This document shows positions 1-64,000 of a stretch of DNA of 64,000 nt, piece after piece. The notes below the pieces were generated by a model, which saw only the letters and a list, made by a program, of their open reading frames with translations, made no database searches and was not told the origin of the DNA. This stretch comes from Bacteroidales bacterium (GTDB lineage: Bacteria; Bacteroidota; Bacteroidia; Bacteroidales; F082): the NCBI GenBank assembly GCA_017539045.1, contig JAFYHS010000005.1, positions 1 to 64,000 of the forward strand, given 5' to 3'. How positions within the stretch are numbered: position 1 is the stretch's first letter; each line of letters opens with the position of its first letter. Made by a program: the position numbers and the translations under genes.

Positions 1-615
1 CTTTTCGGCATCTGCGCGACTGACAATGACTTCGGCAGCTGTCTGGCCATGCACGGCATAATGAATCTTGTTCTGCACCCGCTTGAAAAACTCAATGGAA
101 ATATCGGCTTGGGGATTGTAGTCGATGCTTGTGGCGTAAATATCCAGCACTTGCCTATAAAACACCTTCTCCGAAGAACGGATGTCGCGGATACGTTCGA
201 GAAGTTCTTTCCAATAACCACCTCCACCAAGGTTCTTCAGGCGGTTGTCGTCGAGGGCGAAGCCTTTGCGGATGTACTCTTTAAGTACGCCAGTGGCCCA
301 AATGCGGAATTTAGTGGCCTTGGCTGAATTAACACGATAGCCTACTGAAATAATGGCATCAAGGTTGTAGAACTGGGTTTGGTAGTTTTTGCCGTCTGCG
401 GCAGTTGCCGAGATTTTCTCGGTAACTGAATTTTTGTCTAATTCACCTGAAGCAAAAACATTCTTCAAATGAAGAGAAACATTGTCTGTTGAGCAATCAA
501 ACAATGCAGCCATAGCCTTCTGTGTGGCCCATAAGGATTCATCCTTAATAACCACTTGTATGACACCTTTTTCGTCAGGCAGTTGGTATAATATGTATTG
601 GGTTTCGTTGGTCAT
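1..615 (-). CDS. rhuM: RhuM-family protein, 3' end cut by window edge
   Basis: Reading the minus strand from the ATG at 615 gives 205 codons with no stop before base 1, so the gene is partial. The product starts MTNETQYILYQL and contains LWATQKAMAALF, followed by YNLDAIISVGYRVNS and RIWATGVLKEYI. These are hallmarks of the RhuM / DNA-binding BRO-like family described in the Salmonella SPI-3 island. The family is common in mobile and defence islands; its biochemical role is unsettled and the 'virulence' label is historical. The start codon overlaps the stop of the small remnant ORF upstream (ATGA), which suggests the two were once translationally coupled. The family call is sure; the function is not known. 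Confidence 0.85.
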   Translation of the reverse strand, partial: MTNETQYILYQLPDEKGVIQVVIKDESLWATQKAMAALFDCSTDNVSLHLKNVFASGELDKNSVTEKISATAADGKNYQTQFYNLDAIISVGYRVNSAKATKFRIWATGVLKEYIRKGFALDDNRLKNLGGGGYWKELLERIRDIRSSEKVFYRQVLDIYATSIDYNPQADISIEFFKRVQNKIHYAVHGQTAAEVIVSRADAEK

Positions 616-740
616 TGTCTAGTTTTTTGATATTTGGTATTATTCAATCTATCTGCGCCTTGCGCGTTGGCGAAACCGCTAATGTAGGCAAGGTATTTGT
701 CGTCCCACTGCTGCTTGTATTCTATTGTTTGGGTTTCCAT
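612..740 (-). pseudogene. Remnant of an AlbA_2 / Schlafen-like ATP-binding protein (42 aa)
   Basis: A 42-codon frame starts at the ATG at 740 and ends at a TGA (614-612) that overlaps the RhuM start. Its N-terminus, METQTIEYKQQW followed by DDKYLAYISGFANAQG, matches the opening of AlbA_2 (divergent AAA_4, Schlafen-like) proteins, which normally continue with a G-x-L-x-I-G-V-D strand. Here the match stops abruptly after NAQG and the frame runs through unrelated residues to the stop. An internal deletion that removed nearly all of the gene and joined its start to the RhuM start is the simplest reading. Full-length relatives are several hundred residues long. Whether the stub is still translated is unknown. 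Confidence 0.65.
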
Positions 741-802
741 ATTGCAATTCGTATCAGTAATATGTTTGTTTTGTTAGATGCTCTATAATGGGCCTCATCC
801 TT

Positions 803-2329
803 TTATAAAAACTCGTTTTTAACAAAAGTAACTTTTTTCTCTTTTATTGCACGAAACTCTCCAATAGGCAAATCTGTTTTCGGCAAAACCTCGTAAATAA
901 AAAGCCAATATCTATCCATGTCAACTATGAGACTCTTGGCTTTTTCTTTGAACTTTTTCTTTCCTTCTTTGATTTTGCCTTTTTCTTTAGTTGTTTTTAA
1001 ATAAGATAAAAGCATAAAAACACAATCCTCGCTTGCAAAGGAATCTTCAATATGATTATTTGATAAATCAAAGCCGTACTTTATTGCCCAGTATAAGGCA
1101 AAACTACAGGACTCATAAATACGCCTACTAACACCCACGTTATATACATCTTGGGCTATTTCTCTAATTGTTCCTTTTGAAATGCTGAAGGCATCAAAAA
1201 CAAATTCTTCTATCCAATGGACTAAATACGGATATAGACACACAAGATGATGAATAGTATTGATGTAATACGATAAGGCTCGTTTGCCCAAATATGTATT
1301 CGATATAGTTTTAATGGCATAAGAATAAATCGATTGATTATTTGTGCTCTTAGCCAAACTGATAACTAAATCTAGATATGCTTTTAATCTTTGAAACTTA
1401 AAAACTACTTTTTTGTCTTCTGTTAAATCGTTTCCAATATGATAACTATTTAATGCTCCTACCCAATCAGAAGTTGATGAGACAGGGAGTTTGATGATTT
1501 CCGTCTTTTTAGTATTTAAGGCTAATTCATATTTTTTGAGACTTGCATTTAAATCTAGCAAAAAGCGTTCTGCCTCATCATCCGAATTTACATAACATGT
1601 AAAATCATCAATGTTTCTAATAAAATTGTAATGTGGAGCCAAATCTTGATCAATGCGACATAAAACGAGTTCTGAAAGAAGATTTGAACTATGAGGTCCT
1701 ATTAGTAATCCATTTGTTTCTTCGTTTTTAGTATTTCGAACATGGAAATCAAGAACATTATACCACTTACTTTTATCTTCTTTGTTCTTTTTTGCTTCTT
1801 CTTTACCAACAATTGCCCAAGGAAGTGCGTGCGAATAGATACTAGGGAAACAATTTGAAATATCAGCACAGACTCTAACTCTTTTCATTATCTGAAGTTT
1901 GTCAAGGAACAACGATAAAGAATAGTCTTTGTCCGTGTAATGCTTATTCATTTCAAACAACTGTTTTTTATTTTTTAGTTTTTGAATATGAATTTGACTT
2001 ATCTTAAAACTGTGTGTTGAGGATGCTTCATTAAATACATTTCTCAATTCTTCCCAATTGTTTGAAATGCAATTACAAAGATTTGAATATGCAAAAGGGT
2101 TAGGAATAGATATTAATCTAGGGATGTTTGTATTTCTTGTCGTTTCATATCTAATATAATCACGCCCCTTTTGCTCAAATTTTGGGAAACCATTTGTTTT
2201 ACAATAATTGTAAAAAGCTTCACTCGATAAAACACCTGGTAACTTATCGGCAAACAATCCAAAACCAAGAAGACCTTCCAACAAATCGTCTTGGGATAAT
2301 TCATTCATATAATCATTATATGCCTTCAT
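803..2329 (-). CDS. Abi/UG (DRT-like) reverse transcriptase
   Basis: The 508-aa product has the order of reverse transcriptase motifs: RLISIPNPFAYSNL (residues 71-84), motif A VCADISNCFPSIY with Asp155/156, motif B TNGLLIGPHSSN (205-216), motif C IRNIDDF with Asp241-Asp242, and motif D LNTKKTEI. The catalytic aspartates are present, but the usual YxDD box reads NIDD. Motif B (GPHSSN) and the helical C-terminal part (about 330-508), in place of a group II intron thumb or maturase, point to the Abi/UG/DRT set of phage-defence enzymes, not retrons or introns. The gene lies downstream of a KAP-type NTPase and a small protein on the same strand; allowing for the NTPase frameshift the gap is about 60 bases. 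It is AT-rich compared with the core genes. The RT fold is sure; the precise DRT subgroup cannot be set without a tree. Confidence 0.85.
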   Translation of the reverse strand: MKAYNDYMNELSQDDLLEGLLGFGLFADKLPGVLSSEAFYNYCKTNGFPKFEQKGRDYIRYETTRNTNIPRLISIPNPFAYSNLCNCISNNWEELRNVFNEASSTHSFKISQIHIQKLKNKKQLFEMNKHYTDKDYSLSLFLDKLQIMKRVRVCADISNCFPSIYSHALPWAIVGKEEAKKNKEDKSKWYNVLDFHVRNTKNEETNGLLIGPHSSNLLSELVLCRIDQDLAPHYNFIRNIDDFTCYVNSDDEAERFLLDLNASLKKYELALNTKKTEIIKLPVSSTSDWVGALNSYHIGNDLTEDKKVVFKFQRLKAYLDLVISLAKSTNNQSIYSYAIKTISNTYLGKRALSYYINTIHHLVCLYPYLVHWIEEFVFDAFSISKGTIREIAQDVYNVGVSRRIYESCSFALYWAIKYGFDLSNNHIEDSFASEDCVFMLLSYLKTTKEKGKIKEGKKKFKEKAKSLIVDMDRYWLFIYEVLPKTDLPIGEFRAIKEKKVTFVKNEFL

Positions 2330-2390
2330 GGTATGTTGAATTTGATTATGTAAAACACCAAATAATTGGTGAATGATACTTGATTAAGTG

Positions 2391-2543
2391 TTATTTCGAA
2401 ACAAATCTTTTCAATACTATTGGCCAATCATCAAAATTATTATGTGACTCTTCACTTCCATTGAATATGTACGGTTGAATACTATTGTTTTTATATAGGC
2501 ACGTTTCTGCATCGTAAATCCCCAAACCTACTCTATATTGCCT
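2391..2543 (-). other. Out-of-frame continuation of the KAP NTPase C-terminus
   Basis: After the A6 run at 2543-2548 the -1 frame stays open to a TAA at 2391-2393. It encodes a protein-like segment of 50 residues that includes RVGLGIYD and FDDWPIVL and ends KRFVSK. It has no ATG of its own near its beginning. Restoring one A (A7) would fuse it in frame to the NTPase after LEKK. It is either the result of a one-base deletion (biological or a sequencing/assembly error) or is reached by slippage on the two AAA codons. Confidence 0.65.
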
Positions 2544-3796
2544 TTTTTCTCTAGAACATTTTTACAATAAAAATAATCAGTGGTATTGTTTCCAAATAAC
2601 AACATCAAATACCCAATTATATATTCAACCATCTCACTTCCAATTTCATCATATACATTTCTATACCCAGCGACCAAAAGAGTTTCATCTATGCCAATTC
2701 TTTTCATAATAATATACAACCTTAGCATTCCTAAATGAATCTGTTTATTACGGCAAATTGGGCGTTCTTTAATCTGACTATCAATGTCATCAAAAGAATC
2801 AACAATTATTCTAATGTTTTTTCCTAATAACACATCATTGGAAATGACATTTTCAATGTATTTAAGGGGTAGTTCTGTTATCTTGGCAGTCTTTTCTTGA
2901 ACAAACTTGCATCGTTCCTCTTCAAGCGAATACTTGAAAAGACCTTTCGAGGCAAATTTCTGGATGTATCCCTCAAAGTTTGTGTTTTCGCCATAAAAAT
3001 GCTCGAATATCCTCCTTGTGTTGTTATAATCCATTACAAACACAATATTGTCAAAATGGAACTTGTTGTAAAAGTATTTCCTGCTGTTTTCTATAAAATA
3101 TTTCTCATCTGTATCAAGATGGGCTGAAAAGACATTCATGATTCTAAACAGATGAGCAGGGTCTAATCTATCCATGTCCTCAATCAGCAAAACAATCCTC
3201 TTTTTAGTATGTTTCGTTTTATACTCATCGATACTGTCTTGTATTATTTTGGTTACTACATCTTCTTCAAGAATTGGAATCGTGTCTGCCTTGTTTAAAA
3301 ACTCTTCTAAAGCGTACGTTGATTTATATTTCTTCTTCAATCCAAAAACCTTATTTTTTAATTCCTTAAGCAGATTATTTAATGAAAGTGCAGCTAAAAC
3401 CCCTTTTGCAACTTCGGTTGACGAATGAAGTTGGCTAATGTATGACAACGTGCTTTCAGTAAGTCCCATGAAATTATTCTGAATATAGAATGCTAATGCT
3501 GTTTGGTCATCAATATCCAAATCCTCAGAAAGCATATTGTTGACCGTGATTTGAAATAGGACATCTCGTTTTATTAACTCAAATATGTCCTTATTTTCAA
3601 GTACCTGATAATTTATAGGGTGTAAAGTGATAAAGACAAAACTCCTATTCCGTTTTTTGATAAATTTTGATAAAAAATAGGTTTTCCCATCCCCAAACTT
3701 TGCAGAAAGAATGGTTCTTGGATGTGATTTCAAATGAAAACCAAATTCATTGATAGCATTATCGATAGGTATTTCAAATTCGGTCTTTTTTTTCAT
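2528..3796 (-). CDS. KAP-type P-loop NTPase, C-terminus frameshifted
   Basis: The 422-aa frame has a Walker A region SAKFGDGKT (residues 31-39), in which the first Gly of the classical GxxxxGKT is Ala32. A Walker B segment, IVLLIEDMDRLDP (201-213), is followed about 40 residues on by IVFVMDYNN. This is the KAP family pattern of STAND-like NTPases. No convincing transmembrane segment is seen, so it is probably soluble, unlike many KAP proteins. The ATG overlaps the TGA of the small upstream gene (4 bases), indicating translational coupling. The annotated stop lies just after a run of six A; the -1 frame beyond it reads as ordinary protein for about 50 more residues, so an intact allele would be about 468 aa. 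KAP genes in prokaryotes are known to suffer frequent disruption. The partner reverse transcriptase follows. Confidence 0.8.
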   Translation of the reverse strand: MKKKTEFEIPIDNAINEFGFHLKSHPRTILSAKFGDGKTYFLSKFIKKRNRSFVFITLHPINYQVLENKDIFELIKRDVLFQITVNNMLSEDLDIDDQTALAFYIQNNFMGLTESTLSYISQLHSSTEVAKGVLAALSLNNLLKELKNKVFGLKKKYKSTYALEEFLNKADTIPILEEDVVTKIIQDSIDEYKTKHTKKRIVLLIEDMDRLDPAHLFRIMNVFSAHLDTDEKYFIENSRKYFYNKFHFDNIVFVMDYNNTRRIFEHFYGENTNFEGYIQKFASKGLFKYSLEEERCKFVQEKTAKITELPLKYIENVISNDVLLGKNIRIIVDSFDDIDSQIKERPICRNKQIHLGMLRLYIIMKRIGIDETLLVAGYRNVYDEIGSEMVEYIIGYLMLLFGNNTTDYFYCKNVLEKKGNIE

Positions 3797-3996
3797 ACAA
3801 TCATTTCTTTTACTGCGTAATAAGATTCTTTAACGGATATGGAATACAAGCAACTCCCTCCATTTCTGTCGCTTTTTACTCCAATATGGATAACTGTGTG
3901 CTCTGAAGACACACTTATAGAGGCTATCCAATCAACATTGATAAGAATAGGTTTGCCATTATTGACAGAATCATGTAGTTCCACAAATCTTGCCAT
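3793..3996 (-). CDS. Small FlbD-like protein, first gene of the KAP-RT operon
   Basis: A 67-aa protein beginning MARFVELHDSVNNGKPILIN. The pattern (short basic/hydrophobic start, xPILINVDWIASIS, a variable strand, then SISVKESYYAVKEMI) resembles the small beta-rich FlbD-like proteins (L-x-G-x-x-I-x-x-N-x-x-x-I, ending in VKES), although the link is by eye only. The stop overlaps the start of the NTPase gene by four bases, so the two are very likely co-translated. It is the first gene of the three-gene unit and could be a regulator, scaffold or phage sensor for the NTPase and reverse transcriptase; nothing in the sequence settles this. Confidence 0.6.
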   Translation of the reverse strand: MARFVELHDSVNNGKPILINVDWIASISVSSEHTVIHIGVKSDRNGGSCLYSISVKESYYAVKEMIV

Positions 3997-4051
3997 GTTT
4001 TATTAATCTCCCAAAGTAAAATGTTTACTTCTCAATATTATCGTCGATTCT

Positions 4052-4828
4052 TCAAATTCCAACAATTACATCCGCATATTCTCTCCACCCATTTGCTGTT
4101 TTATAAGCCTCTACAGATGACATTGGAACACTTATTTTTTGAATAAACCTACCTGAATAGACATTATTTCCTAATTCAGGAGGATTTAAAGCCATACATG
4201 TGATAGTAGTTATAACATTGGGATTTATTGTTTCAAAAAACAATGCAAATGCTAAGTCGTCAATTCTATTGGTTGTACTTGGCAAGAAAACATCTGTTAA
4301 TGACTCACAATCATAGAATGCCCATGAGCCGAAAGATCGAACATTATCACCTTTAATCCCAGTCAGATTACGACATCCCAAAAAGGCACATCTGTCAACA
4401 GATGTTACAGATTTTGGAAGGTGAACATAAGTAACTAAATCACAATCATTAAAAGCCTTGTATGCTATAGCAACAACTGAATAAACAGTGCCCAGATGTG
4501 CAACACTTTCAGGAACAAACACCTCACCCCTATACTTATATACTTGGCTTGGATTATCTTGGTAAAAAGACGCTCCATTCACCATTGCAACCTCTGTAGA
4601 AGAAAGGAGTGCAAAATACATTTTGGATCCATCTTCAAAAACTGCCTCAATATACACCGTACCATCATGTTGAACTTCCGAGGTAGAAACAATTGCTGGA
4701 TTTTCAGGGGTATTACCGCCATTATTGGGTTCATCAGGTTTATTGCATCCAGTAAACCAAACTGCCACAACAAACAATATCGATAATGTTACTTTTAATA
4801 GTTTATTCATGTCTATATTCATTTTCAA
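4052..4828 (-). CDS. BspA-type leucine-rich-repeat lipoprotein
   Basis: A 258-aa secreted protein. Its N-terminus is a lipoprotein signal (LLKVTLSILFVVAVWFTGC) and the cysteine at about residue 28 would be lipidated; the likelier start is the Met before NKLLK, because MKMNID precedes it. After a Pro/Asn-rich linker it has LRR_5 / Treponema-type repeats with the characteristic AFxxCxxLxxVxLPxSVTSV pattern (for example HLPKSVTSVDRCAFLGC, then WAFYDCESLTDVFLPST), and it ends in a VPMSSVEAYKTANGW segment typical of BspA-like proteins. Such proteins face the surface or periplasm and bind ligands or host proteins in related species. It may be unrelated to the defence genes below it. A TATCTTTG promoter box lies at 4838-4845. 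Confidence 0.85.
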   Translation of the reverse strand: MKMNIDMNKLLKVTLSILFVVAVWFTGCNKPDEPNNGGNTPENPAIVSTSEVQHDGTVYIEAVFEDGSKMYFALLSSTEVAMVNGASFYQDNPSQVYKYRGEVFVPESVAHLGTVYSVVAIAYKAFNDCDLVTYVHLPKSVTSVDRCAFLGCRNLTGIKGDNVRSFGSWAFYDCESLTDVFLPSTTNRIDDLAFALFFETINPNVITTITCMALNPPELGNNVYSGRFIQKISVPMSSVEAYKTANGWREYADVIVGI

Positions 4829-4837
4829 TTATTCGTG

Positions 4838-4845
4838 CAAAGATA
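4838..4845 (-). promoter_or_regulatory. TATCTTTG -7 box for the LRR lipoprotein
   Basis: TATCTTTG on the minus strand fits the Bacteroidota -7 consensus TAnnTTTG. It lies about 10-20 bases upstream of the possible start codons of the LRR lipoprotein. A CTTG at 4863-4866 could be a poor -33 element. Confidence 0.5.
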
Positions 4846-4887
4846 CATAATTTGAAAGAAAACAAGAAGTTCTTTTGATATTTATCG

Positions 4888-4895
4888 TACTTTTG
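4888..4895 (+). promoter_or_regulatory. TACTTTTG -7 box for the prolyl oligopeptidase gene
   Basis: TACTTTTG matches TAnnTTTG about 43 bases upstream of the ATG at 4938. No good TTTG element is seen at the expected distance, so the call rests on the -7 box alone. The box would place transcription start downstream of the upstream Met at 4875, which supports the start at 4938. Confidence 0.4.
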
Positions 4896-4937
4896 TCCCC
4901 AACAATCTTTGAATCTTTAAATCTTAAATCCTTAATA

Positions 4938-7082
4938 ATGAAAAAACTCACCTTTTTGATTATGGGCAGTATCATCACCCTTTTCGGCTGCAACCAACAG
5001 CCGCAACGCTATTCCGTCAAGGCTTATCCCGAGACGCGAAAAGACACCACCGTCGTTGACGACTATTTCGGCACGAAGGTCGCCGACCCGTACCGTTGGC
5101 TCGAAAACGACACCTCCGCCGAGACCGCGAAATGGGTCAAGGAGCAGAACGAAGTCACGCAAGACTATCTGAGCCACATCCCCTTCCGCAGCGCCCTCAA
5201 GGACCGCCTGACGCAACTCGTGGACTATGAGCGCTATGGCATGCCTTCGAAGGAACACGGCCGCTACATCTACTCGAAGAACGACGGCCTCCAGAACCAA
5301 AGCGTCATCTATATGCAGGAGACGCTCGACGGCGAGCCCACCGTCTTGTTAGATCCCAACAAACTATCCGATGACGGCACCGTCTCGTTGGGTGGCATCA
5401 GCTTCTCCAACGACGGCAAATACATGGCCTACACCATCCAACGCAGCGGCTCCGACTGGGTTGAAATCTACGTGAAGGACATGGACACACTCGAACTTCT
5501 CCCCGACCACATCGAATGGGCCAAGTTCACGGGTGCATCCTGGTACAAGGACGGCTTCTTCTATGCCGCCTACGACCGCCCCGAAGCTGGCAAGGAGTTC
5601 AGCAACGTGAACGAAAACCACAAGATCTACTACCACAAACTCGGCACGCCACAAGAGCAAGACGAGCTCTTCTACTCCAACCCTGCCCAGCCGCGCTATT
5701 TCCACCAAGTGGACCTCACCGAAGACGAGCATTACATGTTCCTCTTCGAGAGTGGCCAAGGCGCAGGCAGCACGCTGTGGATCCGCGACATGCAAGACCC
5801 AAAGGGTAAGTTCGTCCAAATCGCCGATGACATGGACTACCAGTATGGTCCCATCGACGTCATCAACGACACGCTGTATATCTTCACCAATTACAACGCA
5901 CCCAAGGGCCGCATCTGCAAAGTGTCGGCCAAGACCCCGCAGATGGAAAACTGGGTCGACGTGATTCCCGAAAGCGATAACGTAATCGCTGGCATCAGCC
6001 TCGCCAAGGGCAAGATGATCGTCACCTACGACAAGGACGCCGCCAACCACGCCTACGTCTACACCATGGACGGCCAACAACTCCACGAGATTGCCCTGCC
6101 GACCTACGGCGCCGTCGGTTTCAGCAGCGAATACAAGGAGCCCGAAGTGTTCTATGCCTTCACCTCATTCGTCTTCCCGACCACGATTTACCAATACAAC
6201 ATCGATGATAACACTTCCACCGTGTTCCGTGCCCCTGCCATCGACTTCAAGTCGGACGACTACGTCACCGAGCAGGTCTTCGTCACCTCGAAGGACGGCA
6301 CCAAGGTCCCGATGTTCCTTACCTACAAGAAAGGCTTGCAGAAAGACGGCACCAACCCGACCTTCCTGTATGGCTACGGCGGCTTCAACATCACCCTCAA
6401 CCCAGGCTTCAGCACCTCGCGTCTGCCCTTCATCGAGAACGGCGGCATCTATGCCCAAATGAACCTGCGTGGTGGCAACGAATACGGTGAGGATTGGCAC
6501 CTGGCTGGCACCAAGTTGCAGAAGCAGAACGTCTTCGACGACTGCATCGCCTGCGCCGAATACCTTATCAATAATGGCTACACTTCGCCGAAGTACTTGG
6601 CTCTAAATGGTGGCTCCAACGGCGGTCTGCTCGTCGGTGCTGTAGTCAACCAGCGTCCCGACCTCTTCGCTGTGGCCGTGCCGCAAGTCGGCGTGATGGA
6701 CATGTTGCGCTACCACCTCTTCACCATCGGCTGGAACTGGGCCAGCGACTATGGCACCAGCGAGGACGACGAGGCCATGTTCAAGGCCCTGTATGCTTAC
6801 TCGCCGCTGCACACCATCAAGAGCGGCGAAGATGTGCACTATCCCGCCATCATGGTCACCACTGCCGACCACGACGACCGTGTGGTGCCCGCCCACTCGT
6901 TCAAGTATGCGGCCACCTTGCAGGCTGCCCAGACTGGCGACCAGCCCAAGATCATCCGCATCGACACCAAGGCCGGTCACGGCGGTGGCAAGCCCATCTC
7001 CAAGGTCCTGGAAGAACAGGCTGACATCTATTCGTTCATCCTGTATAACATGGGATTGACCTATCCGAAGGAGGCGAAATAA
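4938..7082 (+). CDS. Prolyl oligopeptidase family (S9A) lipoprotein
   Basis: A 714-aa serine peptidase. The start at 4938 gives a lipoprotein signal MKKLTFLIMGSIITLFGC; an upstream in-frame Met at 4875 would spoil it. The N-terminal helix and seven-bladed propeller (DPYRWLENDTS) are followed by the alpha/beta hydrolase domain. The catalytic triad is visible: Ser560 in LNGGSNGG, Asp in DHDDRVVP (646/647) and His681 in KAGHGGG. Family members cleave short proline-containing peptides; the lipid anchor places this one in the periplasm or at the outer membrane. Length is typical of the family. A strong hairpin terminator follows the gene. Confidence 0.95.
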   Translation: MKKLTFLIMGSIITLFGCNQQPQRYSVKAYPETRKDTTVVDDYFGTKVADPYRWLENDTSAETAKWVKEQNEVTQDYLSHIPFRSALKDRLTQLVDYERYGMPSKEHGRYIYSKNDGLQNQSVIYMQETLDGEPTVLLDPNKLSDDGTVSLGGISFSNDGKYMAYTIQRSGSDWVEIYVKDMDTLELLPDHIEWAKFTGASWYKDGFFYAAYDRPEAGKEFSNVNENHKIYYHKLGTPQEQDELFYSNPAQPRYFHQVDLTEDEHYMFLFESGQGAGSTLWIRDMQDPKGKFVQIADDMDYQYGPIDVINDTLYIFTNYNAPKGRICKVSAKTPQMENWVDVIPESDNVIAGISLAKGKMIVTYDKDAANHAYVYTMDGQQLHEIALPTYGAVGFSSEYKEPEVFYAFTSFVFPTTIYQYNIDDNTSTVFRAPAIDFKSDDYVTEQVFVTSKDGTKVPMFLTYKKGLQKDGTNPTFLYGYGGFNITLNPGFSTSRLPFIENGGIYAQMNLRGGNEYGEDWHLAGTKLQKQNVFDDCIACAEYLINNGYTSPKYLALNGGSNGGLLVGAVVNQRPDLFAVAVPQVGVMDMLRYHLFTIGWNWASDYGTSEDDEAMFKALYAYSPLHTIKSGEDVHYPAIMVTTADHDDRVVPAHSFKYAATLQAAQTGDQPKIIRIDTKAGHGGGKPISKVLEEQADIYSFILYNMGLTYPKEAK

Positions 7083-7103
7083 TCGCTGACCTTCATGCAC
7101 AAA

Positions 7104-7137
7104 AATCGCCCGTCAGGTTCATTCTTGACGGGCGATT
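7104..7137. terminator. Hairpin between convergent genes
   Basis: A perfect 12-bp stem (AATCGCCCGTCA and its complement) with a 10-base loop lies 22 bases after the prolyl oligopeptidase stop and is followed by CTTATTTT. The opposite strand also carries a T-rich exit, so it may serve the convergent gene at 7168 too. Confidence 0.85.
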
Positions 7138-7167
7138 CTTATTTTCCGATTGTCTTTCAACAACTCT

Positions 7168-7656
7168 TTACCAACAGTACTTCACCGCATACCAAATGGC
7201 CACGAACTGCTCGATGGTGACATTGTCGGAAAGGTTGAAATCGACATCCGAAGTATAGCTGGATGTGTTTTTATACACTTTGAGGCCTTGCTTGTTGGCA
7301 AAGACATCGGAGGTATAACTCGAATTGCCTTTGTAGAGTTTGCCGTCCCTAATCGTGAAAACCACATCGGAAGAATACGAAGACGACCCTTTGTAGACTT
7401 TGCCATCCCTGATGGTGAACAAGATATCACTACTATAATAGGAATTGCCCTTGTACACCTTGTTGTCGTCAATTCGGCAAAGGACATCGGACGAGTACAA
7501 GGAATTACCTTTATACACTTTATTGTCCTTTAAATTGCAGATTACGTCGCTGCTGTAAGAGGAGTTGCCCTTATACACTTTCACTTGGGCGAAACTGCTG
7601 ATAAAAGCCCAACAGAAGCATACGGTCAACAGGGTTCTCTGATAGTGTTTTTTCAT
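7168..7656 (-). CDS. Secreted six-repeat protein (beta-flower-like)
   Basis: A 162-aa protein with a signal peptide (ending about SSFAQ, residue 24) followed by six tandem repeats of about 19 residues with the pattern KVYKGNSxYSSDVxxxIxDN. The repeats are also nearly identical at the DNA level, so the array could expand and contract by recombination. A 27-residue tail without the repeat follows (NLSDNVTIEQFVAIWYAVKYCW region). The regular alternation of hydrophobic residues suggests short beta hairpins closing into a ring, like the small beta-flower domains of Bacteroidota; that fold is an inference. The function is unknown. It is likely periplasmic or on the surface. Confidence 0.7.
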   Translation of the reverse strand: MKKHYQRTLLTVCFCWAFISSFAQVKVYKGNSSYSSDVICNLKDNKVYKGNSLYSSDVLCRIDDNKVYKGNSYYSSDILFTIRDGKVYKGSSSYSSDVVFTIRDGKLYKGNSSYTSDVFANKQGLKVYKNTSSYTSDVDFNLSDNVTIEQFVAIWYAVKYCW

Positions 7657-7725
7657 GATAGTCGAACATGCATTTTACTCTGCAAAAGTAGCTAATACAA
7701 AAGTATCTCGCCACTTTGAGAAAGA

Positions 7726-8688
7726 TTATTTTTCTGCCGTCCCCAAAACAAACTCTTCAATGTTCCCTCTGGCCTCGGTCATACCCAACTTCTTGCGGAT
7801 ACTGGTGCGTGCTTTACCGATCATCGCGGATGATACATCCAAAATGTCAGCAACTTCCTTCACTGAAAATGGCATCATCGATAATATGCAGACCTTGAAT
7901 TCACTATCGGTCATAGCAGGTTGGTTACTCTTGATGCGTTGAACCACATCGGGATAAACCTTGTTGTATTCTTCAAAGATAACATCATAGGCAGAGTCGG
8001 CTTGTCCGCAGACACATGATTTCAGCTTTTGGAAGGACGGCTTGTCAATATCCTTGTTCTCGCCAATCAAGAAAATCTTGTAAACCATCATTACCTTTCG
8101 GAAGAGGTTATCGCGATTGGTCTCAGCTAATGCCTCGGATTCTTGTTGCAAACGGGTAATATCCAGGTTCAACTCAGCTATCGTAGCACGTTTTTGAGTG
8201 GCACGATACAAGAGGAAAAACACCAACGCGACCGCCACAACCAATACCAACGAAATGATGAAAAGCATTTTGCGCCGGCGCAGAAAAACTGAAATCATAT
8301 TTTCGCTATGGTCCAGGTCGCCATTCAAGGTTGAAATGGTGGTCTGTACTTTTTCCATCAGTTTGATGTCCTCGCTCGACCTGGCCGTGATAATGGCCTC
8401 ATTCAAAGCCGCCATGGCCGAGTCGAAGTTGTTTTGTTGCCAATAGACGCAACCGCTGTAAAGGGCCGACAAGGTTTTCATCTCGGCATCGTCAGTGAGA
8501 TTGAAATAACGCCGTGCCTGAAAAATGGAGGTGTCCTGCGAGATGTCCTCTCCCCTGCTGAATTTGCCTTCGATCTCCAACACCGTCCGTTCCATGTTGT
8601 CCATGTCGGACTTCACATTGCAAGCTGCCAATAGGCATATCAGCACAAAGGCCAACCAACATCTTGATTTGTATAGCAAATTCAGCAT
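7726..8688 (-). CDS. Membrane-anchored TPR/HTH regulator
   Basis: A 320-aa protein. A lipobox-like N-terminus (LICLLAAC) is followed by a short helical repeat region with TPR character (RRYFNLTDDAEM, then YSGCVYWQQNNFDSAMAALN), a single transmembrane segment at about 139-161 (MLFIISLVLVVAVALVFFLL), a coiled-coil stretch, and a C-terminal helix-turn-helix (SDSEF-like start, then VKEVADILDVSSAMIGKARTSI). Bacteroidota use this plan, with a periplasmic sensor linked to a cytoplasmic LuxR-like HTH, for one-component membrane regulators. Its upstream neighbour on the same strand is a TonB-type receptor ending 64 bases before, so a role in controlling that receptor or its envelope stimulus is plausible. 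Confidence 0.75.
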   Translation of the reverse strand: MLNLLYKSRCWLAFVLICLLAACNVKSDMDNMERTVLEIEGKFSRGEDISQDTSIFQARRYFNLTDDAEMKTLSALYSGCVYWQQNNFDSAMAALNEAIITARSSEDIKLMEKVQTTISTLNGDLDHSENMISVFLRRRKMLFIISLVLVVAVALVFFLLYRATQKRATIAELNLDITRLQQESEALAETNRDNLFRKVMMVYKIFLIGENKDIDKPSFQKLKSCVCGQADSAYDVIFEEYNKVYPDVVQRIKSNQPAMTDSEFKVCILSMMPFSVKEVADILDVSSAMIGKARTSIRKKLGMTEARGNIEEFVLGTAEK

Positions 8689-8752
8689 CGTCTCAACAAT
8701 TAAACAATTGACTTCGTCGAATTATCATTTCAACAACGCAACAATTCAACAA

Positions 8753-10969
8753 TTATTGCCCCGCCGCTTCCCCACCATTTTGGGCCTCATTCTCCAGTTC
8801 GATGTTACCGAAACGCAATGTAAAACCTGCACACACACAAGAAGAATTGTATCTTGATGTTTCTGAAACCGTTACCGTTGGGCTATCAATATATGTGTCT
8901 TGCTTCAACAAACCAAACAAATCGTAGCCGTTGACAAACACTGACAACTTATGATCGAAGAAATCGGCACGCATACCGCAGTCGACGGAATAATTGGCAC
9001 CCTTCTTCCAAAACAGCGTCTGGGTTGGAGAGTTGTAGTAAGCCGAGGCATGCACTTCCAGACGGTCCCATAGCTTGGTCCAAAGGTTCAGTCGAAAACT
9101 GTAGCAAAGCATCTCACTCGGTTCCAAAGCATCATCGGTCTTGATGTAAGATTCATAAAGGTTGGCATAAAACCGCAAATTGAACATCCCGTTCGGACGA
9201 TACATCATGTTGAACTCACCACCCGCATTATACGACCTGCCTACATTGACCGGCCAGTTGAAAGAGACCACCCTGCCATAATGCTCATGGTAAGCCGCAT
9301 CAGTTATCTTGTTGATTTCATTTTGTTTTCCTTTATAATAACCAGTCAAACCAACAGAACCAAAATCGTCCCAATACTTCGTCCAACTTGCCTCAATGTT
9401 GTGGGTGAAAACTTGTTTCAGCTTAGGATTGCCCGTAGCATAGGATTCCTCATCGAATTTGATAAAAGGACTCAGTTGCTCTGCGTAAGGATTCTGGATC
9501 CTCATGGAATAACTCAACTTGAAGTTGTGCATCGACTGGGTGTGATACGACAAATGCAGCGATGGCAAAGGATAGAAATAATAAGCTGTAGAATCATAAT
9601 TTGGAGCGTCGGGATAGACAATTCCCGTCCTATAATACCTTAAACTCAAAGTAGGCTGCACAGTAAAATTGCCGAAACGGTGCCGCACCTGGAAATAGCC
9701 GCCCAAATGATGATCGACCTGACGGAATCGATACGACATTACCGAGTCGTGCACATATACGCCATTGGCCAGACTGTCCAATGGGCTGCACTCGTTTTTT
9801 CCTTCCCAACCGGCATTGATGCCCATGCCAAATTCGCCATTCTTGGAATAAGGTAAATTGTAATCCACGCGTGCATTGATAGGGATGTTGGTCGAGACAT
9901 AGTCCATCACGAATGCCCTTTCATACGGAGACGGCAAGGTGTAAATCTTGTGATAATCAATAGGAAGCGCCGAACGGGTAATACTTCCATTCATGCGTAA
10001 AGTAAGGTTATGTCCTTCTTCATCGAATTTGTGCTGATAGTTCAACCCGTAAGGCAAGAAGAGATAGTTTGAATTCGATTTGTTCTCGATGGAGTATTTG
10101 TACTCGCCCGATTGTTCAATGTATTCAACGCGTTCGCGCTCCTGTCTAACCTCCGAAGGCCCAAATGAATCCCAAAACATGGCATACAAAGAGAATGTGT
10201 TCATCTTGTTAGGCGTGTAAGTCAAGTTCAGGTTGACCCCTGGACTGTAAGTAGTGTAATTGTTGTACATGCTACTCTTCAAATGGCTGGTCAAGACTTG
10301 GTTTCCTTCTTCATCTTCACCATACAAATCCTTCTCAGAATGCGCTTCGCCTTTACCATGATACCAATAGGTGTTCGCGTAGGCATTCACCGTCCACTTA
10401 TCGTTTTTCCAGACGTAGGAAGCCCACGGCATCACGTAGGGTTGCGAAGAAACATTGGTGCCAAAGCAAAAGAACTCGTTTCGCTTGATTTTGGTGTTCA
10501 TCACGATGTTGATGATGCCATCGGCGGTGGTGGCATAACGCGCCGATGGGTTAGTGATGACTTCTATGCGGTCGATGGCGTTGGCGGGCAAGGTCTGGAT
10601 GTAGGCCTTGAGGTTTTCTTCCGTGAGGTTGGAAGGCTGGTCATTGATCCAAATTTCAACGGAAGAAGTCCCACGCAAGGTGATGTTGCCTTCCACATCC
10701 ACGCTCACGCCGGGAGCATTCTGCAAGGCATCAGAGGCCACGCCACCTTGCACGGTCGGGTCGTCTGAAACTTGATACAATGTCTTCTCGCCTTCGACGG
10801 AAAACAATGGTCTTTCCGCCGTGATGGTGATGCCTTCAAGCAGCAAAGTGTCTACCGCCATCTGCAGGCTGTCGGCTTTCGGTTTGACTTCAGGAATTTC
10901 GACTTGGGCAAAAGACACTGTGTTAAACATCGCAAAGGCGACGGTGAGGAATAGGTTTCTTGTTTTCAT
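8753..10969 (-). CDS. TonB-dependent receptor-like outer-membrane beta-barrel protein
   Basis: About 738 aa from the Met at 10969 (MKTRNLFLTVAFAMFNTVSFAQ signal peptide; an earlier Met four codons upstream is less likely). The plug domain reads DALQNAPGVSVDVEGNITLR, SSVEIWINDQPSNLTEE, then RIEVITNPSARY, followed by a long outer-membrane beta-barrel (OMP_b-brl_3 type). It lacks the N-terminal carboxypeptidase-regulatory-like domain that its paralogue at 38579 has. The substrate is unknown. It ends in a glutamine-rich tail in place of the classic terminal aromatic residue. A TACTTTTG box lies 30 bases upstream of the start. Confidence 0.85.
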   Translation of the reverse strand: MKTRNLFLTVAFAMFNTVSFAQVEIPEVKPKADSLQMAVDTLLLEGITITAERPLFSVEGEKTLYQVSDDPTVQGGVASDALQNAPGVSVDVEGNITLRGTSSVEIWINDQPSNLTEENLKAYIQTLPANAIDRIEVITNPSARYATTADGIINIVMNTKIKRNEFFCFGTNVSSQPYVMPWASYVWKNDKWTVNAYANTYWYHGKGEAHSEKDLYGEDEEGNQVLTSHLKSSMYNNYTTYSPGVNLNLTYTPNKMNTFSLYAMFWDSFGPSEVRQERERVEYIEQSGEYKYSIENKSNSNYLFLPYGLNYQHKFDEEGHNLTLRMNGSITRSALPIDYHKIYTLPSPYERAFVMDYVSTNIPINARVDYNLPYSKNGEFGMGINAGWEGKNECSPLDSLANGVYVHDSVMSYRFRQVDHHLGGYFQVRHRFGNFTVQPTLSLRYYRTGIVYPDAPNYDSTAYYFYPLPSLHLSYHTQSMHNFKLSYSMRIQNPYAEQLSPFIKFDEESYATGNPKLKQVFTHNIEASWTKYWDDFGSVGLTGYYKGKQNEINKITDAAYHEHYGRVVSFNWPVNVGRSYNAGGEFNMMYRPNGMFNLRFYANLYESYIKTDDALEPSEMLCYSFRLNLWTKLWDRLEVHASAYYNSPTQTLFWKKGANYSVDCGMRADFFDHKLSVFVNGYDLFGLLKQDTYIDSPTVTVSETSRYNSSCVCAGFTLRFGNIELENEAQNGGEAAGQ

Positions 10970-10998
10970 TGCATGGTACATTTTGAAGTTTTACCATG

Positions 10999-11006
10999 CA
11001 AAAGTA
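10999..11006 (-). promoter_or_regulatory. TACTTTTG -7 box for the TonB-type receptor
   Basis: Minus-strand TACTTTTG fits TAnnTTTG and lies 30 bases upstream of the ATG at 10969, just after the terminator hairpin of the preceding operon. Confidence 0.5.
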
Positions 11007-11012
11007 TAGTGA

Positions 11013-11066
11013 AAAAACAGGCTTTCCGCAAGCCTAAGCCTCGTGTAGAGATATTTGCGGAAAGCC
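11013..11066 (-). terminator. Terminator of the phosphoesterase operon
   Basis: A perfect 12-bp inverted repeat (TTGCGGAAAGCC at 11055-11066 against GGCTTTCCGCAA at 11020-11031) has a loop of 23 bases and is followed, in the minus direction, by CTGTTTTTTC. It sits 54 bases beyond the stop of the metallophosphoesterase gene. Confidence 0.8.
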
Positions 11067-11120
11067 AAAAATCAACTATTTGTAATTCAATGCGTTGAAA
11101 AGTGGATGGTAGAGACCTTT

Positions 11121-12038
11121 TTACTCCATCTCCAGCTCTTCATACGCATATCTGACCTTCTCCCCGACCGTCACCACCAGATAACTTGGCGTTTCCTTAT
11201 CTTCGTTGAGGTTGTCGGTCATCACATATTGCACACCGCCAAACTGACGTTGCTCACGCATGTGGAAGTGGCCCATGATGACCATCTCCACATTGCTGTT
11301 GCTCATCAGGTCCATAAAAGCATATTGCTCGTCTTGCGGCAGGTTGGCTGCTGGCGTGGTGGTGTAATTATAAGAGGTGCGGAACAGCCAGTTGTGGCTG
11401 ACGACAAAGCAGTGACGGTAGTCGTCGCGATGCGAGAGTTTCTCCTCGAGCCATTCCAGCTGGAGCTTACCATGGGTACCGTTGCCCGAATCCAAGAAGA
11501 TGAACAAATCCTTGTAGCCACTGACGGTGTTCACCGTAACGGTATAAGTCGAGGTATGGAAATACTGCTTGTAGAAAGGTGTGCAGTCGAAATACACATC
11601 GTGGTTGCCAATGACCAAGAAACATGGGTCGTTTTTGGCCTGATTCACGGAATCATAAACCAAAGCGTCATGCGTCATCCTGAAGCCCGCTTCCCCACTC
11701 TCGTTCACGATATCTCCGGCATGGATGGCAAAAATGGCCTTCGGGTCGTTGCGCTCGGCAGTGATGTACTTGTAGAGACGGTCGTTCTCGCCCTGAGGCA
11801 CGATGCTGTCGCGCTCGGAATAGTGCGAATCGGAACAGGAATAAATGTGGTACTCGTCAGGGGCATTCTCGATGACGGGTTCGCCGTTCTGTGCGTTGTA
11901 GTCGAGCCAGTCGGCCACACGTTCCTCAGTGTCGCTGCGGTTGATGACCATGCCTGCGACATCCAAGCGGTTGCAGGAGGACAACCCTAATCCAATGGTA
12001 AGTGAGATTACAAATAGAATATGCAGTCGTTTTTTCAT
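11121..12038 (-). CDS. Calcineurin-like metallophosphoesterase lipoprotein
   Basis: A 305-aa protein with a lipoprotein signal ending GLGLSSC. The binuclear metal motifs of calcineurin-like phosphoesterases are in order: a degenerate first block YSCSDSHYSE, AIHAGDIV (GD), VIGNHDVYFD (GNHD), VVSHNWLF and MVIMGHFHM (GHxH). It probably hydrolyses a phosphoester in the periplasm; the substrate is not evident. Its start lies two bases after the stop of the upstream outer-membrane-protein gene, so the two form an operon. The first motif lacks the normal DxH spacing, so one metal ligand should be checked. Confidence 0.85.
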   Translation of the reverse strand: MKKRLHILFVISLTIGLGLSSCNRLDVAGMVINRSDTEERVADWLDYNAQNGEPVIENAPDEYHIYSCSDSHYSERDSIVPQGENDRLYKYITAERNDPKAIFAIHAGDIVNESGEAGFRMTHDALVYDSVNQAKNDPCFLVIGNHDVYFDCTPFYKQYFHTSTYTVTVNTVSGYKDLFIFLDSGNGTHGKLQLEWLEEKLSHRDDYRHCFVVSHNWLFRTSYNYTTTPAANLPQDEQYAFMDLMSNSNVEMVIMGHFHMREQRQFGGVQYVMTDNLNEDKETPSYLVVTVGEKVRYAYEELEME

Positions 12039-12040
12039 AA

Positions 12041-12814
12041 TTATTCAAAATTATAGGTGAAACCAACATTGATGAAGAATCCGTTGTATTGCGATGATAG
12101 GTTCAGAACACCAGCAGGATGCAGTCCTGCTTCGCCCAACACACGCCACTTGTCGTTGATATTGTAATAGCCGTTGAGGGTATAGTAGAACAAGGTCACA
12201 CGCTCGACGATGAACTCGCGACTATTGGATATGCCACACCCGATATTCCACGAATGCATTTCGTCAAATCTAGAAGTTGGATTCTTCACTGGTGCATTGG
12301 GGAACAAATAGTATTCAAGGTCAAACACCACATTCATCGGCTCGAAGATGGTACCCATGCCTCCGTCAAGGCGCAGCGGAATCGCGGCCATATAACGATT
12401 GCATAAACCCAACTTGAAGTTCCAATGGATATTGCGATAGCCTATGCAGAACATACCTGTGAATTCCTGAATGCCAAACTCCTTGAAACGGCGATAAAGG
12501 TAACGGTTTTCAAGATAAAGCAGGCCTTCATTCCTCCAACTCGTATTGATTCCGAATTGATAGGCCACATTAAAAAAGTGTTTGTCTGGACCAGCTTTAT
12601 ACCCAAAGGTATAAGCAAACTCGGAATAATTAGGAGAAGAACAAAACTCGTGCCTATTCCTAAAATCAAGGGCGAGCACCGCCGATGGCTCAAAGCCCGC
12701 CGTACGGGTGTAATCGCCCTCCATCAGAAACCTTCCCCTCATATAGCCTTGGGCCTGTGCTACCATCGATGCCAACACAAGGCAGCAGAATAATACAATC
12801 TTTTTCACGATCAA
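12041..12814 (-). CDS. Outer-membrane beta-barrel-like protein
   Basis: A 257-aa protein with a signal peptide (MIVKKIVLFCCLVLASMVAQAQ) followed by alternating hydrophobic/aromatic strands and turns, ending in FINVGFTYNFE. The final phenylalanine-containing strand is typical of small outer-membrane barrels. No named family was recognised. It is the first gene of a two-gene unit with the periplasmic phosphoesterase, with a two-base gap, so the pair may act together at the envelope. Confidence 0.65.
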   Translation of the reverse strand: MIVKKIVLFCCLVLASMVAQAQGYMRGRFLMEGDYTRTAGFEPSAVLALDFRNRHEFCSSPNYSEFAYTFGYKAGPDKHFFNVAYQFGINTSWRNEGLLYLENRYLYRRFKEFGIQEFTGMFCIGYRNIHWNFKLGLCNRYMAAIPLRLDGGMGTIFEPMNVVFDLEYYLFPNAPVKNPTSRFDEMHSWNIGCGISNSREFIVERVTLFYYTLNGYYNINDKWRVLGEAGLHPAGVLNLSSQYNGFFINVGFTYNFE

Positions 12815-12859
12815 TTCTTTAAATGAATAATGGTTTTAAATTCGTTCTCATTTGGTTTA

Positions 12860-12867
12860 CAAAAGTA
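12860..12867 (-). promoter_or_regulatory. TACTTTTG -7 box for the beta-barrel/phosphoesterase operon
   Basis: Minus-strand TACTTTTG lies 46 bases upstream of the ATG at 12814 and fits TAnnTTTG. Confidence 0.45.
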
Positions 12868-12942
12868 CGGAAAAGAGTGAAATCTTTGTATCCTCAAGTT
12901 CCTTTTCCTTAATTTCGCGAGCATTATTAACCAACAGATCCT

Positions 12943-15132
12943 ATGAAACGCAGCAGTATTTTTATCACCAGTCTATTCTTTTTCAGTTTTTTAAGCATCA
13001 ATCTTTCAGCCCAATACGGTCCTCAGTTCGACAATCGCGGATTTGAGCAATGGACCAATCGTGTCAGTGAACCCACGCATTGGCATTCGGGTGGAACTGC
13101 CACTGGAACGTTTTCTGGCTGGGTATCTAGCCAAATCGAACAGTCCTCTCAAACACGTCCTGGCTCTTCGGGAACCAAGAGCGTTAGACTCTTTCCAGAA
13201 AATGTTTTGGGTGTCACTGCCAATGGCAACCTCACAAACGGACGCATGAACGCTGGCAGCATGTCAGCCACGGGTTCAGGCAATTACAACTATACGCAAC
13301 GCAGTCAGACGGCATTCAACACTCCTATCACCCAACTCCCCGACTCACTCACGCTATGGGTTTGTTTCCGTTGCCAAAGCTCCTCTGACAAAGCCCAGGT
13401 AAAAGCTGTCGTCCACGGTAACGCCGACTACAAGATCATCGCTAACGGCACCGAAGAGCCAATGGACATGCACGTGGCTACCGCTCTTAGTTCTTTCAAC
13501 CGCACTTCGGCAGCAAACGGAGCCTACACTTGGCGTCGTTTGAGCATCCCGTTCAACAACAATGGTCCCTGCACCGACGTGCGCTACATCCTGATGACTG
13601 CCACAACCAACGAAACGCCTGGCTCAGGTAGTACCAGTGACGACCTGTTTCTCGACGACCTCCTGCTGGTGTATACCCCCACACTCACCTTGAACAACTT
13701 GGAACAAACCCAATTTGAGCCCAACGAATACTTCACTATCAATTTCACCCTCACGGGAACGATGTCGCCCGACAATCTCAATGCTGAGCCTAACGTGGTC
13801 ATCGCACAACTCTCCGATGCCAATGGCAACTTCAACAATCCCGTTGAGTTAGGTCGTACGACCACCAACACAAGCGGCGTGATGACGGCAAGAACGCCTG
13901 ACGTACCTGCTGGAACAAATTACCGCATCCGCGTCATCTCCACCAACTATCCCTTGGTCGGAGGTAACATCCAAACGGTTGCCATCGCTCCAAGCGCCTA
14001 TACCATCGCGGTGACTGCCAATCCAAGCAACGCCGGAAGCGTCACTGGCGGCGGCACCTACAACCAAGGCCAATCGTGCACCGTCACAGCTACAGCCAGC
14101 ACTGGATTCACCTTCACCAACTGGACTGAAAATGGCAATGTGGTGTCGACCAACGCCAGCTACACCTTCAACGTGGAAGGCAACCGCACTTTGGTGGCCA
14201 ACTTCACTGAAAACACCTATACCGTAACTGTCTCAGCCAACCCAAGCAATGGCGGTCAAGTGAGTGGCGGCGGCACATACAATCATGGTCAATCATGTAC
14301 GGTCATCGCCACTTCGGCAGATGGTTACACTTTCATGAATTGGACAGAGAATGGCAGTGTGGTCTCTACTGACGCCAACTATTCCTTCGTCGTGACAAGC
14401 AACCGCACGTTAGTGGCAAATTTCGAGGAACAACTACCCGACACCTATAACATTAATGTCTCCCCCAACCCGAATATTGGAGGAACGGTGACTGGTGGTG
14501 GCAATTATGAAGGAGGTCAGCAATGCACTGTGACCGCAACTGCCAACACGGGCTACACCTTTATCAATTGGACCGAAAATGGTGATGAGGTCACAACGAA
14601 TGGAAGCTACACCTTCGTTGTTGCAGGTAATCGCACCCTTGTGGCTAACTTCACGCTCAACAACTACACAATCAGCGTGACTGCCGACCCCACCGAAGGT
14701 GGCATGATAACGGGTGCAGGCAACTACGATCACGGCACCACCTGCACACTGACGGCAACTGCCAACGAGAACTATGAATTCATCAATTGGACCAAGAATG
14801 GCATTGAGGTTTCCACTGATGCTACCTTCACTTTCATAGTCACTGCATCAGAAGCGTATGTGGCGCATTTCAATTTCGACGACTATGTCATCGAAAACGC
14901 CTCAAGATGCCAGATCTACCCCAATCCTTTCACCGACGTCTTGCGCGTCACCACTGACAACACGGCCCATAGCATCAGTGTATACGACCTTTATGGCCGA
15001 CTGCTGAAGAAGCAAGAGGTTTCGTCCACACAATTCGAACTCGACCTGAGCGAATTCAGTGGAGGAGCCTATCTGCTGCAAGTCGATTATGGCGACAGCC
15101 GAAGCGTGCATCGCATCATGAAATCCGAATAA
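12943..15132 (+). CDS. T9SS-exported surface protein with InlB-type repeats
   Basis: A 729-aa protein. After the signal peptide (SLFFFSFLSINLSAQ) comes a region of about 220 residues beginning FDNRGFEQWTN that resembles the PCMD carbohydrate-binding-like beta-sandwich. Next is an immunoglobulin-like segment, and then four tandem divergent InlB B-type repeats of about 75 residues (pattern YTITVTANPSNAGSVTGGGTY, TFTNWTENG, NRTLVANF). The last 75 residues (IYPNPFTDVLRV, SISVYDLYGRLLKK, GAYLLQV) are a type A type IX secretion sorting domain. The protein is thus exported across the outer membrane and attached to the surface, with an adhesin-like layout. An upstream in-frame extension is not needed; the ATG at 12943 gives the signal. 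Confidence 0.9.
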   Translation: MKRSSIFITSLFFFSFLSINLSAQYGPQFDNRGFEQWTNRVSEPTHWHSGGTATGTFSGWVSSQIEQSSQTRPGSSGTKSVRLFPENVLGVTANGNLTNGRMNAGSMSATGSGNYNYTQRSQTAFNTPITQLPDSLTLWVCFRCQSSSDKAQVKAVVHGNADYKIIANGTEEPMDMHVATALSSFNRTSAANGAYTWRRLSIPFNNNGPCTDVRYILMTATTNETPGSGSTSDDLFLDDLLLVYTPTLTLNNLEQTQFEPNEYFTINFTLTGTMSPDNLNAEPNVVIAQLSDANGNFNNPVELGRTTTNTSGVMTARTPDVPAGTNYRIRVISTNYPLVGGNIQTVAIAPSAYTIAVTANPSNAGSVTGGGTYNQGQSCTVTATASTGFTFTNWTENGNVVSTNASYTFNVEGNRTLVANFTENTYTVTVSANPSNGGQVSGGGTYNHGQSCTVIATSADGYTFMNWTENGSVVSTDANYSFVVTSNRTLVANFEEQLPDTYNINVSPNPNIGGTVTGGGNYEGGQQCTVTATANTGYTFINWTENGDEVTTNGSYTFVVAGNRTLVANFTLNNYTISVTADPTEGGMITGAGNYDHGTTCTLTATANENYEFINWTKNGIEVSTDATFTFIVTASEAYVAHFNFDDYVIENASRCQIYPNPFTDVLRVTTDNTAHSISVYDLYGRLLKKQEVSSTQFELDLSEFSGGAYLLQVDYGDSRSVHRIMKSE

Positions 15133-15137
15133 AAACG

Positions 15138-15171
15138 AAAACCGCGACGAGGTCATCCCCGCCGCGATTTT
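15138..15171. terminator. Bidirectional hairpin between T9SS protein and sodB
   Basis: An imperfect GC-rich hairpin (AACCGCGACGAGG against CCCCGCCGCGATT, three mismatches, four-base loop) is flanked by A-rich and T-rich runs on both sides and lies between two convergent genes. Confidence 0.75.
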
Positions 15172-15192
15172 TGTTTTCAGACGTCATGTCGT

Positions 15193-15771
15193 TTACAGAC
15201 GCTCGTTCACCACATCCCAGTCGATGATCTGCCACAAGGCATTCAGATGGTCTGGACGACGGTTCTGGTAGTCGATGTAATAGGCATGTTCCCACACGTC
15301 GAAGGTCAGCAAGGGCCTATAGCCACGCTGCACGGGATTGCCGGCATTAGTCTCCTGCGTGATCTGCAGTTTGCCGTCTTTGTCTACGGAGAGCCACACC
15401 CAGCCCGAGCCAAACAAGGTGGCGCCTTTCTTCGTGAATTCCTCCTTGAAGGCATCGAAGGAGCCAAATTGCTTGTCGATCCAATCGGCAATCACACCCG
15501 TGGGCTTGTTGTCAGCCTTCGGGGCACGGAATTGGGTGAAATAAAGATTGTGGTTCAGAATTTGACCAGCGTTGTTGAACACGCCACCATCGGCGGTCTT
15601 GACGATTTCTTCGAGAGGCATTTCCTCGTATTTCGTACCTTCGATGGCTGCATTCAAATTGTTGACATAAGCATTCAAATGTTTGCCATGGTGGAAGCCC
15701 AACGTCTCCTTGCTGATGACGGGTTCCAAAGCATTTGCCTCGTAAGGCAATTTGATGAGTTCGTATTTCAT
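15193..15771 (-). CDS. sodB: Iron/manganese superoxide dismutase
   Basis: 192 aa from the Met at 15771 (MKYELIKLPYEANALEPVIS). The longer frame back to 15840 adds residues that would lie upstream of the promoter box at 15799. Metal ligands are visible: His27 in FHHGKHLNAYV, His in QILNHNLYF, and Asp and His in DVWEHAYYIDY. The family converts superoxide to hydrogen peroxide and oxygen in the cytoplasm. The GGVFNNAGQ stretch is typical of Fe/cambialistic enzymes of Bacteroidales, but the metal cannot be fixed from sequence alone. Confidence 0.97.
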   Translation of the reverse strand: MKYELIKLPYEANALEPVISKETLGFHHGKHLNAYVNNLNAAIEGTKYEEMPLEEIVKTADGGVFNNAGQILNHNLYFTQFRAPKADNKPTGVIADWIDKQFGSFDAFKEEFTKKGATLFGSGWVWLSVDKDGKLQITQETNAGNPVQRGYRPLLTFDVWEHAYYIDYQNRRPDHLNALWQIIDWDVVNERL

Positions 15772-15798
15772 AAGGTAAAATTTAGATGTTCGTGGCTG

Positions 15799-15806
15799 CA
15801 AATATA
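15799..15806 (-). promoter_or_regulatory. TATATTTG -7 box for sodB
   Basis: Minus-strand TATATTTG fits TAnnTTTG and lies 27 bases upstream of the ATG at 15771, giving sodB its own promoter downstream of the rpoD terminator. Confidence 0.6.
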
Positions 15807-15813
15807 ATAAAAA

Positions 15814-15838
15814 GTGGGATTCCAAATTGGGATCCCAC
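15814..15838 (-). terminator. Terminator after rpoD
   Basis: A 10-bp stem (GTGGGATTCC with GGGATCCCAC, one wobble) and a five-base loop, followed on the minus strand by a run of T, lies six bases beyond the rpoD stop codon. Confidence 0.8.
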
Positions 15839-15843
15839 ATTTT

Positions 15844-16710
15844 TCATTGGTTCATATACATCTGATAAAGCGGAGAGTTAGGCTCCGTCTTCAAACGCTT
15901 CAACGCACGGTCGCGGATCTGACGGGTGCGCTCACGTGAGATGTCGAGCTTCATGGCGATCTCTTCCAAGGAATACTCACGCGTGGTACCCAGACCGAAA
16001 TACATGCGGATGATGGTGCGTTCCTTCTCGTTCAGCATGTCGAGCGAGTTGTGGATGGCCTTGCTGGCCGACTCCTGCTCCACAGCAGCGTCGGTTTGCT
16101 TCTCATCTTCAGCGATGTAGACATCCAAGAAGTTGGCATCGTCTTCATCGTCGAGTGGTGCGTCGGTCGACACGGCACGCGAGTTGAGGCTGAGCAGTTG
16201 CTCCACCTTGTCTTCGGGCATACCGATTTCGTCGGCAATTTCCTTCACTGTGGGACGGCGTTCCAGTTTCTGCTCAAGCAACGAAACGGCTTTCTTCACT
16301 TTGGCCATAGCGCCCACCTGGTTCATGGGCAGACGAATGATACGCGCCTGCTCGGCCACGGCTTGAAGGATGCTCTGGCGGATCCACCACACGGCATACG
16401 AGATGAACTTGAAGCCGCGTGTCTCGTCGAAACGCTGGGCGGCCTTCACTAAGCCTAGGTTACCCTCGTCGATGAGGTCTTGCAGGCTCAGGCCTTGGTT
16501 CTGATACTGTTTGGCCACCGAGACGACGAAGCGCAGGTTGGCCTTGACCAGCTTGTCCAATGCGGCCTTATCGCCCGCCTTGATGCGCTGCGCCAACTCC
16601 ACCTCCTCATCCGTGGTCAGCAAGGCCTCCTTCGCAATGTCGGCAAGGTACTTGTCCAAAGTACCCGAATTGCGGTTGGTGATTTGTTTTGAAATTTTCA
16701 GTTGTCTCAT
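15844..16710 (-). CDS. rpoD: Primary sigma factor RpoD/SigA (short Bacteroidota type)
   Basis: A 288-aa sigma-70 protein that starts MRQLKISKQITNRNS as in the Bacteroidota primary sigma factor. Region 1.2 (GTLDKYLADIAKE), region 2 with the core-binding and -10 recognition helices (LIDEGNLGLVKAAQRFDETRGF, KFISYAVWWIRQSI), region 3, and region 4 with its HTH (SLEEIAMKLDISRERTRQI) are all present. The long acidic region 1.1 and non-conserved region of proteobacterial RpoD are missing, which is normal for the phylum. It directs RNA polymerase to promoters with the TTTG/TAnnTTTG elements noted in this window. Confidence 0.96.
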   Translation of the reverse strand: MRQLKISKQITNRNSGTLDKYLADIAKEALLTTDEEVELAQRIKAGDKAALDKLVKANLRFVVSVAKQYQNQGLSLQDLIDEGNLGLVKAAQRFDETRGFKFISYAVWWIRQSILQAVAEQARIIRLPMNQVGAMAKVKKAVSLLEQKLERRPTVKEIADEIGMPEDKVEQLLSLNSRAVSTDAPLDDEDDANFLDVYIAEDEKQTDAAVEQESASKAIHNSLDMLNEKERTIIRMYFGLGTTREYSLEEIAMKLDISRERTRQIRDRALKRLKTEPNSPLYQMYMNQ

Positions 16711-16902
16711 TTCTTCGTAATCTTATTATTGTTTAATTGTTTCATATTCAAAATCTTACTCTTCATATCGCTCTCCACATGATTTTTTGCATAATCCGCT
16801 CATCAAGGGAGGCCGCAGGGCGCAGTCTCCCCGAATCACGAAAGTAAATACTATCAAAAACCGTACCGAAGTCTTTGATTTTCAGAAAATTCTTTTGACT
16901 AC

Positions 16903-18369
16903 TTAGTAGTAGAACGTCGCGTTCATGCCATTGGGATAGACACCCTCTATGGTGGTGCGGCGCGAACGTTTGTTCTTTAGTGCATTCTCAAGCTCGGTCT
17001 TGTCGTTGACGGCGACACCGTTCACCTTAGTGATGACGAAATCGACCGGCACACCAGAGTTCATGAAACGGCCTTGACGGATCTCTACGATCTTCAAGCC
17101 GTTCTTGATGTTCAGACGGCTCATGTCGTTCTGGTCGATGGGCTGCAGCATCAGTCCGAACTCGGAGTTGTAGAAGCTGTCGCCTTTCTTGACCACATTC
17201 ACATTGCCGGCTTCGTTGAGCAAGGTCAGGTCATAGTGATGATGATGGCCATTGCGGTTCACTTCCACGTCGATCTTGTCGCCTGGACGGTATTGTCCGA
17301 CGCTCTCCTTGAGTTGGGTCGTGGAGTTCACCTTCTTGCCGTTGATAGAGGTGATCACATCACCCGATTTCAGCCCTGCCAATTTGGCAGCGCCGCCATC
17401 AGTGACTTCTGCAACATACACGCCTTCAATGTTTTCCAAGCCTTCCTTGTCGGCAATTTCCTGTGTAAGTTCGGCAATCTGCACGCCGAGATAGCCACGC
17501 TGGGCGGTGCCATACAGCAACAGGTCATCGACCACCTTACGGACGATATTGGAAGGGATGGCGAAGGAATAGCCTTCGTAGGAACCCGTGTGCGAGGCAA
17601 TGGCTGCGTTGATGCCGACCAACTCGCCCTTAGTGTTCACCAAAGCACCACCACTGTTACCAGGGTTGACGGCGGCATCGGTCTGGATGAAGGACTCCAC
17701 CGAAGTGCCTTCGCCCAAGATGCTGAGGTTACGCGCCTTGGCACTCACGATACCCGCAGTGACGGTGGATGTTAGGTTGAAGGGGTTACCAACAGCCAGC
17801 ACCCATTCTCCGATACGAACGTTATCGGAGTCACCAAAAGTAAGGTAAGCCAAATCAGAGGCTTCCACCTTGATCAAAGCCAGGTCGGTAGTCGGATCGG
17901 TTCCAATAATAGTAGCGGTCTTCTTCACTTTATTATTAAAGGTGACCTCCACCTCATCGGCGCCTTCCACGACGTGGTTGTTGGTGACAATGTAGCCATC
18001 AGGCGTGAGCACCACGCCGGAGCCGTAGGCCACCATAGTGTTGTTGCGGGTTTGACCCGGATAACCGTAGATCTGGCCAAGCAAGGCGCCAAAGAAGTCT
18101 TCGTAGGTATTGCTCTGTCTGACCACCTTAGTCATGATATGGACCACTGCGTCGACGCTGCGTTCGGCGGCATCAACGAAGTCGGGTGTGCCTTGTGCCG
18201 GCATAAATGCCGCACGCTGCACTTGGGGCTGCTGCACCTGTTCCACCTGCGAAACGGGTTGCTGCTGTTCAGTTTGGTTTTCGCTGTCGTTAGCGTTCTG
18301 GGATTGATTAGCACAAGAAGCGGCCATCAGCAAAGCCGCCAGCATCAATGTCATACTCACTTTTCTCAT
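16903..18369 (-). CDS. htrA: DegP/HtrA-family periplasmic serine protease
   Basis: A 488-aa protein with a lipoprotein-like signal (LAALLMAASC), a long Gln/Asn-rich linker, then a trypsin-like domain with catalytic His132 (VTNNHVVEG), Asp162 (DPTTDLALIKV) and Ser239 (NPGNSGGALV), and two PDZ domains (about 290-380 and 400-488; GYLGVQIAEL, GGAAKLAGLKSGDVI). It degrades or refolds damaged envelope proteins. The lipobox would tether it to a membrane, unlike soluble E. coli DegP. It is transcribed away from the GNAT-DUF559 gene; the 168-base gap between them shows no clear promoter box. Confidence 0.93.
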   Translation of the reverse strand: MRKVSMTLMLAALLMAASCANQSQNANDSENQTEQQQPVSQVEQVQQPQVQRAAFMPAQGTPDFVDAAERSVDAVVHIMTKVVRQSNTYEDFFGALLGQIYGYPGQTRNNTMVAYGSGVVLTPDGYIVTNNHVVEGADEVEVTFNNKVKKTATIIGTDPTTDLALIKVEASDLAYLTFGDSDNVRIGEWVLAVGNPFNLTSTVTAGIVSAKARNLSILGEGTSVESFIQTDAAVNPGNSGGALVNTKGELVGINAAIASHTGSYEGYSFAIPSNIVRKVVDDLLLYGTAQRGYLGVQIAELTQEIADKEGLENIEGVYVAEVTDGGAAKLAGLKSGDVITSINGKKVNSTTQLKESVGQYRPGDKIDVEVNRNGHHHHYDLTLLNEAGNVNVVKKGDSFYNSEFGLMLQPIDQNDMSRLNIKNGLKIVEIRQGRFMNSGVPVDFVITKVNGVAVNDKTELENALKNKRSRRTTIEGVYPNGMNATFYY

Positions 18370-18537
18370 CTTATCTCAAATTATAGTTTCTTTTTCCTTT
18401 TATAGTCTCATTAATGCATTTTTTCAACCTTTATTGCACCGAAATGCTTATTTTTGTCGAAAATTTAGCGGGATAAGGCAATCAAAATATGTGCCAATTT
18501 CCACGCTTCGTGCAGTTTTTCATGAATTGCGACAATC

Positions 18538-19551
18538 ATGTTTATCAAGGACAAAACGATAACCCTTCGTTGCGCCGAGCCTGACGACGCCGAGCTTATC
18601 TTCCGATGGGAGAACGACCGCGACATCTGGCGGGTCAGCGGGACACACGTGCCCTATAGCCGTTTTCAGATTGAGCAGTTTTTGCTGGGCAACAACGACT
18701 TGGTCACCGCCAAGCAACTCCGCCTGATGATCGATCTGAACGAGACGGGCGAATCCATCGGCTGCGTCGACATCTTCGACTACGACGGCATCAACCAACG
18801 CGCCGCATTGGGCATCTTAATCGACAAAGAGCATCGCCAACAAGGCTATGCCAAGGCCTCTTTGGCCCTGTGTATAGAGTATCTTTTCCATGATGTACTT
18901 TTGCATCAGGTGTATTGCTCCATAGATGAAACCAATACGGAGAGCCTAAAATTGTTTGAAAGCCTTGGATTTGTACTATGCGGAAGGCGTAAGAGCTGGT
19001 TGAAAACCGCCGAGGGGTTTTTAGATGAGCTGGAGTACCAGTATATGTCCCCAACAGATGTCGAAGCAACTCCCCCTTTAAAGGGGGCTGGGGGGATTAA
19101 AACAGCCCCAACTGACCGATTCTCAATTTTCACTCCAGATTATCTTCAACAAAACGGGATACACACAGATAAACTGATATTTGTACCATATAATCTTCCT
19201 TACAATCCAAGTCTAAAACAACGAAGTCGTAATTTGCGCAATGATTGTCTGTCATCGGAAAAGCTTTTATGGAATCAATTGAAAGGTAAACAAACTGGCT
19301 ATACATTTAATCGACAGAAACCCATACTAAACTATATAGCAGATTTTTATTGCAAAGAACTTGACTTAGTTATTGAGATAGATGGAGCATCACACTTTAA
19401 TGAAGAGGCTCAAAAATATGACAAGGAAAGGGATAGACAAATGCAAGTATTAGGATTGAAAGTAGTTAGAGTGTTGGACAACGAAGTGAGAAAGGATTCT
19501 GAACATGTTGCAAAGAGTATAATGGATCAAGTATTATCAAATACAAAATGA
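18538..19551 (+). CDS. GNAT acetyltransferase fused to a DUF559 nuclease-like domain
   Basis: A 337-aa fusion. Residues 1-170 form a complete SpeG/RimJ-like GNAT N-acetyltransferase (ITLRCAEPDDAELIF, ALGILIDKEHRQQGYAKASL as the acetyl-CoA loop, LKLFESLGFVLCGRR). Residues 176-190 (ATPPLKGAGGIKT) are the translation of a palindromic repeat. Residues 217-337 are a DUF559 domain (LRNDCLSSEKLLWNQLKG, IADFYCKELDLVIEIDG, RDRQMQVLGLKVVRVLDNEV), related to Vsr/PD-(D/E)xK endonucleases. The DUF559 part is visibly more AT-rich than the GNAT part, and a matching inverted repeat lies just past the stop. The most likely history is insertion of a repeat-bounded DUF559 unit into the 3' end of a GNAT gene. 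Whether the two domains work together is unknown. Confidence 0.85.
   Translation: MFIKDKTITLRCAEPDDAELIFRWENDRDIWRVSGTHVPYSRFQIEQFLLGNNDLVTAKQLRLMIDLNETGESIGCVDIFDYDGINQRAALGILIDKEHRQQGYAKASLALCIEYLFHDVLLHQVYCSIDETNTESLKLFESLGFVLCGRRKSWLKTAEGFLDELEYQYMSPTDVEATPPLKGAGGIKTAPTDRFSIFTPDYLQQNGIHTDKLIFVPYNLPYNPSLKQRSRNLRNDCLSSEKLLWNQLKGKQTGYTFNRQKPILNYIADFYCKELDLVIEIDGASHFNEEAQKYDKERDRQMQVLGLKVVRVLDNEVRKDSEHVAKSIMDQVLSNTK
19071..19100. repeat. Left palindromic repeat bounding the DUF559 unit
   Basis: Contains the perfect 16-bp palindrome CCCCCTTTAAAGGGGG (19072-19087) followed by CTGGGGGGATTAA. It is translated in frame inside the GNAT-DUF559 gene. A similar sequence in opposite orientation lies at 19568-19597, so the two bracket the DUF559 coding part. 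Repeats of this type are common in Bacteroidota genomes. Confidence 0.8.
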
Positions 19552-19567
19552 AGAGAAAGCATCTTTG

Positions 19568-19597
19568 AATCCCCCTACCCCCCTTTCAAGGGGGAAC
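19568..19597. repeat. Right palindromic repeat bounding the DUF559 unit
   Basis: Reads AATCCCCCTACCC then CCCTTTCAAGGGGGAAC. Its reverse complement aligns with the left copy (CCCCCTT..AAAGGGGG, then a G-rich block and GGATT). It begins 17 bases after the stop codon of the fusion gene. Confidence 0.8.
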
Positions 19598-19641
19598 AAC
19601 TTTTACGGAATTTGAAACTTCATATAAGAACAAATACATAA

Positions 19642-20748
19642 ATGGTCAAAATAGAAACCACACTTCCAAAAGAAAAAAAGGCCCGAAGAAGCGGGAAAAA
19701 GAAAAACAGTAAGCGTTCACGGTTCACCATACTGCTGGTGCTCGCCATCCTGCTGATCTTTGCCTTGGCCTTCGCTTATTGGCTCTACCGCAGCCTCATG
19801 TCACCCAATGTGAAAACCGCTGGTGGCAAAGACGTCGAGTTGTTCATCCCCACAGGCGCCGACTACGAACAAGTGCAGAACCTCATCAATAACGCCGGAT
19901 TCTTGGTCAACGAGAAGAGCTTCAATTGGATAGCGCAGAAAAAGGAATACCCCGAGAACATCCACCCCGGCCGCTACATCGTGAAAGACGGCATGAGCAA
20001 CAACCGTTTGGTCAACATGCTGCGTGGCGGTCTTCAGAGTCCTGTGAAAGTCACCTTCAACAATATGCGTAATGTCGACCAGTTGGCAGGCCGCATTGCC
20101 TCACAGATAGAAGCCGACTCCTCCTCCATCGCAAGCCTGCTACACAACCAGGAATACATTAGCCAATTGGGGTTCAACAAATACACTATCCCTGCCCTAT
20201 TCCTGCCCGACACCTACGAGTTTTACTGGAACACCGACGCCGAAGGTTATGTAAACCGTATGTTTCAGGAGTACAACAAATTCTGGAATGAGGAACGCAA
20301 GCAGCAAGCCCAATCCAAAGGCTTGACCCCTGTTCAAGTCAGCACACTGGCTTCCATCGTCAACAAGGAGACCAATATGAGCGATGAGATGCCGCGTGTG
20401 GCAGGCGTCTACCTCAACCGACTGAAGAGCAACTGGCTGTTGCAGGCCGACCCCACCCTTATCTTCGCTTGGAACGACTACAGCATCCGACGCGTGCTCG
20501 ACTATCACAAACAGATCGACTCACCCTACAACACCTATAAACACCAAGGTCTTCCCCCGGGACCCATCTGCATCCCTTCCATCGCCGCCGTCAAGGCCGT
20601 GCTGAATGCTGAAGACCACCATTACTACTACTTCTGCGCCAAGGAAGACTTCTCCGGCTACCATAACTTTGCCAAGACTCTCGACGAGCACAACCGTAAC
20701 GCTACAAGATACCAGCAGGCACTTAACCAACGTGGAATCAAGAAATAA
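19642..20748 (+). CDS. mltG: Endolytic transglycosylase MltG
   Basis: A 368-aa protein: a very basic cytoplasmic N-terminus (KKARRSGKKKNSKRSR), one transmembrane helix (about 29-50), then a LysM-like subdomain and the YceG/MltG catalytic domain with the conserved Glu243 in SIVNKETNM and the motif LQADPTLIF. Family members cleave nascent glycan strands inside the chain and are thought to set glycan length at the end of synthesis. Its stop lies eight bases before the next gene, with which it probably forms an operon. Confidence 0.94.
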   Translation: MVKIETTLPKEKKARRSGKKKNSKRSRFTILLVLAILLIFALAFAYWLYRSLMSPNVKTAGGKDVELFIPTGADYEQVQNLINNAGFLVNEKSFNWIAQKKEYPENIHPGRYIVKDGMSNNRLVNMLRGGLQSPVKVTFNNMRNVDQLAGRIASQIEADSSSIASLLHNQEYISQLGFNKYTIPALFLPDTYEFYWNTDAEGYVNRMFQEYNKFWNEERKQQAQSKGLTPVQVSTLASIVNKETNMSDEMPRVAGVYLNRLKSNWLLQADPTLIFAWNDYSIRRVLDYHKQIDSPYNTYKHQGLPPGPICIPSIAAVKAVLNAEDHHYYYFCAKEDFSGYHNFAKTLDEHNRNATRYQQALNQRGIKK

Positions 20749-20756
20749 CCAGACCT

Positions 20757-22106
20757 ATGAAAATGAAAGCTTTTAAGGCATACGATATTAGAGGCGAATG
20801 GGGCACCGACCTCAACGTAGACATCGCCTACCGCATCGGGTATTTCCTGCCCGAGGTCCTCGACACCGACACCTATCTCGTGGGACGCGACATGCGACTC
20901 TCATCCGACGCCATGTTTGATGCGCTCACCCATGGCCTCACCGACCGTGGCAAGAACGTGGATGCCATAGGCCTCTCCACTACGCCCATGGTCTATTGGT
21001 CGACGGCCAAATACGGCTACGGCGCCTCCATCCAGATCACGGCATCACACAACCCCAAGCATCATAACGGACTCAAGATCTCGGCTAAAGACGCTCTACC
21101 CGTGGGCTACGACACAGGTTTGAACCGCCTGGAGGCATTGGTGGCAAGCGACAGGGCCACCGTGCCTTGCGAGAAGAAAGGGGTCATCCGCGAAAAAGAT
21201 GTCAATGCGGACTATCTGGCTTTCCAGCGTCAATTTGTGGGCCCTCACGACAACCTCAACATCGCCGTGGACTGCAGCAACGGCATGGCCTCGCTCTTCG
21301 TCCACGAGCTCATCGGCAAGGCGCATTATATTAACGACACTTTAGACGGCAACTTCCCCAACCACGAGCCCAACCCGTTGGAAGCCAACGCACAAGAGCA
21401 AATCAAGGCCTTGGTGAAAAAAGAGAAATGCGATATCGGCCTGCTCTTCGACGGCGACGCCGATCGCATCACTTTCATCGACGAGAAAGGTCGTTTCATC
21501 AGTCCCGACCTCATCATTGCCTTCTTGGGCGATTATTTCATCGGCGAACAAAGGCAAAAAGGCATAGTGCTGCAAGACATCCGCAGCTCACGTGCCATCC
21601 AAGAATACCTGAACAAATACAAAGCCAAGGTGGAGACCTGGCGTGTGGGTCGTGCCTACGCAGCTTTGAAACTCCGCGAGCTGGACGGCTGCTACGGCGG
21701 CGAACTGGCCGGGCACTACTATTTCCGTGACTTCTACTACTCCGACTCCGCCCTGCTGGCCGCCTCCATCGTGCTCCGGCTTCTGGCCCAACGCAAAAAG
21801 GAAGGCATCACGATGAGTCAAATCATCGACGGCATCACGCCCTATTCCAACTCGGGCGAAATCAACTTCAAGATCGAGCGTAAGCAAGAGGCCATGGACG
21901 CCGTAAGAGACCATTTCATGCAGATTGAAGAACCCGAGCGCTTCCTCGATTTCGACGGTTACCGTCTTGATTATCCCGACTGGTGGCTCAACATCAGGCC
22001 TTCCAACACCGAACCTTATCTCCGTTTCCTCTGCGAAGCCAAAAGCGAGAAGAAGCTGCAGGAGCTCATCACCACGGTAAAGGCCATCGTTGCCTCATTC
22101 GCATAA
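20757..22106 (+). CDS. Phosphomannomutase/phosphoglucomutase
   Basis: 449 aa (a start two codons later at 20763 is equally possible: MKAFKAYDIRGEWG). The four-domain alpha-D-phosphohexomutase layout is visible: the phosphoserine loop in ITASHNPKHHNG, the metal-binding loop DGDADRITF, the sugar-binding loop GGELAGHYYF, and the phosphate-binding RPSNTEPYLR near the C-terminus. It interconverts hexose 1- and 6-phosphates for GDP-mannose or UDP-glucose synthesis and so feeds polysaccharide and glycoprotein assembly. The spacing after mltG suggests cotranscription. Confidence 0.93.
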   Translation: MKMKAFKAYDIRGEWGTDLNVDIAYRIGYFLPEVLDTDTYLVGRDMRLSSDAMFDALTHGLTDRGKNVDAIGLSTTPMVYWSTAKYGYGASIQITASHNPKHHNGLKISAKDALPVGYDTGLNRLEALVASDRATVPCEKKGVIREKDVNADYLAFQRQFVGPHDNLNIAVDCSNGMASLFVHELIGKAHYINDTLDGNFPNHEPNPLEANAQEQIKALVKKEKCDIGLLFDGDADRITFIDEKGRFISPDLIIAFLGDYFIGEQRQKGIVLQDIRSSRAIQEYLNKYKAKVETWRVGRAYAALKLRELDGCYGGELAGHYYFRDFYYSDSALLAASIVLRLLAQRKKEGITMSQIIDGITPYSNSGEINFKIERKQEAMDAVRDHFMQIEEPERFLDFDGYRLDYPDWWLNIRPSNTEPYLRFLCEAKSEKKLQELITTVKAIVASFA

Positions 22107-22118
22107 CAGAAAAAAGCG

Positions 22119-22126
22119 TATCTTTG
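22119..22126 (+). promoter_or_regulatory. TATCTTTG -7 box for the TPR lipoprotein
   Basis: TATCTTTG matches TAnnTTTG and lies 15 bases before the ATG at 22142. It favours that start over longer in-frame alternatives that overlap the upstream gene. Confidence 0.55.
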
Positions 22127-22141
22127 CAAAAAATTGAAGCG

Positions 22142-22552
22142 ATGAAAAGACTGACACTACTGTTCGCCATCATGACCCTTTTCGCCCTGACCGGTTGCGA
22201 AAACCCCGCCAAGTCACGCCTTTACACCGAAGAAGGCTCTAAGCAGCTACTGCGTTACAGCGACTTCCAAAAGGCCGAGGAAACCCTCAGCAAGGCCATC
22301 AGATACGACAAAAGCAACTTCGAGGCTTATTATTTTCGCGGCTGCGCTAAAGTCAATGCATTGAACTATCAAGGCGCCATTGAAGACTTCCAGAAAGCCA
22401 TCGAATTGAAGCCCGACTATGCTGATGCCTATTTCAACCTTGGAAGAACATATTATCTGATGAACGACCAAGACAAGGCCTGCGAATATTACAAATTGGC
22501 TGACAAATATGGACGTCCCAACTTGGAGGACTACATCAAAAACTGCCAATAA
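22142..22552 (+). CDS. Small TPR lipoprotein
   Basis: 136 aa. A lipoprotein signal ends LFALTGC. The mature part holds about two and a half tetratricopeptide repeats (FEAYYFRGCAKVNALNYQGA, then ADAYFNLGRTYYLMNDQDKA). TPR domains bind partner proteins; none is evident here. The gene has its own promoter box and converges on the MORN-repeat gene, with only three bases between the stop codons. Confidence 0.8.
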   Translation: MKRLTLLFAIMTLFALTGCENPAKSRLYTEEGSKQLLRYSDFQKAEETLSKAIRYDKSNFEAYYFRGCAKVNALNYQGAIEDFQKAIELKPDYADAYFNLGRTYYLMNDQDKACEYYKLADKYGRPNLEDYIKNCQ

Positions 22553-22555
22553 GCC

Positions 22556-23239
22556 TTATTGGATCGCCTGCTCACCAAAGGCCTCTTCGGCGATGACATC
22601 GCCTTCCTCATTGTAGGTCTTCCACTTCCCCACTTTTTGGCCTTTTTCATATTGTCCCTCCTCCTTCAAAAGCGAGCTGGGATAATAGGTCTTTGCTGGG
22701 CCTTCCAGTAATCCGTTATGGTATTGGCATTCCATAATCATGACTCCGGTATCCGAATACTTGCGGCATGGCCCTTCGGGCTTCCCTTCAACAAACTGGG
22801 TCTCTTCGGCAAGTACGCCATTCTGAGGATTGTAGAGCCGCGACCAGCCGTGCACCTTCCCTTCCTTATTGTCTTCGACCATACGCAGTTGGCCTGAAGA
22901 AGCATCATAATACTTCCATTCTCCATCTTTCTTCTGGTTCAGGTAGGTGCCCGTGGCCACCACCCTGCCGTTGGGCGCATAGGTCTTGTTCAAGGCCCGC
23001 TCACCCGATTTGTCGAACTCATTGGTGGCTTTCAGGTTGCCTTGTTCGTCATAATAACGGAATACGCCCTTGCACTTGTCGTTCTTGAACTCGCCTTCGT
23101 AACGCAGCTGACCGTTGGGATAGTAGTCGTGCCACCGACCTTGTCGGCGGCCTTTGGCGTCGGTTTGGTTGAAGTCCTGAGCTATCAGTGAGGTGACGGC
23201 GAACAACATGGTAGCGAGGATAAGGGCATATCTTTTCAT
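22556..23239 (-). CDS. Secreted MORN-repeat (YwqK-like) protein
   Basis: 227 aa with a signal peptide (ATMLFAVTSLIAQ) and about eight MORN-type repeats of the form YYPNGQLRYEGEF / G-x-W-x-Y-Y. NCBI names many such proteins 'YwqK family antitoxin', but in Bacteroidota the exported forms have no demonstrated antitoxin role. A similar gene at 59206 is coupled to a TonB receptor. It is probably periplasmic; function unknown. A TAAATTTG box lies just upstream. Confidence 0.8.
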   Translation of the reverse strand: MKRYALILATMLFAVTSLIAQDFNQTDAKGRRQGRWHDYYPNGQLRYEGEFKNDKCKGVFRYYDEQGNLKATNEFDKSGERALNKTYAPNGRVVATGTYLNQKKDGEWKYYDASSGQLRMVEDNKEGKVHGWSRLYNPQNGVLAEETQFVEGKPEGPCRKYSDTGVMIMECQYHNGLLEGPAKTYYPSSLLKEEGQYEKGQKVGKWKTYNEEGDVIAEEAFGEQAIQ

Positions 23240-23261
23240 GATTTCTTCGTTTTTGAGGCTG

Positions 23262-23269
23262 CAAATTTA
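23262..23269 (-). promoter_or_regulatory. TAAATTTG -7 box for the MORN-repeat gene
   Basis: Minus-strand TAAATTTG, 22 bases upstream of the ATG at 23239. It sits next to the divergent recR box (23281-23288). Confidence 0.5.
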
Positions 23270-23280
23270 AGGAAATAACT

Positions 23281-23288
23281 TAATTTTG
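23281..23288 (+). promoter_or_regulatory. TAATTTTG -7 box for recR
   Basis: TAATTTTG fits TAnnTTTG and ends 13 bases before the recR ATG, so the mRNA leader would be very short (under about ten bases). Confidence 0.5.
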
Positions 23289-23301
23289 CCGCGATTATTG
23301 T

Positions 23302-23913
23302 ATGGCAGAGTATTCATCCATATTATTAGAGAACGCTGTCGAGGCGCTTTCCAAGTTGCCAGGTGTCGGCAAGAAGACCGCCTTGAGGTTGGCCTTGCAC
23401 CTGCTCAACGAGGACAGCCTTGAGACCGAGCAGCTCGCCGATGCGTTGCTGAAGATGAAGCACAACATCATGCTGTGTGAGCGGTGCTACAACATCAGCG
23501 ACACCAAGGTGTGTTCCATCTGTGGCAACCCGCGTCGCGACGAGAACACACTATGCGTGGTGGCCGACATGCGCGATGTGCTGGCCATTGAAAGGACTGC
23601 TTCCTATAACGGGCTTTATCATGTCTTGGGCGGTGTCATCAGCCCTATCGAAGGCATCTCGCCCAACGACCTGAAGATCGCCCAGCTGGTGCAGCGCACC
23701 AAGAAAGAGGACATTAAGGAAATCATCTTGGCCTTACCTGCCACCATCGAGGGCGACACGACCAATTTCTACATCTTCAGGCAGCTGAAGGACTTCGAAG
23801 GCAAGGTCTCGGTCATCTCGAAAGGCATTGCCGTTGGCGATGCGTTGGAATACGTCGACGAGGTCACCTTGGGTCGTTCGATACAAAACCGCATCCCTTT
23901 CCATCAGAAATAA
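23302..23913 (+). CDS. recR: Recombination mediator RecR
   Basis: 203 aa, the usual length. The N-terminal helix-hairpin-helix (LSKLPGVGKKTALRLALHLL), the four-cysteine zinc finger (CERCYNISDTKVCSICGNPRRD) and the Toprim domain (LCVVADMRDVLAIERT, YHVLGGVISPIEGI) are all present. With RecO and RecF it loads RecA onto single-stranded DNA at gaps. It stands alone here, not next to dnaX. Confidence 0.96.
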   Translation: MAEYSSILLENAVEALSKLPGVGKKTALRLALHLLNEDSLETEQLADALLKMKHNIMLCERCYNISDTKVCSICGNPRRDENTLCVVADMRDVLAIERTASYNGLYHVLGGVISPIEGISPNDLKIAQLVQRTKKEDIKEIILALPATIEGDTTNFYIFRQLKDFEGKVSVISKGIAVGDALEYVDEVTLGRSIQNRIPFHQK

Positions 23914-23930
23914 GGCGATGACATAAAACA

Positions 23931-23964
23931 AAAACGGCCATCCTCGATGAGGACGGCCGTTTTT
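23931..23964. terminator. Bidirectional terminator between recR and rpsA
   Basis: A hairpin of AAAACGGCC and TCCTC against GAGGA and GGCCGTTTT with one internal mismatch and a three-base loop, followed by TTTTTT on the plus strand and A-rich sequence (T on the minus strand) on the other side. Confidence 0.85.
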
Positions 23965-23986
23965 TCGTTGTCACAAGGAATGAGGA

Positions 23987-25906
23987 TTATTCGCCTTGTT
24001 GAGCTTTTTCTTGCTTCTCAAGGTTTTCCTTCAGACCAGCCAGGACTTCGAGGTCACCGAGGGTGCTGTGCTCAATGTTGTCATTGATTTGCTTCACAGT
24101 ACGCTTGGCTTGCTTGGCGGCCTTGTCGGCGGCCTTTTCCTCTGCGCTCTTGACTTCCTTCTCTTCCTCTACCTTAGGCAGGGCGAGAATGATCTTCTTG
24201 CTTTCCTTGTTGAACTCAAGGACCTTGAACTCGAGGGTGTCGTCAACCTTGGCGTTGGTGCCGTCTTCCTTCTTCATGTAACGGCTGGGGCAGAAGCCTT
24301 CCACGCCGTAAGGCAGGCTGACCACGGCGCCCTTGTCGTTAGCGCTGATGACGGTGCCTTGGTGCATGGAACCGACGGTAAAGACGGTTTCAAACACATC
24401 CCAAGGATTCTCTTCGAGTTGCTTGTGGCCGAGGCTGAGGCGGCGGTTCTCCTGGTCGACGTCGAGAACGACGACATCGATGGTCTCGCCAACCTTGGTG
24501 AATTCGGCCGGGTGCTTGATCTTCTTCGACCAGCTGAGGTCGCTGATGTGGATCAGGCCATCGACGCCTTCTTCGAGTTCGACGAAGATACCGAAGTTGG
24601 TGAAGTTACGCACGGTGGCGGTGTGCTTCGAGCCAATCGGATAGCGGTCGGTGATGTTGGCCCACGGGTCGGGCATGAGTTGCTTCATACCGAGGCTCAT
24701 CTTGCGCTCCTCGCGGTCGAGGGTAAGGACCTTGGCTTCCACCTCGTCGCCAACCTTCAGGAAGTCCTGAGCACTGCGGAGGTGCTGTGACCATGACATC
24801 TCGGACACGTGGATGAGGCCTTCGACGCCAGGGGCGATCTCAACGAACGCACCGTAGTCGGCGATGACGACGACTTTACCCTTGACGGTGTCGCCCACCT
24901 TGAGGTTCTCATCGAGAGCATCCCACGGATGAGGAGTGAGTTGCTTCAGGCCGAGAGCAATACGTTTCTTGTTGTCGTCGAAGTCGAGGATGACGACCTT
25001 GATCTTCTCGTCCAACTTGACCACCTCTTCGGGGTGCGTGATGCGGCCCCAGCTGAGGTCGGTGATGTGGATGAGACCGTCGACGCCACCGAGGTCGATG
25101 AACACACCGTAGCTGGTGATGTTCTTGACCACGCCTTCGAGGATCTGACCCTTCTCGAGCTTGCTGATGATCTCGGCCTTCTGGGCTTCGAGTTCGTCCT
25201 CGATGAGGGCTTTGTGAGACACAACCACGTTCTTAAACTCTTGGTTGATCTTCACGACTTTGAATTCCATCACGCTGTCAACAAACACGTCGTAGTCGCG
25301 AATGGGCTTGACGTCGATTTGGCTGCCGGGCAAGAAGGCTTCGAGGCCGAACACTTCGACGATGAGGCCACCCTTGGTGCGGCTCTTGACATAACCGTTG
25401 ACGATCTCGCCACTTTCGTAGGCTTCGTTGACGCGATCCCAAGACTTGAGCAGTTGGGCTTTCTTGTGAGAGAGGATGAGTTGGCCGTTGGGACCTTCTT
25501 GGTTCTCAACGTAGACTTCCACCTTGTCACCCACCTTCAGGTTGGGGTTGGTGCGGAATTCAGCAACAGGGATAACACCATCCGACTTGAAGCCGATGTT
25601 GACCACGACCTCGCGGTCGGTGATGGCCACCACGGTGCCTTCGATGACCTCGTGGTCGGCGATCTGGTTCATAGTGCCAGCATACTTCTCTTCGAGCTTG
25701 GCGCGTTCGTCAGCTGAGTAGTTGTCGAACTTCTTGTGAGATGAAGTCCAGTCGAAATCCTCGGCGGGAACGGGTTTCTGCTTCGGGGCCTTGGGGGCCT
25801 TCTTAGCGGGAGCTTCCTCAACGGGGGCTTCCATGACTGGGGTTTCTTCAACGGCCTTTTCTTCTACCGGCATGGCTTCGTTGATGATGTTTTCGTTTTC
25901 TGCCAT
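23987..25906 (-). CDS. rpsA: 30S ribosomal protein S1
   Basis: 639 aa from the Met at 25906 (MAENENIINEAMP); the ten codons upstream in frame are unlikely. An acidic Ala/Pro/Glu-rich N-terminal extension (about 90 aa) precedes six S1 RNA-binding domains (GTVVAITDREVVVNIGFKS, VKNITSYGVFIDLGGVDGLI and so on). S1 helps mRNAs bind the 30S subunit. Bacteroidota mostly lack Shine-Dalgarno sites, so S1 or A-rich leaders matter for initiation there. A promoter box at 26035 predicts a leader of about 120 bases, room for autogenous control. Confidence 0.95.
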   Translation of the reverse strand: MAENENIINEAMPVEEKAVEETPVMEAPVEEAPAKKAPKAPKQKPVPAEDFDWTSSHKKFDNYSADERAKLEEKYAGTMNQIADHEVIEGTVVAITDREVVVNIGFKSDGVIPVAEFRTNPNLKVGDKVEVYVENQEGPNGQLILSHKKAQLLKSWDRVNEAYESGEIVNGYVKSRTKGGLIVEVFGLEAFLPGSQIDVKPIRDYDVFVDSVMEFKVVKINQEFKNVVVSHKALIEDELEAQKAEIISKLEKGQILEGVVKNITSYGVFIDLGGVDGLIHITDLSWGRITHPEEVVKLDEKIKVVILDFDDNKKRIALGLKQLTPHPWDALDENLKVGDTVKGKVVVIADYGAFVEIAPGVEGLIHVSEMSWSQHLRSAQDFLKVGDEVEAKVLTLDREERKMSLGMKQLMPDPWANITDRYPIGSKHTATVRNFTNFGIFVELEEGVDGLIHISDLSWSKKIKHPAEFTKVGETIDVVVLDVDQENRRLSLGHKQLEENPWDVFETVFTVGSMHQGTVISANDKGAVVSLPYGVEGFCPSRYMKKEDGTNAKVDDTLEFKVLEFNKESKKIILALPKVEEEKEVKSAEEKAADKAAKQAKRTVKQINDNIEHSTLGDLEVLAGLKENLEKQEKAQQGE

Positions 25907-26034
25907 TGTAATAATTGTAAAAAATTGTACCCGCAAGCGTTCCAGAAAACCGCCAACGAGGAGGTTAAACTTTTGATTTTCAACTCAAACCGCTGATTTT
26001 GCAACCAATCTGGACTGCGTTCTGAATTGGGCTG

Positions 26035-26042
26035 CAAAGATA
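26035..26042 (-). promoter_or_regulatory. TATCTTTG -7 box for rpsA
   Basis: Minus-strand TATCTTTG fits TAnnTTTG. It lies 129 bases upstream of the rpsA start codon, so the transcript would carry an unusually long leader. Confidence 0.5.
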
Positions 26043-26076
26043 GGAATTATTTTTATACGAAATGCTTTCTAACGAA

Positions 26077-27444
26077 TTATTTTTCAATCCCTTTCACAAA
26101 CCCCACGATCATCTCCAACACCTCGGGCGAAATGGTCTCCTCGATTTCGAAGTATTCGTTGGGCGAACCCGTCTCGCAATGCTGGAAGAGATGGTTCAAG
26201 TCGGGCAACTCACGCAGGGTGAGGTTGGTCTTGCCGTGTTCGGCGATGATCTTCTCATAGCCAGGGAGATTCTGCGAGGCAATCACTTGCAGGTCCTTGG
26301 AGCCGTTCAACAACAAGGCCGGACAATTGGTCTTCACGATGGCATCGGTGGGGTCGTATCTTAGGAAATAATACATCCACGGTGATGCCATCTGCCCCAC
26401 CGTCTGCTCGGTCAGTTCCTCGTTGTAGCCCCAGCCTTTCACCAATTGGCGCAAGAGGCTGTCGGCCTCTTCCCTACTGTTTGACGTTTCAATGATGTCG
26501 AACATCTGTGCATTGGCATTGCCATTAAACTGTACCATCTCTTCCGTCATGCCCGAAGCCCTTAAGATGGCGGCTTGCTGTTCTTTGAGCACCTCTATGC
26601 CGTTCACCGAAGGACCGGCCAAAGAGATCAGGAAAGCCACCTCGGGACGACGCGACGACACCATGAAGTTGATGACGCCGCCCTCGCTATGGCCCATAAT
26701 ACCAACCTTGGAGGCATTGATTTCTTTGCGATTACAGAGATAGTCGAAAGCCGCCTCGGCATCGTAGGAGAAATCCATGGAGGTGGCGTTCTTCACTTCG
26801 CCATCAGAGCCACCAACGCCGCGGTCGTCGTAGCGCAACACGGCAATGCCATGACGTGCGCAATAATCCGCGATGACCCAGAAGGGACGGTGGTTCATCA
26901 GCTCCTCGTCTCGGTCCTGCTGTCCACTGCCCGAGACGAGCACCATGGCCGGAAAAGGTCCCTCGCCTTCAGGGATGGTCAATGTGCCCGCCAATTTGTT
27001 GCCTTCTTTTTCATTGACGAAAGTCACCTCCTCAATTTGATATTTGAACGGAGGTTGTGGGTCTTGAGGACGAGTCTTTTTCTGTTCTTTCTTCTCTGCC
27101 TTGGCAAGGTTGAGCGTGAAGGTCATGCCGTGTTGGGTGAATTCACCTTCGATGACGTCGCCTTTCAGCGTTCCTGAATAGCTGGCACCCATCGCCGACA
27201 TCGTCAATTGCAGATGTCCGTCATGGAAGGTCGTTTCATCAACAGGAATATCGTACGCACCTTGAGCAGGCACGTCAAAAGTGGCACCATAGCCGTTTTC
27301 AACAGCCTTGATGGCGAAAGCCGTCTCCAGCTTTTGTACACCTAAGTCCATCTCGCCTTTCCAATAGCCCTCGATTTGTGCCATTGCAGTTGTAGCTGTT
27401 AGGATAGTAAACAATAAGATTATAAAACAATTTTTTGCTTTCAT
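26077..27444 (-). CDS. Secreted alpha/beta hydrolase
   Basis: 455 aa. A signal peptide (TILTATTAMAQ) is followed by an N-terminal beta-rich domain of about 110 residues (IEGYWKGEMDLGVQKLETAF), a Lys-rich linker, and an alpha/beta hydrolase domain with the oxyanion HGxx-like segment MVLVSGSGQQDRDEE, the nucleophile elbow GHSEGG, a late Asp (LLLNGSKDLQV) and a terminal His (LPDLNHLFQ). Bacteroidota encode many such exported esterase/peptidase-like proteins; the substrate is unknown. Confidence 0.85.
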   Translation of the reverse strand: MKAKNCFIILLFTILTATTAMAQIEGYWKGEMDLGVQKLETAFAIKAVENGYGATFDVPAQGAYDIPVDETTFHDGHLQLTMSAMGASYSGTLKGDVIEGEFTQHGMTFTLNLAKAEKKEQKKTRPQDPQPPFKYQIEEVTFVNEKEGNKLAGTLTIPEGEGPFPAMVLVSGSGQQDRDEELMNHRPFWVIADYCARHGIAVLRYDDRGVGGSDGEVKNATSMDFSYDAEAAFDYLCNRKEINASKVGIMGHSEGGVINFMVSSRRPEVAFLISLAGPSVNGIEVLKEQQAAILRASGMTEEMVQFNGNANAQMFDIIETSNSREEADSLLRQLVKGWGYNEELTEQTVGQMASPWMYYFLRYDPTDAIVKTNCPALLLNGSKDLQVIASQNLPGYEKIIAEHGKTNLTLRELPDLNHLFQHCETGSPNEYFEIEETISPEVLEMIVGFVKGIEK

Positions 27445-27462
27445 TACTTTTAGAATTATGAT

Positions 27463-27654
27463 TTAGATGATTATATCGTCATCACGCGTGTAAAGCAGCT
27501 TGGCGATGAAACCTATCGGGAAAACGATCAGGAAAGTCACGGCAAACCAAAACCAGAATGATTTGCCGCGTTTTCTGGCGATCATCCCGCCAACAACGGC
27601 TTGTAGAACATACAAGAATACCGACAGAATAATGATCCAAGTTTCTATGTCCAT
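27463..27654 (-). CDS. Small two-helix membrane protein
   Basis: 63 aa with two hydrophobic helices (WIIILSVFLYVLQAVVGGMI and FWFWFAVTFLIVFPIGFIA) around a basic turn ARKRGKS. It ends in an acidic DDDIII. It resembles small phage-shock/PLDc_N-like membrane proteins only in layout. It lies in the cluster that runs from the SPFH gene, and its function is unknown. Confidence 0.65.
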   Translation of the reverse strand: MDIETWIIILSVFLYVLQAVVGGMIARKRGKSFWFWFAVTFLIVFPIGFIAKLLYTRDDDIII

Positions 27655-27672
27655 AATGATGCTTATTGTTGG

Positions 27673-27846
27673 TTATTTCTTTTTACGTCCACTCTTCTTC
27701 AAAGCCTCGGCGATAATCCATTGCAGCTGTCCGTTGACGGAGCGGAACTCGTCGGCAGCCCATTTCTCCACCGCTTCCATGGTCTCCGCATCGACGCGGA
27801 GCAGGAAGGTCTTGTTGTTGGTGCTATTATCTTTCTCTTTTGCCAT
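27673..27846 (-). CDS. Arc-type ribbon-helix-helix protein (57 aa)
   Basis: A short gene of 57 codons from the ATG at 27846 to a TAA at 27673. The product runs MAKEKDNSTNNKTFLLRVDA and then ETMEAVEKWAADEFRSVNGQ, ending LQWIIAEALKKSGRKKK. This is the beta strand and two helices of an Arc/MetJ-type DNA-binding protein; FLLRVDAE would insert into the major groove. The start lies three bases after the stop of the membrane-protein gene upstream, and AGGAGG in the end of that gene could act as a ribosome site, rare in this phylum. It probably regulates its own cluster. Confidence 0.8.
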   Translation of the reverse strand: MAKEKDNSTNNKTFLLRVDAETMEAVEKWAADEFRSVNGQLQWIIAEALKKSGRKKK

Positions 27847-27849
27847 GGT

Positions 27850-28653
27850 TCACCTCCTCTTTGATTTCACTTTCGCGATCATCTCCAGCGTCTCTTCTTC
27901 CGTGGGGCAGTTGAAGTAATACAATCCACCATCGGAAGTGCGAAGTTCAAGCACTGGACCACCGTCTTCATGAATAAACATCATGCAGTTTTCGCCGTTC
28001 TTCAGGCGGAAATGCCCCATGTTCACCTTATTGGTTGACATGCCGTTGGTACGCATGGATATTTTCGGCCAGTGTTCCCAAATGCTGTCCGAGGTGATGT
28101 CGGCAACGGGAATCGTCGCGTGGTATCCCCCACCATTCACCTTGATGCATTCGCTTGAAATGTCATACTTGGGACCTTTGTTGCCCCAGAGAACCAGAGC
28201 CAAAAACAAGCCCATGCATAATATGGGCAGGATGACGACAGTCCATAATGTAATTTTGGTCTTCTTTTCCTCCGTTAGCCCTTTCTTTTCTTGGCGTTCG
28301 GCGAATTCAACACCATCAAGTTCTCCTCTTCTACGCCCGAAGCCATTGTATTTCCACATGGCGATAAACAAGGGGATCATCATGGCTAAAACCAGTGCAA
28401 TCATTACATTTGCAGTCATCATCTCGTCAATGACTTTGGTCATGGAGAGCGTGGCTGTGACAATCAACAGGAAACCCGTCACGCCAAAGGTGATGGCCAC
28501 AGCTTTTTTCAGGCCGTCGATGTCGACCAAGGCTTTTCGCTCAGGAGACAAGCCTCCGTATGGATTAATCAAGTCCGGATATCGGTAGCAAAGCAAGCCT
28601 GACACGATCAGGAGCAAGCCTAATCCAATATTCATATAGTCTATGAATTCCAT
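27850..28653 (-). CDS. Four-helix membrane protein with a C-terminal PH-like domain
   Basis: 267 aa. Two N-terminal transmembrane helices flank a DUF3784-like segment (MNIGLGLLLIVSGLLCYRYP, then VAITFGVTGFLLIVTATLS); two more lie at about 80-98 and 133-152. The last 105 residues have no helix and read like a bacterial PH/YdbT-type beta domain (YDISSECIKVNGGGYHATIPV, FNCPTEEETLEMI). The stop codon is three bases before the Arc-type gene, so the pair is coupled. Function unknown. Confidence 0.7.
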   Translation of the reverse strand: MEFIDYMNIGLGLLLIVSGLLCYRYPDLINPYGGLSPERKALVDIDGLKKAVAITFGVTGFLLIVTATLSMTKVIDEMMTANVMIALVLAMMIPLFIAMWKYNGFGRRRGELDGVEFAERQEKKGLTEEKKTKITLWTVVILPILCMGLFLALVLWGNKGPKYDISSECIKVNGGGYHATIPVADITSDSIWEHWPKISMRTNGMSTNKVNMGHFRLKNGENCMMFIHEDGGPVLELRTSDGGLYYFNCPTEEETLEMIAKVKSKRR

Positions 28654-28679
28654 AATTCTATCTGTTATTTATCCCATAC

Positions 28680-29084
28680 TTAGGGTAAAAGAGCGACATA
28701 CCAAAAATAGGCTGCAATAGCCAATAAGGACAATGAGAGTAGTAGCACGATAGCCAAACTGGCTCTGTACCTTTGTTTCAGCACCATTTTCCAAAACAGC
28801 AGCATCATCACGACTGACATTACCATGATAATCGAAAAGACGATTGCTTTCTGATATGCTTGCCATTGAGGAATGCTTAACGCCACTGCCATCATGAGCA
28901 ACATAATGCCCAAGAGCAAAAACACGACAAAACCCCAACGTTGCTTTTCAGGAATCGTAAGTTCCCTGTTACCAATCTTATACGCCATTCCTTTATACAC
29001 GATGTCGGGGCGGAATTTTCCAAGAACCGCCATTGCGATGGAGGCGATGCCTGCAATTAATAATATGATTGAAATGGTATTCAT
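28680..29084 (-). CDS. Small DUF3784-like membrane protein
   Basis: 134 aa with four predicted transmembrane helices (IILLIAGIASIAMAVLG; VVFLLLGIMLLMMAVALS; IVFSIIMVMSVVMMLLFW; LAIVLLLSLSLLAIAAYF). The N-terminal FRPDIVYKGMAYKIG segment is similar in plan to the larger protein at 27850, so the two may be distant paralogues. It is located between that gene and the SPFH gene, on the same strand. Confidence 0.65.
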   Translation of the reverse strand: MNTISIILLIAGIASIAMAVLGKFRPDIVYKGMAYKIGNRELTIPEKQRWGFVVFLLLGIMLLMMAVALSIPQWQAYQKAIVFSIIMVMSVVMMLLFWKMVLKQRYRASLAIVLLLSLSLLAIAAYFWYVALLP

Positions 29085-29109
29085 TTAATTCTGTTTTTGT
29101 TTATGTTCT

Positions 29110-29270
29110 ATTTCCTTCACCCTTATCTGTCATTCCGGACTTGATCCGGAAATCGAAGATTAGCTACGCTGAATCGAGGATTTCAACGGAGTCAATCTCC
29201 TTTGCGCTTAGGTGTCATCTCCGTGCGAAGGAGATGGCGGATCCTTGTCCGCCATGACGGTTAGGGGGTG
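29110..29270. repeat. Intergenic cluster of short palindromes
   Basis: The 203-base gap between the SPFH and membrane-protein genes holds several hairpin-forming units: TCATTCCGGACTTGATCCGG (stem CCGGA/TCCGG), ATCTCC...GGAGAT, and GGCGGATCCTTGTCCGCC (stem GGCGGA/TCCGCC). The first is a common intergenic repeat type across bacteria. The set may act as a transcription attenuator within the cluster or be purely a repeat element. Confidence 0.6.
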
Positions 29271-29287
29271 GGGGCTTGACCTACGGC

Positions 29288-30229
29288 TTAGTATAGACTG
29301 CCCGTATTGACTACCGGTTGGGCCGACTCGTCGGCGCAGAGCACCACCATCAGGTTGCTTACCATGGAAGCCTTGCGTTCCTCGTCGAGTTCGACGACAC
29401 CTTCGTCCTTCAATTTGTCCAAGGCCATCTTGACCATCGAAACGGCGCCTTCCACGATCTTCTCACGAGCCGAAATGATGGCGGCTGCCTGCTGACGGCG
29501 CAACATCACGGCGGCAATCTCAGGGGAATAAGCTAAGTAGTTGATGCGTGCCTCAAGCACTTCCAGACCCGACATGCTCAGACGCTCGTTAAGTTTGGAC
29601 AGCAACACCTCATTAATCTCGGCACCGCCCGAACGCAGGGTCAACTCATCGGCTTCGGCCTCGTTCTCGTCGTAGGCATACATGCCTGCCACCTCGCGCA
29701 ATGCGGCGTCGCTCTGCACCTTGATGAAGCTCTCAAAAGCCTTCATGCGGCTAGAAACCGCCACGGGAGCCGTACCCGAGTTACCGCCGGCCATCGTCTG
29801 CGAGTCGATCTCGAACATGGCTTTGTAGGTATCCTTCAAACGCCACACCAAAATCTGTCCGATCATGATGGGGTTACCCGTCTTGTCGTTCACCTTGATG
29901 TTGTCAGGGTTGAGGTTGCGGGCACGCAGCGAGACCTTCTTGGAGGTCATGAAGGGGTTGACCCAGTGGAAGCCCGTCTTGGTAAAGGTGCCTTTATACT
30001 TTCCGAAGAACAACATGACCATGGCCTCATTGGGTTCCAACTTACGGAAGCCGATGGGCAGGATGCAGGCCAGCAAAATGCCAATGACAAAAAGCAGTGG
30101 CGAAGCAAATACACCTTGCACAAATGCAATTAAGCTCCAAATGCTCAGGGCAATGATAGCTAATTCAACGAACAACGCGACGAAACCGTTCATCGCAAAA
30201 CCTTTAAATTCAAATTCTTTGTTTTCCAT
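29288..30229 (-). CDS. SPFH/Band 7 membrane protein
   Basis: 313 aa. Two N-terminal transmembrane helices (about 13-35, 41-59) precede an SPFH (stomatin/prohibitin/flotillin) domain (LEPNEAMVMLFFGKYKGTF, FHWVNPFMT, LEVLEARINYLAYSPEIAAV) and a coiled-coil stretch. Such proteins form membrane-microdomain scaffolds. In related Bacteroidales an SPFH gene and an Arc-type small protein are often close, as they are here. A TATTTTTG box lies 44 bases upstream. Confidence 0.9.
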   Translation of the reverse strand: MENKEFEFKGFAMNGFVALFVELAIIALSIWSLIAFVQGVFASPLLFVIGILLACILPIGFRKLEPNEAMVMLFFGKYKGTFTKTGFHWVNPFMTSKKVSLRARNLNPDNIKVNDKTGNPIMIGQILVWRLKDTYKAMFEIDSQTMAGGNSGTAPVAVSSRMKAFESFIKVQSDAALREVAGMYAYDENEAEADELTLRSGGAEINEVLLSKLNERLSMSGLEVLEARINYLAYSPEIAAVMLRRQQAAAIISAREKIVEGAVSMVKMALDKLKDEGVVELDEERKASMVSNLMVVLCADESAQPVVNTGSLY

Positions 30230-30272
30230 AGTTTTATTTTTATGATATTATTTTGATATCGTTTTGATGTTG

Positions 30273-30280
30273 CAAAAATA
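30273..30280 (-). promoter_or_regulatory. TATTTTTG -7 box for the SPFH cluster
   Basis: Minus-strand TATTTTTG, 44 bases upstream of the ATG at 30229. It diverges from the M48 gene promoter at 30345. Confidence 0.5.
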
Positions 30281-30318
30281 CATTAATTTTGGAACATGCA
30301 AGAAAAAAATGCACTTTT

Positions 30319-30352
30319 TTTGAAAAAAATTTCTTTTTATGCATTATTTTTG
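30319..30352 (+). promoter_or_regulatory. TTTG / TATTTTTG promoter of the M48 protease gene
   Basis: TTTG at 30319-30322 and TATTTTTG at 30345-30352 are 22 bases apart, close to the Bacteroidota consensus spacing of 19-21. The box ends 39 bases before the ATG at 30392. Confidence 0.55.
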
Positions 30353-30391
30353 CAGTGATATTATTGGAATCAATCATTAAACCTATTCAAT

Positions 30392-31342
30392 ATGAAGAAA
30401 TTAGCATTGTTTTGTGCAGTTATCCTTGCCATGGCAAGCTGCACTTCCATGAAAGTCGTTGACCCGAATGCAGCCGTGAATGCCGGCGCAGCCGCAGTCC
30501 AGGCACTTACCATCAGCGATGCGCAGGTTGCCCAGCTGTGTGCCCAATACATGACCGAAAGCGACGGTCAGAACACCGTGCTGCCTGCAAGCAACGACTA
30601 CTCCCAGCGCCTCGACCGCATCATGGCTCGTTTCCACAACATCAAGGACCTGAACCTGAACTACAAGGTGTATCAGTCGAACACGGTCAACGCCTTCGCC
30701 AGTGGCGACGGTAGCGTGCGTGTCTACACTGGACTGATGGATGCCATGAACGACGATGAGGTCTTTGCCGTCATCGGCCATGAGCTGGGTCACCTTATTA
30801 ATAAAGACGTGCGCGACGCCTACCGTGCCGCCTATCTCGTGGTGGCTGCCCGCTATGGCATCGCTGCCGTCAACACCACCGCTGGAGCCCTCTCAACTGG
30901 CTTCCTTGGAGACCTCGGACAACAGTTGGCCCAAAACGCCTACTCGCGCCGTCAGGAGACCCAAGCCGACGAGACCGCATTCCAGTTCTGCATCGCCAAC
31001 GGCGTGGATCCTTATGCCATGTACCACGCACTGAACGTGCTCATCAGACTGAGTGGAGAAAACACCCAGCAAGGCAAGTTGGCCGAGCTGCTCTCCACCC
31101 ACCCCAACACCGCCAAACGAGCCGCCCACATCAAGGAGATGTGCGAGACGGCAGGTTACAAGATGACGACTACGGGAACGACAGGTACCAAGCCTGCAGG
31201 CAACACATCTTCGGGTACCACCACCAAGCCCAAGACCGTCTCTCCGAAAACCAATGGCGGCACCAACAACACGGGCAACACCAATACCGGCACCAATACC
31301 GGCAATGCAAAACCCAAGACGGTCACTCCTAAGAAAGGATAA
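30392..31342 (+). CDS. M48-family metalloprotease lipoprotein
   Basis: 316 aa. A lipoprotein signal ends ILAMASC. The zinc site is HELGH (His130, Glu131, His134), and the third ligand is in a QETQADETAFQFC segment, as in BepA/LoiP-type peptidases. These work in the periplasm on outer-membrane assembly and quality control. The last 60 residues form a low-complexity Thr/Gly/Asn/Lys-rich tail (GTTGTKPAGNTSSG and repeats) that may bind the cell wall or vary in length between strains. Confidence 0.92.
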   Translation: MKKLALFCAVILAMASCTSMKVVDPNAAVNAGAAAVQALTISDAQVAQLCAQYMTESDGQNTVLPASNDYSQRLDRIMARFHNIKDLNLNYKVYQSNTVNAFASGDGSVRVYTGLMDAMNDDEVFAVIGHELGHLINKDVRDAYRAAYLVVAARYGIAAVNTTAGALSTGFLGDLGQQLAQNAYSRRQETQADETAFQFCIANGVDPYAMYHALNVLIRLSGENTQQGKLAELLSTHPNTAKRAAHIKEMCETAGYKMTTTGTTGTKPAGNTSSGTTTKPKTVSPKTNGGTNNTGNTNTGTNTGNAKPKTVTPKKG

Positions 31343-31362
31343 ACCGTGACAACAACAAATCA

Positions 31363-31393
31363 AAAAGCGCGAGAGTCTCACTCCCGCGCTTTT
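31363..31393. terminator. Bidirectional terminator between M48 gene and murD
   Basis: A 13-bp stem (AAAAGCGCGAGAG with CTCCCGCGCTTTT, one mismatch) and a five-base loop, followed by TTTTTT on the plus strand, with A-rich sequence on the other side. Confidence 0.85.
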
Positions 31394-31394
31394 T

Positions 31395-32669
31395 TCATTT
31401 TCCAAATGCCGCAGCCAGCCGCTTGAACTTGGCACCGCGTTCCTCAAAGTTCTTGTATTGGTCGTAGCTTGACGCCGCAGGCGACAGCAGGCAGACATCG
31501 CCTGGCCTGGCATGAGCGGTGAGATAGGCGAAGGCTTCTTCCATGTTGGCATACGTGATCATGGACGGCCCTTCGACGAGCTCAGGGACCTTCGCTATTA
31601 ATTCCATCATCCTCTCTCCTGCTTTCCCTGTAAACAAAAGGTGCGGAACAGGATGCGCCTGAAGGAAATCAGCCAAAGGCTGGTAGTCGATGCCACGGTC
31701 GAAGCCACCAAGCAGCAGGAAATCGACACGCCCCAAGGCCTTACAAGCCTGGATGGCCGCCTGCGGAATGGTGGAGATGCTGTCGTTGACAAACGTCACG
31801 CCACCAAAGATGCCCACAGGTTCCAAACGGTGCTCCAAGGGCGAAAACGTATACAGATAGGGTATCAGCTGCTCGGGATCAACGCCATCATAGGCATGGC
31901 AAGCCAGCAAAGCCGCCTTTACATTCAGCATGTTATGCTCGCCTTTCAAAGGGAGTTGGGCTTTATCAATAAGATTGTCAATTTCAAATGGGGAGAAAAC
32001 AATATGATTGACAAGCAGTTTCCTAGCATCGTCCAGCAAATCCTCGTGAACGACCGCGATATCCTCCCCACCCATATGACGCATGATGCGTAGCTTGGCC
32101 TCTTTATAGCGCAGCATCGACCCGAAATGGTCGAGATGCTCCTCAAACACGTTGAGTAGCACACCCACACGAGGGGTATTGTGCACATACTCCAGCTGAT
32201 GTGCCGAGAGTTCGTACACCACGACGCTCTCCGGTTTGATGTCCTCCATAATGTCGAAACATGGGATGCCGATGTTGCCCGTCAGGATGGCGTCGCGGCC
32301 CGAGGATTTCAGCAGATGATAGATCAGGCTGGTCGTGGTGCTCTTGCCTTTCGTCCCCGTTATGCCTATGGTTTGATTGTGGAACTGGCCAAGGAAGAGG
32401 TCGGTTTGCGATGTGATTTCCACCCCCTTCGTATCGAAGTCCTTCAAAGAGATGCCCGGCGTCTTGATGACGATGTCGTAGTCGTACATGGCCTCAAGAT
32501 AGCCTGTGCCAAAATACTGCACAGCCTCCATCTCGTTTTTGTCGGCCACCGCAACGACGGCCTCGGGCAGGTACTTCTGCAAGAAACGCAACGTCGACTT
32601 GCCCTCGCGGCCGAAGCCGAGGATCAAGATGCGCTTACCGCGTAATCGATTCAGTATCAAGTCAAACAT
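31395..32669 (-). CDS. murD: UDP-MurNAc-L-alanine:glutamate ligase (MurD type)
   Basis: 424 aa. Mur-ligase motifs: an N-terminal Rossmann-like domain (RILILGFGREGKSTLRFL), the ATP loop GITGTKGKSTTTSLIYH, the central NVFEEHLDHFGS segment, and the C-terminal LLGGFDRGIDY. It adds glutamate to UDP-MurNAc-L-Ala in the cytoplasm. The first eight bases overlap the end of an epimerase gene that looks like murL, so this may be a MurD2-type enzyme that takes L-glutamate. A palindromic element is inserted in frame (encoding PELVEGP). The choice between MurD and MurD2 cannot be made by eye. Confidence 0.9.
   Translation of the reverse strand: MFDLILNRLRGKRILILGFGREGKSTLRFLQKYLPEAVVAVADKNEMEAVQYFGTGYLEAMYDYDIVIKTPGISLKDFDTKGVEITSQTDLFLGQFHNQTIGITGTKGKSTTTSLIYHLLKSSGRDAILTGNIGIPCFDIMEDIKPESVVVYELSAHQLEYVHNTPRVGVLLNVFEEHLDHFGSMLRYKEAKLRIMRHMGGEDIAVVHEDLLDDARKLLVNHIVFSPFEIDNLIDKAQLPLKGEHNMLNVKAALLACHAYDGVDPEQLIPYLYTFSPLEHRLEPVGIFGGVTFVNDSISTIPQAAIQACKALGRVDFLLLGGFDRGIDYQPLADFLQAHPVPHLLFTGKAGERMMELIAKVPELVEGPSMITYANMEEAFAYLTAHARPGDVCLLSPAASSYDQYKNFEERGAKFKRLAAAFGK
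31569..31590. repeat. In-frame palindromic element in murD
   Basis: CCCTTCGACGAGCTCAGGG plus ACC is a copy of the widespread 'CCTTCGACAGGCTCAGGGAC' type of element. It is translated in frame as VPELVEGP within MurD, between a helix ending ELIAK and the strand SMITYANM. Confidence 0.75.
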
Positions 32670-34158
32670 GGAGACGGTTTTTTAGGATTTTCTCAAACGG
32701 TTCAGGCAAGAAATGATGGGTGTTGAAACGACGAAGGATGTCTTCAACGGTCGGCCCTTCGACAGGCTCAGGGACCTTAGCAAAAGCAGCGGTCATTGAG
32801 CCTGTCGAAATGCCCGCGTCCTTCATACATGCCCTCACCTCCTCCACCGTTCCAACGCACTCAAAGGGTTTCACGGAAGCAGTGCCATTCAGCTCTTCCA
32901 GAATGGGACGCAGACTTTCGTCGGCCATGAGGTCCTTGCCGAAAATGGCGACAAGTTTTTCCCTTGAGAGGAAAGGTGAGAGAACGATCCAGGTAAACAG
33001 GCACTTGGGACATTTGCCACACCACGAGTCGGTCTTGCTGCCCGCATTGCAGCTGCGGAACACGAGATGATAGGCCTCGCATTCCGAGAACAGCTTGGCA
33101 ATCTGCAGCTCGCTCAAAGGACGCAAGAAGCTGAAATACTGTACCTCCTGATTCAAGTTCTCAGCCACATAGTTCCTGAAATCGCTCTCAAACTCGATGG
33201 ATTTGCTGTATTGGTGGTTGATATTCGTCCCAGGCACAGTCGACTCGTTCGCACTATTTTCGTTCGACAAGGCAATGTATTTCGAGCGACTACCAAAGGC
33301 CACAAGAATACTGATGAAAGCTAGCAAAGCAGAGAAAGGTGTGTGTCCGTTCAAGTAGCCCTCAGCATTGAGCTTCAGCATGGTCGGGTCGAGGGTGCGG
33401 TTGATGACGATGAACTCGTCGTCTTTATAACCCGCCGTCTTCACACAGTTCAGGGTCGCGCCACGAGGATTCACGATGAGCGGGGTGACATGCATTTCAT
33501 TGCGAAGGCATTCCAGCGTGACAACAGAGTCCTTGCCGCCACCAATGGGGACAAGGGTCTTTTCTTCAAGCAGAAGGTTAATTCTGCTGAAAGAAGGCAT
33601 GTCATGCCGAGTCTTTCCGTCCATAGATACGCTCGTCCCCTGGGCTCGGTATGACATGGACGGAAAGGCGAGAGCATCTATGCCTTCGTCATTCTCCAGT
33701 TCCATCAAATCCTTTTCCGAAACCGAAATGCCATTCAGATACAGAAACTCACCCAATCCATTGTAATACAACTTCTTCCAAAATGCTTTTTGCTTCTCAG
33801 CCAAGGCAAAAGGCTTCACCACCACCCTTTTAGGACAGGCGATTTTCCAATAGCTCACCAGTTCGGTCATACCAATCTGGAAAGCCAAAGCCAGCAGCTG
33901 ATCCTCGGGGATGCTGTCCCAGTCGAAGAACGGCCTGGCAGGGATTTCCAAGGTCGGCCTGAAGTGATAGCGGTCATCGAGGTTGAAGTCGAAGGCCAGC
34001 GACAAAGCGCCACCCTCACGTTTCACCGTCTGGCGTTCAAAAGTGAAGATGGAAAACTCCCGTCGCAGGGCATCAAATTTGGATTGGTTGTCAGTTCGTT
34101 TCAAGATATCCGTGTTTAATGGCACAAAATTACAAATAATGCATTGAATATCATCCAA
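32662..34158 (-). CDS. murL: UDP-MurNAc-L-Ala-L-Glu epimerase (MurL)
   Basis: 498 aa as an ATG frame. The signature features of MurL are a PP-loop-like ATP site (VPIGGGKDSVVTLE), LSNENSANESTVPGTNINHQ, YFSFLRPLSELQIAKLF, and the cysteine-rich SWCGKCPKCLFTW. MurL uses ATP to epimerise the terminal L-Glu of the nucleotide precursor to D-Glu, following a MurD2-type ligase; the murD that overlaps its 3' end fits that partnership. Two regions have no place in the family: FPSMSYRAQGTSV and neighbours, and VPEPVEGP, both encoded by inserted palindromes. A TAATTTTG box lies inside the N-terminus (34125-34132), so the true start may be a GTG at 34125 or a TTG at 34104. Confidence 0.8.
   Translation of the reverse strand: MDDIQCIICNFVPLNTDILKRTDNQSKFDALRREFSIFTFERQTVKREGGALSLAFDFNLDDRYHFRPTLEIPARPFFDWDSIPEDQLLALAFQIGMTELVSYWKIACPKRVVVKPFALAEKQKAFWKKLYYNGLGEFLYLNGISVSEKDLMELENDEGIDALAFPSMSYRAQGTSVSMDGKTRHDMPSFSRINLLLEEKTLVPIGGGKDSVVTLECLRNEMHVTPLIVNPRGATLNCVKTAGYKDDEFIVINRTLDPTMLKLNAEGYLNGHTPFSALLAFISILVAFGSRSKYIALSNENSANESTVPGTNINHQYSKSIEFESDFRNYVAENLNQEVQYFSFLRPLSELQIAKLFSECEAYHLVFRSCNAGSKTDSWCGKCPKCLFTWIVLSPFLSREKLVAIFGKDLMADESLRPILEELNGTASVKPFECVGTVEEVRACMKDAGISTGSMTAAFAKVPEPVEGPTVEDILRRFNTHHFLPEPFEKILKNRLHV
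32755..32812. repeat. In-frame inverted-repeat element in murL
   Basis: Two 22-base arms (CCCTTCGACAGGCTCAGGG at 32755 on, and GGTCATTGAGCCTGTCGAAA at 32791 on) are near-perfect inverted copies separated by 14 bases. The element is translated in frame near the C-terminus as part of STGSMTAAFAKVPEPVEGP. One arm is the same unit as the element in murD. Confidence 0.85.
33601..33668. repeat. Second in-frame palindromic insertion in murL
   Basis: Interlocking inverted repeats: GTCATGCCGAG (33601-33611) with CTCGGTATGAC (33645-33655, one mismatch), and a perfect 12-bp pair CTTTCCGTCCAT (33613-33624) with ATGGACGGAAAG (33656-33667). It is translated in frame within MurL as SMSYRAQGTSVSMDGKTRHD. 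Confidence 0.75.
34125..34132 (-). promoter_or_regulatory. TAATTTTG box inside the murL N-terminus
   Basis: Minus-strand TAATTTTG fits TAnnTTTG but lies 26 bases downstream of the ATG at 34158. If it is the promoter, the transcript starts inside that frame and translation must start further on (GTG 34125 or TTG 34104). Confidence 0.4.
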
Positions 34159-34164
34159 AAATCC

Positions 34165-34172
34165 TAATTTTG
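34165..34172 (+). promoter_or_regulatory. TAATTTTG -7 box for algH
   Basis: TAATTTTG ends only four bases before the ATG at 34177, so transcription would begin at or next to the start codon and the mRNA would be leaderless or nearly so. Confidence 0.45.
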
Positions 34173-34176
34173 CGGT

Positions 34177-34767
34177 ATGGATTTAGGAGAAAAGTTCGTC
34201 ATAAGGAGCAATTCGTTGGAGCCGCAGCAGGGTAAAATCCTGATTTCCGAGCCTTTAATGAACGATTTCCACTTCGGGAGAGCGGTCATCCTGCTCATCG
34301 ACCACGTGGAGTCGGAAGGCAGCTTCGGCATCATCATCAACAAGAAGCTCGAGGTGCAAGTCAACCATATCGTCGACGAGTTCCCCGACTTCGAGGCTCC
34401 CGTCTATCTTGGCGGTCCCGTGGCCGACGACCAGCTTTTCTTCATTCATACCTTGGGCGAGATGATACCTGAGTCCTACCCTATCGTCGACGGCCTTTAT
34501 TGGGGCGGTGATCATGAGACCTTGGCCACCTTAATCCATACGGGCATCGCCAACGAGGACAATGTGCGTTTCTATCTGGGCTATTCGGGCTGGGATGCCG
34601 GGCAGTTGGTTGGAGAGCTGGTGCGCAACTCGTGGCTCATTGGCGACATCACCGCTGAGGAATACCTGAGCACGCCCCCCGACAAGATGTGGCAGACCTT
34701 TGTGGACAGGATGGGCAATCCCTACGAAATGTGGAAACGCTTTCCGAAAGACTTTCAGGACAACTAA
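34177..34767 (+). CDS. algH: YqgE/AlgH family protein (DUF179)
   Basis: 196 aa, the usual length. The family block KILISEPLMNDFHFGRAVIL, GSFGIIINKKLE, VYLGGPVADDQLFFIHT and the later VRFYLGYSGWDAGQLVGEL are all present. It is a conserved cytoplasmic protein whose biochemical role is not established, despite the historical link with alginate control in Pseudomonas. It is followed 27 bases later by the M16 protease gene. Confidence 0.93.
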   Translation: MDLGEKFVIRSNSLEPQQGKILISEPLMNDFHFGRAVILLIDHVESEGSFGIIINKKLEVQVNHIVDEFPDFEAPVYLGGPVADDQLFFIHTLGEMIPESYPIVDGLYWGGDHETLATLIHTGIANEDNVRFYLGYSGWDAGQLVGELVRNSWLIGDITAEEYLSTPPDKMWQTFVDRMGNPYEMWKRFPKDFQDN

Positions 34768-34794
34768 TTATTTATTCAACTTAATACATTTGAA

Positions 34795-37728
34795 ATGAGA
34801 AACTTAAACAAATTCTTCTCAACGAGCATGCTGTTTGCTGCGGCACTGCTCATGTTGCTTGTTGGCTGCAAGAAAAAAGCCGACAACAAGTACAAGTATG
34901 AAACCGTGAAGGGCGACCTTACCGAAGCCCGTATCTACACGCTCGACAACGGTCTGACCATCTATCTGAGCGTCAACAATGAAGAGCCCCGCATCCAGAC
35001 CTATATTGCGGTGCGCACGGGTTCGAAGAACGACCCCGCCGAAACTACGGGTCTGGCACACTACCTCGAACACATCATGTTCAAGGGCACGACCCATTTT
35101 GGTACTACCGACTATGAAGCCGAGAAGCCTTTCTTGGACGACATCGAGGCGCGTTACGAGAAATACCGCACTCTCACCGACCCCGAGGAGCGCCGCATTG
35201 CTTACCACGAAATCGACTCGGTGAGCCAGCTGGCCGCTCAGTATTTCATCCCCAACGAGTACGACAAGCTTATGTCGACCATTGGCGCTGAAGGCACAAA
35301 TGCCTACACCTCCGAAGACGTGACCTGCTACACCGAGGACATCCCCTCCAACGAAGTCGAGAATTGGGCTAAGATCCAAGCCGACCGTTTCCAGAACATG
35401 GTCATCCGTGGTTTCCACACTGAATTGGAGGCCGTTTATGAGGAATACAACATCGGCATCGCTCAGGACAGCCGCAAGGTATGGGAAGCCCTGAACGCCA
35501 TGCTCTTCCCCACTCACCCCTACGGCACACAGACCACCATCGGTACGCAGGAACACTTGAAGAATCCTTCGATTACCAACATCAAGAACTACTTCAACAA
35601 GTGGTATCGTCCGAACAACGTGGCCATCTGCATGGCAGGTGACTTCAATCCCGACGAGGTCATTGCCATCATCGACAAATACTTTGGCAGCTGGCAACCT
35701 GGCGACGATGTGAAGCAGCCCGAATTTGAGCCGCTGAAACCCATCACCGCACCCAAAGACACCACCATCTACGGCCTCGAGGCTGAAAACCTCATGATGG
35801 CTTGGCGTTTCGACCGTGGCAACTCATTGCAATGCGACACCCTCGACATCATCGGCGAGATGCTTAGCAACGGCACCGCTGGCCTTATCGATTTGGACAT
35901 CAACCAACAGATGAAAATGCTCGGTGCATGGGGTGGCTCAAGCAACAACCGCGACTACACCACGTTCCTCCTCGGCGGAACACCTAAAGACGGGCAGTCC
36001 CTTGAAGAAGCCAAAGACCTGCTCCTTGCCGAAATGGATAAGCTGAAGGCTGGCGACTTCTCCGACGACCTGCTGCCCTCGATTATCAACAACTACAAGC
36101 TTAGACAATACACCTCACTCGAACGCAACGCCGCTCGCGCCAACATGTTCGTCAACACCTATATCAATGAGATTCCTTGGGAGCAGCAAGTCGGCTATCT
36201 CGACCGCGTTTCCAACATGACCAAGGAACAAATTGTCGCCTTCGCCAACAAACATTTCAAGGACAACTATGTGGTGGTTTACAAGCGTCAAGGCAAGGAC
36301 GAGGGTCAAAAGAAAATCGACAAGCCTGCCATCACCCCCATCCCGACGAACCGTGACCTCGTGAGCGACTTTGTGACTGTTGTTCAGAACACCGTAGTAC
36401 CTCCCATCCAGCCTCGTTTCGTCGACTTCAAAAAAGACCTGACCTTCGGCAAGACCGATGCCGGGCTGCCTTACATCTACGTGCAAAACAAGGAGAACGG
36501 ACGCTTCACCTTGGCTTTCCGTTATGAGTTTGGCGACGAGGCCGACCTTCGTTATGGCGTGGCCGCCGATTACCTCGAATACCTCGGCACCAACGAGATG
36601 AGCAACGAGGAGATCAAGCAGCAATTCTATAAACTCGCCTGCGACTATTATATCAATGTGGGTTCGCGCAACATCACCGTTACTTTGAATGGTCTTGGGG
36701 AGAACATGCCTGAAGCCTTAGCCCTGCTTGAAAACGTGATGCAAAACGCCCAAGCCGACCCGATGGTGGCTGAGATGTGCATCCAGCAGCTGGAGAAGGG
36801 TCGCATGGACGCCAAATTGAACCAACGCAGCAATTTCAACGCCTTGGTGCAATATGGACTTTATGGTCCCTATAACAGCCAGCGCAACCAGCTCTCTCCC
36901 GAGCAAATCCGTCAACTCGACCCACAAGAATTGCTTGACTTGCTGAAAAACCTCAAGAACTACGAGCACACCGTATTGTATTATGGCCCGATGACCGCTC
37001 AAGACATGGCTGCAGCCGTCACCGAAAACCACAAGACAGAGGCAGAGTTGCAAGCTGTGCCCGAAGGCAAGCACTATGAACTGCAGCCCACTCCCGAAAA
37101 CGAAATCGTCATTGCGCCTTACGATGCCAAGAACATCTATATGCGCATGATCCATAACGAACAACGCCAGTGGAATCCCGACGAGGCTGCCGTTAAGGCT
37201 TTGTTCAACGAGTATTATGGCGGTGGCATGAACACCATCGTGTTCCAAGAGATGCGTGAGGCTCGCGGCTTAGCTTACAACGCCTTTGCCGCCTATATGG
37301 AACCTAACTACACCGACCAACCGGAGTACTTCTTCACCCACATCATCACGCAAAACGACAAGATGATGGATGCCGTCGGTCACTTCTTGGAGATCCTCAA
37401 CGAAATGCCCGAGAGCGAGCAAGCCTTTGGCATCGCCAAGGAAGCCCTCACCAAGCGTCTGGCCAGCCAACGCACCACCAAGTTTGGACTCATCAACGCT
37501 TGGCTGAGCGCCCAAATGAAAGGCATTGACTACGACCTCAACGAACGCATCTACAACGCCCTGCCCAATGTCACCCTGCAAGACATCGTGAAGTTTGAAC
37601 AGGAGCAGATGGCCAACAAACCCTACCGCTACGTCATCCTCGGCGACGAGAAGGAACTCGATATGAAGGCCCTTCAGAAGCTCGGTCCCGTCAAGCGCGT
37701 AAGCACTGAGGAGATCTTTGGGTATTGA
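34795..37728 (+). CDS. M16-family zinc peptidase lipoprotein (two-module)
   Basis: 977 aa. A lipoprotein signal ends LLMLLVGC. The inverted zinc motif HYLEH (His89, Glu92, His93) lies in GLAHYLEHIMFKG, with the distal Glu in ELEAVYEEY. A second, inactive M16 half (FGKTDAGLPYIYVQN on; MREARGLAYNAFAAY near the end) completes the clam-shell of pitrilysin/PqqL-type enzymes. The protein is likely periplasmic and degrades peptides, perhaps for nutrition. A strong terminator follows. Confidence 0.93.
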   Translation: MRNLNKFFSTSMLFAAALLMLLVGCKKKADNKYKYETVKGDLTEARIYTLDNGLTIYLSVNNEEPRIQTYIAVRTGSKNDPAETTGLAHYLEHIMFKGTTHFGTTDYEAEKPFLDDIEARYEKYRTLTDPEERRIAYHEIDSVSQLAAQYFIPNEYDKLMSTIGAEGTNAYTSEDVTCYTEDIPSNEVENWAKIQADRFQNMVIRGFHTELEAVYEEYNIGIAQDSRKVWEALNAMLFPTHPYGTQTTIGTQEHLKNPSITNIKNYFNKWYRPNNVAICMAGDFNPDEVIAIIDKYFGSWQPGDDVKQPEFEPLKPITAPKDTTIYGLEAENLMMAWRFDRGNSLQCDTLDIIGEMLSNGTAGLIDLDINQQMKMLGAWGGSSNNRDYTTFLLGGTPKDGQSLEEAKDLLLAEMDKLKAGDFSDDLLPSIINNYKLRQYTSLERNAARANMFVNTYINEIPWEQQVGYLDRVSNMTKEQIVAFANKHFKDNYVVVYKRQGKDEGQKKIDKPAITPIPTNRDLVSDFVTVVQNTVVPPIQPRFVDFKKDLTFGKTDAGLPYIYVQNKENGRFTLAFRYEFGDEADLRYGVAADYLEYLGTNEMSNEEIKQQFYKLACDYYINVGSRNITVTLNGLGENMPEALALLENVMQNAQADPMVAEMCIQQLEKGRMDAKLNQRSNFNALVQYGLYGPYNSQRNQLSPEQIRQLDPQELLDLLKNLKNYEHTVLYYGPMTAQDMAAAVTENHKTEAELQAVPEGKHYELQPTPENEIVIAPYDAKNIYMRMIHNEQRQWNPDEAAVKALFNEYYGGGMNTIVFQEMREARGLAYNAFAAYMEPNYTDQPEYFFTHIITQNDKMMDAVGHFLEILNEMPESEQAFGIAKEALTKRLASQRTTKFGLINAWLSAQMKGIDYDLNERIYNALPNVTLQDIVKFEQEQMANKPYRYVILGDEKELDMKALQKLGPVKRVSTEEIFGY

Positions 37729-37745
37729 TTTTCTTTCTTTACAAT

Positions 37746-37779
37746 AAAAAAGAGGCTGAGCAAACTCAGCCTCTTTTTT
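37746..37779 (+). terminator. Terminator after the M16 peptidase gene
   Basis: A perfect 15-bp stem (AAAAAAGAGGCTGAG and complement), four-base loop CAAA, with TTTTTT in the right arm followed by TATTTA. Confidence 0.9.
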
Positions 37780-37790
37780 ATTTACTGGGC

Positions 37791-37836
37791 CGTCAGTCGG
37801 CCCGACTGACGATAAAACAAGTCGGGCAGACTGACG
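37791..37836. repeat. REP-like palindromes downstream of the RAYT gene
   Basis: A perfect palindrome with 10-bp arms (CGTCAGTCGG and CCGACTGACG around one C) at 37791-37811 is followed by a partial copy, GTCGGGCAGACTGACG, at 37821-37836. Its TCGG-n-CCGA core is shared with the palindromes on the other side of the transposase gene. Confidence 0.75.
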
Positions 37837-37867
37837 ATTGTCCAGCCTATCATACATTTATATCATT

Positions 37868-38488
37868 TCACAATTGAGCAACTTGCTGCCCTAGACTGCA
37901 CCATGGCCACTTGTGTGCCTCATCCACTAACCCTGCTTTGACCGGATTGTTATCTATGTAATTTATGACAGTTTCCAAGTGTTTCTCATCTCGGATATAA
38001 CGATCAAAATACTCTTCCATCCAGAGATTACCTGTGCGTTCAAGAATTTTATTGGCTTGATGAGCCGTGTATGAACGCCATCCGTGCATGATGGTACTTA
38101 AAGTCCAGCCTTCCATGACTTCGATTAATACATGTACATGATTAGGCATAATGCACCACCTCAAGACATTATATCTGATTCCGTTGAAATGGAAAAGATT
38201 CTCTTGAACCATTGAAGCTATTCGTGAGTCTTTGAGAAAACATTGGCCGTACCCAACATCTTCGTATTTGTCAATGCGATTACGGAGCAACTCTACCCTG
38301 GGATCGTTTGACATGGTCATTTCCGTCACCTTCAGCTCTTCCTTCCATGCATCAATGAGCTTTTGTGGAACAGAATCATACAAACGATAGGTGATGAACT
38401 GTAACGCTTTGTATTCGCGATGAGGAAACTTACCGCGACAATGCCAATTTGGCATTTGACGTTTATCAGATGGCTCTATCGTTGGCAT
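37868..38488 (-). CDS. REP-associated tyrosine transposase (RAYT, Y1/HUH)
   Basis: 206 aa. The HUH signature MPNHVHVLIEV supplies the metal-binding HxH; the likely nucleophile tyrosine lies in the helix WMEEYFDRYIRDEKH, followed by ETVINYIDNNPVKAGLV, which is diagnostic of TnpA_REP/RAYT proteins. RAYTs are single-copy chromosomal transposase relatives that cut and move REP palindromes and lack terminal inverted repeats of their own. The gene is flanked on both sides by palindromes with a TCGGnCCGA core, so it looks like a full RAYT/REP locus between two host genes. All key residues appear intact. Confidence 0.9.
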   Translation of the reverse strand: MPTIEPSDKRQMPNWHCRGKFPHREYKALQFITYRLYDSVPQKLIDAWKEELKVTEMTMSNDPRVELLRNRIDKYEDVGYGQCFLKDSRIASMVQENLFHFNGIRYNVLRWCIMPNHVHVLIEVMEGWTLSTIMHGWRSYTAHQANKILERTGNLWMEEYFDRYIRDEKHLETVINYIDNNPVKAGLVDEAHKWPWCSLGQQVAQL

Positions 38489-38503
38489 ACTTGTTGTTTT
38501 TCC

Positions 38504-38558
38504 GCAATCGGGCTGATTATAGGCTCAACTTAGTTTTTTCTGCAATCGGGCCGATTGC
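38504..38558. repeat. REP-like palindromes upstream of the RAYT gene
   Basis: A perfect 17-base palindrome GCAATCGGGCCGATTGC (38542-38558) with a degenerate copy GCAATCGGGCTGATTAT at 38504-38520, between the RAYT start and the TonB-receptor stop. Confidence 0.8.
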
Positions 38559-38578
38559 AGGCCCGGCTGTAAAAACCA

Positions 38579-41227
38579 TCACTCCAAGCTATCGCCTGTC
38601 TCGCTATCGCCTTCCTTCGCCCTTTGTTCGAGTTCCAGCTTACCGAAACGCAGCGTGAAGCCAGCAGAGATATAGCGGCTGTTGAGCATCTTATTGGTGG
38701 CGTCCTGAAGGTAATATGGGTTGGTGTTCGATGAACCCGAACCGATACGGGCGCCCCAGTTGAAGATGTCCTGCACGTTGACGAAGACCGACAGACGGCG
38801 GTTGAAGAAGTCGCTACGCATGCCCATGTTGAGGAAGTAACGCGCCTTTCGCTCGCTCATCAGGCTGATAGTCGGCGAGTTGTAATTGGCCGATGCCGTT
38901 ACTTGCAAACGGTCGAACAGTTTTGCCCAGGTGTTGACACGCACACTCCACGACCACTTGTCGTTTTGATCCATCTTATGCTGGATGTTACCGAACTCGT
39001 CGACGCGGTCATATTCCATGCGGTAGCCGTAATTGTATAGGTTGGCATACAATCTCACATTGAAGAAGCCACTCGGACGATAGGTCATGTTGACCGATGT
39101 GCCGTAGCGCCACGAAGTACCCATGTTATACGGTATCGAGTAGCTGACGATACGGTCGAGAAAATCGTCGTATTCGGCATCGGTGAGCGAACTAATCTCG
39201 TTGGTGCTCCAGCGACCGTATGCCTCCATGCCGATATTGCCGAAACGCTCGAAGAACTTCTGCCAGCCAGCCTCCATGCTATGGGTGAACGAGTCTTTCA
39301 GCCCATTTGGATTTCCAACGGAGTAGTTGTTATCACCATAGGAGCGGAAACTGGTAACTTGAAAGTAATCAGGTGCTGACATGCGCATGGTGTAGTTAAG
39401 CTTCCAGTTGTGCATGCTCTCGGTGCGATACGTGAGATGGATGGACGGACGCAAATGGATGTGCCAATACGTGCTGTCGTCGGCAAAAGGTGTGTTGCTA
39501 AAGGAGTAGCTCATGCGTTCCGATTCCAGCCCTAATCCAGTACTAAGCGCGAAGCCGCCCCAACGGTGCGTCCAGTTGACATCGCCGCCAATGTTTGATT
39601 CAGCTTCCTGAAGATGATAGGTGCGCAAGGTATCCACCAAGATGCCAATGGTGTCGTTGTATCGGTCGTAATCGTTGTCAGTTTTTCGATGCTCAACTTG
39701 GAAACCGTAACTCAGCTCGCCATTCTCGCTGTAGGGACGGTTATAACGCGCGTCAAAGTCGGCTCCATAACTGTTGGCATTCGTTAGCAGATATCGATGC
39801 TCGTCAAGGTCTGTATAGACGTCATACACTCGGTTGTACCATTGCTCGTTGGCATTGTTGGAACGTGTCGCGTTGAGCCCGAGACGTAAGTTGTGGCCTT
39901 CATTGTCGAACTTTTTGGTATAGTCGCTGCCAATATGACCAAAAATCGATTGGTTTTCATAGTCACTCTTGGTTTGGTCGGCAAAAAGTTGCGAGAAGGA
40001 TGGGACGGAGTCCAAATAATAATAGGTCTGTCGTTCATTACGAAGCATGTTGTTTTTGGCGAGGTTATAGAATCCGCCGGCATCGACAGAGATGTCGCTG
40101 GTGCTGTCAATCTCGTAATTGACGTTCATGAACACATTACCAGAGCCTCTTTTGTTGCTGCCGGTTTGGCTAACGGTGTCGGCCCAAGTCACTTCATATT
40201 CTCCGAGGGTCTCGGCATCACGACGTCGTAGAGCCCATGAGTCGGAAGCATTTTCTTGGTTGCTGTAGCGTCCCGAAGCGAAGAGGTTGATGCTCAGTTT
40301 CTCCTTCTTCCACATATAGCTGACCCACGGCGAGACAAAAGGCTGGTTGGAGCCGTTCACACCGAAACTGACGAACTGGTTGCTCTTGATATGCGCCGAG
40401 GTCACGATATTAATGACTGCTTCTGCATCGGTAGCATATTTAGCCGAGGGGTTGGTGATGGTCTCGATACGGGCGATGGCGTTGGCGGGCAAGGTCTGGA
40501 GATAGGTCTTCAGGTTCTCCTCGGTGAGTTTCGAGGGCTTGTCGTTGACCCAGATCTCTACGCTCGACACGCCACGCAATGTGATGTTGCCTTCCACGTC
40601 GACCTCCACGCCGGGCGCGTTCTGCAATGCGTCCTCGGTGGTACCCGTCTGGATAGATGGGTCTTCACTGACGTTGTAGATCATCTTCTCGCCTTCCATG
40701 GCATAGAGCGGACGTTCCGCCGAAACGGTGACCTCCCCCAAAGAGGTCACGCCCGGGTTGAGACGTAAAGTGCCTAAATTGGTGTTGTTGGTCACGTTGA
40801 ACGGTAACGAATAGCTCTCATAACCGATGGCGGAGACACGAAGCACAAACGCACCTTGCGGCACGCCATTGATCTCAAAAACGCCATCCATATTGCTCAC
40901 GCCACCTTTGACGAATTCGTTGTCGACGGAATCAAGCACGGCGAGGTTGACAAACGGCAAGAACTCGTTCGTCTTGGCATCGCGCAACACGCCAACCACC
41001 TGGAAGGTGTCACCTTCACGTACTTTCTTTTTCGGCTTCACGGTGGGCATGTTACCCTCGGTCTGACCCCACTGACGGTCACCGCCGCCAAAAGGAGGAC
41101 GTCCCCCTGGAGGACGGCCACCGCCACCCCCTGGAGGTCTACCCCCTGGAGGTTGGGCAACACATAATATCGTCGACAATGCTAATGTCGTGAAAAACAA
41201 TAGTTTTAAAAACAAGGTTTTTCTCAT
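38579..41227 (-). CDS. TonB-dependent receptor-like protein with carboxypeptidase-regulatory domain
   Basis: 882 aa from the Met at 41227 (MRKTLFLKLLFFTTLALSTI signal). A Gly/Pro/Arg-rich stretch (PPGGRPPGGGGGRPPGG) follows the signal, then a CarboxypepD_reg-like domain (FQVVGVLRDAKTNEFLPFVN, FVLRVSAIGYESYSL), the plug (DALQNAPGVEVDVEGNITLR) and an OMP_b-brl_3 barrel. It is paralogous to the receptor at 8753, with near-identical plug motifs. Gene family members serve uptake or secretion across the outer membrane; the substrate is unknown. Its promoter box overlaps the divergent one for the C69 peptidase. Confidence 0.88.
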   Translation of the reverse strand: MRKTLFLKLLFFTTLALSTILCVAQPPGGRPPGGGGGRPPGGRPPFGGGDRQWGQTEGNMPTVKPKKKVREGDTFQVVGVLRDAKTNEFLPFVNLAVLDSVDNEFVKGGVSNMDGVFEINGVPQGAFVLRVSAIGYESYSLPFNVTNNTNLGTLRLNPGVTSLGEVTVSAERPLYAMEGEKMIYNVSEDPSIQTGTTEDALQNAPGVEVDVEGNITLRGVSSVEIWVNDKPSKLTEENLKTYLQTLPANAIARIETITNPSAKYATDAEAVINIVTSAHIKSNQFVSFGVNGSNQPFVSPWVSYMWKKEKLSINLFASGRYSNQENASDSWALRRRDAETLGEYEVTWADTVSQTGSNKRGSGNVFMNVNYEIDSTSDISVDAGGFYNLAKNNMLRNERQTYYYLDSVPSFSQLFADQTKSDYENQSIFGHIGSDYTKKFDNEGHNLRLGLNATRSNNANEQWYNRVYDVYTDLDEHRYLLTNANSYGADFDARYNRPYSENGELSYGFQVEHRKTDNDYDRYNDTIGILVDTLRTYHLQEAESNIGGDVNWTHRWGGFALSTGLGLESERMSYSFSNTPFADDSTYWHIHLRPSIHLTYRTESMHNWKLNYTMRMSAPDYFQVTSFRSYGDNNYSVGNPNGLKDSFTHSMEAGWQKFFERFGNIGMEAYGRWSTNEISSLTDAEYDDFLDRIVSYSIPYNMGTSWRYGTSVNMTYRPSGFFNVRLYANLYNYGYRMEYDRVDEFGNIQHKMDQNDKWSWSVRVNTWAKLFDRLQVTASANYNSPTISLMSERKARYFLNMGMRSDFFNRRLSVFVNVQDIFNWGARIGSGSSNTNPYYLQDATNKMLNSRYISAGFTLRFGKLELEQRAKEGDSETGDSLE

Positions 41228-41248
41228 ATTAGGACAAAAATTAGGTTG

Positions 41249-41256
41249 CAAAAGTA
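41249..41256 (-). promoter_or_regulatory. TACTTTTG -7 box for the TonB-type receptor
   Basis: Minus-strand TACTTTTG, 21 bases upstream of the Met at 41227. It lies back to back with the plus-strand box at 41265-41272, so the two promoters share operator space. Confidence 0.5.
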
Positions 41257-41264
41257 AAAAAATA

Positions 41265-41272
41265 TACCTTTG
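41265..41272 (+). promoter_or_regulatory. TACCTTTG -7 box for the C69 peptidase gene
   Basis: TACCTTTG, 41 bases upstream of the ATG at 41314, with an imperfect TTAG/GTTG at the -33 position. Confidence 0.5.
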
Positions 41273-41313
41273 CAAACCTTAATAACAACAATAATTATTC
41301 CAATTTTTACCAA

Positions 41314-43008
41314 ATGAAAAAGCTAGTTTATACATTGATATTGGCCCTCTATGCGATTCCCGCTTTGGCCTGCACCAATCTCATTGTGGGCAAAAAAGCC
41401 TCCACCGACGGCAGCGTGATGTGCACTTACAACTGCGACGGCTTCGGCTTCTCCGGATCGCTGTTCTACAGTCCTGCGGGCCAGCACGAACCTGGTGAGC
41501 TCATTGAGATCCGTGGCTGGGGACCAGCACATGCCGGACAATACGTGAAACAGGTGGAATACACCTATAACGTCGTCGGCTTGATGAACGAGAAGCAGGT
41601 CACCATAGTGGAGACCACTTTCGACGGGCGCCTGGAACTCGTCAACCAAGAAGGTTTGTTGGACTATTTCTCCTTGATGCGCCTTGCCTTGCAACGTTGC
41701 TCCACCGCTCGAGAAGCCATCCGTTGCATGGCGGAACTCGTCGAAGAATACGGTTACAACAGCAGCGGCGAGACCCTCACCGTTTGCGACCCCAACGAGG
41801 CCTGGATTATGGAAATCATCGGCAAAGGACCTGGCCGCAAAGGAGCCGTTTGGGTGGCCCTGCGCATCCCCGACGACTGCATCTGCGCCCACGCCAACCT
41901 GAGCCGCATCCGTCAGTTCCCGTTGGAAAAGAAGTCGAAAAACAGCATCAGCAGCAAGAACCTGAAGAAAATCAACAACCCAGAGATTGAATGCGTCTAT
42001 GCCGCCGATGTCATCAGCTTTGCCAAGGAATGGGGCTATTTCAATGGTAAGGACGAGGACTTCTCGTTCCGCGACGCCTACTGTCCCATCGACTTCGAGA
42101 ATGTACGTTACGCCGACGCCCGCGTATGGAGTTTCTTCCGCCATCACTACGACCATGCAGAGATGGACCAATACCTGCCTTACATCAATGGTGATTTCGA
42201 GGCTTGCGACCATCTTCCGCTATGGATCAAGCCTGACAAACCCTTGTCGTTACGCGACCTGCAGAACGACATGCGCGACCATTTTGAGGGCACACCTTTG
42301 GATATGACCTCCGACATGACCGCTGGCCCTTGGGGTATGCCCATCCGTCCCCTACCCATGCACTTCCGCGACAACGACAGCGTCGACTACTACCGCGAGC
42401 GCCCCATCGCCACGCAACAAAGCGGTTTCACCATGACCTGCCAGATGCGTTCGTGGCTGCCCAACGACGTGGGCGGCGTCACCTGGTTCAACTGCGACGA
42501 TGCCAACATGGTGGCTTATGTGCCGCTCTACTGCTGCATCACCCAAGTGCCCGACTGCTTCCGTCCCGAGAACAACCCTCGCAACGAATTCAGCGACAAG
42601 TCGGCCTTCTGGATGAACAACTGGGTGGCCAACATGGTCTACCCGCGCTATTCCATGATGATTGACGACCTCCGAAAGGCACAAAACGAACTGGAAGACT
42701 ATTACTTCGCCGACCAGGACAGCGTGCTCAACGCCATCGAAAAAATGATGCCTGCCGACCGTCGCAGCTACCTCAACAACAAAAGCATCGCCTATGCCGA
42801 CAAGATGATGCAGCGTTGGGACAAGTTGGCCAAATACCTGATCGTGAAATACAACGACCAAGTGGTGAAGCGTGTCGACAAGGAGGGTAACTTCCAACGT
42901 TGGGGCTACGAGACACCTGGCTACGACCAACAATTCATCGACGCCATTGGCAAATCCACTGGCGATAGGTATAAATTGAAAAAGGTGATTGAACGCAGGG
43001 AACGTTAA
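41314..43008 (+). CDS. C69-family dipeptidase
   Basis: 564 aa. Cleavage of the leader (MKKLVYTLILALYAIPALA) exposes Cys20 in ACTNLIVGKKAS, the N-terminal nucleophile of C69 (PepD-like, Ntn-hydrolase) peptidases. Further family blocks are VMCTYNCDGFGFSG, GEPxxWIMEIIGKGPG and AHANLSRI. Related enzymes hydrolyse dipeptides; the signal peptide places this one in the periplasm or outside the cell. Its stop overlaps the stop of the convergent GNAT gene by four bases. Confidence 0.9.
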   Translation: MKKLVYTLILALYAIPALACTNLIVGKKASTDGSVMCTYNCDGFGFSGSLFYSPAGQHEPGELIEIRGWGPAHAGQYVKQVEYTYNVVGLMNEKQVTIVETTFDGRLELVNQEGLLDYFSLMRLALQRCSTAREAIRCMAELVEEYGYNSSGETLTVCDPNEAWIMEIIGKGPGRKGAVWVALRIPDDCICAHANLSRIRQFPLEKKSKNSISSKNLKKINNPEIECVYAADVISFAKEWGYFNGKDEDFSFRDAYCPIDFENVRYADARVWSFFRHHYDHAEMDQYLPYINGDFEACDHLPLWIKPDKPLSLRDLQNDMRDHFEGTPLDMTSDMTAGPWGMPIRPLPMHFRDNDSVDYYRERPIATQQSGFTMTCQMRSWLPNDVGGVTWFNCDDANMVAYVPLYCCITQVPDCFRPENNPRNEFSDKSAFWMNNWVANMVYPRYSMMIDDLRKAQNELEDYYFADQDSVLNAIEKMMPADRRSYLNNKSIAYADKMMQRWDKLAKYLIVKYNDQVVKRVDKEGNFQRWGYETPGYDQQFIDAIGKSTGDRYKLKKVIERRER

Positions 43009-43490
43009 TCCTGCGCAAAACGCTTCAGCGCCTCCTCATCGAGGCGTTGCACCGTCCATTCATCCATGGGCACGGCACCGATGCTGCGGTAGACCGTCAA
43101 AGCCGGCTTATTCCAGTCGAGGCAGATCCATTCCATGCGACCGCAGTTGCGTTCAACGGCCAGTTTAGCGAGGTATTTCAGCAAGGCCTTGCCATAGCCA
43201 AAACCCCTTTTCTCCGGGAGGATGAACAGGTCTTCGAGATATAATCCCTTACGTCCCACAAAGGTGGAGAAATTATGGAAAAACAAGGCGAAGCCAACGA
43301 TAGTGTTTCCCTCTTCGGCGAAAACCACCTCGGCTGATTTCTCCACAAACAGCGAATGATACAAGGTAGCCTCGTCGGCTACCACCTCGTCGGCGCATTT
43401 CTCGTATACAGCAAGTTTCTTGATGAACTCAAGGACAAGACCGGCTTCCTCTGGCCTTGCAGGGCGTATAATCAACTGGGTTTTTTCCAT
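43005..43490 (-). CDS. GNAT N-acetyltransferase (diamine acetyltransferase-like)
   Basis: 161 aa GNAT. The acetyl-CoA loop is LEDLFILPEKRGFGYGKALL, and the C-terminal EWICLDWNKPALTVYRSIGAVPMDEWT is close to the SAT1/SAT2 (spermidine/thialysine acetyltransferase) subgroup. A role in acetylating polyamines or small amines is thus likely but not proven. The next gene upstream, a CDF transporter, is transcribed in the same direction six bases away. Confidence 0.85.
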   Translation of the reverse strand: MEKTQLIIRPARPEEAGLVLEFIKKLAVYEKCADEVVADEATLYHSLFVEKSAEVVFAEEGNTIVGFALFFHNFSTFVGRKGLYLEDLFILPEKRGFGYGKALLKYLAKLAVERNCGRMEWICLDWNKPALTVYRSIGAVPMDEWTVQRLDEEALKRFAQD

Positions 43491-43495
43491 CTTTA

Positions 43496-44407
43496 TTAAG
43501 CTTTTGATTCACTTTCTTTCGGTTCCACATGCACGGCCACATGGGTCTCTTCGCCATAACGTTGTCGGAGCATGTCTTCCACCTCCGAGGCCTTGTCATG
43601 CGCTTCATTGAGCGTCAAATCACCATCCATGAGGATGTGTAACTCTATGGCATAATGGTTTCCTATGCGTCGTGTACGCAAGTCATGAGGATCGGTGACA
43701 CCAGGCAGTTCCGAGACCATCTGGATGATCTCGTCTTCCACCTCATCGGGCAACGACTGTTCCATCAGGTCGCCGATGCCGTTTCTGAGCAAGTCGAAAG
43801 CTACCTTGACGATGAAGGCGCCCACCACTACCGAGGCAATGGGATCGAGGATGGTCCAACGCTCACCCAAAAAGATGGCGCCACCGATGCCGACAGCCGT
43901 GCCTATCGACGACAAGGCATCGCTACGATGATGCCAGGCGTTGGCTTCAACAGCCTTCGAGTTTAGCTTCCTAGCCTTGATGATGGAGTAACGGTACACC
44001 GCCTCCTTGAGCACTATCGACACGATTGCCGCCCAAAAAGCCAGCATCCCAGGTGCCTCAAGCACCTCGCCGTTGGCCCATCCAGCGATCTTCATAGCGC
44101 CTTTGACGATGATGCCGATGGCCACCGCCATCAAGGCGACACCAATAAGTGTCAATGCAAGAGTCTCATATTTCCCGTGGCCGTAGTCGTGCGATTTGTC
44201 CTGCGGTTTGTTGCTGATTTTGACGAAGACCAAGACGATGATGTCCGTCACGAAATCGGAAAAGGAATGCGCGGCATCCGCAATCATAGCCGCACTATGG
44301 CCCACGATACCCGCCACGAACTTGAAGAGCAACAACAAAACATTGACCGCACCGCCAACGAGCGTCACCTTGTATATTTCTTTTTCCCTTTGCATGTCAA
44401 AATACAA
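43496..44407 (-). CDS. Cation diffusion facilitator (CDF) metal exporter
   Basis: 303 aa. Six transmembrane helices carry the CDF metal site (SAAMIADAAHSFSDFVTDIIV with HxxxD, and NAWHHRSDALSSIG), and a cytoplasmic C-terminal dimerisation domain follows (IGNHYAIELHILMDGDLTLNE). Such proteins export Zn, Fe, Mn or Co with proton antiport. Metal preference cannot be set here; the HD-HD site residues suggest Zn or a mixed divalent metal. Confidence 0.93.
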   Translation of the reverse strand: MYFDMQREKEIYKVTLVGGAVNVLLLLFKFVAGIVGHSAAMIADAAHSFSDFVTDIIVLVFVKISNKPQDKSHDYGHGKYETLALTLIGVALMAVAIGIIVKGAMKIAGWANGEVLEAPGMLAFWAAIVSIVLKEAVYRYSIIKARKLNSKAVEANAWHHRSDALSSIGTAVGIGGAIFLGERWTILDPIASVVVGAFIVKVAFDLLRNGIGDLMEQSLPDEVEDEIIQMVSELPGVTDPHDLRTRRIGNHYAIELHILMDGDLTLNEAHDKASEVEDMLRQRYGEETHVAVHVEPKESESKA

Positions 44408-44450
44408 TCGACCTGCAAATGTAAAGATTTATGCGCAATTTAGACGATGA

Positions 44451-46835
<2,385 letters not shown>

Positions 46836-46895
46836 TTACAGATTTGCACGGTTTTTGCAATTACTTCATACCAAACGACAAATCAATCTACAATC

Positions 46896-47354
46896 ATGAA
46901 GAAGATATTCACTTTTATCCTGTTGATGGCCTCCCTGATGGGAACAGCCTTCGCTCAGAACGCCTTGAATGAAAAGGGCGACAACATCATCGGCACCTAC
47001 CTTGGAACCCAGGGTGAGGACCAGTTTAAAGCCCAATTCACCAAACAAAAAGACGGCACTTACCAGTGTCAGGTCATATGGCTGGAGAAGGACCGCGATG
47101 CTAGCGGAAACAAATTACTTGACGTCAAGAACCCTGACAAGAGCCTGCGCAATGTGCCTTGCGACCAGATCGTCATTATCTCGGGACTGAAATACGACGC
47201 CAAAAACCAGCGTTGGGGCGACGCCAAGATCTATGACCCACAGCGTGGCATCAAAGTAAAAGTGACAGGCGAGTTCACCAAGGATGGCCAGCTGAAACTC
47301 AGAGGCTCGGTGCTGGGCATCGGCGAGAGCGTCTATTGGAAGAAAATCAAGTAA
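46896..47354 (+). CDS. DUF2147 family secreted protein
   Basis: 152 aa with a signal peptide (LLMASLMGTAFAQ). The mature domain has the DUF2147 pattern: IIGTYLGTQGEDQFKAQF, YQCQVIWLEKDRDASGN, then YDAKNQRWGDAKIYDPQ, ending GSVLGIGESVYWKK. The fold is lipocalin-like; the function is unknown. It is followed by a hotdog thioesterase gene two bases on. Confidence 0.88.
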   Translation: MKKIFTFILLMASLMGTAFAQNALNEKGDNIIGTYLGTQGEDQFKAQFTKQKDGTYQCQVIWLEKDRDASGNKLLDVKNPDKSLRNVPCDQIVIISGLKYDAKNQRWGDAKIYDPQRGIKVKVTGEFTKDGQLKLRGSVLGIGESVYWKKIK

Positions 47355-47356
47355 AC

Positions 47357-47770
47357 ATGCCATCGATGAACCCATACAGACACGAAGTCAAATACTACGA
47401 ATGCGACCGCATGGGCGTGACGCATCACTCCAACTATATCCGTTTCATGGAAGAAGCCCGCGTCGACTGGCTCGACCAACTGGGCTTCGGATTTGAAAAG
47501 ATCGAAGCCGAAAACGTCTTCTCCCCCGTCATCTCCATCACTTGTGAATACAAGCGTCCCACCACTTTCAAGGACGTTATCGAGATTGAAGTAAACATTA
47601 GTAAAATGACCGAGATGAAATTTGACTTCAGCTATGTCATGCGTGTCGACGGCAAAGTGGTGTGCAACGCTCAGAGCACCCACTGCTTCATAGAAAACAA
47701 CCGCCCTGTAGCCCTCTCGAAGCGACTGCCCGAGTTCTACAAGGCGGTTAGCAATCAGCTTCAGAAATAA
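47357..47770 (+). CDS. Hotdog-fold acyl-CoA thioesterase (4HBT)
   Basis: 137 aa from the ATG at 47357, two bases after the DUF2147 stop (a start at 47336 would overlap that gene). The 4-hydroxybenzoyl-CoA thioesterase block is YECDRMGVTHHSNYIRFMEEAR, with the catalytic Asp in the usual place, followed by the core helix VDWLDQLGF and VISITCEYKRPTTFKDV. It hydrolyses acyl-CoA thioesters in the cytoplasm; natural substrate unknown. Confidence 0.92.
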   Translation: MPSMNPYRHEVKYYECDRMGVTHHSNYIRFMEEARVDWLDQLGFGFEKIEAENVFSPVISITCEYKRPTTFKDVIEIEVNISKMTEMKFDFSYVMRVDGKVVCNAQSTHCFIENNRPVALSKRLPEFYKAVSNQLQK

Positions 47771-47775
47771 AGCCT

Positions 47776-50751
47776 TTATTCCGCTATCGGATAAGCTTCA
47801 TACAGGATGTCGTGCAAGGCGGTCCTGACACCGGTCTTGACCAATTTGTTAGGATCCGGATAGGGATGCACGCGGTTCGACAGGAAGATGAAGACCGTCT
47901 TGTTGGCAGGGTCAGCCCAGACGAAAGTACCCGTAAATCCCGTATGGCCGTAGCCCTTCATCGAGCCCAGCTTCGACTCGGTGCATGAGCCTTTCTTGTC
48001 GATAGGAAGCTTGTCGAAGCCGATACCTCTGCGGTTGTTGTTGCTTGAGGCGAAATGCGCCTTGGTGAAATAGCGCACGGTCTGGGGCTTCAGATACTGG
48101 ACTCCCTCATAGGTGCCTTCGTCAAGGAGCATCTGCATGATGGCCGCCAAATCATGGGCATTTGAGAACAGTCCCGCATGACCTGCCACGCCACCAAACA
48201 TGGCTGCTGCCTGGTCGTGGACGTCGCCCCAAATCAGCTGCTGACGGAATACCGTGTCGTTTTCCGTCGGGGCTATCTGGTCACGGGTGAAGTGATTCAA
48301 AGGCTGATAGCAGATATGCGACAGGTTCATGGGATAGTAGAACTTCTCGTTCAGGTAGTCTTCGATGCTCTGGTTGGTGATCAGCTTCACGATTTTAGGC
48401 ATGTAATAGAAGCCCATATCGCTATACAGGTATTTCTTCTTCCCCAAGGGCGTCTTCGAAACGGAGTCGAAGATACGATCGGGATAGTCGCTGATAAGGA
48501 ATAGGTTCTCTGCCACACGGATGCTATGGTTTTCATCCATCTCGTCACTGTAGAACTCCTCCATAGGCTGTCCGTTCTCGTCCACTGTCACCTTATAGAA
48601 CGGCACCCAAGCCTTCAGTCCAGCCTGGTGCGTCATAATGTCGATGAGTTTCAGCTTGCCATGGGCCTTGCCCTTCAGATAAGGGAAGAAATCGGCCAAG
48701 GTCTTGTTGAGGTCAATCATGCCATCGTCATACAACTTCATGATAGCTAAGGTCGAAGCGAAAATCTTGGTGCAAGAGGCGATGTCATACAAATCGTCAG
48801 GCTGCACCCTGTGGCCACCGCCATAGGTAAAGGTACCAAAGCATTTGTCGTACACCACGTTACCGTCTTTCATCGCCACGATCTGGCAACCCGGATAGGC
48901 CCCTTTCCTTATGCCCATCTTGGCCACCGAGTCCAACTTGTAGGCCGCACGTTCCGACAATGGCTCAAAGGCCTTGGGGGCGGGCTTTTGCATCAAAGGG
49001 TCGACGTTAGGCATAGCCTTTGAAGGCTGTTCCTTCGAAGGAAGAATATGGTTCGTCTTCATGGGTGCGTCAGCCACGATGCCGTCGCCACAACTGAACT
49101 TCGTCACCGATACCGGCAAGGTGCCATGGGCTTCAAGTTCACCAGCAAGCAGTCGCACCACGGCGTCGACGGCAGGCACCTCGTCTTGGTAGGCCACCAC
49201 CAAACCCTTCACACTGTTGTTGATGCGGAACATATCCAAGGCATAAGGGCAGGCAAACAGGTTGAGGATCACATCGTTTTGGGCCACAAGACGGTTGAAG
49301 AACTTCACCGTCTCCGCATTGATGCCGTAATTGCTATTGGCGAACATGGAAGTCTTCTCAATGCTGACCACCACCAAATCGTAGGCCTCCAACTTCTTCA
49401 GCCAATCAGCAGACTTGGCAGCGATGTCCTCTTTCTTCGTCACGAATGAGGTGGTGGCGAAGCCTCTTTCCGTCAAGCCGTTATTCACATCATTTTTGGT
49501 GTTTCCAATTGTCACAACGGCAATTTTCTTGTTGTTGGCCAATGGAATCACATCGCCTTCATTACGCAGCAGCGTGATGGCCTCATCATAAAGCAGCTGA
49601 CGCAGTTCGGTATAGGCGGGCTTCTTCAGGTCGGTCATCAGATTGGCTGCCGACACCGGTTTATAATGGTTGAGACCCACACGATATTTGTAACGCAAGA
49701 TCTTCTTACAGCTCTCCTCGAGCCTTACAGCAGCCTGTTCGTCGCGTTCAGCTGCAGCCTTGATGGTCTTGATGGCAAAAGGCACGTTGGAAGGCAGGAT
49801 CAAGACATCATTACCAGCCATAAAGGCCACATAAGGCACGCTGTCCTGACGCACTTTCTCCGAAACGCCTTTCATGTCGAGGCCGTCGGTGAAAATCAGG
49901 CCTTCAAAGCCCATCTCTTCTTTCAGGAGGTCGGTGACTACGCCGTGTGAAAGCGAAGACGAGGTGTTCTTCACCGTTTCGATGGCGGGGAAATACAGAT
50001 GGCCTACCATGGCACCATTGGCACCAGAGGCAATCATCTTACGGAAAGGCGCCAACTCGATGTCGCGGACCTCATCCATCGTGCGGGTCACGGTGGGCAG
50101 GGTCAGATGCGAATCGGTGGCAGTATTGCCATGGCCAGGGAAGTGTTTCATCGTGGTAATCAAGCCATTGCTCTGCATACCCAAGGCGTAGGCCGATGCC
50201 ATGTCACCAACTTTTTCGGGATTTTCGCCAAAGCTACGCATGCCGATGATGGGATTTGACGGGTTGGAATTGACGTCGGCGACAGGGGCAAAATTCACAT
50301 GGATGCCCATGCGTTGGCACTGTTCGGCCACCTGCTGTCCCATCTCATAAACGAGTTGGTCGTCAGCGATGGCGCCCAATGTCATCTGATAAGGATAGGC
50401 CAGTGTCTTGTTCACACGCATGGCCAGACCCCATTCCGCGTCGATGGAGACCATCAGCGGCGTCTGAGCCATAGCCTGCCATTCGTTGGTTTGTTTCACC
50501 TGAGCCTCGGCGTCGGCACGGAAGAAGCACACACCACCGATGTTGTACTTCTTGATATAGGTAGCCACTTCCGGAAAGAAAGGCTTGCTTGGATTGTTGG
50601 CACGCATGCATATCAACTGGGCCACGCGCTGCTCCATGGTCAAACTGTTATACACCGAATCCACCCAGCGCGTCTCGGCATCCTGGGCAAGGCATTGACT
50701 GGCGGAAACAGCCAACACAAATAACCCTAAAATATACTTTTTAATATTCAT
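47776..50751 (-). CDS. GH3 glycosidase fused to a class C beta-lactamase-like domain
   Basis: 991 aa. After a signal peptide (LFVLAVSASQCLAQ), a GH3 N-terminal barrel (residues about 30-380) has the NagZ-type signature KHFPGHGNTATDSH and the nucleophile region LIFTDGLDMKGV. A GH3 C-terminal domain follows, then a serine hydrolase of the beta-lactamase/transpeptidase fold (about 600-990) with the SxxK motif in IASCTKIFAST and GKKKYLYSDMGFYY as the YxN-like block. This arrangement is known in Bacteroidota and is thought to act on cell-wall glycans. It is probably periplasmic. The last domain may be an esterase or D-aminopeptidase rather than a beta-lactamase. Confidence 0.92.
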   Translation of the reverse strand: MNIKKYILGLFVLAVSASQCLAQDAETRWVDSVYNSLTMEQRVAQLICMRANNPSKPFFPEVATYIKKYNIGGVCFFRADAEAQVKQTNEWQAMAQTPLMVSIDAEWGLAMRVNKTLAYPYQMTLGAIADDQLVYEMGQQVAEQCQRMGIHVNFAPVADVNSNPSNPIIGMRSFGENPEKVGDMASAYALGMQSNGLITTMKHFPGHGNTATDSHLTLPTVTRTMDEVRDIELAPFRKMIASGANGAMVGHLYFPAIETVKNTSSSLSHGVVTDLLKEEMGFEGLIFTDGLDMKGVSEKVRQDSVPYVAFMAGNDVLILPSNVPFAIKTIKAAAERDEQAAVRLEESCKKILRYKYRVGLNHYKPVSAANLMTDLKKPAYTELRQLLYDEAITLLRNEGDVIPLANNKKIAVVTIGNTKNDVNNGLTERGFATTSFVTKKEDIAAKSADWLKKLEAYDLVVVSIEKTSMFANSNYGINAETVKFFNRLVAQNDVILNLFACPYALDMFRINNSVKGLVVAYQDEVPAVDAVVRLLAGELEAHGTLPVSVTKFSCGDGIVADAPMKTNHILPSKEQPSKAMPNVDPLMQKPAPKAFEPLSERAAYKLDSVAKMGIRKGAYPGCQIVAMKDGNVVYDKCFGTFTYGGGHRVQPDDLYDIASCTKIFASTLAIMKLYDDGMIDLNKTLADFFPYLKGKAHGKLKLIDIMTHQAGLKAWVPFYKVTVDENGQPMEEFYSDEMDENHSIRVAENLFLISDYPDRIFDSVSKTPLGKKKYLYSDMGFYYMPKIVKLITNQSIEDYLNEKFYYPMNLSHICYQPLNHFTRDQIAPTENDTVFRQQLIWGDVHDQAAAMFGGVAGHAGLFSNAHDLAAIMQMLLDEGTYEGVQYLKPQTVRYFTKAHFASSNNNRRGIGFDKLPIDKKGSCTESKLGSMKGYGHTGFTGTFVWADPANKTVFIFLSNRVHPYPDPNKLVKTGVRTALHDILYEAYPIAE

Positions 50752-50766
50752 ATAATTAAATTATTT

Positions 50767-51612
50767 TCAATATTTTATATTATTAGATTTCAACCAATAC
50801 TTTAATTCGGTCCAATCATAGGGTTTACACACTATTTTCTTCTCCGAATCCAACAAAAACACCGTTGGTGTTGAGGTGACATGGTAATCTAAGAATGCCT
50901 TACTCTCCCAACGCAATTCATCATAGAAATGGTATCCTGGAAGACGCATCTTTTTCACCGCATCGGCCACTTCCTCTTGATCTTCAGCCAGGGCGAAAGT
51001 CAGCAGCTCAAAACCCGACTTCAAGTCCAAGTGTTTCCTGATTTGCTCCAGAAAATCATGGCAATACTCGCAGTCGGTCGACCAGAACACCACGATAATC
51101 CATTCAGCCTTAGAGGCATACAGGTCATAGGCGAGTCCATCTATGGTAACTCCAGTATAGTCAGGCGCTTTGACGCCCACTTTCACCAATTGGTAAGGCT
51201 CCGTGATCGAATCCAACCGAACACCTTCCGATTCGGTGATGTCACCTTCACGCAACATGGGATAATTCAACAGATAATCAACAACTTGTGTCCTTCCCAT
51301 ATTGGTAAATCCTTTCAACATAAACTCCAGCACATATTCGTATACCCGCATATTGGCTTTTGACTTGTCCAAGAGGATCGCGATGCTTACCATCGACAGG
51401 CTGTCGAACTGCGTCATGTCGTCGACACTGGTGTTCAGATACAACTCATTCACCATCCTCGCGCTGAATGCTTCCGACGTGATCAAAGCCGTATCGCTGA
51501 AATCCACATCGCTCCAGTCCTCCATCATAGGCCTTACTTGAGCATGCAAATCCAGCGCCATAAAGAGGCATAGCAACGAAAAAAGGATTCTATGTATAAA
51601 TTTGACAACCAA
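50767..51612 (-). CDS. Secreted thioredoxin-like protein (DUF5106-type)
   Basis: 281 aa with a signal peptide (LFSLLCLFMALDLHAQ). A helical N-terminal domain of about 120 residues is followed by a thioredoxin/TlpA fold with the redox pair in VVFWSTDCEYCHDFLEQI (CEYC) and the cis-proline strand TSTPTVFLLDSEKKI. It is likely a periplasmic thiol-disulfide exchange protein. It is located between rnhB and the GH3 fusion gene on the same strand, with gaps of about 15 bases each, so it may be part of a long operon. Confidence 0.85.
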   Translation of the reverse strand: MVVKFIHRILFSLLCLFMALDLHAQVRPMMEDWSDVDFSDTALITSEAFSARMVNELYLNTSVDDMTQFDSLSMVSIAILLDKSKANMRVYEYVLEFMLKGFTNMGRTQVVDYLLNYPMLREGDITESEGVRLDSITEPYQLVKVGVKAPDYTGVTIDGLAYDLYASKAEWIIVVFWSTDCEYCHDFLEQIRKHLDLKSGFELLTFALAEDQEEVADAVKKMRLPGYHFYDELRWESKAFLDYHVTSTPTVFLLDSEKKIVCKPYDWTELKYWLKSNNIKY

Positions 51613-51626
51613 TTTGTTTAATATTG

Positions 51627-52226
51627 TTAATTAAAGTCCAACTTTAATTGTATGGCCATATTGAAAGTCATGCGATGCAACGGAGTTGTACCATAGTCGG
51701 CAATGGCCTGTTTGTGTTCGGGAGTCGGATAGCCTTTGTTCTTTTTCCAGTTGTAAACGGGATATTGCTCGTCGTATTGTTCCATCATCATATCCCTCGT
51801 AGTCTTGGCCAAAATCGACGCCGCCGCGATGGACTGGTATTTGGCATCGCCACCCACAACACAGACGTGTTTCACCTTCTTATAGGGATTAAAGCGGTTG
51901 CCATCGATAAGCAACAGTTGCGGGCGTATCTTCAGTTGGTCCAAAGCCCTATGCATGGCCAGGAAAGAAGCATTAAGGATATTGATTTCATCAATCTCCT
52001 GGGCGGTGACAATACCCACACCATAGGCCAAGGCTTCTTTCATCACCAGCGTTCTCAGCTGCATCCTCTTCTTCTCCGTAAGTTGCTTTGAATCATTAAG
52101 TTCCGCATAGTCCTTGTCTCTATCCAAGATGACAGCAGCAGCTACCACGGGACCTGCCAAACACCCCCGGCCAGCCTCGTCGCAGCCCGCCTCTATCACA
52201 TCCGAATAATGGGTTAGCAACGACAT
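51627..52226 (-). CDS. rnhB: Ribonuclease HII
   Basis: 199 aa, the usual length. The catalytic Asp-Glu pair is in [15 protein letters not shown]; the later acidic residues ([25 protein letters not shown]) complete the site. It removes single ribonucleotides and RNA primers from DNA. It starts three bases after the stop of the polytopic membrane protein gene, in a run with purD. Confidence 0.96.
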
Positions 52227-52229
52227 GGC

Positions 52230-53213
52230 TTACAAGAGTTTAAAGTAATAATGGTTGGCAAAGATCAAAATCATAAAGAGGATCAAGAACAGGTTTGCCC
52301 ATCCCGTATTGTTGATATAGGAAAAGGCATAGGAGATGAGTATGGCCAACACGATGAACACCAATCCGTTCATCAAGACGTTGCTCCCCATAAACAGAAA
52401 CAGCACGGCAAAAATAGCCAGGATGTAGGTCATCGATATCTTGGTCCTCACTGCCACGGTCTTCTCAAAGTTGGCATTACTGCTCCCGAAAAGCAGGAAG
52501 ATGGTGGACACCATAAGCACAGCCAACAGCAGGATAACCTTCAGGTTAAAGCCTGATACCGAGAAAGGCAGCGTGCTGAAATAGTCACGATAGCCAGACC
52601 AAACGGAAGGCAAGTCGCCAAACAGATAGACGCAGACAAAGTAAACAAAATAGACAAACAGGAAGCCGAAAATAGGAATCAATTGCAGCCTCAACGAGCC
52701 TTTCTTGGCAACGGGAAGAACCACAAACACCCACACTATCAAGAACATAGCGGGGAAATAACACATGGACGCCAAAGCTACACATACACCGGTTTTCAGC
52801 AGGTTCATCTCAGGATTCTGTATCTGATAAACATCAAACAAATTATTGATCATCAGCAGGATAAACACCGAAGACAAAATGAAGGGATAGAACTGGGTCT
52901 GTGTCCGTGTCAGGCTCATCAACAGCAAAAACACGAAAGCACCCATGGTGCTGACCTTGCCCACAATCTGGTTTTTCACCAGCATCGCGTTGAAAAACAA
53001 GGTCTCGAGTACCAACAGCACAAACACAAGCACATGTTGCAGTATGGGGGAAAAGCCGAGCAACCGGTCAATCACATTATACAATGGCGTCACGGGTTCA
53101 TCCAAGCCCATGGTCATCTTGCCCGAGATGAACGCAGGTATCCACAGGGCGATAGCCAGCAAGGCAATCACCACATACTGAATGGCATAGCTCTGTCTGA
53201 AAAACTTTATCAT
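52230..53213 (-). CDS. Polytopic membrane protein (DUF6427-like)
   Basis: 327 aa with about ten hydrophobic helices and very few charged residues (for example HVLVFVLLVLETLFF, VYFVYFVCVYLFGDLP, LNGLVFIVLAILISYAF). It resembles the DUF6427 proteins that sit next to purD or rnhB in other Bacteroidota. Its start overlaps the purD stop by four bases, pointing to translational coupling. Function unknown; it might be a flippase-like or scaffold protein. Confidence 0.75.
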   Translation of the reverse strand: MIKFFRQSYAIQYVVIALLAIALWIPAFISGKMTMGLDEPVTPLYNVIDRLLGFSPILQHVLVFVLLVLETLFFNAMLVKNQIVGKVSTMGAFVFLLLMSLTRTQTQFYPFILSSVFILLMINNLFDVYQIQNPEMNLLKTGVCVALASMCYFPAMFLIVWVFVVLPVAKKGSLRLQLIPIFGFLFVYFVYFVCVYLFGDLPSVWSGYRDYFSTLPFSVSGFNLKVILLLAVLMVSTIFLLFGSSNANFEKTVAVRTKISMTYILAIFAVLFLFMGSNVLMNGLVFIVLAILISYAFSYINNTGWANLFLILFMILIFANHYYFKLL

Positions 53214-54580
53214 TGCATTCTCATCAAATCAAGTCCAATGTCGTGGCGGTAGTTGGCGCCCTCAAAATGGATCTTCTCCACCTCGCGATAAGCAATGCCC
53301 CTCGCCTCTTCTATCGAATCGCCATGGGCCGTCACTGCGATGACACGACCGCCAGCCGTGACCACCTTATTATCAGCATCAAATGCCGTGCCAGCATGGA
53401 AGGCGACGACATCTTTCAAGCTGTCTAACCCACTCATTACCATGCCTTTCTTGTAAGCCTCAGGATAGCCACCTGACACCATCATCACCGTCACCGCGGT
53501 CTTGGCGCTCTTGGCATAATGCACCTCGTCAAGGCGCCCGTCGGCACAAGCCATGAGCAGGTCGGCGAAGTCACCCTCGATGCGGGTCATCACGGCCTCG
53601 GTCTCAGGATCGCCCATACGGACGTTGTACTCGATGACGTAAGGATTGCCGCCATCATTCATCAATCCCAAGAAAATGAAGCCCTTATAATCGATACCCT
53701 CAGCTTTCAACCCCTTGAGCGTAGGCTTCACGATGCGTTCCTCTACCCTGTTCAGGAAGTCGGGCGTGCAGAAAGGAACCGGAGAGACGGCACCCATACC
53801 ACCCGTGTTCAGTCCCTGGTCGCCGTCGTCAATGCGCTTGTAGTCCTTGGCTTCGGGCAACAAAACATAATGCTCGCCATCGGTCAGCACAAACACCGAC
53901 ACCTCGATGCCTTTCAGGAACTCCTCGATGACCACGGTGGCCGATGCCGCACCGAATTTGCCGTTGAGCATCTTTCCGAGTTCGTCCTTTGTCTCCTGTA
54001 AGTCATTGAGGATCAGCACGCCTTTGCCTGCTGCAAGACCGTCTGCCTTCAACACGTAAGGGGCTTTCACGCTCTCAAGAAAACGACATCCGGCCTCCAC
54101 GTTGTCCTTGGTGACCTTGAAGCACTTCGCGGTCGGCACGCCGTACTTCTCCATGAAGTCCTTGGCGAAAGCTTTGCTGCCTTCGAGTTGTGCACCACGT
54201 TGGTCGGGACCGATAATCTTCACTCCTTTCAGCTCGGCATCACCTTTGAAGAAATCGACGATGCCGTCCACCAGAGGCTGCTCGGGACCGACCACCACGA
54301 GGTGGATCTCCTGATTCAGGCAAAACTCCTTTACTGCCTTGAAATCAGAGGGCTTAATATTGACATTCGTACCCACTGTTGCTGTGCCAGCATTGCCTGG
54401 AGCGACAAAGACATGCGCACCTTCGCTCTGGGCCAGCTTCCATGCCAAAGCATGTTCGCGGCCACCCGAGCCGAGCACCAAAATATTGCGTTTCACTGCA
54501 GTGATATGCTGTCCTTGAACGGCTTTCCAATCCATGGTGTCTTTTTGGACTTCGCCAGGATACATTACTATTTTTTCCAT
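53210..54580 (-). CDS. purD: Phosphoribosylamine-glycine ligase
   Basis: 456 aa as an ATG frame. The conserved core begins RNILVLGSGGREHALAWKLA at residue 31; the 30 residues before it are outside the family, and a GTG at 54496 (two codons before that block) is a good alternative start. ATP-grasp motifs include VLKADGLAAGKGVLIL, EEFLKGIEVSVFVL and YNVRMGDPETEAVM. It catalyses the second step of purine synthesis, GAR formation from PRA, glycine and ATP. Neighbours on the same strand are a GT4 glycosyltransferase upstream and the DUF6427-like gene downstream. Confidence 0.95.
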   Translation of the reverse strand: MEKIVMYPGEVQKDTMDWKAVQGQHITAVKRNILVLGSGGREHALAWKLAQSEGAHVFVAPGNAGTATVGTNVNIKPSDFKAVKEFCLNQEIHLVVVGPEQPLVDGIVDFFKGDAELKGVKIIGPDQRGAQLEGSKAFAKDFMEKYGVPTAKCFKVTKDNVEAGCRFLESVKAPYVLKADGLAAGKGVLILNDLQETKDELGKMLNGKFGAASATVVIEEFLKGIEVSVFVLTDGEHYVLLPEAKDYKRIDDGDQGLNTGGMGAVSPVPFCTPDFLNRVEERIVKPTLKGLKAEGIDYKGFIFLGLMNDGGNPYVIEYNVRMGDPETEAVMTRIEGDFADLLMACADGRLDEVHYAKSAKTAVTVMMVSGGYPEAYKKGMVMSGLDSLKDVVAFHAGTAFDADNKVVTAGGRVIAVTAHGDSIEEARGIAYREVEKIHFEGANYRHDIGLDLMRMQ

Positions 54581-54583
54581 ATT

Positions 54584-55708
54584 CTATTCTTTTATTGCTT
54601 GCATTAATGATTTCCAGATATCGTCGGCGGCTTTGTCCCATGAGAAGTCTTTGGCACGTTCCCTGCCCTTCTCTATAAGAGACTCACGCACGTTCTCGTC
54701 AAGCATCTCCGTCATGCCTTCGGCAATGGATGCCTCGCTGAACGGGTCGACGAGCAAGGCCGCATCGTCAGCCACTTCAGGCATAGAAGTGACGTTGGAG
54801 GTAATGACAGGCGTGTCGCAACGGAAAGCCTCCAAAATCGGGATGCCGAAGCCCTCGAAATACGAAACATACACCGAGGCAAGTGCCGCCGCCGTAACCA
54901 AGTGCAATTCTTCGGCACTCAGACGGCCCGCAAAGACCACCTCGTCTTTGAAACGCATCTGGCTGTAGGCTTGTTCTATCGGCTTAGACCACCAGCGTTT
55001 CTCTCCCACAATCAGCAACTTGACGTTGGATGGCGTCTGGCTCTTGAACAAGTCGAAAGCCGTGAACAAACGCGCCAGGTTCTTGCGCGGATGCAGCGAG
55101 CCGACAAACATGAAATAAGGGTTACCGTCGGTGTATTTGGCCCTGATCCTCTCCTGTTTCTCGTCGGAGATAGGTGCAAACCTCTCATTCACGCCGTTAT
55201 AGGCCACGTCGATCTTCTCGGGTTCGATGCCATAACAGTCAACGATATCCTGTTTCGAAAACTCCGACACCGTCACGATGCGTTTGGCCTTACGGGCATA
55301 CTTCGGGAAGTATTTCCTATAATGCCACAGATGGATCTTCGGCATGTCCTTGGGAAAATGCTCGAAGTTAAGGTCATGGAACTGAGCCACTTGTGGCACA
55401 TCAGAACGAAGGCTGAGATAGCCATCGGGCGAGAAGAACAGGTCAGGTTGGATCTGCTTCAAGACCTTCTTCACCGAAAACTCAAAGAACCAGATGAAGA
55501 GGAAGGGATGCCGTGCTTGAGGGAACAGCACCACAGGTTTAACGTTGTCGCCAAAGACAAACATAGGGTCGGGCTCGCGGTCGAAGAGGAAATAAAACTC
55601 CACCTCAGGATGGTCTTTCACCATGCGACGCAAGGTCTCATAGGCCACCCAGCCGATGCCTTCCAGCTTGTCCTTCAGCAACAAGCGTGTATTTACAGCG
55701 ATTTTCAT
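54584..55708 (-). CDS. GT4-family glycosyltransferase
   Basis: 374 aa with the GT-B fold. An N-terminal half (MKIAVNTRLLLKDKLEGIGW) is followed by DLFFSPDGYLSLRSDVPQVA and HDLNFEHFP, and a C-terminal half by FVGSLHPRKNLARLF, VFAGRLSAEELHLV and the ExxxxxE block YFEGFGIPILEAF. It transfers a sugar from a nucleotide donor to an envelope or capsule polysaccharide. It is not inside a recognisable capsule cluster; it precedes purD by three bases. Confidence 0.92.
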   Translation of the reverse strand: MKIAVNTRLLLKDKLEGIGWVAYETLRRMVKDHPEVEFYFLFDREPDPMFVFGDNVKPVVLFPQARHPFLFIWFFEFSVKKVLKQIQPDLFFSPDGYLSLRSDVPQVAQFHDLNFEHFPKDMPKIHLWHYRKYFPKYARKAKRIVTVSEFSKQDIVDCYGIEPEKIDVAYNGVNERFAPISDEKQERIRAKYTDGNPYFMFVGSLHPRKNLARLFTAFDLFKSQTPSNVKLLIVGEKRWWSKPIEQAYSQMRFKDEVVFAGRLSAEELHLVTAAALASVYVSYFEGFGIPILEAFRCDTPVITSNVTSMPEVADDAALLVDPFSEASIAEGMTEMLDENVRESLIEKGRERAKDFSWDKAADDIWKSLMQAIKE

Positions 55709-55721
55709 GACAGGAGATCCA

Positions 55722-57152
55722 TCAATAACGATAGATGTCCGACTTAAACGGTCCGTTGACCGGCACGCCGATATAGTCGGCCTGCTTCTGCGTGAGCTTG
55801 GTCAGCTTCACACCGATCTTCTCAAGGTGCAGGCGGGCCACTTCCTCATCCAAATACTTGGGCAGGCAGTAGACGCCCACCTTGTATTGTCCGCGCTTCT
55901 CCCAGAGGTCCATCTGTGCCAAGGTCTGGTTGGTGAACGAGTTGCTCATCACGAAGCTGGCGTGACCCGTGGCGCAACCCAGGTTGACCAGTCGGCCTGA
56001 AGCCAGCAAGAAGATGCAATGCCCATCGTCGAAGACGTACTTGTCGACCTGCGGCTTGATGTTGATCTTCTCCTTCAGGTGCTCAGTCTTCTCGAGGCGG
56101 TCCACTTGGATTTCGTTGTCGAAGTGGCCGATGTTGCATACGATGGCCTGGTCTTTCATCTTTAGGATGTGTTCCAGCGTAATGACGTCGCAGTTGCCCG
56201 TCGTGGTGACGAAGATATTGCCTTCCTTGACGGCCTCCTCCATCGTGGTGACCTCGAAGCCTTCCATGGCGGCTTGCAGGGCGCAGATGGGGTCGATCTC
56301 GGTGACGAGAACGCGGGCGCCATAGCTCTTCATGGAATGAGAGCAGCCCTTACCCACTTCGCCGTAGCCACACACCACGACCACCTTACCGGCAATCATC
56401 ACGTCGGTGGCGCGCTTGATGCCGTCGGCCAGCGACTCACGGCAACCATAGAGGTTGTCGAACTTCGACTTGGTCACGGAGTCGTTCACGTTGATGGCAG
56501 GAACGAGCAACTCGCCGCGCTCGTGCATCTGATAGAGACGGTGCACGCCCGTGGTGGTCTCTTCCGAGACGCCCTTCCAACCAGCCACAACTGTATGCCA
56601 GAAGGTAGGATTCTCTTTATAAGTGGCCTTGATGACGCTCATCAATGCTCTTTCTTCCTCACTGCCCGTGGGTGCGTCAAGGAGTTTGGGGTCGTTCTCG
56701 CAGGCATAGCCCTTGTGGATCAGCAAGGTGGCATCGCCACCGTCGTCCACGATGAGGTCCGGACCTGTGCCGTCGGGGAAGGTGATGGCGCGTTTGGTGC
56801 ACCACCAATAATCCTCCAAGGTCTCGCCTTTCCATGCGAAGACGGAGGTACCCGTCTCGGCGATGGCTGCGGCGGCATGGTCCTGCGTGGAATAGATGTT
56901 GCACGAGCACCAACGCACCGTGGCACCCAACTTGACGAGGGTCTCAATCAAGCAAGCCGTCTGTATGGTCATATGGAGCGAGCCCATGATCTTGGCGCCC
57001 TTCAGCGGCTTCGTGTCGCCGTACTTCTTGCGCAGCGACATCAATCCGGGCATTTCATGTTCCGATACTTCAATTTCCTTGCGTCCCCAGGCGGCCAAAC
57101 CCATGTCAGCCACCAAATAGGGCAATTTGTTGTCTAAAAGTCTGTTATCCAT
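55722..57152 (-). CDS. ahcY: Adenosylhomocysteinase
   Basis: 476 aa, the usual length for the bacterial form with the internal insertion. Motifs seen are [19 protein letters not shown], the NAD loop [32 protein letters not shown] and the C-terminal [15 protein letters not shown]. It hydrolyses S-adenosylhomocysteine to adenosine and homocysteine, restoring methylation potential. A TATATTTG box lies 38 bases upstream. No SAH or SAM riboswitch-like structure is seen in the 125-base gap. Confidence 0.97.
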
Positions 57153-57190
57153 TGAGTTAAGATTTATATTTCTGTGTAGATATGAAAAGG

Positions 57191-57198
57191 CAAATATA
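57191..57198 (-). promoter_or_regulatory. TATATTTG -7 box for ahcY
   Basis: Minus-strand TATATTTG, 38 bases upstream of the ahcY ATG, with a TTTG at 57222-57225 about 23 bases further up (a bit longer than consensus spacing). Confidence 0.55.
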
Positions 57199-57277
57199 CA
57201 ATAATTCTTGCATATCTAACGCAAAAAAGCACACATTTTGCCTATTTGCCTTGATTTACAATTTTTCCCTTCTAAAC

Positions 57278-59209
57278 TCAATACTTGTAATTCACCATCA
57301 CCTCAAAACTCCTACCCGGCATGGCACGCCAGATAACGTTTTGATAGTCTTTGTCGGTGAGGTTGTTGCAGCGCAACTCCAAGCGGAACCTTTTGATTTG
57401 CTTGCCGATGGCGACATGATGCAACACATACGAGGGCAAGTCGTAGGCGAAGAACTCCTGGGCGTTGTAGGATGTGCTGCGTCGCCCTGTCATCTCTATC
57501 GTATAGCTTAGATTCCAAGTATCCCACTGGGTGTTGAGGAAGACATTGGCATGATGACGTGGGATATAGATCAACTGCTTGCCGTTGGTGCCTTGGGCAT
57601 AGGCCTTGTCGCTCTCGTCGGTGGTGACGGTGAAGACGTAGTTGCCCGACAGCGTGACTTTCCAATTTTCCTTAACAAAAGCCGCGTCAATATGGTTCTC
57701 TAGACCACGAGCATATACCTTCGACACATTCTCCGGCACCCAAAAACGGTATGAGGTCGGCATCCATTGTATCCAGTTCTTCACGTTGGAGAAATAGCCT
57801 CCCGTACGCAAGTCAAGCTTGAAGGGGCCTTTCTGCAGACCGTATTTCAAGGCTAAGTCCACCGTACGACCTTTCTCAGGCAACAGGTCGGGATTGCCGC
57901 CTGGATACCAATAGAGGTCGTTCAACGAGGGATTACGATAGTTGTGGCTATAGCCCAAAGTGAAGCTCATCGCTTTGTAGAACGGCAGCTGATAGGAAAA
58001 AGTGGCCGTGGGAAACAGCCCCATCGCCTTGCCGTCGGTCCAGTCGTAACGGGCCGTGAGGTTGAGTTGGGCGCAGTCGAAAGGCTCACCACTGAGGGCA
58101 GCGTAGGCCGAGAGCAGGTTGCGATGCTTCTCCCCTTCATAGTTGTTGCTCCTCACCCTCTCGTTGTCCCATTGCAGCTTGGCTTTCAAGTTCCAACTCT
58201 TGTAGAGATGTTGCTCAAGGTTGGCGATTTGGTGCAAGACAACGGCATGGTTCTCGGAGTTGATAAAGGTGACCGTGTCGTCATTTGAGGGGATGCGTGT
58301 CAACAGGAAATAACGCTGGTTCTCAATAAAAGCAGCCGATTTCAATTGCAGGCTACCCGTCTCCCAATAGGTCTTGAAAGAGACGAAGTTACGCGAGAAA
58401 TTGTCCCTGGTCCACTCTTCCAAGTTGACGTTGAACACATTGGGCATGATGGGCGGCAGGTTACGGTTGTTCCATTGGTTCCAAGAAGCTACCGAAATTA
58501 CACTCTTCCCCAGCAACACACTCATCTCGGGCATCACGCCATAGTCGACGAAATCGGCGTTGCGTTGTTTCATCGTTTGATGCGGGATGGTAGCCAGGTT
58601 CTCGTATTCAAAGTCGTTGTCGGAGGAGTTGCGATAGGCCTTTACCCTAAACGAGAATCGCCTGCCGTAGTTGCCCACCGTAACGAAGCTACCAAGGGTG
58701 TTGAAGCTGCCGTAGGTCTGCTTCAAGTCGAGCAACAACCCGTCACCGAAGTGGTGGGCATTGTCGATGTTGACCGCACCGCCCAAGCCCCCGCTATTAT
58801 TAGAGGTGCCGCTGCCCCAGTTAAGGCTGACGTCATCGGCCAAAAACACGGGGATAGTGCTGAAGTCGACCTGGCCTAAGCTCGGGGCGTTGAGTTGGAA
58901 TCCATTCCAGAGCACCAAGGTATGACTGGCCGTAGTGCCACGAAACGAGGCCGTGGAGGTGCCACCAGGACCATAAGTCTTGATGAAGACAGGGCTATGC
59001 TGAATGAGCAGATCCGAAAGGCTCGAGGTGCTTTTTGACTGCAGCACAAGCGTGTCCAGCTTACGCACCACCAGAGGCTTCAAGGTCTCAACAGTCTCCT
59101 TGTCGCCAATCACCTCGACAGATTGGAGCATAATGGTGTCCTGGGCATGAAGTCGCAACGACATCACACCAGCACAGAAAAGAAAGAGAAATAGGAATTT
59201 ACGTTTCAA
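57278..59209 (-). CDS. TonB-dependent receptor, BtuB-like
   Basis: 643 aa with a signal peptide (FLFLFCAGVMSLRLHAQ). A TonB box-like segment (MLQSVEVIGDKE) precedes the plug (LSDLLIQHSPVFIKTYGPGG, TASFRGTTASHTLVLWNG, GSGTSNNSGGLGGAVNI) and a barrel ending YQNVIWRAMPGRSFEVMVNYKY. The layout is that of BtuB/FepA-type receptors without the SusC N-terminal domain. Vitamin B12 or another metal chelate is a reasonable guess for the ligand but not proven, and no cobalamin riboswitch is seen upstream. Its ATG overlaps the end of the MORN-repeat gene by four bases. Confidence 0.88.
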   Translation of the reverse strand: MKRKFLFLFLFCAGVMSLRLHAQDTIMLQSVEVIGDKETVETLKPLVVRKLDTLVLQSKSTSSLSDLLIQHSPVFIKTYGPGGTSTASFRGTTASHTLVLWNGFQLNAPSLGQVDFSTIPVFLADDVSLNWGSGTSNNSGGLGGAVNIDNAHHFGDGLLLDLKQTYGSFNTLGSFVTVGNYGRRFSFRVKAYRNSSDNDFEYENLATIPHQTMKQRNADFVDYGVMPEMSVLLGKSVISVASWNQWNNRNLPPIMPNVFNVNLEEWTRDNFSRNFVSFKTYWETGSLQLKSAAFIENQRYFLLTRIPSNDDTVTFINSENHAVVLHQIANLEQHLYKSWNLKAKLQWDNERVRSNNYEGEKHRNLLSAYAALSGEPFDCAQLNLTARYDWTDGKAMGLFPTATFSYQLPFYKAMSFTLGYSHNYRNPSLNDLYWYPGGNPDLLPEKGRTVDLALKYGLQKGPFKLDLRTGGYFSNVKNWIQWMPTSYRFWVPENVSKVYARGLENHIDAAFVKENWKVTLSGNYVFTVTTDESDKAYAQGTNGKQLIYIPRHHANVFLNTQWDTWNLSYTIEMTGRRSTSYNAQEFFAYDLPSYVLHHVAIGKQIKRFRLELRCNNLTDKDYQNVIWRAMPGRSFEVMVNYKY

Positions 59210-59880
59210 CGCTTTTTGGTATCCTTTTCTTTATCAACGGGCATCGGCTTCTGTTTCTCGGCATAGGTCTTTTTCTTGCCTTTCAATGCGCCGTCCTTAT
59301 AGGTAGCCTCGCTCTTCATGGAGCCGTCGGGATAGAAGCTCTCCTGCTTGCCATTGAATTGTCCTTTGGTATATTCGATGGTCATTTTCTTTTGGCCACT
59401 CTCGTAGTACCACGTCGTCAGGCCATCGCGCAAGCCATCCTTGTATTCCGACACCTCAAGGTTGCCACCCTTCTCATAGCACAGGATCTGACGACCGTCA
59501 AGTTTGCCGTTCTTGTAAGTGTTCACCTTCGAGAGACGACCACCGCGGAACCACTCGCTGACCTCTCCCTCAAGCACATCATTCTTATACTCAGCCTTTT
59601 TCGTGATGGATCCGGTCTTGTCAATCTCTACAAAAACACCATTCCTCTTGCCATTTTGGTAATTCACAATTTTTTTGGGGAGATAGGTATTGCTCGAAAA
59701 GTATTCAATCCACGTGCCCTCTTTCAAGCCGTTTTTCACCACACCTTCGATAGTGTAATCGTAAGCGGCGGCGGTGAACTTTCCATTGGGAGCCTTTGAC
59801 ACATCAACCGTCTCGATGGTTTGTGCAAACAAAGGCATGGCAAACAAAGCCATTGCAAAGATAATCAAAGATTTACGCAT
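59206..59880 (-). CDS. Exported MORN-repeat protein coupled to the BtuB-like receptor
   Basis: 224 aa with a signal peptide (MRKSLIIFAMALFAMPLFAQ) and about seven MORN-like repeats (GLKEGTWIEYFSSN, NGKRNGVFVEIDKTG, KGQFNGKQESFYPDGS). The C-terminal 25 residues are very rich in Lys. It is related in plan to the protein at 22556. The four-base overlap with the receptor gene implies co-translation; it may be a periplasmic or surface accessory of the receptor. Function unknown. Confidence 0.8.
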   Translation of the reverse strand: MRKSLIIFAMALFAMPLFAQTIETVDVSKAPNGKFTAAAYDYTIEGVVKNGLKEGTWIEYFSSNTYLPKKIVNYQNGKRNGVFVEIDKTGSITKKAEYKNDVLEGEVSEWFRGGRLSKVNTYKNGKLDGRQILCYEKGGNLEVSEYKDGLRDGLTTWYYESGQKKMTIEYTKGQFNGKQESFYPDGSMKSEATYKDGALKGKKKTYAEKQKPMPVDKEKDTKKR

Positions 59881-60002
59881 TTCTTATTTCGTTTTTGATT
59901 GTACAAAATTATAAAATTCACCCCAATAGGCTGCAATTTTCATGCAAATTCTTCAAAATTCGTTTTTTTTTCGCAATTTCGCAGCAACAAAACCTCAATG
60001 CC

Positions 60003-60302
60003 ATGAAAAAGATAGAAGTCAAGAACTTTAAGCTTTACACCACGGCTGTCATCAGCATCGAGTGGAAACAGGAGCTGCTCAACGTCAACCTCGACCTCGC
60101 CATGATGCTGAAGATGATGCATATGGAAGGCCTCACCGAAGCCGACATCGAGCGCTACAGCAAAAACGGTCAGCCCATCCCCTTTAAGAAGGTGACGCTC
60201 ATCCTCTTCCAGGACGACGGCAAGCCCGGACAATACTACACCGACGAATCGTTCGAGGAAGACGATGACCCGACGGTGTTTTATGTGGAGATAAAAGATT
60301 AA
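60003..60302 (+). CDS. Conserved small hypothetical protein
   Basis: 99 aa from the ATG at 60003 (a longer frame from 59895 adds an implausible basic/aromatic leader). No signal peptide or membrane helix is seen. The sequence has hydrophobic strands (KNFKLYTTAVISIEW, FKKVTLILFQDDGKP) and an acidic end (ESFEEDDDPTVFYVEIKD). No family was recognised. The stop codon is inside the terminator hairpin that separates it from the convergent oxidoreductase gene. Confidence 0.65.
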   Translation: MKKIEVKNFKLYTTAVISIEWKQELLNVNLDLAMMLKMMHMEGLTEADIERYSKNGQPIPFKKVTLILFQDDGKPGQYYTDESFEEDDDPTVFYVEIKD

Positions 60303-60333
60303 AATTAGAGCCGCCTGCGGCGGCTCTAATTTT
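60301..60333. terminator. Bidirectional terminator with a 15-bp perfect stem
   Basis: AAAATTAGAGCCGCC and its perfect complement, separated by TGC, overlap the stop codons of both convergent genes. The AT-rich ends give T tracts on both strands. Confidence 0.85.
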
Positions 60334-62602
60334 AATGCAAGCTCTTAATATACTCATCAATCGCCTTGGCGGACTTCTTACCGGCACCCATGGCGAGGAT
60401 GACTGTGGCGGCACCGCTCACCGCATCGCCACCAGCGAAGATGCCGGGACGTGAGGTTGTGCCCACCTCGTCGGCCACGATGCAACCCTTCTTATTCAAG
60501 TCGAGGTTACGGGTCGTGCTACCGATGAGCGGGTTTGGCGAGGTACCGAGAGCCATGATGATCATGTCGACATCGAGGACAAACTCAGAGTCCTTGATCG
60601 GGACGGGGCTTCTACGGCCAGAGGCATCGGGCTCGCCCAGTTCGCATTTCACGCACTTGAAGCCTTTCACCCAGCCATTCTCGTCGCCCAGCACCTCGAC
60701 AGGAGCTGTCAACAGGTCGAAGATGACGCCTTCTTCTTTGGCATGGTGCACCTCCTCCACTCTGGCGGGCAACTCGGCCTCGGAACGACGGTAAACGATA
60801 TGCACCTCAGCACCGAGACGCAAAGCGGTACGCGCGGCATCCATAGCCACGTTGCCGCCGCCGACCACAGCGACTTTCTTACCCACGAAGTTCGGGGTCT
60901 GATAGCCCTCCTTATAGGCGAAGAGCAGATTGTTACGCGTCAGGAACTCATTGGCAGAGACCACACCGCAGAGGTTCTCGCCCGGCACGTTCATCATCAT
61001 CGGGAAACCAGCTCCCGAGCCGACGAAGACAGCCTCAAAGCCTTCGCGTTTCATCAACTCGTCGATGGTGATGGTGCGACCGACGACCACGTCCTTCTCG
61101 AACTTGGCGCCCAGCTTACGCACACTCTCCACTTCCTTCTTCACGACGCTGTCCTTCGGCAGACGGAACGACGGGATGCCATACATCAGCACGCCACCCA
61201 GCTCGTGCAAAGCCTCAAAGATGGTGACGTCGTAACCCATCGAAAGCAGGTCTTTGGCGCAGGTGAGGCCCGATGGACCGCTACCGATGATGGCCACCTT
61301 ATGGCCGTTCGGGATGCTTTGGCTGCTGAAATGCAGGTTGTGCTCGATGGCATAGTCACCGACGAAACGCTCCAGCTTGCCGATGGCGATAGGCTCGAAT
61401 TTCTTGCCCATCACGCAGGCGCCTTCGCACTGGGTCTCCTGCGGGCACACACGGCCGCAGACGGCAGGCAACGCCGAGTCGCAGCTGATGACACCAGCAG
61501 CACCCTCAAAGTCGCCTTGGGCCACGCGGGCGATGAAATCAGGAATATCGACGTTGACAGGGCAATGTGCCACGCACTGCGGACTCTTGCAGTGCAGGCA
61601 GCGCTGGGCCTCCATGATGGCCATGTCGGCCGAATAGCCGAGGCACACCTCGTCGAAGTTATGGGCACGTACCTCAGGTTTCTGTTCCGGACAAGGCACA
61701 CGTTTTTTCTTGTCGAAGCTCTCTTCCGAGATGCCTCCGATATGACACTTGTGGCCTTCGGCTTTCTCCTCGGCCTCAAGTTGCTTGCGCGTCACTACAT
61801 TATTATACATAGCCTGACGTTTCATGGCCTCGTCGAAGTCGACGTCCTTACCCAGGAACTCGGGGCCATCAATGCAGGTGAACTTGGTCTTGCCGCCGAT
61901 GCTCACACGGCAGGCACCGCACATGCCCGTGCCGTCGACCATGATCGAGTTGAGCGACACCGTGCAACGGATACCCAACTCCTCGCAGGTCTTGGTGGCA
62001 AACTTCATCATGATCATAGGACCGATGGCCACGGCTTCGTCATACTGCTTGCCGCTGGCCACCAACTGACGCAACACGTCGGTCACCAAGCCCTTACGGC
62101 CGGTGGAACCGTCGTCGGAGGTGACATACAGGTTACTGACCTCTGCCAGTTCCTTTTCGAAGATGAGCAAGTCCTTGGTGCGCGCACCGATGATGCAGTC
62201 GGCTGTAGCACCATGGTCATTCAACCATTTCACTTGAGGATAAATCGGGGCGATGCCAACACCACCACCGATGAATACGAACGAGCGCTTACGCAGCTCT
62301 TCAGCGGTCATCGTGGCAAACTCAGAAGGCTTGCCCAAGGGGCCGACGATGTCGGCAAAGCGGTCGCCTTCCTTATATAGCGCCATCTTCTTGGTGGATT
62401 CGCCGATGGCCTTGAAGACGATGGTCACCGTCCCCCTGACGCGATGGTAGTCGCTGATGGTCAACGGGATACGCTCTGAGTTCTCCTCCATCTTGACAAT
62501 GAGGAACTGACCCGGCAAGGCCGAATGTGCTATTCTCGGCGCAAATACGTCCATGAGGTAGGTTTCGGCCGCGAAGGTTTCTTTGTGTACGATTTCGAAC
62601 AT
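60332..62602 (-). CDS. Fused NfnA/NfnB-type ferredoxin-NADP oxidoreductase (GltD-like)
   Basis: 756 aa. The first 280 residues are a dihydroorotate dehydrogenase B electron-transfer-like FAD/NAD domain with the terminal Fe-S cysteines in MCGACRVSIGGKTKFTC. The rest is a glutamate-synthase small-chain-like domain: a ferredoxin-like cluster (CLHCKSPQCVAHCPVN, GRVCPQETQCEGAC), an FAD loop (VAIIGSGPSGLTCAKDL), an NADPH loop (VAVVGGGNVAMDAARTAL) and GIFAGGDAVSGAATV at the end. Separate NfnA and NfnB subunits form the electron-bifurcating NADH-dependent ferredoxin:NADP reductase; here both are one chain. It likely balances NADH, NADPH and ferredoxin in anaerobic metabolism. Confidence 0.93.
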   Translation of the reverse strand: MFEIVHKETFAAETYLMDVFAPRIAHSALPGQFLIVKMEENSERIPLTISDYHRVRGTVTIVFKAIGESTKKMALYKEGDRFADIVGPLGKPSEFATMTAEELRKRSFVFIGGGVGIAPIYPQVKWLNDHGATADCIIGARTKDLLIFEKELAEVSNLYVTSDDGSTGRKGLVTDVLRQLVASGKQYDEAVAIGPMIMMKFATKTCEELGIRCTVSLNSIMVDGTGMCGACRVSIGGKTKFTCIDGPEFLGKDVDFDEAMKRQAMYNNVVTRKQLEAEEKAEGHKCHIGGISEESFDKKKRVPCPEQKPEVRAHNFDEVCLGYSADMAIMEAQRCLHCKSPQCVAHCPVNVDIPDFIARVAQGDFEGAAGVISCDSALPAVCGRVCPQETQCEGACVMGKKFEPIAIGKLERFVGDYAIEHNLHFSSQSIPNGHKVAIIGSGPSGLTCAKDLLSMGYDVTIFEALHELGGVLMYGIPSFRLPKDSVVKKEVESVRKLGAKFEKDVVVGRTITIDELMKREGFEAVFVGSGAGFPMMMNVPGENLCGVVSANEFLTRNNLLFAYKEGYQTPNFVGKKVAVVGGGNVAMDAARTALRLGAEVHIVYRRSEAELPARVEEVHHAKEEGVIFDLLTAPVEVLGDENGWVKGFKCVKCELGEPDASGRRSPVPIKDSEFVLDVDMIIMALGTSPNPLIGSTTRNLDLNKKGCIVADEVGTTSRPGIFAGGDAVSGAATVILAMGAGKKSAKAIDEYIKSLH

Positions 62603-62643
62603 AGTGTATGGAATAAGAGTTAGTTTTCAGGTTTTATGCTCCG

Positions 62644-62651
62644 CAAAGATA
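62644..62651 (-). promoter_or_regulatory. TATCTTTG -7 box for the Nfn-type gene
   Basis: Minus-strand TATCTTTG, 41 bases upstream of the ATG at 62602; it fits TAnnTTTG. Confidence 0.55.
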
Positions 62652-62694
62652 GTAATTTTCATAAAAGAAAAGAAAAAACATATTTTTTATAACA

Positions 62695-62726
62695 AAAAAA
62701 GCCCCGAGTTTCCTCGAGGCCTTTTT
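62695..62726 (-). terminator. Terminator after the TPR protein gene
   Basis: A 14-bp stem with two wobble pairs (AAAAAGGCCTCGAG with CTCGGGGCTTTTTT) and a four-base loop, 17 bases past the stop of the TPR gene, ending in T7 on the minus strand. Confidence 0.85.
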
Positions 62727-62743
62727 CTCATTTAAGGTTGGAC

Positions 62744-63913
62744 TTATTCAGCGTCCAAAGCCTTGGCTTCTTCATTCATCTTGAGCTGCACATACATGGT
62801 CTTCAAGACGCTCTTGACTTCGGGCGTGGGTTGGGTCTCATAAGCCTTCTTCACATAAGGAAGACCGGTGCGGACCAGATCCTCAGCCTGCTTGACCAAG
62901 TCATTGTATTCCTTCACCTTGTTCAGGGGGAGTTCGTTGGCTTCGGTCTTCAGCTTGTTCGACATGGTGATGTAGAGGGCACCGAGGTTGTAGATGGCAT
63001 CGTAGTAGTCAGGGTTGATCTCGATGGCATCCTCATAGTACTTCTTGGCTTTTTCGGTGTCGTACACATCTTTGTTGTTCTCATCACCGTAGATGGTGCC
63101 AAGCACAAAGTACAGCTGAGCGTTCTGGGGATCGAGAGCCAGGAGTTTGTTGATGTCTTCGACAGCTTCGACGGTCTTACCTTCCTTCATATAGGCATTC
63201 ACCTTTTCGACGATAAGGCTGGCGTCGCTGGGGTCTTTCTCCAAACCGGCGTTGATCATGGCCATGGCGTTAGCACTGTCGCCCATGCCATTGTAGCAGG
63301 CGGCAAGGTGCTTGTAGACGTCGACACCTTCAACGCCGTTGTTCTTCAACTCATTGAAGTAACCCAGGGCGGTGGCATAGTCTTCAGCTCTCAGAGCAGA
63401 GGTGGCAGCGAAGTTCAGCATATCGTTGGCGTCGGAGCTACCCAGCGATTTGGCGATGTCGTATGACTTCTTGAACATGGGTGCTGCCTCGGCAAACTTA
63501 CCCGTGTTGTAGTCGTCGGCACCTTTAGTATAATAGGTGTTCATGACCGACATCACACGCTGGTAAATTTCCTGCTTGTTCTGGGAATCCTTCAAGAACT
63601 CTTCATTCTTCATGCAGTTCATCAGTGACTCATAAACAATCTCCAGTGCATTGGGGGCTTGGGCCATCAAAGCCTCATCACCCGATTGGATGATGTTTTG
63701 GTAGATAGAGGCACGATACAACCAAGCCTGTGACTGGTCGTTGGGCTTCATACCCAAGAACTGTTCATGGTTGACGCACTTTTCAATGGAGGCCATAGCC
63801 TTGGCATATTGGCCGTTCTTGTTGTACATGTAGGCGTCGGTTCTGTCTTTCTTTTGGGCCATCATCACGTTGGCGGTGAGGAGGACAGCCAGCAAAATCA
63901 TTACTTTTTTCAT
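62744..63913 (-). CDS. Exported TPR-repeat protein
   Basis: 389 aa with a signal peptide (MKKVMILLAVLLTANVMMAQ). At least six tetratricopeptide repeats span the mature protein (SQAWLYRASIYQNIIQ; YATALGYFNELKNNGVEG; AQLYFVLGTIYGDENNKDVY; YYDAIYNLGALYITMSNKL). The stop is followed by a clear terminator. Similar periplasmic TPR proteins in Bacteroidota are scaffolds of the gliding/T9SS envelope or have unknown roles; nothing here settles it. No promoter box is seen in the 87 bases upstream that are visible. Confidence 0.85.
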   Translation of the reverse strand: MKKVMILLAVLLTANVMMAQKKDRTDAYMYNKNGQYAKAMASIEKCVNHEQFLGMKPNDQSQAWLYRASIYQNIIQSGDEALMAQAPNALEIVYESLMNCMKNEEFLKDSQNKQEIYQRVMSVMNTYYTKGADDYNTGKFAEAAPMFKKSYDIAKSLGSSDANDMLNFAATSALRAEDYATALGYFNELKNNGVEGVDVYKHLAACYNGMGDSANAMAMINAGLEKDPSDASLIVEKVNAYMKEGKTVEAVEDINKLLALDPQNAQLYFVLGTIYGDENNKDVYDTEKAKKYYEDAIEINPDYYDAIYNLGALYITMSNKLKTEANELPLNKVKEYNDLVKQAEDLVRTGLPYVKKAYETQPTPEVKSVLKTMYVQLKMNEEAKALDAE

Positions 63914-64000
63914 TTTCTCAATTATTTAAAGTTTGACAATATTCTTTTGTTATCTTGTTCCCTTACAATTATTGTTCCAAAGTGGTTTCACCTTCCGGAG

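What the first reader, a model, noticed from the sequence alone, without database searches (positions are those of the whole stretch)
803..3996. Candidate undescribed defence operon: small protein, KAP NTPase and reverse transcriptase
Three same-strand genes form one unit: a 67-aa protein overlaps by four bases a KAP-type P-loop NTPase, which is followed about 60 bases on (once its frameshift is allowed for) by an Abi/UG-type reverse transcriptase. The sequence shows the RT and NTPase motifs directly. Known DRT systems pair an RT with ncRNA, nitrilase or a second RT; a STAND-like KAP NTPase plus a small protein is not an arrangement I recognise from the named DRT types. RhuM and an AlbA_2 remnant beside it fit a defence island. 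The role in phage defence is inference.
Basis: partly seen in the sequence, partly recalled or inferred. Interest (0 to 1): 0.87.

Follow-up and report, generated by a model that had tools for sequence, protein, structure and literature searches.

The report
DRT4-type reverse transcriptase beside KAP NTPase
A known kind of phage-defence reverse transcriptase (DRT4) sits in a Bacteroidales bacterium behind a small gene and an ATP-using enzyme; the three genes were found together in only one close relative, so this looks like a rare composite cassette and not yet a demonstrated new defence system.

Summary
In detail: a 67-aa gene, a KAP-like P-loop NTPase (frameshifted near its end here) and a 508-aa reverse transcriptase lie in that order on the minus strand. 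The RT is a full-length match to DRT4, described in print as a single-gene defence system. The KAP and small gene belong to a separate family of Bacteroidota genes mostly found without an RT. Within the flanks held, an RT of this group stood beside the KAP in 1 of 80 KAP loci, 0 of 16 other RT loci from a phylum sample (4 of them close Drt4 matches), and 2 of 99 genomes of the genus. The two cases are the window's genome and RUG245, where the same three genes form an intact 3.2-kb block (84% nt identity) at another site, with unrelated flanks and purifying selection on all three. So the trio is a real but narrowly distributed cassette. Most likely the RT works as DRT4 and the NTPase pair is a second, co-inherited module. 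A coupled DRT4 subtype is not excluded: one AbiK-class RT beside a KAP gene is already in print. New variant of a known kind, moderate interest.

The parts
3793..3996 (-). small protein, 67 aa; predicted five strands and a C-terminal helix
   Evidence: homologues directly upstream of KAP genes in L029, L018, L036, L037, L042
2528..3796 (-). KAP-like P-loop NTPase, in-frame part (422 aa); its start overlaps the last four bases of the small gene
2391..2525 (-). C-terminal remainder of the KAP gene, out of frame here, in frame in RUG245; still dN/dS 0.12
2330..2390 (-). 61-base KAP-RT gap (98 bases in RUG245); no shared RNA structure seen
803..2329 (-). reverse transcriptase of the DRT4 type, 508 aa, open frame
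612..740 (-). context: 42-aa remnant of a Schlafen AlbA_2 gene, outside the conserved block
1..615 (-). context: RhuM family gene cut off by the contig start; a different RhuM (50% aa identity) follows the RT in RUG245

Best explanation
A DRT4-type reverse transcriptase has been joined, in one genus of Bacteroidales, to a small-protein + KAP-NTPase gene pair that exists without it elsewhere, and the three genes are kept together as a low-GC cassette in defence-type surroundings. The RT most likely protects as characterised DRT4 does: it makes untemplated, protein-primed single-stranded DNA that becomes toxic when a phage factor stabilises it. The small protein and NTPase most likely form their own module (an NTP-driven sensing or assembly step) that is co-inherited with the RT and not required by it. 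Shown here: gene identities, the cassette's conservation, purifying selection, separate existence of both halves elsewhere. Inferred: DRT4 chemistry of this RT, a defence role of the NTPase module, co-transcription, independence of the two halves.
For: RT: best Drt4 profiles 613 and 525 bits over nearly the whole protein, Drt6 287; 171 bits to solved UG15-type chains over residues 53-485; catalytic Asps kept. Its closest relatives whose upstream side can be read (L125, L158, L187) have no KAP there. KAP homologues stand without an RT of this group in 79 of 80 genome loci, in 6 of 8 KAP-bearing genomes of the genus and in 15 of 15 viral-contig loci, each within the flanks held. Small+KAP pairs without RT: L018, L036, L037, L042. 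The trio as a block in RUG245 at another site, selection on all three genes, 32% GC against 51% for the window beyond its first 5 kb.
Against: Two loci at different sites carry all three genes with near-exact borders and similar constraint, which an accidental neighbourhood explains less well. An AbiK-class RT with a KAP_NTPase neighbour is listed in PMC8934634 (passages seen), so RT-KAP pairing may have arisen more than once. Nothing was tested for activity.
Confidence: 0.6

Rival explanations
1. A coupled DRT4 subtype: the KAP NTPase, with the small protein as partner, senses infection or assembles with the RT and gates its DNA synthesis, so that all three genes make one system (ATPase + effector logic as in RADAR).
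For: Gene order kept in two loci with unrelated flanks; all three genes under purifying selection, dS 0.56-0.88; RdrA of RADAR ranks first in the fold search with the KAP model (E=1.1e-4); an AbiK-class RT with a KAP_NTPase neighbour is in print.
Against: Seen in one genus only; the nearest RTs and nearest KAPs that could be read live apart. Described DRT4 works as a single gene (passages of PMC13213688 and PMC13314766). The RdrA match is weak (TM-score by query length 0.33 for the top chain) and followed closely by ORC and other AAA+ proteins.
Confidence: 0.25
2. Chance neighbours inherited together: a defence-island deposit whose parts have no functional link, now decaying in the window's genome.
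For: Frameshift in KAP; AlbA_2 remnant next door; both genomes belong to one genus, so one joining event explains both cases.
Against: The out-of-frame KAP tail still has dN/dS 0.12 and the RUG245 copy is open, so the frameshift is recent or an assembly error; the flanks differ while the block stayed whole.
Confidence: 0.13

Closest known systems
DRT4 defence reverse transcriptase (UG15; the equation of the two names is recalled)
   Same: full-length profile match, catalytic Asps, about 500 aa, no ncRNA found
   Different: small and KAP genes directly upstream in both loci of this clade; DRT4 is described as single-gene
KAP family P-loop NTPases (PF07693)
   Same: Walker A and B; KAP_NTPase is the best Pfam match
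   Different: score under the curated cut-off; no membrane-like helix between Walker A and B in the window or RUG245 proteins; no PDB sequence match for the profile
RADAR RdrA NTPase
   Same: first-ranked fold match of the RUG245 KAP model
   Different: TM-scores by query length 0.24-0.39, 9-11% identity; an RdrB-like partner was not searched for
AbiK-class RT with KAP_NTPase neighbour (AUJ27137.1, CP015444.1, table in PMC8934634)
   Same: a UG/Abi-group RT next to a KAP NTPase
   Different: another RT class; the record is not held here, so gene order and kinship of that KAP could not be checked

Membership tests
DRT4 | best and full-length match to Drt4 profiles among RT classes | tested here: met
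   PDLC02178 613 bits (residues 1-507), PDLC03752 525; Drt6 287, UG30 208, AbiK 145. Two other Drt4 profiles score 243 and 224, below Drt6
DRT4 | RT catalytic aspartates | tested here: met
   D156, D241, D242 invariant in 7 RTs; the same motifs align in 9vdo
DRT4 | no dedicated ncRNA | tested here: met
   no Rfam match in window 1-6500; the conserved block ends with the genes; the gap hairpin of the window (z -2.64) is not matched in L029 (z 0.02). An RNA inside coding sequence or of an undescribed family is not excluded
DRT4 | single-gene organisation | tested here: inconclusive
   small and KAP genes upstream in both loci of this clade, absent beside the nearest readable relatives; whether the RT needs them is untested
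DRT4 | untemplated Tyr-primed ssDNA synthesis, hexamer, phage-protein trigger | not testable with these tools
   described in passages of PMC13213688, PMC13314766, PMC13174585; primary paper not held
KAP_NTPase (PF07693) | score over the curated cut-off (20 bits) | tested here: not met
   19.2 bits window, 16.2 bits L029
KAP_NTPase (PF07693) | Walker A and Walker B motifs | tested here: met
KAP_NTPase (PF07693) | membrane helices inserted between Walker A and B (recalled feature of classical KAP proteins) | tested here: not met
   highest 19-aa hydropathy mean 1.08 (window) and 1.24 (L029), both from residue 384, outside that interval; 10 of 50 relatives reach 1.6 somewhere
FlbD-like small proteins (PF06289) | Pfam match | tested here: not met
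   no match for the window protein; E=0.045, below cut-off, for homologue L036, none for L037

The most novel reading that the evidence does not exclude
The trio is a distinct three-gene DRT4 subtype in which a KAP NTPase and its small partner sense infection and switch on untemplated DNA synthesis by the RT, making DRT4 an NTPase-gated system in this lineage.
Probability: 0.22. Interest if true: 0.6.

Novelty: new variant of a known kind. Interest (0 to 1): 0.36.

Why it matters
The descriptions seen here treat DRT4 as a lone RT triggered through a phage protein. A natural lineage in which it is tied to an NTPase module allows a direct test of whether such RTs can come under host-encoded control. 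It also points to an uncharacterised KAP-like NTPase family, with or without its small partner, that turns up among capsule-type genes, beside TIR/NACHT genes and in viral contigs.

Tried and rejected
Single-protein scans of viral contigs with RT and KAP confirmed no relative; profile scans gave 4 RT and 15 KAP loci, none with both in the flanks held. blastn of the trio against phages: no match. PDB sequence search with the KAP profile: none. Fold search with the small-protein model: best E=0.06 (Sac7d/Sso7d), not interpretable. Plasmid RT hits (208 records, best 31.6% identity) were not classed, save L020 (Pseudoalteromonas), which falls in the wider Drt4 set of the tree and has no KAP by HMM; five other plasmid neighbourhoods (Pediococcus, Latilactobacillus, E. 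coli, Rhizobium, Enterococcus) list no gene named as KAP, in gene tables that are incomplete. The RUG245 integration site could not be found in the window's genome: its flanking efflux gene gave only a 43-base match (that assembly is 81% complete). A programmed frameshift in KAP was set aside, since the RUG245 gene is open. A tree run failed on a labelling error and was repeated with two rows fewer, L019 and L063. The general KAP profile PF07693 missed the KAPs of this family in G776 and G780, so it is a control for other KAP types only. Literature searches. Of the papers listed, passages of PMC13213688, PMC13314766, PMC13174585, PMC8934634 and PMC9122126 were seen; the rest only as listings, among them PMC10907252, which holds the terms KAP NTPase and reverse transcriptase and was not opened. 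In what was seen, only the AbiK row of PMC8934634 pairs an RT of this group with a KAP gene.

Full report
WHAT IS THERE. The window starts at the edge of contig C4 of a 2.36-Mb draft genome, 81% complete. On the minus strand lie, in order of reading, a 67-aa gene (3793-3996), a KAP-like P-loop NTPase (2528-3796) whose start overlaps the previous gene by four bases, and a 508-aa reverse transcriptase (803-2329). The NTPase frame ends at 2528; its last part continues out of frame at 2391-2525, and the RT begins 61 bases later. Downstream are a 42-aa AlbA_2 remnant and a RhuM gene cut by the contig start; upstream is a BspA-type leucine-rich-repeat protein. The trio has 32% GC against 51% for the window beyond its first 5 kb.

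IDENTITY OF THE RT. The best PADLOC Drt4 profile matches the whole protein (613 bits, E=1.2e-184); the next named class, Drt6, scores 287, above two of the five Drt4 profiles that match (243 and 224). Among solved structures the best matches are RT chains, one set named UG15 (171 bits over residues 53-485); that UG15 is DRT4 is recalled. Motif-A Asp and both IDD Asps are invariant in seven aligned relatives. In a tree of 23 RTs the window and RUG245 proteins pair inside a supported group of five with L125, L158 and L166. Passages of PMC13213688 and PMC13314766 describe DRT4 as a single-gene, template-independent, Tyr-primed polymerase of random ssDNA whose product a phage protein stabilises; a passage of PMC13174585 counts DRT4 among hexameric RTs. 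The primary paper is not held.

IDENTITY OF THE OTHER TWO GENES. The NTPase has Walker A and B motifs conserved in 50 aligned relatives and matches Pfam KAP_NTPase just below the curated cut-off (19.2 bits). The model of the intact RUG245 copy (mean pLDDT 74) has RdrA of RADAR as first fold match, but weakly (E=1.1e-4, TM by query length 0.33), with ORC second. The small protein has homologues directly upstream of KAP genes in L029, L018 (a Segatella copri plasmid record), L036, L037 and L042, and a fragment overlapping the end of the KAP gene in L041. Its model is a small beta protein with one helix without a convincing fold match.

IS THE TRIO A UNIT? An RT of this group was found in 1 of the 80 loci, L029 of genome RUG245 (flanks up to 8 kb, shorter in some). 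There, bases 7790-11025 align to window 4007-810 over 3236 positions at 83.8% identity, and nothing else of that 17-kb locus aligns to the window at E<=1e-5. Its flanks are a type IIG restriction-methylation gene, a type II methyltransferase and a PDC-S05 gene upstream and a different RhuM (50% aa identity) downstream. The window's neighbouring peptidase gene has a 97% aa (91% nt) homologue in RUG245, on another contig and without the cassette beside it. Between the two copies dN/dS is 0.17 (small), 0.10 (KAP) and 0.12 (RT), and dS 0.56, 0.88 and 0.56, against dS 0.40 for the peptidase gene. One housekeeping gene is too few to tell separate acquisition from descent with rearrangement. The out-of-frame KAP tail still shows dN/dS 0.12, so the frameshift is recent or an assembly error.

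HOW GENERAL IS IT? In the 99 genomes of the genus that were searched, 7 have an RT match at E<=1e-3: three strong (the window's; G735, taken to be RUG245 from its contig length and gene content; G745 at 41%) and four weaker; 8 have a KAP match. Both lie side by side in 2. G745 has the RT and no match to this KAP; G776 and G780 have a KAP and a distant RT about 15 kb and 80 kb apart. Of 173 genomes of the family, 5 have an RT match at E<=1e-30; the two outside the genus have no KAP beside it (one, L187, is a partial RT with an internal stop at a contig end). Of 395 genomes sampled from the phylum, 17 match Drt4 at E<=1e-30, the window's own among them. None of the other 16 neighbourhoods holds a KAP of this family, but only 4 of the 16 match Drt4 at 460 bits or more, the rest being more distant RTs, and two (L133, L140) show under 400 bases upstream. 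A general KAP profile over 33 RT-bearing genomes gave matches in 31; comparing coordinates, only the two trios lie within 6 kb of the RT. That profile missed the KAPs of this family in G776 and G780, so it speaks for other KAP types only. In viral contigs, 4 RT and 15 KAP loci share no member; L166 ends too close to its RT to be read upstream. The KAP tree pairs the trio with L030 and L032, in which neither small gene nor RT was found. The RT was therefore most simply gained once, in the trio lineage.

MECHANISM. Most likely the RT acts as DRT4 does and the small+KAP pair is a second module carried along. A coupled, NTPase-gated subtype remains open: the cassette is whole in both genomes (but for the window's frameshift), and a KAP_NTPase neighbour of an AbiK-class RT (AUJ27137.1) is listed in a table of PMC8934634 (passages seen; record not held). 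No ncRNA was found: no Rfam match, and the KAP-RT gap differs in length (61 and 98 bases) and predicted structure between the two loci; the window gap alone folds better than shuffles (z -2.64).

VERDICT. Observation confirmed; interpretation partly supported. The RT is a known kind; the three-gene arrangement is real and rare in what could be searched, and was not seen described in the searches made (open-licence papers only, mostly seen as listings). New variant of a known kind.

Noticed in passing
L036 (7787-9407), L037 (7774-9359), L033, L039, L041: KAP NTPases of this family, some with the small gene, lie among capsule/O-antigen-type genes (judged by eye from translations, not by profile).
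   Followed up: partly
L018 366-7392; L162 3036-9098: In Segatella copri and in a genome of the window's genus (G776) a KAP of this family lies next to a TIR-like gene (over the Pfam cut-off in L162 only) and a large NACHT gene.
   Followed up: partly
L170-L184: Fifteen IMG/VR viral contigs carry a KAP NTPase of this family.
   Followed up: partly
L158 3259-6660: The G745 DRT4-like RT is followed without a gap by a gene with a weak DUF5677 match and then a PADLOC candidate PDC-S31 gene; another possible RT partner.
   Followed up: no
L161/L162 (G776 contig C3, about 47-69 kb): One region holds a UG/Abi-type RT, a classical KAP NTPase, a KAP of this family, TIR and NACHT genes.
   Followed up: partly
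window 7168-7656, minus strand: Secreted-looking protein made of similar repeats (VYKGNSSYSSDV-like units).
   Followed up: no
L035 5042-10747 (apparently the same contig as L163): Another KAP of this family lies between a RhuM-like gene split over two frames and a cytosine-methyltransferase-like gene (by eye).
   Followed up: no
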